The translations under genes and the position numbers were made by a program. From positions 26,649,068 to 26,713,067 of the forward strand of contig NC_079230.1 in assembly GCF_029633865.1 (NCBI RefSeq): a DNA stretch of 64,000 bases, read 5' to 3'. Positions 1 to 64,000 of this stretch are shown one piece after another. Positions within the stretch are counted from its first letter, which is position 1; every line of letters starts with the position of its first letter. This stretch comes from Lampris incognitus (lineage: Eukaryota > Chordata > Actinopteri > Lampriformes > Lampridae). The notes beneath the pieces are model-generated. The model was not told the origin of the DNA, searched no databases, and saw nothing but the letters and a program-made list of their open reading frames with translations.

Positions 1-720
1 GAGGATCACTGGATAAATCTGTCCACACTTCCAGAGGTGTGGTGGCTGAGGTGTCCAAAGCTAGTTAGCTAGGTGCATGTGACTACAAGTGATGACCGTT
101 CTGAAAAATGACCTAAATTCTGAATGAAGTGTAGGCTATAGACTTGAAATATTAGAATGTAACATACTGTCATACTTCAACATGCCAAAATAAAGTGACA
201 GCTGAGCTGACTTGATGATGTAAAGCCAATAGTTGAGATTTTTTTTCCTTTGAAAGACAATAATAGCAAAAAGTCATAGATGAGACTATGTGCATAATGC
301 TTTATTATTCCACTTGTTGAAAATGTATTGCACCGAGATGACGTGTGCGGTAGAACAAGAATAGCTGACCGTGATTCATGCGCATGCATGTCAGTGAGCA
401 CAGGGCCTCGCACCCCCACCACCACGGCCCTGCTAACAGGTAACCAGTGTAAAGACTTACGATGGGTGTAACGTTCGCTCCGTTTTTGGTCTTAGTCAAC
501 ATTCGTTGGAATTAATCGGGGCTGATTTACTGTATTCGTCAGTAGACCAGAAAGCAGAGCATTATAACAGTCTCGCCTGCTAGCTATAAAAGCAGTTTCT
601 GTGTGTTGCTCAGAGAGAGAAACGGCCTCACTTTAGAGATGTTCTTCAAATGATAAAATGCTGCATTTGCGACATCCTGCACATGAGCCTTGAAATTAAA
701 TTCCAAATCAAAAATCAAAT
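1..720. other. Sequence with no recognised gene
   Basis: I see no coding exon, repeat family or RNA gene here. It could be intron of the candidate stim2-like gene whose first exon is at 15.8 kb, but that is inference. Confidence 0.4.
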
Positions 721-723
721 CAA

Positions 724-805
724 TCAATCAATCAAGTTGCATTTTATATGGCGCTTTTCTAGATGCAACAGCCACTCAAGGCACTTTACAAACTGAGGTC
801 TATCT
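724..805. repeat. Short interspersed repeat fragment (ATCA run plus 'tatggcgcttttct' core)
   Basis: A run of ATCA units is followed by a sequence of the type 'tttatatggcgcttttct ... cactttaca'. Similar pieces occur at 35720-35800 and around 28660-28700 in this window, so it is a dispersed repeat. I cannot assign its class. Confidence 0.5.
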
Positions 806-889
806 GGCACTGGAATGAGACTGGAAGGCCATGACAGAGGCAGTGCAGTACAGCCACTCCTAGATCTCTTGCTCCTTGGTTTAGGTCGA

Positions 890-1265
890 GTCCTCGTGCA
901 TTTTTTTTTTATTTTGATATACTTTATTAATCCCTCTTGGGGAAATTCAACTCTGCATTTAACCCATCCTAGCTGTGTAGCTAGCAGCAGTGGGCAGCCG
1001 CCGTGCAGCACCCGGTGACCAACTCCAGTTCTTCTTGCCAGGCCTCGGTCAGGGGCACAGACGGGAGTACTAACCCTAACATGCACGTCCTTCTGATGGT
1101 GGGGGAAACCGGAGAAAACCCACCACAGACACGGGGAGAACATGCAAACTCCACACAGAGGACAACCTGGGATGACCCCCCCAAGGTTGGACAACCCCCA
1201 GGGTTCGAACCCAGGAGCTTCTTGCTGAGAGGCGACAGTGCCAACCACCAGGCCACCGTGCCGCC
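890..1265 (-). mobile_element. tRNA-derived SINE, family A, long-tail variant (A1)
   Basis: Read on the minus strand, a tRNA-like head begins at about 1265. It has an A-box-like stretch (GGTGGCCTGGTGG) and a B box (GGGTTCGAACC) near 1203, then a conserved body with 'gtttgcatgttctcc', and a tail 'ggattaataaagtat' ending in an A-rich run. The same arrangement is found on the plus strand at 12655-13020, and a partial copy is at 31285-31498. The tRNA-like head with a common tail is the hallmark of a Pol III SINE; the family name is unknown to me. Confidence 0.8.
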
Positions 1266-1985
1266 CAGTTACACATGCATACAGCTCTATGCAATATGGG
1301 GCCTTTATCAGGCTCCTGAACTAATCCCCAAAAATAAAAAGTATTGAGTGTCTCTCACGTCTCAACCAAACCTGATCCAATCTGAACTGCATCTCCGTTG
1401 GGCCGATTTCCCCCGCAAGCATTTCAGCGATGCTTTGGGAATGATTTTGAATGCACCGCGCAATGGCTAATGTAAGGAGAAGACGTTGAGCTCATGCCAG
1501 GTTAGCCGAGTACGAAAATACAACCATCGACGAAGGTTCCTTCTGCGCCCATCTACGGTTCGAACGTGGAATTTCCACCGCTGACAGTCGTGCGTTGCAT
1601 CAAAGGAGGACTCCAAAACCAGTCCGGGCAGAAAACGGAGAGTCAAACAAAACCCGCCGTCGTCTCTGATGTAATAAATATATAACGGGCTCTTCAATGG
1701 TGACCTGTTGAACCCCATCGTTTCCAGCCGGGCGAGGACATACCTTCCCCATCTTAACCACCTTAACGAGCACCAGTAATCCTCTGCTTAGGCCACAGCT
1801 CAGGCAGAGGGCAAACAGGGGGAGCGAAAAGTAGAGCAAAAAGTGTGGAGGCCCACCAAAGTCAGATCCAAAAACTTCCAGAAAAGGAGACAGTCCTTGC
1901 ACCCGGGCGTCCCTGGAATGCTTCAATAAAAGCTGGAGCACAAGATGTGTGATGTGTACGGCTGCCCAATGGAAGAAGAGGGGAG

Positions 1986-2042
<57 letters not shown>

Positions 2043-2966
2043 ATAAGACAAGAAGCTGTGGGCTCATTTAATTAGCTCCCTCACTCTCTTATATGCTCCG
2101 ATGGATATAAGGTTAAAAAAGCAGCAGAAATAGTCAGAAAGATAATATGCAGAGAAGAGGGGAAAGACATGCACACTATTATGACAGAACAGCGAGGCTC
2201 CACAGAGTTTTCATAATACAGATCACACAAAAACACAACCGTGTATTAGCTCGTGAACTATACTCGTGAACTCTGCTGGTCTCAGAAATAAAGCCAGGGA
2301 ACATTTTGATGCAAGCCGACACAAGACGAGGTATCTTTTATCCTCCTGTCCGTCCTGCAAAGCACTGTACGGAGGACAGGCAACAGATACCCCTGAAATA
2401 TGCGGGATTAAAATGTGTCCTTGTGTGTGCTACGGCCTCCGGGAGGAGCATGAAAGGTTAGGACTTGCAAATGGACTCCTGACCCTCTAATCTCTGACCT
2501 TGTCAAAAACTGGTGCAAACGAAGGCTTTGTGCATCATCCCAGCATGTTAAGCCCTGCCGGGTTTAACAGGGCACCTGCAGATCTAACCATATGCAGTAC
2601 ACAAGACAAGAAACTACTATGATCTCCTTTCGTTGCATTACGAAAAGTCCAAATGAACGCGTAACCACAGCTTCATATGGCCCAAGATGGTGCAGAATAT
2701 CACACGACATCAAAATGGCAGAGCATAACACAACGTGTCCTGTTTAACACAGTTTGACATTACAGTGTCATATATCGGTGCGTTTCAGGTTATATGGTTT
2801 GGGCTAAATGGACAGTGCACATCACTGAAGGACTAGACAAGTCAATCACCCCATTTCTGTCCAACTTCTTAAATGTGAATTTGTTGTTTCGAAGTAAAAA
2901 AGATCAACGGAAATGGCACAAATTTAATAAAATTCCCTCTGAAAAGCTCTCCCTCGCGGATGTGGA
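1266..2966. other. Non-coding stretch with a (GT)n microsatellite
   Basis: Apart from a perfect GT run at about 1986-2042, nothing is recognisable. Minus-strand open frames at 1467-1941 lack homology that I recognise and lack convincing splice sites. Confidence 0.4.
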
Positions 2967-3655
2967 CATACACCAATCAGCCTAAACATTAAAACCACCT
3001 GTCTAATACTGTGGTCCCCCTCATGCCGCCGAAACAGCTCTGAGCCGTCGAGGCATGGACTCCACAAGACCTCTGAAGGTGTCCTCTGGTATCTGGCACC
3101 AAGACGTTAGCAGCAAATCCCTTAAGTCCTGTAAAATGCGAGGTGGGGCCTCCATGGATTGGACTCGTTTTCCAAGCACATCCCACAGATGCTCGAACGG
3201 ATTGAGATTTGGGGGAATTCGGAGGTCAAGGCAACACAAACTCTTTGTTACAGTAGCTCTTCGGTGGGACTGGACCAGACGGGCTAGCCTTCGCTCCCCA
3301 CACGCATCACTGAGCCTTGGGCGCCCATGACTCTGTTGCCGGTTTACCGGTTGTCCTTCCTTGTACCACTTTTGCTAGGTACTGACCACTACATACCGGG
3401 AACACTTCACAAGCCCTGCCGTTTTGGAGATGATCTGACCCAGTCGTCCAGCCATCACAATTTGACCTTTGTCAGAGTCGCTCAGATCCTTACGCTTGCC
3501 CATTTTTCCTGCTTCCAACACATCAGCTTCGAGAGCTGACTGTTGACTTGCTGCCCAATATATCCCACCCCTTGACAGGTGCCATCGTAACAAGATAATC
3601 TATGTTGTTCACTTCACCTGTCAGTGGTTTTAATGTTCAGGCTCATCTAATGTAC
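2967..3655 (-). mobile_element. Internally deleted Tc1/mariner-like transposon
   Basis: Imperfect terminal inverted repeats are visible: 'aacattaaaaccacctg' near 2985 and its complement 'cagtggttttaatgttc' near 3640. On the minus strand the interior encodes two separated transposase pieces. One is an N-terminal DNA-binding segment (3375-3593, containing [18 protein letters not shown]). The other is the C-terminal end (3021-3239, containing NLNPFEHLWDVLGK, the region of the third catalytic acidic residue, then MPRRLRAV). The central catalytic part, including the first two Asp residues, is deleted, so this copy is non-autonomous. The two pieces are in different frames. Confidence 0.85.
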
Positions 3656-4205
3656 GTTCAGAGATTTATTCGCTTAAACAGGTCTGACGGAAATGCACCT
3701 TAATTCACAATTTTGTTTCTCTTGCAACATTTAATTGTTCACTGTAAATTTATTCTAAGGCCAGATGGAAATATAACCACAGTCTATTTGAGAGTTTAGT
3801 CAAAACGAGTTCAGGGGACTTCAGCGTTCAGTATTTGAACCAGTAGCTGACACTGTGGCACAGAGACGAGCTTTCAAGTCTTTTCATGGCCATTTGTACA
3901 TCTACATTTTGACCCCTACACAAACATCTTTGTTTTGGTTTTCTGACTGACAGCATACGTGAAGTCTGTCCTTTGACTCACTAAACATGAACTTCCTGTG
4001 TATGGGTTACAACTTCCTGCTTGACAGGATACCACTGTTTATCATAGAAGATGTGGAGGCTGTCGTGAAAGTCTCGAATAATAATAATATTAGTTCTTTT
4101 CTTTCAAAATTTCAAAACATAAAGCCCTGAGAACTATTTGCCCATGGGATTAGGACTAAAGACAAACACACAACAGATGCGAACATCATCTGAACAGCGG
4201 AACAC

Positions 4206-4240
4206 ACACAATAATGTCAACAGTGTTGACATTATTGTGT
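4206..4240. repeat. Perfect 35-nt palindrome
   Basis: Two 17-nt arms (4206-4222 and 4224-4240) are exact reverse complements around a single central G at 4223. The arms read acacaataatgtcaaca and its complement. There is no repeat-family context. Confidence 0.85.
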
Positions 4241-4493
4241 ACTTTCTGTATCTGTGTATTCGTTCATACGTTGTCAGTTTACAATGTTTGTCTTTGTATG
4301 TTTTTAACGGAAAGTTAATAAAATCTTAAAGGGCACAACAGTGTGAAAACATGTTGCGTTCTCCCATGATGCACGTCTCAGTGTTACCGTCTCCCCTTAA
4401 TGGAATGAATGAGCGAACCTCCTGCCAACAAATGAGGATGAGCTACTGTCTGCAAACTGAAATGGGCCAACGTTCCAAACAAATGAGGTGCGG

Positions 4494-4924
4494 CGGCGGG
4501 GGGGGGGGGGGTCTGGGTAGCGCAGTGGTCTATTCCGTTGCTTACCAACACGGGGATCGCTGGTTCGAATCCCCATGTTACTTCTGGCGTGGTCGGGCGT
4601 CCCTACAGACACAATTGGCCGTGTCTGCGGGTGGGAAGCCGGATGTGGGTGTGTGCCCTGGTCGCTGCACTAGCGCCTCCTCTGGTTGGTCGGGGCGTCT
4701 GTTCGGGGGGGAAGGGGAACTGGGGGTATTAGCGTGACCCTGGCGAAATTCCTCACTGTCAGGTGAAAAGAAGCGGCTGGCGACTCCACATGTATCGGAG
4801 GAGACATGTGGTAGTCTGCAGCCCTCCCCGGATCAGAGCAGTGACCGGGACGGCTCGGAAGAGTGGGGTGAATTGGCTAAGTACAACTGGGGAGAAAAAG
4901 AGGGGGAAAAAGCCCCCCCCAAAA
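4494..4924 (+). mobile_element. tRNA-derived SINE, family B, full-length with 13-bp target duplication
   Basis: The head contains an A box (TAGCGCAGTGG) and a B box (GGTTCGAATCC), followed by a body of about 350 bp and a purine-rich tail (ggggagaaaaagaggggg). It is bracketed by the 13-bp direct repeat aaatgaggtgcgg at 4481-4493 and 4925-4937, direct evidence of target-primed retrotransposition. The well-preserved duplication suggests a fairly recent insertion. Other copies in the window lie at 25.65, 26.2, 34.77, 38.73, 42.25 and 45.47 kb. Confidence 0.9.
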
Positions 4925-4937
4925 AAATGAGGTGCGG

Positions 4938-6439
4938 ACGTAAAGCCTAAAACCTCCAGCCATACCTTTGTCCTCGTTCCATCTTGTGAGAGAAGGGGAG
5001 AAGGCATCGTGAAGGTCCTTCTGTGGGTGTTACCGGGTCGTGTAATACGAACTGAGCCCGTTTTGGACCACATCAAGGGGAAGGCTAAGTGGCTCCCAAG
5101 AACCCACCTGTTGGTCCGGACACACACCAACGTTAGCGGCGCTAAGATGGATTAGCGGCCAACTTGCTACTGTTTACTTTACCCATAATGCCTGGCGGCT
5201 GCTCCATAATAAACGTGTTTGGTTGCCAAATGAAAATAACAACAGTAAGATTTGATACGGCACTTTTCAAAAATAAGTGGAGGTGTAAATGAGTTTATAA
5301 AATGCTTTGCAAAAAAGAAGAAAAAGAAATAGTGGTAAATCTCTGTTTCTCTGCAAGTGAGGTTTTGAAGGTTACACTGCAAACTCAAACCAACCAGATT
5401 TACAAAAATAACAGTCACTTTCTTTCAGGACACGTCCAAAGGGTCGGCTCAAAGTAAACTGAGTGAGAAAGCTCCAACATATGAACGCACAACTAAACGC
5501 AGCACGTGAATTAAATATGACGTTTTTGACGCATTTGAGGCACAGCACCCAAGCTAGCATCCTTACACCGCTCCCTTCACCCGTGTATGATCACATCCTG
5601 TCCGCATGTCTGCCGGCGAATAAACACGGCTACGGTTCAGCGACATCAGCTAAGGTAGGGACAGAGTCAAGAGGTGACAGCAATACCATGGAAATCCACA
5701 CCAGTCTTTGCCCCTCTTGCCCCCGACCAACACGTCACGTGCCACCTGACAGGGGGAAAGTCCCTGAAATCAGAGGGGGAAGCTACTTGCATCCAATGTC
5801 TAACTTTAAATCACATGCACATACATACACACGTTTTCCTGAATTTAATGGAGAACCGGTCACAAAGCCAACATCCCCGCCTCACTGTGCATCCATTCAA
5901 TGTCAATTTCAGGTCAATGCGATTGACACTGAATGAGGGATGCAGTGAAATTCTCTAAATTTGTGTATTTTTCTGCATTTTTTTTTTTGTTTGGTATGTG
6001 AAGATAACCAACAATATCATCAGACACTACGATATCCATCCAGCGGAAAGGAGACGCGTACAGCCGTACATGAAGACTGAAGAAAGCCTTTGTAGCTGAA
6101 GTCTACTGACAGAGACTTTTCATTTTGTTCGCCACGCTGGCAGTACCCTCCCTTCAGAGGAGAATTTCAAGTGCGGACACAAACCTACACAGGTAATATC
6201 ACACGGGGGGCATGATTATAATTTTACACCTGTGTTATGGTGAAACCCACATCTGACGACCGGACTGTATGCGGTGGGCTAACCTGTTTCGCTGCGATGA
6301 CTACAGTAAACACCACGGTGATCTGGGGGGTGAGATGGAAATGTCATTATCTCGATGATAATAGGGACTGTTGCATAACTCATGAGTCATTATATATGCA
6401 TCAGAATATCTGCTTACACATGCAAAACCACCACGTTTA
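4938..6439. other. Sequence with no recognised gene
   Basis: Open frames such as 5463-5936 (plus) show no domain, no consistent codon pattern and no splice context that I recognise. Confidence 0.4.
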
Positions 6440-6676
6440 AGAATCCAACTGAGTTTCATCACATTGAACTGTTTGGTAATGTAAAGTAGAATATCAAACC
6501 AAAACCAGTTTTTAAATAATACTCCAAATATTTCAGACAATTTTAGGTAATAGATTCTTGTTATCATTAATTCTGACAACAAAATTGTATATCGCGATAA
6601 GACAATATCGGAGTTTCATCCCGATATAATACCATTGAGAGACAATCAACGACAATCTTGAATTATTGCCCAGCCC
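6440..6676. repeat. MITE-like repeat (copy 1 of three)
   Basis: AT-rich sequence with 'ctccaaatatttcagac', 'aacaaaattgtatatcgcg' and a terminal 'gaattattgcccagc'. The same blocks recur at 9838-11521 (split by a LINE) and, reversed, at 14579-15150 (split by a SINE). No coding capacity, so probably a non-autonomous DNA element; the superfamily is not determined. Confidence 0.6.
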
Positions 6677-7445
6677 TAACATAACCCTTATCAAGCCTCT
6701 GGGATGCAAATGTGTGGCTGCAATGGGACAGCACCTCAATTGAGTTGTACTTTTGCTACTGACAGCATTAACATAACAGATAAGAGACAGGCAGAGACTG
6801 AAATTGAGAGACAAACAATATTTCTATTTTAATTTTTTTGCTGAAAGGTTTTGCATATGCAGCACATCAACTCCAGTCCTTTCGCTTTTCCCGTATCCAC
6901 TGAAAAGGAGGCGCTCGCACATTTGTGCCCTTCAAAGTTCCTGTAAAGTGTGCATCCATCACAAAGGGCTGACAGATGTGAGTTGTTGCATTGACGGAAA
7001 GAGGGCCGACAGACCAGAGTCCTGGTCCTGAGGCCTGGAGGGGGACACAACAATATAGTTCCCATCTGGATGAGGTAGAGACAGTTTGCTAATGTGGCGG
7101 TAATGGGTCTCTTGTAGTAAGAAAACCCTGTACAACTAGTTAGCGACCTACATTTTCCCTGAGGAGCTGTTTGCATGAGTGAGGCAGCTCATCAGCTAGA
7201 AATGCTATAATGCAACCAGATTACAGTGGTTTTCAAACCAGTCCCTGGGGGAGACACAGCATGGCTTGTTTTCTATTCTGCTAGGTAGTTAATGACACCC
7301 CCCTTTTGTGTCAGGTATTCATGCCACCCGATCAGATGACAGACCGGGCACAACAGCTGAATGTAATGACCTAACCGGAGACCATCACAACTAGTGGTGG
7401 TTGAATATTCTCTCTCATCTCTCTCTCATCATCAGCTGCTTCTCC

Positions 7446-7715
7446 AGGGTAGGGTCACGGTGGCAGCAAGCTAACTAGGGCACTCCAGATGTCCCTCTCC
7501 CCAGCAACGCCCTCCAGCTCCTCCTGGGGGATCCCAAGGCGTTCCCTGGCCAGATTGGACATGTCGTCCCTTCAGCGAGTTCTGGGTCTATCCCGGGGTC
7601 TCCTCCCAGTTGATCCTCCTGGACCAGTCTGCGAAGCGGGAAGTCAGCACGCCCCGGTCCCCGCCTTTGCCTGCCTTGCACCTTACCCCAAAGCTCATTT
7701 CCGCAAGTGGTGGGT
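7446..7715. repeat. Probable old interspersed repeat fragment
   Basis: Contains 'tccagctcctcctggggga', 'tcccaaggcgttccctggcc' and 'gagttctgggtctatcccgg' blocks of a kind I associate with a dispersed teleost repeat, probably LINE-derived. It lacks splice sites and a usable reading frame. Class uncertain. Confidence 0.45.
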
Positions 7716-7771
7716 CCACTGGGTATTTTGATGAATATTCTGATGTGCGCATTACTGGTTTGATGATACAC

Positions 7772-9837
7772 ACTTAGTATAGACTGAGTCTACCCTTTAA
7801 GTCATTAGATATGGTCGCTGGAGGGAGAAACTCCCTGGCTAAAGTGATGGTGATGGATACACAGACGTAGCCGACAGACATAAGCTGTTCAATGGGGTCA
7901 CAGTCTACTGCCCTGTACTTTTCATTAAGAAATAACTTAATTAAATGGGTACAGACACAGGGGTGCTGGGTCGTGACCTAATGCAGACGAACAATGCCGC
8001 CCCAAATGAAACGATTGAAAAGTACAGTCTCTTGGTGGGGATTAACAGTTGCTTATCACAAGCTACAACCCAATGAATTGGCTAATTGATTACATCTCCG
8101 TGAGCATTAGCAACTCATACTGATGATGGTATCTCTACTTCATTTCTTTAGGCTGGTGACTAGGAGCAGGGAAGGGAATATGTCATCAAGATAAGACGAA
8201 TGAGCATTACCCCGTGAGCGCGGCACACAGTCGGGACCAGCTCATTGTTGTGACGCCAGGAACACTCGGATCTGGCATCTGTGTCACCGCCGGGTCAGCA
8301 GCGTCAAGGATTATGCCCATCAAGACTTCAAAGGCGTGACGGTGGCGAAGCCTGCCACGGAAAGACGCGGACGGAAAACATTACCAGTGGCTTTATAAAT
8401 ACACCAGTGGGGTCTTCACGCTCCTCCCTGCTTGGTGACGGGCCCCATTTGGGTGAATCACAACCCCTTAAAGCTTCTTGAATGAGATGAACGGCAGCTG
8501 GCCGGTGGAGGACAGAGTGACGTTAGCAAGACGACGCAACACAAGCCTCTGCTCGGAGACAAAACGCGGCTGACGGATTCCGAATCTGGAATCCCACGCT
8601 GATTGAAAGATGCAGATGGGCAGGTGCCACAGCTCTGTCAGGTCGTGAAAATGGCAGCAAATATCTGTGGATGGTAGTCATCCTTTTTTTCCTCTCTCTC
8701 TATACTGATTTTATTTGGGCAGCCAGAGTAAATTAACCATCTCGTTTGCTTAACGTTTAATTTGGGCTCAATGAGCCCGTGTTTTTCATTTTCTCATACA
8801 ATGCAGCCTAACCGGCAAACAGGAAGTAAGTTTTCATGTTCACATGTTGCCCAGCAGTGACATCACCAACGGACACTATTTCGGTGTCGTTTCAGAGACA
8901 CACAGAAGACTGCTCAATATTATGGCTGCCAATGGAGTGTTACCCCTAGCAAATATAGAGATAATGTTAAAATTGTGTTGTTTTTTTTGTTTTTTGCTTT
9001 AACAGTATGCTAATTCACACAGCTAGCTATAATCAGATGAGAGTATAACAGTCAGCTGCAGCACAAATACGGTAGCATGTTAGCTAATGTGCTCGTCACT
9101 TTGGGGTGTGACAGAGCCAGAAACTGTGCAAAGATGAGACACTGAGTGGTGCAGGAAAAGTAAAACTTACTTTCTCGCACGCACACATGTACACACACAC
9201 ACACACAATCATGCACACACACACACACAATCATGCACACACACATGTATGCGCATACACACAGCACCAAACCATTGCAATCCCCCACCCATCCACCGGA
9301 AGATCAGAAGAGACTGTCCCAGTTAGAAAAAAAGGAATCATTTCTCTTGTCGAGTCTCTCATCCAAACTTCTCTCATCCAAACTACAAAGGACCAAGACA
9401 CTGTCGGGAGGATGTTGTTCACACCATCACTTGGTGACTTGCAGTCCCAGAGCTCGCTCCGAGGCCCGGGCTCCACGGCAGGGAAGCCTGTCTTTTCTCA
9501 AATGTGTGTTTGTTTAGTCGAGGCTACAGGGGCCAGCAGAGGAGGAACTATCCTAAAATGCAAATTCCTGTACTCCCCATGGCACTTAAGCACAAGGTCA
9601 ACACGCACTTAGGAAGAGAGGCAAATGTTTACCATCGTTTTCAAACATATCCACCTATTAATGCCGCCACTCCATTCTGGGATAGCATTAGCCATGTCAC
9701 TTCTCATCTGGTCATCGTTCACTCGGCCTCAAAACTTGCCAATATAGAAGTAGGGTTGTCTCCAAACTTAGACAAACTTAAACTGCAATCCATCTTTTAC
9801 TGACTCCACCAGGGTACCAATAGCAGAAACCCACTAG
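7772..9837. other. Non-coding stretch with a CA repeat
   Basis: The only clear structure is an interrupted CA repeat at about 9180-9262. No exon, RNA gene or transposon is recognised. Confidence 0.4.
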
Positions 9838-11521
9838 TTTTGGAATAATACTACATTCAAATATTTCAGACCTCATTTTGTGAGGAATTTTAGGAAAAAG
9901 ATTGCCATTATCAGACAACAAAATTGTGTATCATGAACTTTGTGTCAATCTACAGGTGACAGATCGAGATGCGAGTAAAACTTTTAAAAGGGTTAAGGCT
10001 CGTAAAGCTGCTGGTCCAGACAACATCCACTCCGGTGTCCTGAAGACATGTTACACTCAGCTTTCTCAGGTTTTTACTGACATTTTTAACCCGTCCTTGT
10101 CATTGTGTGTGGTTCCACTGTGTTTTAAGAAAACTGCCATTATGCCTGTACCTAAAAAAAAAATTTTTTTTGCCTTTAAGACCTGTTGCTTTGGGTTCTG
10201 TTATTATGAAGTGCCTGGAAAGATTGATAATATCATATATAAAATTAACATTCCTGCTACCCTTGACCCATTACAGTTTGCCTACTGCTCCAACAGATCT
10301 GTAGATGGAGCTATCTCACTTGCTCTTGCATACTACTTTAGTACACCTTGAAAAGAAACATATCTATGTCAGAATGCTGTTTATTGATTACAGTTCTGCT
10401 TTTAATACAGTTGTACCATCCAAACTGGTGTTGAAACTCAGAGTTCTTGGCCTGGAAAACTCTATCTGTGATTGGCTATTTGATTTCCTGACAGGCAGGC
10501 CCCAGATTGTGAGAATAAGTAAAACATACTCATCCACATTAGTTCTTAGGACCGGCGTACCTCAGGGCTGCTGTCTCAGTCCCCTATTGTACAGTCTGTT
10601 TACACACGACTGTGTTGCCAAATAAGACAACAACAGCATCATTAAATTCACAGATGACGGCACAGTGATTGGACTAATAAGCAACAGTGATGAGAGGGCC
10701 TCTAGGAGGGAAGCGGAAGATTTAACCATATGGTGCCATGATAAAAACCTCTCTCTAAAGGTCAATTGGACAAAAGAAATCATTGTTGACTTTACAAAGA
10801 TCAGAAGAAATAATATTCCTATTTAGATTTCTCCGTTTACACAACACACACACCCTCACATGGTCTCTCAACACCAATTGCGTGCTCAAGAAGGCACAGC
10901 AGAGACTCTATTTTCTGAGGCGTCTCAAGAGTTTTGGCATGAGTGCCAAAACTCTTATGAACTTTTATCGTAGTACCATGGAGAGTGTTTTGACAGGCTG
11001 TATCACAGTGTGGTTTGGCAACCTGACTACTCAGGACTGCAGACTGCTGCAAAGGACTGTAAAGACAGCAGCAAATATTGACATGGAACTACCACAATTT
11101 CATAATATTTACACCACTTGCTGCAAAAGGAAAGCCCAAAACATCATCAAGGACACCAACCAGCCCACTCATGTTCTGTTCTCGCTCCTTCCATCTAAAA
11201 CACGCTACCAGAGCATCAAATCACACACCATCCATCTCAGTAATAGTTTCTTTCCACAGCCAGTCAGGTTGCTGAACAGCTGACACACCCATATGCACCT
11301 TACACTGTTATGCTATCGTGTAATTAATTTTTTTGGGGGGGGGGTGTCGTTTGTGCCCTTTGTCTTTGTGTCCTTTGTGTTAAGGCAGAGAGAGCCAGGG
11401 CACAAGAATTTCATTGTATTCTACACGTCAATAAAGTTGAACTTGAATTTGACAATATTCGAATTCCATCTCAATACCACTGAAAGCCGATAAACAATAA
11501 TATTGAATTATTGCCCAGCTA
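9838..11521. mobile_element. MITE-like repeat (copy 2) interrupted by an L2 LINE
   Basis: The left part (9838-9955) carries 'caaatatttcagacctc' and 'acaacaaaattgtgtatca'. The right part (11446-11521) ends in 'ttgaattattgcccagc'. Together they reproduce the order seen intact at 6440-6676. The LINE between them therefore inserted into this element and is younger. Confidence 0.65.
9956..11445 (+). mobile_element. 5'-truncated L2/Maui-type LINE, decayed reverse transcriptase
   Basis: Plus-strand fragments match a LINE RT: ARKAAGPDNI at about 9990-10030; [19 protein letters not shown] at about 10262-10320; [10 protein letters not shown] (first catalytic Asp) at about 10380; a [14 protein letters not shown] block at about 10550; and FTDDGTVIGL at about 10650, where FADD is usual. 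Stops and frameshifts interrupt it, including a stop at about 10623 just before the DD box, so it is dead. The tail (11283-11445) has 'aagaatttcattgtattct' and ends 'caataaagttgaacttgaat', typical of L2 3' ends. The 5' end is missing. Confidence 0.85.
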
Positions 11522-12654
11522 TATGCTATAATGCATGGAAAAGACGCTGACTGTACTTATTTGTATCTGGCTGCACACCAACGTAACACAACATACAGAA
11601 GTCTCTGACGGTTGTGAAGGGCAGAAGTAAAGTTGTATAAAGCTCGTGTAAAACGGCGATTCCTTGTATTTGACGTCCGTCGTCTCGAAGGAGCATCACA
11701 TGAGAAATGATTGTTCCTCTTTAGCCAGACAGAAGGACTTTTGTTGGAATGCCAGCAGCCTAAATCCTCAAGAGCATTAAGAGGAAGTCCACATTCACAG
11801 TGACACTCAAATGAGCCCCCCCAACAAATCACCCGCGCTCCCTTTCCCATTCTCTTCACATCGCTTCAGCTGACAGCCAAACAGTCCGGAACCACATTTA
11901 CATCTGAGAGACCCTCTGATGCGGGTCCATGTGCTATAGTACTCTAAATCTGATGTTTATTGCAACTGTTTAAAAGTACTGATAATAATCAACAACAGAA
12001 AGTAGGCCTCGCAGTTGTATTCATCTCCAAAAATTACCAACTTGATGAAATGCGAGTTCGACCGACAAAATCCAAGCAGAGAACTAGAACTTTCCCTTTG
12101 GCTTTTGGTGTGCAGGACTAGGTGCCTTTTTACTTGTTAAACTGTCTGTATCTTATTTACTACAGAAAGTAAAAAACTTAACCAAACTCCTTTTTTTTCC
12201 TACCTTCTTGTTTCATTAGTTCTTGGAAGTCAGAAACTACAACCCTTTCCTGGAGTGTAACTTTAGACGAGATTTTGAGGCTTTGGTGTCAGCCAACAAG
12301 GTCACGTCCAACTATAAGGTATTATGTCTTTATGCATGCTCAACAATATAAGGTATTATGCTTCAAAGTAATTCACATCAACACATGTGAAATAAAAACA
12401 GTTCTACAAGTGCTGTATATGATAAGTCCAGTCATTTTTTTAACGAGATTTTCTAGAGGGGTCCAGAGGTTTTGTTACACGACGTATTTACAAAATCAAG
12501 AGCAATAAAGTGTGCTACTATATGACAAATGGTGTACTTGAAGTTATCGACCCTCGCACCTCCACAACAAACACAAACCCCAAACCCTCCTCCACCCCTA
12601 ACCCTCTCTCGCCCTGCTTTCCTGGAACATCCAATGGTGCCTTTTGACAAAGTC
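11522..12654. other. Sequence with no recognised gene
   Basis: No exon or repeat family recognised; 'aaggtattatg' occurs twice within 45 bp near 12320-12360. Confidence 0.4.
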
Positions 12655-13022
12655 GTTGGACCTTGCAAAGTGGCTCATGGACGATTTCGGTGCCAAATCC
12701 AAGGTCCTGGGTTCAAACCCCGGGGTTTTCCAACCTTGGGGGTCATCCCAGGTCGTCCTCTGTGTAGAGTTTGCATGTTCTCCTCGTATCTGCGGTGGGT
12801 TTTCTCCGGGTGCTCCGGTTTCCCCCACCATCAAAAAGAAATACATGTTAAGAGTTAATACTCCTGTCTGTGCCCCTGACCGAGGCATGACAAGACGAAC
12901 TGGAGTTGGTTCCCGGGCGCTGCACGGCGGCTGCCCACTGCTCCTAGCTACATAGCTAGGATGGGTTAAATGCAGAGAAAGAGCTGCCCCGCCAGGATCA
13001 ATAAATGTAGTAAAAAAAAAAT
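12655..13022 (+). mobile_element. tRNA-derived SINE, family A, long-tail variant (A1)
   Basis: Plus-strand copy of the element at 890-1265. It has a diverged tRNA-like head, a B box GGGTTCAAACC near 12709, the 'gtttgcatgttctcc' body block, 'gtgcccctgaccgaggc', 'aggatgggttaaatgcag', and a terminal poly-A run at 13012-13021. Confidence 0.8.
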
Positions 13023-14578
13023 CTTTACCCTTTGGTCGCCCAGTATGGTACAGCACGACAACCTGAACGTAGCTGTCCAGGAGGAGACAGTCACGTCTTT
13101 GTCATGTCACCCATCAATGACAAAGGATATTCCCTTATTTGGGAGTCTGTGGCAGGGGGCCTTTGTGAAGTCTAGTGAGACACTTTCATGTGTTTGCATG
13201 CATACACACTTTGTGTCACACACAGAAAGGATAAGCTGATGTCTACATATGCACACTCATCAGAGGATACACTACAACCATGGCCATGGGCCGACGCCAC
13301 TCAACAGCTGCACACTGTACGTACGCTCTTGACTGCAAAAATCTTGCTATTTTACTAAACTTAAACACGCATGTGCACTAAACTTATACACGCATGTGCA
13401 CCTATTCCTAAACATTAATGGACACACACACAGACACACACACACAGTGGTTCTTTCCATGGGAATGCCGAGGCATTCCGAAAAAGGCAGATGACCCCTT
13501 TTCCAGGGCAGCAGAAGGGAAATGGGTCACTAAGCCAAGACTGCTGACCCTTTATTCACTCCCAGCATCCCCTGCATGTCATTGTCCTCTGAGAGGGAAA
13601 CCTGACATTGCCCGAGTTTCCCATTTTGCACCGGCGGACTGATGCTGCGGAAAATGGCAAGCGCGCGTTCGCCTTGTTAGTCGATTTACGGCCTCACTTA
13701 GCTTTAAGGGGACGCTTAGCGCGTGTTAACAGCTGGTCATGAATGCATTTCCAGCCATTGGAAACGAAGGAGTCATGGGTTTAGCGGTGATTTGGCAGAC
13801 AACAGCGGATGTGTGTTCATATGCAGAGACCGATAAAGTTTCAGGAATCTGAGTGCATCCTCGATTCCAGGTCTTAATTATACTCTTGTCAATGTTGGAG
13901 TTCAAACACTGTCAGTTTAGGGTTTTGTACAAATAGTGGCTGTTGAAAAACCAGAAACCATACATATTTCATTTTAACATTTTACATTTATCTCCATACA
14001 TATGGATTCCACTTCAAACCATGCCAGAGATTAATGCAAAAGGGTCAAGATTTGCATTTCTGACAGCTGAACGAGCTTCCTGAGTATTGAAATTTATCCT
14101 ATAGAAGGGGAAACTGCTGTGAGTGGCGGGGTTGAGCTATGCTGGGACTATTTGCACTTGTTAAATACATCTCCTCAGAAAACATCATGCTGAAAACCGC
14201 TGACGACAGATTCTGACCTCAACTTGCAATTTTTTGGCCAACTTAAGCTCAAATCTAAATTTTGGATCTCATTTGATTGAGAGGGCACACATCGAACACA
14301 ACACCTACCAGCCTTCCAGTGGAGGACTTGGGAGAGAATTCCTCACGGCTGAGGTGACCTTCAATCCCACTTCAGTCATCAATGACGGGTCTAGCTTTTA
14401 CAATGAGGCAGTCAATGCCGTCATGCATGCCGTGCATATAGCCAAGAGGGGGTCGTTTGGTTTGTTCGACCTACCCCCAAAAAATGAAAGGTCCTTAAAG
14501 TCTAACTAGAGCCTATTCAATGAAACCAAATCAGCAGTTATCTGAGGAACAAAATACGCCCATAGTCACCACCTTTTG
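13023..14578. other. Sequence with no recognised gene
   Basis: A short CA run at 13424-13446 and several open frames without recognisable homology. Nothing else identified. Confidence 0.4.
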
Positions 14579-15150
14579 GACTGGGCAATAATTCAATATC
14601 ACCATTTCCATCCATCTATTATCCAAACCGCTTATCCTACTCAGGGTTGCGTGGATGCTGGAGTCTATCCCAACAGTCACTGGGCGGCAGACGGGGAGAC
14701 ACCCTGGACAGGCTGCCAGACCATCACAGGGCCAACACATTCACACCTAGGGACAATTTAGTACGGCCAATTCACCTGACCTACATGTCCTTGGACCGTG
14801 GGAGGAAAGCGGAGCACCCGGAGGAAACCCACATGGACAAGGGGAGAACATGCAAACTCCACACAGAGGACGACCCCCAAGGTTGGACTACCCCGGGGCT
14901 CGAACCCAGGACCTTCTTGCTGTGAGGCGACCACACTAACCACTGCACCACCGTGTCGCCACAATACCATTTATTGTCTTTAAATCGCTTTGTATCGGGA
15001 GGAAATTTGGATTTTGCCATATCATGACGCACAATTTTGACGTTTAAATCAATGACAGTGACAATGTGTTACCTAACGTTTCTCACAAAATGAGGTCTGA
15101 AATATTTGAGAAGCTATTACGCAAAAACTGGTTTTGAATTAATGTCATGT
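14579..15150. repeat. MITE-like repeat (copy 3, reversed), interrupted by a SINE
   Basis: Begins 'ctgggcaataattcaatat', the reverse complement of the end of copies 1 and 2, and continues after the SINE to 'ctgaaatatttgagaagc' and 'aaactggttttgaatt', both also found in copy 1. A family A SINE at 14606-14960 sits inside it. Confidence 0.6.
14606..14960 (-). mobile_element. tRNA-derived SINE, family A, short variant (A2)
   Basis: On the minus strand: a tRNA-like head with GGTGCAGTGGTTAG (A box) and GGGTTCGAGCC (B box), the 'gtttgcatgttctcc' block, then 'gacatgtaggtcaggtgaat', 'gtgatggtctggcagcctg' and a tail 'ggataagcggtttggataa' with GGAT repeats. It shares the head and first body block with A1 but has a different tail, so A1 and A2 are subfamilies of one SINE lineage. 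Confidence 0.85.
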
Positions 15151-15836
15151 TTTACATAACGTGACGGACCGTATTCTTAAACATATTAATATACGCTGAC
15201 ATACCCTGCACGCCGAGCGCTTTGATGTCCAAGCCAGTCATTCCTGACTTTATGGAGAACATGAGCACCCGATTTCCATAATGTGGGGAAAACACCGGAG
15301 GAAAATCAGATGGAGCCAAACACAGCCGGTTTATGGAGATAGGTGAGTGTTGTGCTTTGATCTGAGGGGTTATTTCGTTTACAGCCAAGGGCATTTCTTC
15401 TACAGGCTGCACCGGCATCCCCATGATGCATCATCGTCCCACAACCACAATCCATCTGTGTCATCTATCCAACCCACCGTGTAGGTGCATGTGGCTCTCG
15501 AATAATCAGCCAGTCAGTCAGTGTTGCAGGAGGAAGAAAAAGAGTTGCACCCCAACCGCATAGCCTCCTGTCATCGGCTTATACCTGATTAGTACAATTA
15601 CAGTAAATAGTCGTGTCACTGTTGCCCTCTATCATGCATTCCAGTCGTGCCGGCATTCCTCGGCAATGTGTAGAGAGAGAGGGGGGGGGATTCTGCAATC
15701 ACTTCCCGGTTTAGGACTATGCAGGCTGCATGTGCATTCCCAGAAATTTCTCAGAAGTTAACATACGTGAAAAACAACAGTGGCAGGTGTGTGTGTGCGC
15801 GTGTGCGTGTGTGTGTAACAGTGCAATTTCCCTTAC

Positions 15837-15969
15837 CTGCGCTGGCCACGTTTGAAGCATCAGTCGACTGGTTGGGGAGATCATTCGAGTAAGCGCTCTC
15901 CAAGCCCAGTACCGCATAGATGACGAGTCCACGTAGCAGAAGATTCACTATCTTGTGGACGCAACTCAT
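15837..15969 (-). CDS. Candidate first coding exon of a secreted or membrane protein, possibly stim2
   Basis: The minus-strand ATG at 15969-15967 has an A at -3 and opens a 44-codon exon that ends in a consensus donor (GCA G|GTAAGG, phase 1). The peptide begins MSCVHKIVNLLLRGLVIYAV: a basic start followed by a hydrophobic stretch and small residues (ESAYS), which looks like a signal peptide. An N-glycosylation motif (NQS) follows. A CpG-rich block lies directly upstream at 16.85-17.78 kb. In vertebrates STIM2 follows TBC1D19 in the same orientation, and this exon has the expected strand and place. STIM exon 1 encodes a poorly conserved signal peptide, so homology cannot be read directly. No second exon (EF-hand/SAM) was found at lower coordinates. 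Identity is inferred from synteny only. Confidence 0.4.
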
Positions 15970-16849
15970 TTTTTTAAAAGAAATCTGATGCGTCTTCTTA
16001 TCCGTGCAAAAAACAAAAAAACAACAAAAAGGTTATTACAGCAAGTATGGGCAATCCCAGAGGAGCAAAAAAAAAATGTGCAAGTGTAGTCTGGATGGTG
16101 CTGCACGCAAAACAATGCGCAGTCACCAAATGTGCCTTTTTTTGGTACAAAGTCAATGAACACGTCGTGCCACAAGAGACAGACCCGTTTAACCCACACA
16201 CAAAAAAATGCACCAACTTTAAGATCCAGCAGTTTGTGGAACAGTCTAGATCTCGGCAACACTACCGCCTAACACGCACACACAATAAAGGCAGTCATTG
16301 TGAATCTACGATACATACATGTAGACTATATCCTCTTGTGCAAAGGTAGTCAGAGGGGGCAGACTGGTTTATGAGATCCCCCCCCCAAAACAAAAAACAA
16401 AAAACTCCAGTATAACCCCTAAGAGGTAAGCGCCATACATTACTGGGGTGACTGGGAACTACGTCAACCGAACCCTCCATGCATTTCAGCTCCCGACTTC
16501 ATAGAATTCAAATGCAGACAAATCTACGAAACCGGTTCTTTTTTGCAGAAGGAGAACTCCTACGGGGAGGGGGGAGGGGGGGTGCACATGCAGCCTATTT
16601 GGAAACATATACAAACACACATACACACGCGCGCGCACGCACGCACAAAAGCCCAACAAAATCCCTTATCGACAGCAAAAACACGCAGACAAGAGGCGAA
16701 ACCTCAGCCTGGGTACCGTGGAAATCCGTAGGCTATCGGACCCCCCCCCGGCGGCAAGTGTCGTATTAGATCCTTATGTAGGCCTGCGAGTCAGGACCAG
16801 ATAGTCTCTGTACTTCCACGTACAGTATGCAAACATCGGCGACAGCTTC

Positions 16850-17780
16850 AGCATACTGAACGCGCAGCGTGTTGACGGAGGTCCGCCTCTTCAAACCAAA
16901 GCGGCAAATCCCATTGCACAGAAACACAAGATGATTTTTTTTTCTTCTTCTTCTTCTTCCTCCCTGCAGATTTCCCCCGTCGCTTCTAATCCGTCTTCGA
17001 CCTATATCGCGTCGCGGGCGACGTGTACATACTTTCTATACGAAGTTCAGGTCGGGCTTTGGTGGCTCCGTATGATCCCGTGTCTTCCCGACATAGCAAC
17101 TGCTGGCCGGCTGATGCAGGGGGAAGCCTGGAGGGCGGAAGTCAGTATGCAAATCGTTTTGACATCAGTAGGGACCAAATTTACCCCCCCCCCCTATACA
17201 CACACACACACACACACCGTGCAAGATACTCCTTATGAAATGATGCAGTGGCGAGTTATGGCTTCTGTCATGCAGCACTGAGCGCCATTACTACTTATTG
17301 TATTCATTACACGTCGGGTGCAGCGCGCCAGTGACGCGTACAACTCGAGCGTTGTATCGACACTGCGCCGAAGTCGAATCTGGATGTTGAACTGCGTCCA
17401 AAGCGCAGGAATCCTCGTCAGAAACTTCGGGGGTGTTCTTCTCTCTCTCTCCACCCCTCCCCTCTTTTTTTTCTTCTTTCTTTCCTCCCTCGTCACGGTG
17501 ACGCGACGCTCGCCGGTCCATTGTTCTCCACTTCCCACTCTCCTCGCCGGCCCTCCCAAGTTTCTCTCCCTGCCGCGCTCCTCCATTGGTCAGCGCGTCC
17601 CAACATGGCAGCGTGTGATTGGTTGCCCCTGACAACAGGATCCTCCCCCACCCCCCCACCCCGAGGACGCTCTGCGAGGCGGGAAACGGCGGTCCCATCC
17701 TGCTCCGGGGGCTGAGCTGTTAATTGACGAGCGGGAGGCCAAGGACGAATCGTACATCACGGGTCAGGGTCGCAGTGTGC
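16850..17780 (-). promoter_or_regulatory. CpG-rich block, probable promoter of the 15.8 kb exon
   Basis: CpG dinucleotides are dense here (for example 'atcgcgtcgcgggcgacg', 'gtgacgcgacgctcgccgg', 'gagcgttgtatcgacactg'), unlike the surrounding AT-rich sequence. It lies just upstream, in minus-strand sense, of a signal-peptide exon. No TATA box was identified. Promoter function is inferred. Confidence 0.5.
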
Positions 17781-18376
17781 AGGAATTTTGGTTTGGCGAG
17801 ATCAAATAAAATCACCATGACTCACCGGCAACGACCGAAGGGGCGTTTTCAGCCCTCTAGCTCTCGGTTTTAATTAAGAACCGTCACATGGCGAGTAAAG
17901 CACGGAAACAAACACCCGCTGATACGCGCCAAGTATGACGTCATCAGGAGAGCAATTAGTAAAATCGTTAAGTCTGAGTGTGTGTGTGTGTGTGTGGCGT
18001 ATATTCCGGTTTCCTCTGACGGATACCTACCCCCCCTTTCAGTAGCCCACCTGACGTCACTGACGAGTCTGCTAACACACCTGGTGCGCTATCGACAGTT
18101 CTGAACATCCCCTCCGCTCCCCCTCCACATGGCGGCCTTGGGTTAAAAGCCAAAACAAGACGACTGGTCGTGTCTTCGTCCCCGTGTGGAGTAACTCCAC
18201 TCTTGCGTCTCGAAAGGGAATATGAACTCATGAGTGACTGAGGAAAAACGAGACAAATTGATAGCACCCAATAAATACTAAGTAGGCCGCTATTGGATAC
18301 TGCACAGAGTAGAGTGGCTGGGTTAAACGATACCGTGGGGATTTATAAGAGATTCGGTGCAAGTGTGAGATAGTAG

Positions 18377-18533
18377 TGTAACGTGCATGGATAAGAAGAC
18401 ACGCTGGCCACTGGCTCGCGGGTCTGACTCTTTAGTCGAGCGGTTAGCGATGTCTCCTGCGGTGCGGGCGATACGGGTTCGCTTCCCGGCCGCGGCGGTT
18501 CCTGTGGTTGCGTTGTCCCCCGAATTCGCTACA
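18377..18533 (+). mobile_element. 157-bp TG...CA element with tRNA-like promoter (type C, copy 1)
   Basis: Begins TGTAACGTGCATGGATAAG and ends CGAATTCGCTACA. Inside lie a Pol III A-box match (TAGTCGAGCGG, about 18435) and a B-box-like GGTTCGCTTCC (about 18477). The same 157-bp unit is inserted in the minisatellite at 60148-60304. TG...CA ends with short inverted TGTA/TACA resemble a solo LTR. Here the flanks (gtag / gtat) do not give a perfect target duplication. Confidence 0.7.
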
Positions 18534-18986
18534 GTATAAAGAAGTGTTGAGAGTTCTTTGTGTGTTTATCCTGTCCAATAAAACGTTATATAGGTGTCAT
18601 CCTGGTTATGGGTGTCATCCTGGTCCACAGGTTTAACCGTCCTGAGTTGGTTGCAGGTTGCAAGTAAGGTTGGGTGGCCAAAAACGTGAACCCTATATTT
18701 TAGGTGTCATCTTGTTTGTTTGGCTATCGATCGGTTAAAACAGCAACCCCCCCGGGGACATTAATAATCACCAGGCAGAAGGGACGTCCATGTTTTGAGA
18801 AACATCGGGTTCGCAGCTTTAAGTCTTTTTTTAAGTTTCATTATCAGTTTAAATGTAGGTCAGCCGGTTCATGTCGAATGTTGGCCTGTGCACACTTGTA
18901 GGTGAAGTACAATAGGAGACACTGTGAAGTATTCCTGGTTTAACTACTCCACCAATCCACCAAACGTTATGTACACTACCATGAGG

Positions 18987-18988
<2 letters not shown>

Positions 18989-19036
<48 letters not shown>
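18989..19036. repeat. (AC)n microsatellite
   Basis: About 24 uninterrupted AC units. Confidence 0.95.
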
Positions 19037-19038
<2 letters not shown>

Positions 19039-19512
19039 TTCTCTCTTTAGTCCATGGATAGAGGGTGTCTGTCCTATATTGTTGTATATTGTAGTGATTG
19101 TGAAGCCCTTCAGGACTAACTTGTGATTCTGGGCTACACAAATAAGCTCGACTGGACTAGTTTATGAATACACCATGACTGTTACATCCTGAAATCTTTT
19201 GTCTCAATACATGATGCATTTCATAGGCCTGATAAATAGTTTACGATTTGGCCACAGACTCATTTTATACAGCTGTGCATTCATTTAGATGAATATTGCC
19301 CTGTCAGCACTTGGCCATGATGCAACAAAACTCAAGGACTCATAGTTACTGAGTAAGACTTGGTAAGAAATTTTTTTGGTTTTAAAAATCATGGGGTTTT
19401 TGTTTTTTTGCATAAAAAAAATGAAGGATGTGTGTATAAATACATTGTCACATTAAAATTCTCTTTCCAGCCTGGAATCAGGGATAACATATAGAAAATG
19501 CTATACAATATA

Positions 19513-21147
19513 CAGCGCATCCGGAAAGTATTCACACCCCTTCACTTTCCCCACGTTTTGTTATGTTACAGCCTTATTCCAAAATGGATTAAATTCCTTT
19601 TTTTCTCATCAATCTACATACAATACCCCATAATGACAAAGTGAAAAAGGTTTTGTAGAAATTTTTGCAAATTTATTAAAAATAAAAAATGAAATATTGC
19701 ATGTACATAAGTATTCACACCCTTTACTCAGTACTTGGTTGAGGCACCCTTGGCAGCGATTACAGCCTCAAGTCTTCTTGGGTACGAAGCTACAAGCTTG
19801 GCACACCTATATTTGGGGTATTTCTGCCATTCTTCTCTGCAGATGCTCTCGAGCTCTGTAAGGTTAGATGGGGAGCGTCGCTGCACAGCTATTTTCAGGC
19901 CTTTCCAGAGATGTTCAATGGGGTTCAAGTCTGAGCTCTGGCTGGGCCACTCGAGGACATTCACAGACTTGTCCTGAAGCCACTCCTTCGTTGTCTTGGC
20001 TGTGTGCTTAGGATCGTTGTCGTGTTGAAAGGTAAACCTTTGCCCCAGTCTGAGGTCCTGAGCGCTCTGGAGCAGGTTTTCATCAGGGATCTCTCTGTAC
20101 TTTGCTCCATTCATCTTTCCCTCGATCCTGACTAGTCTCCCAGTTCCTGCCACTGAAGAACATCCCCACAGCATGATGCTGCCACCACCATGCTTCACTG
20201 TAGGGATGGTATTAGCAAGGTGATGAGAGGTGCCTGGTTTCCTCCAGACGTGACGTTTGGCATTCAGGCCAAGGAGTTCAATCTTGGTTTCATCAGACCA
20301 GAGAGTCTTGTTTCTCATGGTCTGAGAGTCCTTTAGGTGCTTTCTGGCAAACTCCAAGCGGGCTGTCATGTGCCTTTTACTGAGCAGAGGCTTCCGTCTG
20401 GCCACTCTACCATAAAGGCCTGATTGGTGGAGTGCTGCAGAGATGGTTGTCCTTCTGGAAGGTTCTTCCATCTCCACAGAGGAACGCTGGAGCTCTGTCA
20501 GAGTGACTATCGGGTTCTTGGTCACCTCCCTGACCAAGGCCCTTCTCCCCCGATTGCTCAGTTTGGCTGGGCGGCCAGCTCTAGGAAGAGTCCTGGTGGG
20601 TCCAAACTTCTTCCATTTACGAATGATGGAGACCACTGTGCTCTTCGGGACCTTCAAAGCTGTAGACATTTTTTTGTACCTTTCCCCAGATCTGTACCTC
20701 GATACAATCCTGTCTCGGAGGTCCACAGACAATTCCTTTGACTTCATGGCTTGGTTTCTGCTCTGACATGCACTTTCAACAGTGGGACCATATATAGACA
20801 GGTGTGTGCCTTTCCAAATCATGTCCAATCAATTGAATTTACTACAGATGGACTCCAATCAAGATGTAGAAACATCTCAAGGATGATCAATGGAAACAGG
20901 ATGAACCTGAGCTCAATTTTGAGTGTCATAGCAAAGGGTGTGAATACTTATGTACATGCAATATTTCAGTTTTTCATTTTTAATAAATTTGCAATAATTT
21001 CTACAAAACCTTTTTCACATTGTCATTATGGGGTATTATGTGTAGATTGACGAGAAAAAAAAGTAATTTAATCCATTTTGGAATAAGGCTGTAACATAAC
21101 AAAATGTGGGGAAAGTGAAGGTGTGTGAATACTTTCCGGATGCACTG
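19513..21147 (-). mobile_element. Structurally complete Tc1-like transposon
   Basis: A 1635-bp element flanked by TA dinucleotides (19511-19512 and 21148-21149). The ends are CAGCGCATCCGGAAAGTATT and the complement of CAGTGCATCCGGAAAGTATT. The inverted repeats are long (about 210 bp), and each contains an outer and an inner copy of 'aagtattcacac' (left about 19527 and 19710; right about 20937 and 21120). This is the IR/DR layout of Sleeping Beauty-like fish Tc1 elements. It encloses one uninterrupted transposase frame on the minus strand. One mismatch between the outermost ends (cagCgc / cagTgc) is visible. Confidence 0.95.
19728..20747 (-). CDS. Tc1-family transposase, 339 aa, uninterrupted
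   Basis: Cuts and pastes the surrounding element in the nucleus. The chosen start (ATG at 20747) begins MKSKELSVDLRDRIVSRY, the usual N-terminus of this family; the frame stays open 27 codons further upstream, but that part lies in the inverted-repeat side and has no homology. The N-terminal paired-like helix-turn-helix region spans about residues 1-115, with a degenerate GRPR-like hook at 58-61 (GRPA). The DDE triad is complete: D152 (WSDETKIE), D243 (QHDNDPKH) and E278 (NPIEHLW), with exactly 34 residues between the last two (DD34E). Residues 187-196 give the glycine-rich HGGGSIMLWG block. Total length is the family norm (about 340 aa). No stop or frameshift is seen. Whether it is active is unknown. 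Confidence 0.95.
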   Translation of the reverse strand: MKSKELSVDLRDRIVSRYRSGERYKKMSTALKVPKSTVVSIIRKWKKFGPTRTLPRAGRPAKLSNRGRRALVREVTKNPIVTLTELQRSSVEMEEPSRRTTISAALHQSGLYGRVARRKPLLSKRHMTARLEFARKHLKDSQTMRNKTLWSDETKIELLGLNAKRHVWRKPGTSHHLANTIPTVKHGGGSIMLWGCSSVAGTGRLVRIEGKMNGAKYREIPDENLLQSAQDLRLGQRFTFQHDNDPKHTAKTTKEWLQDKSVNVLEWPSQSSDLNPIEHLWKGLKIAVQRRSPSNLTELESICREEWQKYPKYRCAKLVASYPRRLEAVIAAKGASTKY

Positions 21148-21149
21148 TA

Positions 21150-22040
21150 TGAATATAAATGTATGTAAATAAAACATATAAATTATATATTTCTATATGT
21201 TTATATATATTTCTATATAAATTATATACATTTATATAAATATAAAAACTTTCCTTTTGTTATGGCTTAAAATCCCTAAAGCTAGCCATATCTACAGTTT
21301 AACCTATTAACTATCATGCAATATCATATTAGGGGCCAAAACCTCAGCGTGCCACTTTCCAAATGCATATACACTGACTGTAAAGACAGGGTTGAAGAAG
21401 CCAGGCAACCTGACACTGCCATCTACAAGACGTCTTTCAGCGGGGGCCAGTCACACACCAATGATGGATAGAAGGCAAGACACCCCTGTAATGCAACACA
21501 TCAGCCACCAGGAGGGGCCGGCATTTGGATGGGCTATGTGGTGGGAGATGATGGCTGCAGTGGGAGTCAAGCTTCGGCGGGGGCCAAAGGAGGTGCATGA
21601 CAGATAACAGAGCCGGCCGTGATAGTCCTGGTAAACAGGTGGCAGATGTAGCTGGGACCAGCATGAAAGACAGACAGACAGAAGGGGGGGGGGGTTGAAA
21701 GAGGTGAGCAGCATAATTCGATATGCGCACACGGGGGGCCGCAGTGAAAACGGCTGCCAACAGGAAGGGAGGAGTACAGCAGATGCCGGGAGGGAGGCCT
21801 GAACAGAGGGCCTCGGCTCTGCTACCTGTCAATTCTCCATTTCATCCTTGCCAGCTCGATGCCTCCAGTGAACTGCCGGAGTTAAAAGGAGTGCGCCCTG
21901 ACCAAATATTTACCCTCTCACATAATAGTGATATTCAGCGAGGGACCACGCCAGATCAAACAGGGACTGTGACCAGATTCAGTGCCTCTGTCTGTCCAAC
22001 AGCTGTGTTGTGCTGAAGAAGTCATCATGAGGCAGGCAAA
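21150..22040. other. Intergenic sequence, AT-rich at left
   Basis: A run of TATA/ATAT-rich sequence at about 21160-21245 adjoins the transposon. The rest shows no exon or known repeat. Confidence 0.4.
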
Positions 22041-22045
22041 ACAGA

Positions 22046-22051
22046 TTTATT
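22046..22051 (-). terminator. Possible polyadenylation signal of tbc1d19
   Basis: AATAAA on the minus strand (tttatt on plus), about 1.06 kb past the tbc1d19 stop codon. It is a clear hexamer in the downstream sequence, but nothing proves its use. Confidence 0.25.
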
Positions 22052-23108
22052 GCAGTTAATAAAAATCAGCTGTGTCATTTAATGGTGCGACCAACTTTTC
22101 ATCCACCAGAAATGTGATCTTGGCATTGATTGGCAACGAATATTGTTAAGACTGAAACTGCAAAAAAAAAACAACAAAACCACATTCGAAAACATTCAAA
22201 AGAAAGGTCACGGAGTAATACTACAGTGGGTAATACAGTCAGGAAAACAGGGAATGAGAGCACCTGTGAGGGACAATATATGAAATGCAGCACGGAAGAT
22301 TCAAAACACAACAACAGAAAACAGACTTCCATAAATTAACAAAATAAATACTGTGAGTCAAAGAGCTCGCTCTTCTCATTAGAAAGCAGTCATGAGGTGT
22401 TTCTCGGTGTTCGTCCGCAGTACAGACAACTCAAAACCTTTTCACGACAACAGTTGCGGAACACAGACGTCTGTGGCTTTCCGCTGTTTTCCAAAGCGGT
22501 GGCACGTCGTAGAACTTCCAGTCTTCTCGCTAATCAGCCGGCCCCGTCTATCTAATGGTGCTTTAACATGCGGCAGCGACAGGGCAGAGTAAGCTGCGAA
22601 ATCTAATTAACACTTCATTAAACGGGCTCGGAGACGATGCCGTTGTTCTCTCACATGATGCTATCGCAACACAATTAACTGCTTCATGCAACTGGTGTCC
22701 TAATGAGCTATGGCGCTGGCCCGAGCCCTGGCGTGCATATCGTCTTACACCCAGGGCATATGGCTTAAGCAGACTATGGTAGCCTTGCTCGTCCGCAGGC
22801 TATACTTACATACCGTATAATATCTAATAACATGATACGTGGTCAATATTATTTATAGAGCATGCGTGCTGAGGGGGTCTGGGTGGTTTCTTGACCTTAT
22901 GCAAGAGTAATTATTAAAGTGGGGAATGTCCCCGGTGGTCAGACATTAGGTCGTACCCTCAATAGATGATCGATGGCGCTAGCATGGGAGCAGCATGGCG
23001 GCGGACTGGCTCTTTTGTGGTCTCTCGTTATTGCCCAAGTGGTATGTACTGTATGCGTGCACGCACACAGACACACACACACACACACAAACAGACACTG
23101 ACCCATCC

Positions 23109-52794
<29,686 letters not shown>

Positions 52795-53230
52795 CTTTTA
52801 CAAGGTCGTCTTCTCCGTCGCCGCAGAACACTTAAATTTCTCGCATCCGCCGAGTATCCGGCGGTGCAGCGGCAGTAGCGGTCCCCCGTGGCTGTTACTT
52901 AGCAACTGAGGACGGCGTGTTCCGAGGAAACGCGAACACGGCTACAAGGGTTCCTACCTCAGGTCCCACTTGAAACCCGGAGAAAGTGTTAATTAAGAGC
53001 AAAACAGAGTGATTACAGAATAATTACAGAATGATTCCGTCCATCAGTGACGGAATCAATAACATAAAACCTTACTGATATGGCGCGTTTCGTTCAACAA
53101 AATGCGATGTAAACTGCACTTTACATAAAGTGAATGTACACATGCGTCGACATATAAAAGAAGCTAAATAGGTAGGTAAATAGATGTAATAAATTATAAT
53201 AGAGGTAATAATAGAGGTAAAAAGGGTAAA
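52795..53230 (-). promoter_or_regulatory. Probable tbc1d19 promoter/5' UTR region
   Basis: CpG-rich sequence at 52800-52945 ('ccgtcgccgcagaac', 'atccgccgagtatccggcgg') immediately upstream of the tbc1d19 start codon, between two divergent genes. No TATA box. Inferred from position and composition. Confidence 0.45.
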
Positions 53231-53235
53231 TGGCT

Positions 53236-53267
53236 AGATAGACAGATAGATGGACAGATAGATGGAC

Positions 53268-53326
<59 letters not shown>
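53236..53326. repeat. (GATA)n microsatellite upstream of tbc1d19
   Basis: About 20 GATA/GACA units, about 450 bp upstream of the tbc1d19 start codon. Confidence 0.95.
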
Positions 53327-54248
53327 AACACATTAAAACATTAAATCAATTCATGAGTTTAAAAACAGACGAATGAACACGGGTTGTCAAAACAAAACTC
53401 CTTATAATTTCCACAGGCACTTAAAATTGCCGCCCTGCGAAGAAGCCCCCCCACCCCCACCCCAGATCTTGCAGCATATCGAATATGGGGAGCCCTGAGC
53501 TGTACTGGCGGTCTATGGGTTTCACCACATCAGAAGGACTGTAGTTTACATGGCTATGGTCAGTTCGGGCCTTAAGCCGGCTCATATTACTGTTTATAGT
53601 GTAGGACTACGGCGAGTTAGGTTTTATACTCGACTTTGAAGGCTAGAAGTTCAGTAACGCTGCACGATAGAATTAAGATAATTACATATGCTCATTGGAC
53701 TGGAAACGGAGAGCACCAGGCACGTCGTGCTTTTGCAGATCCATGACGTTTTAAAAACCACACTTTACGTTTGTTTCAAAGGCGGGTGCCGAGCGCACCC
53801 GGAGTTAAGGGGGCGTCAACAAGGTTCAGTGGGGGGGGTAAAATTAGACCGTCGCTGCAGCGCAAGTAGTAAGACGTGCAGTTTGCAGTTTGGCTGCTTG
53901 GTGTAGCGCCATCCTAATGGGAAGAGGGGGAAACGGTCTGTGGTTTGGGTGGAAAACTGGCGGAAAATTAAAGAAGTAAGAGGCGCCTATTTTAGATGTG
54001 AGGAGTCTGAACAAGTGAGATACAAGTTGTACATCCCTTTCGTATCTCGTTTTTGAGCTACTGCAGAGGAGCTCAATCAGGAGTCGTGACAACTTTCTCT
54101 TTCGGCTACACAACGTGCACCATTTATTCCTTCCACCATTACAGCAACAACGGAAACCCGCGCAGCGGAAGTGTGTCACTGCAAACCCGAACCGAGGAAA
54201 CAGCAGCTGTAAACCAACGTTCCTACTAGCTTGATAAGGGGAATTAAG

Positions 54249-54383
54249 TGTAAACTACTAATAAGACACGTTAGCCCCAAGCTAACGGGTCTGACCCTTT
54301 AGCCGAGCGTTTAGCGATGTCGCCTTATGGTGCAGTACACCCCGTATCGAATCCCGCACCGGGCAAGAAAATAACCGGTTACA
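54249..54383 (+). mobile_element. 135-bp TG...CA element with tRNA-like promoter (type D, solo copy)
   Basis: Begins TGTAAACTACTAATAAGACA and ends AATAACCGGTTACA, with terminal TGTAA/TTACA inverted. Inside: a near-perfect Pol III A box TAGCCGAGCG(T) and a B-box-like GTATCGAATCC. A 135-bp counterpart forms the 3' LTR of the small element at 61149-61452. Flanks show no clear target duplication. Confidence 0.7.
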
Positions 54384-54714
54384 TATGTATCCCCATAACC
54401 ACTACACAACGACGATTCTAGGAAAACATTAGCCTGTAGCAGTTAGCATTGGCGGAAAATTAAAAAAGTAAAAGACGCCTATTTTAGATTTGAGGCCTCT
54501 GAAGATTCAAAAAGACCTACGCCTATTTTCCTTTGCTTTGACGTCATAGAACGTATAATGACATTTAACCATAACGTTTAAATTAACGTGATAACTGGGG
54601 CAATCTGTGAGTAATTGTTTATTTTTTTAGCTAATGGGGTCGAATAATATCTTAATTTGAATCCTATCCAGTTCATTTTAAGTCTCCAGATGCGGTGGAA
54701 GCAAATAACGACCG

Positions 54715-55595
54715 GGATTACCCAAAAAACGACCATGAGCCGTCGAAATGACGGCCGGTTTTTAAACTCTATATTCTGTCAAGATAAATACCCAATTGAG
54801 ATATTAATGCGTTGCATGTGTGAGTATGTCTGTTAGGAAACGACTGACAGGAAAATTCACATTTTAACAACTGTAATACTATTTTTAAACTATTTAATCT
54901 TCAGAGAGATGTGGTTGAACTTGAACAGCAAAATTGAAAAAGTGAAAATATCACCAGAAAAACAAAACAGGAACCCCATATCGCTAATCTAACAAACGCA
55001 ACAAGGCCTATAAAACATGAAATGTAAAACAAGAACTGAATTGAAACGGTCCCAAACGACCGGGACTTAAAAACTACTAGAACGTCAAGATCACGGTTGT
55101 CAAGATAAATACCCAACGAAGATATTAATGCATTGCATATGTTAGTAGGTCTGTTAAGAAACCACTGACAGCAAAATTAACATTTTAACAACTTTAATAC
55201 TATTTTTCAAGCAATTTAAAATCGCTGCTGTCAAACGCCTGTATAATCAAAAATCCAGTTCAGACTATTTGTCTGCACTGGAGGACGCCAGTGTGTTTCT
55301 AGGACAGCGCAACGAACTTCACGAAGGAAATGACGTGACCAACACACGTCATAAATAGTGACATGACGCGCACGATCACGTGCAAATTACCAGCGGTCTT
55401 TTTGACGGCTCATGATCGTTTATAGAACTTACCATAACTTTTTTATTTCTTTTTTTGCAATTGATCTAAAACTCATTTTGATGCAAATATATGCAACTTT
55501 ACGACCAGGTCTGTATTTTGGTTTTTTTCCTCACAAAGTTATGAAACTTTGAAAATCCAAAACCGTCGAAATGACGGCTTTGGTCGTTAAATCCT
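54715..55595. repeat. Inverted-repeat element cluster with CCGTC...GACGG hairpins
   Basis: Left arm 'aaacgaccatgagccgtc' (54727-54744) is matched by the complement of 'gacggctcatgatcgttt' (55404-55421). Inside, a block of about 125 bp beginning 'tgtcaagataaatacccaa' occurs twice in direct orientation (54778 and 55097). The hairpin ccgtcgaaatgacgg occurs at 54741 and 55563. A non-autonomous DNA transposon is the likely explanation; the superfamily is unknown (piggyBac-like is a guess). Confidence 0.5.
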
Positions 55596-56099
55596 CTCTA
55601 CTGAACTTTGCTGACGCTCCCTAAACGCAGGGAGCGCCCGGCACTCTCCATTAAATCAAATTAAAACGTGGGGCTGCAAAAGCAGGACTGGCCTGTTGCT
55701 CCCCTTTTAAAGCCGAACATGTAATTATCCTCACTCTGCCCTGCAACGTGCGGCAGCTATTAGCCTTCCAAATCCGATTGTCGAATATAAAAACCAAATT
55801 CACCGCTGTTGCTGTATAGGTCTAATTACCATGTCCTCGTGAAACACTTGCAAACAGCCATAGGCTATATTGCGCAACCCCTGTTAATCATCTCGATGGC
55901 TGACTGATTTTTTTCTCTCTCTCTCTCTCTGTTTTGTCTTTTTGTTGTGCGTGTTTGTACAGATTTTATACATGCATCGACTCGAAAGGAGGAGGTCGCA
56001 TCCAAGAATGTAACCCATCCACACGTGGCCCTGTTCCCAACACATAGCAACCATCTTCCTCAGAAGGGAGCGCGGCAGACCGAGAGCGCGCAAACGCAC

Positions 56100-56126
56100 G
56101 CACGCACGCGCATACACACACACGCG

Positions 56127-56182
<56 letters not shown>
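56100..56182. repeat. (CG/CA)n microsatellite upstream of cckar
   Basis: CGCA, CGCG then an uninterrupted CA run ending about 37 bp before a TATAAA motif. Confidence 0.95.
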
Positions 56183-56183
<1 letters not shown>

Positions 56184-56218
56184 CATGTCTTCCAACGGCT
56201 CTCCCTCCATTTCCACCT

Positions 56219-56224
56219 TATAAA
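56219..56224 (+). promoter_or_regulatory. Possible TATA box of cckar
   Basis: TATAAA, 264 bp upstream of the cckar start codon. If used, the 5' UTR would be about 235 nt. A single motif match only. Confidence 0.25.
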
Positions 56225-56487
56225 CCACGCTGTTCCCGCCAGAGGACCCGAGAGGAAAGGTCCAGTTTTGCGAGTCGCTTTTTGGGGAGACTGGACGTCA
56301 TTATGAACCCGTCCAACGCCGTTCCACGATTCCTCTGTCTGGGGGAACACTAATTCCGTTTCACTTTCAACGCCCTATTTCTTTTATTTTTTTCCTCCAT
56401 TTCTTTCTTTTCTTTTTTTCTTCTTTTTTTCTAAGGGACGTCTTGATTCCTGCACATGAGGCTTCGCGGCGCTCGCACGACGAAGCC

Positions 56488-56614
56488 ATGGAGACGGTCA
56501 CACTGCAAGACGTGCTCATGAATTCGACAGATCTCGACAAGATTTTGTGCAACTTCGGGATCAAGAATGTCTCCGAGTGCAAACCTAGACAAGAGGCTGC
56601 AGCCGAGCCAAAAG
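56488..56614 (+). CDS. cckar: Cholecystokinin receptor type A, exon 1 (residues 1-42)
   Basis: N-terminal extracellular part of a Gq-coupled peptide GPCR for cholecystokinin. The ATG is in a good context (gccATGG). The exon encodes METVTLQDVLMNSTDLDKIL and then a Cys-rich stretch. It has two N-glycosylation motifs (NST at 12, NVS at 27) and two cysteines (C21, C33), spaced like the disulphide pair in the mammalian receptor's N-terminal tail. It ends AAA G|GTACAG in phase 1, the phase expected for the conserved first intron. Sequence identity to mammals is low here, as is usual for GPCR N-termini, so the call rests on exon 2 and synteny. A pyrimidine-rich tract ending ctaag lies 54 bp upstream of the ATG, so an extra 5' UTR intron is possible. 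Confidence 0.85.
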
Positions 56615-57576
56615 GTACAGACAGGCGTTTGCTCTCTGCGCAGTCCGAGCTGGCCAAACTCTGAAGCGGGGGGGGGGGGGGGGATTGCACAACTATAGTT
56701 TTAGTGTCTTTATTCCGATAGTAAAAATACGGGTGGACAAAAGGGCAAGGGGTTCACAACATCCCACTTTAGCTCTGTGGGGGTGAGAGGGGTTTATTTT
56801 TTGGAGGGAACAGCTGTTCCAATTCAATGCAGCTCGAAATACAAAAAAAAAAACTTGTATAAATCCAAATCCAATAAATATTGCAAACTGTGATATAAAA
56901 AAGACCCGCAATAGGTTGATCCTAAATGTCTTATCCCATAACACCCCCCCCCCAAAAAAAAAAGTGTTTTACGCATAAATAGCGAGCCGTGCACCATATC
57001 GGTGCCAATGCGCAAAACGCGCGCGCTCTTCTCAGGTCTTCATCACCATGTACTGCGATGTTTTACGAATAAATTAGCATAGACGTTCAAATCGTACCAG
57101 CAGAGTTATCATATACACTCATTAGTGCTCAAAGCTGTCTATGGAAGTGTCTTGCTGACGGACAAGCGTGTAGAAGTGTGTCAGTGTGTGTGCGTAATGT
57201 GGTTGTGGGGTTGTTTTATTGTGGGACTGGGTTTGTAGGGCAAGGCTGACTAGATGAGTGGGGACTTGCTCTTCATACTGTCTTAAAACCAAATGTCCTC
57301 ATCGCTTAAACTGGGATTCTGTTGAAAAGCTGAACACACCAAATATTTTGTTTTTCCATGATCACTTGTTGGTGAAAGTCAGCAGCTCTTTAAAGAGCGG
57401 GTGATTGGAATATCGTGGCGTTTCAACTGCGGCAGAGAGACATGTCTTGTCATAATGACCCCACGTTTATTCCTGGTGTGATTGTGACCATCCCTGCCAT
57501 CTGTCTGTGAGATCACACCACTGTCTCTTTCCACCTAACGTGTACATTTGCCGTTCATTTTTTTGGCATTCCCCAG

Positions 57577-57828
57577 ACATCGACCAGTCAGTGCGGATAT
57601 TCCTCTACAGCCTCATCTTCCTCCTCAGCTTGCTGGGCAACAGCCTCATCATCGTCGTCCTGGTGAGGAACCGGCGCATGAGGACCGTCACCAACCTGTT
57701 CCTGCTGTCTCTGGCCGTCAGCGACCTGATGGTCTCTCTGGTCTGCATCCCCTTCACCCTCATCCCAAACCTCATGAGGGACTTCATCTTCGGCACCTGC
57801 ATGTGCAAGCTGGTCATGTACTTCATGG
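57577..57828 (+). CDS. cckar: Cholecystokinin receptor type A, exon 2 (residues 43-126; TM1, TM2, start of TM3)
   Basis: Acceptor ttccccag; donor ATG G|GTAAGT; 252 nt, phase 1 at both ends, fitting exon 1. TM1 contains LIFLLSLLGNSLIIVVLV with the conserved Asn of GNS. Intracellular loop 1 is RNRRMRTVTN. TM2 is NLFLLSLAVSDLMVSLVCIP with the conserved Asp of LAVSD. Then FTLIPNLMRDFIFGTCMCKL, including the extracellular-loop Cys that pairs with loop 2, and the beginning of TM3 (VMYFMG). This combination is diagnostic of the CCK receptor family; type A rather than B is favoured by the divergent tbc1d19 next door. Exons 3 onward (rest of TM3 to C-terminus) are not in the remaining 6.2 kb, so intron 2 is longer than that. 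Confidence 0.95.
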
Positions 57829-58192
57829 GTAAGTGGCGAGGACTGTACTGTTTTATCTCGGGACCACTGCGGATTTCTTCCCTTTTCGAGTCGACCCACC
57901 GACCCAAAATCCGCCATGCTGCGATCAAGGGTGTTGTCTGCAGAAGTGGCTCCGAACGGAGTTCGGACGCCTGACGGAACAACCGCGAGCACATCCGATG
58001 CTTCCAGCCACAGCATCATTTAACCCATTTAAAAAACAACAACACTGTGTTATTCCCCCCCCCACACCCGTGACAGATGGTTGGGCAACAAAATAAATAA
58101 ATAAATAAAGACATCATTCATTACAATATCTGCAGATTATAGGAAGTTATCTACGAAACTGAAGACCAGTCTTCTCACACATGTGCCATGGA

Positions 58193-58239
58193 GACCCCAA
58201 AATGGTGTACGTACCAGGTACGTACACCATTTTGGGGTC
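58193..58239. repeat. Perfect 47-nt palindrome in cckar intron 2
   Basis: 23-nt arms (58193-58215 and 58217-58239), exact complements around a single A at 58216. The arm begins gaccccaaaatggtg and ends tacgtacc. Confidence 0.95.
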
Positions 58240-58244
58240 ACACT

Positions 58245-58555
58245 AAAAGTGTCCTTAAATGAACTTAAACTAAAAAATATTACTCTTCGGGACCAAGCTG
58301 GCCCACTTTTTAGTTCATGGTAGTATACTTGTCAGTGTACTTGAAGCTAACTAGGAGTATACTTGTGTGCTGATGGGGCTGAAGTGTGCACGTTTAGTTG
58401 GCGCTACACGAATACTAAAAGTGTACATAAAACAAGTGTACAGTAGGTCTAAAAGTACACGTAACGTTTAAGCATACTGTTTTCAGGTTTACCTGTTGCA
58501 AGAACAACAAGGGTAAAATAAAGGTGTGCTTGCTTTTTGTTAGTTTAAAATGAGG
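58245..58555. repeat. Sequence rich in AGTATACTT / AAGTGTAC motifs
   Basis: Repeated short motifs ('tagtatacttgtcagtgtac', 'gagtatacttgtg', 'aaaagtgtacataaaac', 'acaagtgtacag', 'aaaagtacacg') suggest a dispersed AT-rich repeat. Class unknown. It lies between the palindrome and the minisatellite. Confidence 0.45.
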
Positions 58556-58556
58556 C

Positions 58557-60460
58557 ATACTATAACCCCTAACTAACCACTACTATACCCTATACTAACT
58601 ATACTATATATAATATAACCTATACTACTATAACCCTATACTAACTAACCACTATTATACCCTATACTAACTATACTATATATACTATAACCTATACTAC
58701 CATAGCCCTATACTAACTAACCACTACTATACCCTATACTAACTATACTATATATAATATAACCCTATACTAACTAGCCATTACTATACCCTATACTAAC
58801 TATACTATAACCTATACTACTATAACCCTATACTAACTAACCACTACTATACCCTATAGTAATTATACTATATATACTATAACCTATACTACTATAACCC
58901 TATACTAACTAACCACTATTATAGCCCTATACTAACTAACCACTACTATACCCTATACTAACTATACTAACTATACTATAACCTATACTACTATAACCCT
59001 ATACTAACTAACCACTACTATACCCTATAGTAATTATACTATATATACTATAACCTATACTACTATAACCCTATACTAACTAACCACTATTATAGCCCTA
59101 TACTAACTAACCACTACTATACCCTATACTAACTATACTAACTATACTATAACCTATACTACTATAACCCTATATTAACTAACCACTACTATACCCTATA
59201 CTAACTATACTATAACCTATACTACTATAACCCTATACTAACTAACCACTACTATACCCTATACTAACTATACTATAACCTATACTACTATAACCCTATA
59301 CTAACTAACCACTACTATACCCTATACTAACTATACTAACTATACTATAACCTATACTACTATAACCCTATACTAACTAACCACTATTATACCCTATACT
59401 AACTATACTATATATACTATAACCTATACTACCATAGCCCTATACTAACTAACCACTACTATACCCTATACTAACTATACTATATATAATATAACCCTAT
59501 ACTAACTAGCCATTACTATACCCTATACTAACTATACTATAACCTATACTACTATAACCCTATACTAACTAACCACTACTATACCCTATAGTAATTATAC
59601 TATATATACTATAACCTATACTACTATAACCCTATACTAACTAACCACTATTATAGCCCTATACTAACTAACCACTACTATACCCTATACTAACTATACT
59701 AACTATACTATAACCTATACTACTATAACCCTATACTAACTAACCACTACTATACCCTATAGTAATTATACTATATATACTATAACCTATACTACTATAA
59801 CCCTATACTAACTAACCACTATTATAGCCCTATACTAACTAACCACTACTATACCCTATACTAACTATACTAACTATACTATAACCTATACTACTATAAC
59901 CCTATACTAACTAACCACTACTATACCCTATACTAACTATACTATAACCTATACTACTATAACCCTATACTAACTAACCACTACTATACCCTATACTAAC
60001 TATACTATAACCTATACTACTATAACCCTATACTAACTAACCACTACTATACCCTATACTAACTATACTAACTATACTATAACCTATACTACTATAACCC
60101 TATACTAACTAACCACTACTATACCCTATACTAACTATACTATATATTGTAACGTGCATGGATAAGTAGACACGCTGGCCGCTAGCTGGCGGGTCTGACC
60201 CTTTAGTCTAGCGGTTAGCGATGTCTCCTGCGGTGCGGGCGATACAGGTTCGCTTCCCGGCCGCGGCAGTTCCTGTGGTTGCGTTGTCCCCCGAATTCGC
60301 TACAATATAATATAACCCTATACTAACTAGCCACTACTATACCCTATACTAACTATACTATAACATATACTACTATAACCCTATACTAACTAACCACTAC
60401 TATACCCTATAGTAACTATACTATATATATTATAACCTATACTACTATAACCCTGCACTT
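58557..60460. repeat. G-poor minisatellite array with 732-bp higher-order period
   Basis: Tandem variants of a unit of about 60 bp built of CCCTATACTAACTAACCAC, TACTATACCCTATACTAACT and ACTATAACCTATACTACTAT blocks. Almost no G occurs on the plus strand. Rare variants recur at a fixed distance: 'accatagccc' at about 58700 and 59432, and 'ctagccattactat' at about 58776 and 59508, both 732 bp apart, so a block of about 12 units has duplicated as one. A 157-bp element is inserted at 60148-60304; a fading piece of the array continues to 60460. Confidence 0.95.
60148..60304 (+). mobile_element. 157-bp TG...CA element inserted in the minisatellite (type C, copy 2)
   Basis: Same length and ends as the copy at 18377-18533: TGTAACGTGC... 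to ...ATTCGCTACA. A box TAGTCTAGCGG matches the consensus exactly; B-box-like GGTTCGCTTCC. ATAT lies on both sides (60144-60147 and 60305-60308). Removing the element and one ATAT restores a junction that occurs elsewhere in the array (at about 58746-58767), so the target duplication is 4 bp. Confidence 0.8.
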
Positions 60461-60667
60461 CTCCAAAGGAGTTGAATCAAGTGCAACTGGACTTGATCCT
60501 TTGGATAACCATGACCTGGATGAATGAGAACGTTCACAGACATAACCCTGCACTAACTAACAACAACTATAACCTATACTAACTATACTATATATATGCT
60601 TAAGTAAAATCTCAAATTACACGTCAAACTCATATCAGCTAACAGATTTAACTTTTCATGTTTCAAA

Positions 60668-60736
60668 ACATCCATCCATCTATTATCCGAACCACTTATC
60701 CTGCTCTCGGGGTCGCGGGGATGCTGGAGCCTATCC
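60668..60736 (-). mobile_element. SINE A2 fragment, cut by the gypsy insertion
   Basis: '(ATCC)n..tattatccgaaccacttat' to 'ggatgctggagcctatcc', ending exactly where the gypsy LTR starts. Confidence 0.8.
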
Positions 60737-60921
60737 TGTGATGTGTAGTAAATAGGCTTAGCCTGTGGTGGCGCTGCTGCTGTAACCCACCTGTTGAATG
60801 ACATGTAACACCATAGAAGAAGACATTCAGTTAAAAAGACGGTCAAGCTGAATCGACGCGCTATCCGTGTGAGTTGTTGTGTCGCGTCATTGTTAATCTA
60901 AATAACAATACATATATGACA
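60737..60921 (+). repeat. 5' LTR of the gypsy element
   Basis: 185 bp, begins TGTGATGTGTAGTAAATAGG and ends ACATATATGACA, directly followed by the TGGTGTCAGAAG primer binding site. The 3' LTR cannot be compared. Confidence 0.8.
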
Positions 60922-61148
60922 TGGTGTCAGAAGTAAAGTGTGGAGCGACTAAAGCCACCGAACAGCTTGTGCCTGGAAGGGAACCTGGCGCAAGATTGGC
61001 TTTCGTGGATTCAGAGGTTTGAGCCGTACCTCGTTGCTCGCGGCATCTCCGAAAAGTCAGAAAAGGTGAAGTGCGCAACTTTTCGCCATGTGGCTGGAGA
61101 GGAAGCGATCAAGGTATTTAACGCCATGGACTCTGATGATGGCGGTGT

Positions 61149-61452
61149 GGTGTCGCCGTGTGGTGCAGTACACCTCGTATCGAATCCCGCACCGGGCAAG
61201 AAAATAACCGCTTACTTTGGCGGCAGCGGTGGGATCCGGAAGTGCGCAGATCCTCAGAAGTCTCTTCGGAGCGCGGGAATAACAAAGCGCGAGGGCGCGC
61301 TTCCGGGGAGGGTGACGACTAAACTACTAATAAGACACGTTAGTCCCTAGCTAACGGGTCTGACCCTTTAGCCGAACGGTTAGTGATGTCGCCTTGTGGT
61401 GCAGTACACTCCGTATCGAATCCCGCACCGGGCAAGAAAATAACCGCTTACA
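61149..61452 (+). mobile_element. Small TRIM-like LTR element (type D) nested in the gypsy gag
   Basis: Parts in order: a 5'-truncated LTR (61149-61216, ending AATAACCGCTTAC-T); a primer binding site TGGCGGCAGCGGTGGGATCC at 61218-61237, matching in 17 of its first 18 bases the complement of a tRNA-Leu 3' end as I recall it; an internal region of about 100 bp with no coding capacity; a purine tract ggggaggg at 61305-61312; and a 135-bp 3' LTR (61318-61452). The LTR holds A-box (TAGCCGAACGG) and B-box-like (GTATCGAATCC) motifs. This is the architecture of terminal-repeat retrotransposons in miniature. Confidence 0.75.
61218..61237 (+). other. Primer binding site, tRNA-Leu type
   Basis: TGGCGGCAGCGGTGGGATCC directly after the left LTR. 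It starts with TGG (complement of CCA) and complements the acceptor stem and T-arm end of a Leu tRNA, with one mismatch in 18 by my memory of the tRNA. Confidence 0.65.
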
Positions 61453-61839
61453 ATAACATACCTGAGACACGTGCTTTTCCAAAGGGTCCAAGGAAGGAGT
61501 GAGTCAATCGATGCATACCTGACTGACTTGAAAAATAAAGCAAAGGACTGCGAGTTTGGGCAGCTCACAGACTCGCTGATAAGGGACGGCATCGTGTGTG
61601 GCGTAACAAAACAAATGATCAGGCGAGAGCTAGACTGCTCAGAGAGCCCGACTTGTCATTGGCAAAAGCTGTTGATATCTGCAGAGCTAACGAAGCTACA
61701 CAAAGCCACCTGAGAGCTTTGCATGAAGAAACTGAAGTGGCAGTTAGCAAGCTAAGTAAAACGAAGCTAACAAAAGCCTAAAGAGAGCAGTGTCAGTGAT
61801 AATAAATATGACTGCAGTAAATGTGTATACAAACAATGA

Positions 61840-61925
61840 GGCTCGCAAATGTCCTGCCTATGGTCAAACATGCAAAGTGTACAAAAGAAAAAAAAAACAC
61901 TATGGTCGCATGTGCAAAGCAAAGA
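61840..61925 (+). pseudogene. gypsy zinc-knuckle remnant with a lost cysteine
   Basis: Reads CPAYGQTCKVYKRKKKHYGR then MCKAK. The CCHC knuckle C-x2-C-x-H-x4-C would need Cys where Tyr stands in KVYK, and the spacing is extended by a run of Lys (an A8 stretch at 61889). Confidence 0.6.
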
Positions 61926-62105
61926 AACTGACAGAAGGCTATCGAAAAATGGAGAGACATGTAAATGAAATTGAAGAACAAGAGAGTGAAATGTTTCTTG
62001 GAGCTCTTGAGTCAAGGAAAAGTGGAAAGAAAAGACGAAAAATTAGAAAAGACAAAAGACAAGAAACTAACATAGAAACAAAACAGAAAAAAATGGACTG
62101 AAGTA

Positions 62106-63156
62106 CTCAAAGTAAATAGCCAAAAGCTCACATACAGGTTGGATACCGGTGCAGATTGCAATTTTTTTGCCTCTCACAACCAATCAACAAGCGGCTGAAA
62201 AGGATGCACAACTAATTGAGTCCAGCATCAAGTTGGTTGCATATTCCCGCCACAAGGTAATGCCATTGGGCAAGGCAAAGCTAAAATGTGAGTACAAAAC
62301 TGAAGTGCATGAGTTGGAGTTCCAGATAATAAAACCCAACTTCCAAGCTATTCTAGGTGGTGATTCCTGCGCTCAGATGGGACTGATAAAAAGGCTCTAC
62401 AAGGTGGAAAAGGAAGTGGAAACAGACATCCTAAAGGATTACAGTGATGTGTTCACAAGGTTTGGGTGTGTGCCTGGACAGTATCACATTCAGATAGAGC
62501 CGGCAGTAACTCCAGTTATCCACCCGCCCAGAAAAGTACCTTTAGCACTGAAGGACAAAATCAAAAGTGAACTAGATAGAATGGAGAACCTCGGTGTGGT
62601 TGAAAAACAAACAGAACCCACTGACTGGGTTAACAGCATGGTTACTGTCAACAAGCCAAATAAAAAACTAAAGCTCTGCATAGACCCCCAAGACCTCAAC
62701 AAAGCCATAAAGAGGGAACACTATCCCCTGAGGACAGTAGAGGAGGTTGTAGCCGAGATGCCAGATGCAAAAGTCTTTTCTATATTAGACACAAACCATG
62801 GATTCTGGCAAATACAACTAGACGAGGATAGTTCTAAATTGTGTACCTTCGGTCGGTACCGATTCAAACGGCTTCCTTTTGGTGTCTCGTCAGCTCTGGA
62901 GATTTTCCATAAATGCATAGTGCAGAGACTGGAGGACCTAGAAGGTGTTGTGAACGTCATTGACGACATCCTAGTGTGGGGTGCTGACAAGGAACAACAT
63001 GACAAAAGGCTGAGACAGCATCTGGACAGAATAAGGAGCATAAATCTCAAGCTCAACAAAGAACTCAGCTGCTCAGAAGGACTTGTTTTCAAAAACTCCA
63101 GACTCGTCCCTGAAAAACTGAGAGAAAAAACTTCAAAAAAATCCATGAAGCCCATT
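62106..63156 (+). pseudogene. gypsy protease and reverse transcriptase remnant
   Basis: Protease active-site motif RLDTGAD at about 62136-62156, then a frameshift in a T7 run (62162). RT is otherwise one open frame to 63156. It includes VPGQYHIQIEPAVTPVIHPP, LKLCIDPQDLNKAIKREHYP, FSILDTNHGFWQIQLDEDSS (first catalytic Asp), RLPFGVSSALEIF, and VNVIDDILVWGADKEQHDKR (the DD pair). The frame ends soon after KNSRLVPEKLREK. Connection, RNase H and the start of integrase are missing, so a deletion lies near 63110-63120. Confidence 0.9.
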
Positions 63157-63990
63157 TAGGGATTGTCATATGCAAAGAGAGTGGAAGAGATGTATTATTT
63201 TGGCCTGGGATGTCCAAACAAATTGAAGACATTGTGATGAAGTGTAGCGTCTGTAACACTTTCAAAAAGAGCAGTGTGAAAGAACCACTGCTGTGCCATG
63301 ACATTCCAGATCGATCATGGGCAAAACTGGATGTGGATCTTTTCCATTTTGATCAAGGTGATTATCTACTCAGTTTAAATTACTACTCAAAGTATCCGGA
63401 AATTGCCAAGCTGCCCCAGACAACAAGCAGACATTTAATTGTAGCTCTGAAATCCGTGTTTGCAAGACAGGGAATCCCAGATGAGGTTATGTCGGACAAT
63501 GGACTGCAGTTTGCGAGTGAGGAGTTTAAACAGTTCGCAGCAGAGTGGTAGTTTAAACACACTACATCAAGCCTAGGATTCCCACAATCCAACGGTCAAA
63601 CTGAACGAGCGATCCAGACCATAAAAGACCTGCTCCAGAAAGCACGAGAGAGCCGAGGAGACCCATATCTAGCTCTCCTTGAGTACGGAAATGCACCTTT
63701 TGATGGAGTGAGACTGTCTCCTGCCCAACTGCTAACGGGTCGACGACTGAAGACAAAACTACCAGTAACTATGCAGCTGTTGAAGCCTCAGCTGTACAAG
63801 GAAGTGCACGGACAAATGAGGAAAAGACGGTTCAAACACAAACACTGCTTTGACTGAGGGGCGAGAGGCCTGCCTGCCCTGCAGGAGGGTGAGACTGTGA
63901 GATTCAGAGTGGGCAATACATGGCAGCCAGCTGTTGTGAAACATCGCCATGTTCAGCCAAGGTCTTTTGTGATCCAAACACCTGAAGGCA
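63135..63990 (+). pseudogene. gypsy integrase remnant
   Basis: The HHCC zinc region is partly kept (IHEAHLGIV ... VMKCSVCN). The DDE core is recognisable: first Asp in LDVDLFHFDQGDYLLSLNYY, second in MSDNGLQFASEEF, Glu in QSNGQTERAIQTIK. In-frame stops at about 63549 and 63856, and loss of the upstream region, make it a pseudogene. Confidence 0.88.
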
Positions 63991-64000
63991 ACACCTTTCG

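Follow-up and report, generated by a model that had tools for sequence, protein, structure and literature searches.

The sequence at 61142-61452 of the window, i.e. of the whole 64,000-nucleotide stretch of Lampris incognitus DNA analysed here (NC_079230.1, positions 26,649,068 to 26,713,067), is best explained as a TRIM of the Helenus kind, with a putative Pol III promoter in its LTRs and a presumed Gypsy helper, for which the family labelled gypsy-H is the best candidate; the window copy would have lost its 5' part and lie in a decayed Gypsy element other than gypsy-H. A probability of about 0.85 is assigned to this account as a whole. That a TRIM of the tRNA-promoter type is abundant in this genome is established by its copies, their ends and their target duplications, the promoter itself being putative.

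In the proposed mechanism, Pol III would initiate 5' of the A box of the left LTR, the box motifs being observed, and would read through the interior as far as the right LTR, so that the two ends of the RNA repeat each other. As suggested by the primer site, Gypsy proteins would package this RNA and copy it with tRNA-Leu(AAG) as primer, and a Gypsy integrase would insert the product with the 4-bp target duplication which is observed. gypsy-H would act as the helper, and its junctions with Helenus would arise by template switching inside particles that contain both RNAs.

The window copy and its genomic relatives

Positions 61142-61452 of the window are a 5'-truncated LTR-interior-LTR element, located within the decayed gag of a Gypsy element; direct repeats at 61147-61215 and 61383-61451, 94% identical in the window sequence, fall within its two LTRs. 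All features are on the forward strand. The left LTR (61142..61216), aligned to a genomic LTR copy, retains LTR positions 59-135. It is followed by a non-coding interior of 103 bp (61217..61319, 95% identical to a genomic interior copy), which includes a primer binding site (PBS) for tRNA-Leu(AAG) at 61218..61235, with one mismatch as judged by complementarity to the tRNA gene from the same genome, and, 5' of the right LTR, a purine tract (61302..61313, limits approximate, from the sequence). The right LTR (61320..61452, 97.7% identical to a genomic LTR copy) covers 133 of 135 bp, as the GT of TGTAAAC is missing. According to the A-box and B-box definitions assumed by us for scoring, it carries an A-box-like motif at 61369..61380 and a B-box-like motif at 61413..61423; a second B-box-like copy is found at 61177-61187, in the left LTR.

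A truncated left LTR inside gypsy gag had already been recognised in the first-pass annotation, where it was made to start at 61149; the location stands, and the start has to be moved to about 61142. The primer site, leader and gag start of the host Gypsy occupy 60922..61141 (forward strand), and its gag continues from 61453. In all five related Gypsy copies gag is unbroken, and 59-65 bp separate the two points that flank the insertion in the window; a deletion in the window copy has therefore taken the left target duplication, roughly 58 bp from the start of the left LTR and a little gag. Elsewhere in the window, a solo LTR of the same family (94.8%, flanks TAAG/TATG) lies at 54249..54383 on the forward strand, and an inverted repeat (GACCCCAAAATGGTGTACGTACC) with perfectly matched 23-bp arms and a loop of 1 bp at 58193-58239.

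The genome to which the window belongs (1.48 Gb, 537 contigs) was searched with 61149-61452 as query, which gave 55 matches from the best 40 of 1433 first-look candidates, the long matches being mostly 95-96% identical; genome searches with the LTR only and with the interior gave 1154 and 320 candidates, respectively. Only the best candidates were scored, so that the copies studied are skewed to those closest to the window copy, and counts are not to be read as copy number. After de-duplication, 68 loci provided 96 chains, from which 51 complete elements were counted and 45 other chains excluded. The complete elements comprise 33 LTR-interior-LTR copies, 13 solo LTRs, one of which (L055), with PBS-like letters directly 3', is perhaps not a genuine solo LTR, and five tandem copies (LTR-interior-LTR-interior-LTR). 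With a probe LTR of 135 bp and a non-coding interior of 103 bp, the full length is about 373 bp; the 33 complete two-LTR copies are 352-375 bp long, 29 of them 372-375 bp.

Exact 4-bp target duplications flank 28/33 two-LTR copies and 10/13 solo LTRs, against a background of about 2% 4-bp matches in cross-paired flanks of the two groups. None of the five tandem copies has one; four are one base short of a 4-bp duplication, against 10% of cross-paired flanks. Exact flank matches of 5-8 bp were found in no group, whether two-LTR, solo or tandem. A purine tract, GGGGAGGG or GGGAGAGGG, precedes the 3' LTR in the copies inspected. The two LTRs of an element diverge by 1.5-10.4% (median 4.4%, 32 usable pairs) and no pair is identical, which indicates that the copies are not fresh. 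One locus (L024:1499-1773) is a head-to-head Helenus product, made up of an LTR, the first 59 bp of the interior and an inverted LTR part. Three diverged Helenus-like copies (L131, L134 and L135), with GGATCGAATCC as B box and the primer site of the first family, possibly represent a third family.

A tRNA-Leu(AAG) gene, whose 3' end reads ...GGGTTCGAATCCCACCGCTGCCA, was recovered from the same genome. The primer site TGGTGGCAGCGGTGGGAT is the exact complement of this end plus CCA, and is found in the 33 complete copies with no mismatch (22), one (10) or two (1). A sense tRNA-Leu piece in the interior (about 61262-61280) was also considered and rejected: a Leu-like locus, L170, visibly has letters in common with it, but 76/500 shuffles of the interior match tRNAs equally well.

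These results bear out most of the anatomy proposed at first pass, namely a TRIM composed of LTR, PBS, short non-coding interior, purine tract and LTR, with a 135-bp LTR, an interior of about 100 bp, a total of about 370 bp and a tRNA-Leu-like primer site. The genome search proposed there for the 135-bp LTR did return many LTR-interior-LTR copies of that size with 4-bp duplications, along with solo LTRs.

Composite loci joining Helenus and gypsy-H

gypsy-H is a label coined here for a Gypsy family. A search for the primer site preceded by a non-T base before ACAT gave 52 places, 20 of which were fetched. By eye, 18 were Helenus or diverged Helenus-like sequences, although no left LTR could be recognised in L132; the other two, L141 and L145, had the primer site with a different LTR end. 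L141 continues into a gag-like ORF (Pfam Retrotrans_gag, E 0.038, below the Pfam cut-off), which has at least 152 genomic matches, including 23 of 89-92% identity over nearly the whole length. The primer site is present in 11 of the 12 gypsy-H leaders fetched, and exact in 10. In addition, gypsy-H and Helenus share the LTR end CGGTTACA and a one-base T spacer which, together with the 18-nt primer site, make up a common stretch of 27 nt. The exact 27-nt string (CGGTTACA-T-site) occurs in 20/33 complete Helenus copies and in 7/12 gypsy-H leaders, one of the seven (L166) being a composite. TGTAACC is the start of the gypsy-H LTR in L159 and, among five composite 5' LTRs inspected, in four. As to the 3' LTRs, that of L188 is preceded by a GGAGGGGAGG purine tract and that of L187 is not. 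Among non-composite gypsy-H LTRs, L159 is 1.7-3.4% away from the LTRs of five composites, and L158 11-12%.

Using L166 as query against the genome, the best 40 of 209 candidates included nine loci in which a Helenus LTR is joined to the gypsy-H leader, and 31 containing the gypsy-H part only. The whole 135-bp Helenus LTR is present in 9/9 composites, at 94-98% identity, and in all nine loci the junction falls exactly at the shared stretch of LTR end, spacer and primer site. Six of the nine show the order gypsy-H LTR, primer site, Helenus interior, Helenus LTR, primer site, gypsy-H leader; within these, only the 3'-terminal 56 bp of the gypsy-H LTR were matched in L193, and the Helenus interior of L178 is internally deleted. 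In two (L182 and L185) nothing recognisable precedes the Helenus LTR. In the remaining one (C11:54098) the gypsy-H LTR is cut at GTTAT and the Helenus LTR carries on, at both ends of the element. Integrase domains were detected in the 3' ORFs of the C1:112249 and C14:31134 composites. A coding element with the same LTR, which the first-pass annotation had named as evidence against its reading if its A/B boxes were not conserved, does exist in the form of these loci, but they are recombinants which retain the whole 135-bp LTR.

Template switching in shared particles appears to be the likeliest origin of the composites, because their junctions lie at the stretch common to both elements, as switching within a common particle would give. 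The shared LTR end, T spacer and primer site, taken with the nine joined loci, likewise point to gypsy-H as the best helper candidate for the first Helenus family. The stronger proposal, according to which gypsy-H moves Helenus and repeated switching of the reverse transcriptase at the identical stretch gave coding Gypsy elements with a tRNA-type Pol III promoter immediately upstream of gag, the products being integrated as units, is put forward tentatively, at slightly under even odds. If true, physical recombinants would reveal which element helps a Pol III TRIM, and a TRIM promoter would have entered an autonomous element.

The main competing explanation is that the composites derive from DNA recombination between chromosomal copies, in which case they would be uninformative on the helper. 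It must be taken seriously, even if we regard it as somewhat improbable. A gypsy-H 3' LTR was missing from six of the seven places where it was predicted; one composite which does have it (C14:31134) is bounded by unequal flanks (CTAG/TTAA); and Helenus tandem arrays occur too. On the other side, the stretch in common measures only 27 nt, and the C1:112249 composite has a gypsy-H LTR at each end and CTAA on both sides, being the sole composite with a target duplication. Moreover, for 6/6 composites the closest Helenus sequence is an ordinary copy and not another composite, one of these comparisons being distorted by a deletion. The mean distance of the Helenus part is 9.6% for the six composites, a value inflated by the deletion in L178, 5.0% for the other five and 4.8% for the 33 ordinary copies, figures equally compatible with a single origin of the composites and with several.

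Box motifs and the second family

A second, related family is represented in the window by a solo LTR of 157 bp (60148..60304, forward strand) with ATAT on both sides, in which, by the same assumed definitions, an A box is located at 60204-60215 and a B box at 60247-60257. This LTR sits in an AT-rich satellite array (TATAACCCTATACTAACTAACC...) extending over 58557-60596. A further solo LTR of this family (94.9%, flanks GTAG/GTAT) is found at 18377..18533, on the forward strand. In the genome, the second-family LTR has matches of 96-100% identity among the best 40 of 1291 candidates. Fourteen loci were fetched: four are LTR-interior-LTR, with interiors of 99-119 bp, and ten have one complete LTR; the 4-bp flanks match by eye in 14/14, two of which lie in AT repeats. 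The primer site TTGGTGTCAGAAGTGGGATGG, which we take to be that of another tRNA-Leu, is found in three of the four two-LTR loci and, with one change, in the fourth; a search for a helper of this family counted 192 places in the genome where the site follows an altered base. Between the two families, LTR similarity is mostly 79-83% in a region of about 62-76 bp that surrounds the A box. In older relatives the B box is GGTTCGCGTCC in 5/8, and the best-scoring box pair is spaced at 64 bp, rather than 43-44, in 5/8.

The A/B pair of the first-family LTR matches 16/18 defined positions at 44 bp start to start, as against the spacing of about 45 bp first noted, and that of the second family 17/18 at a spacing of 43; in either case 0/3000 dinucleotide shuffles equal the pair. 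Two Gypsy LTR regions served as control and did no better than shuffles, of which 232 and 291 out of 400 reached their scores. Among 110 complete LTR copies of the first family, the A box is full-score in 92 and the 44-bp spacing is retained in 95; the B box scores 7-9 of 10 in 109 (8/10 in 86, 9/10 in 7), so that the conservation predicted at first pass holds for the A box and the spacing, and only in this looser form for the B box. Similarly, of the likeness to a Leu/Ser tRNA suggested there, the Leu-like letters of the A box are confirmed and the spacing is not: in the tRNAs of this genome, 44 bp is found in three tRNA-Val genes and 53 in tRNA-Leu(AAG).

At motif level, then, the LTR carries a tRNA-type A/B-box pair, from which we infer Pol III activity. 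The TRIM might instead be transcribed by Pol II, the A/B-like motifs being relics or chance resemblances, and several tests are compatible with this. Rfam searches (up to E 10) detected no tRNA fold in window 60100-61600 and 13 loci, nor in nine loci including older relatives, nor in part of L016; a single tRNA-Sec match in window 18377-18533 is at chance level (E 5). ARAGORN found no tRNA in the window, nor in a set of the window plus 122 loci. Against 17 tRNA genes, covering some isotypes only, the similarity of the first LTR is at chance level (144/500 shuffles as good) and that of the second is weak (35/500). The B box of the first family is mostly 8/10. The A box is conserved no more than the rest of the LTR in the first family, and the boxes no more than other blocks between the two families, where 673 of 3062 random block pairs equal them; since the boxes are conserved no more than their surroundings, conservation alone is no argument for function. 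Transcription by Pol II from a TRIM devoid of a Pol III promoter is nevertheless considered unlikely, in view of box pairs exceeding all 3000 shuffles in both families, of the spacing kept in 95/110 copies and of AATAAA occurring in only 5/33 complete copies. The absence of TTTT from the sense strand was discarded as a Pol III sign: it was observed in 32/33 complete copies, but also in 656/1000 shuffles. A search of the genome for the tRNA family gave 158055 first-look candidates, of which 63 were scored; tRNA-like repeats may be very numerous.

The host Gypsy around the window copy is very improbable as the helper. Its primer site is indeed of the tRNA-Leu type, and its leader shows local similarity to the second-family interior (14 to 141 of 1000 shuffles equal this, for four interiors), but the letters responsible for the resemblance differ in its nearest copies. 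The 18-nt site of either family was found in 0/40 leaders, drawn from 150 gag matches, the best differing at 3/18 positions.

Comparison with known systems

tRNA-derived SINEs have a tRNA-type internal promoter and are moved by LINEs. That a SINE of this type, or a SINE dimer, has here been mistaken for an LTR element is scarcely credible: the element is short and numerous, and has in common with them tRNA-type promoter motifs, with A and B boxes at a tRNA-like spacing, but it has TGT...ACA ends, a PBS, solo LTRs, exact 4-bp duplications with zero exact 5-8 bp matches, and 3' flanks which, in the copies inspected, are not preceded by an A-rich tail. SINE-like long duplications, which the first-pass annotation had named as counter-evidence, were not seen in any of the 51 complete elements. 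SINEs with tRNA-type internal promoters are mentioned in the introduction of Kojima 2024 (PMC10886601).

Cassandra elements of plants (PMC7215508, PMC10853983, PMC10886601) are, in the parts of these sources consulted, similar in being TRIMs with the promoter of a small-RNA gene in the LTR and in forming tandem arrays; they differ in their 5S rRNA promoter and plant hosts. Rfam scans of the window stretch and of 13 loci returned no 5S rRNA match up to E 10. Another animal TRIM is PbTRIM (PMC3532108), whose host is an insect, the red harvester ant; the beginning of its abstract does not mention a Pol III promoter.

The closest system is Helenus (TRIMp3), described by Kojima 2024 (PMC10886601) as TRIMs with tRNA-like LTRs, in fish as well as elsewhere, so that the tRNA-type promoter of a mini-LTR, presented at first pass as a distinct solution, was already on record. 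As far as the text consulted goes, Helenus elements were screened as having two LTRs, less than 1000 bp and no coding capacity; they carry a PBS after the 5' LTR and a PPT before the 3' LTR, and produce 4-bp duplications in animals. Their primers in vertebrates include Leu, a Gypsy helper being inferred from PBS likeness. In zebrafish, LTR-11_DR accounts for 5575 LTRs and forms tandem arrays, and fish Helenus is aligned with tRNA-Val in the legend to Figure 2; Pol III transcription is an expectation in that paper, not validated there. The present elements have all of the structural features, i.e. two LTRs in a short, non-coding unit, PBS, purine tract and 4-bp duplications, besides many copies and tandem arrays; the A/B boxes are tRNA-like at motif level only, with neither a tRNA fold nor a significant full-length similarity to tRNAs. 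The element appears to be a new member of Helenus, a kind already known, compared with the LTR-11_DR group by description only. No papers on Helenus-type elements or LTR-11_DR other than Kojima 2024 were found in the literature searched.

Two features go beyond that description. The occurrence in one window of two families with different tRNA-Leu primer sites is new relative to the parts of Kojima 2024 (PMC10886601) consulted, as are the recombinant loci with a coding Gypsy family: these parts mention no chimeras, composites or template switching, and neither recombinants of such TRIMs with a helper nor a physical link to one were found in the literature searched. To the extent covered, the same source does not settle which autonomous element a TRIM of this type relies on, nor how that reliance is maintained. 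A candidate such as gypsy-H, which agrees in LTR end, spacer and primer site and has recombinant loci, makes the question of the helper directly testable.
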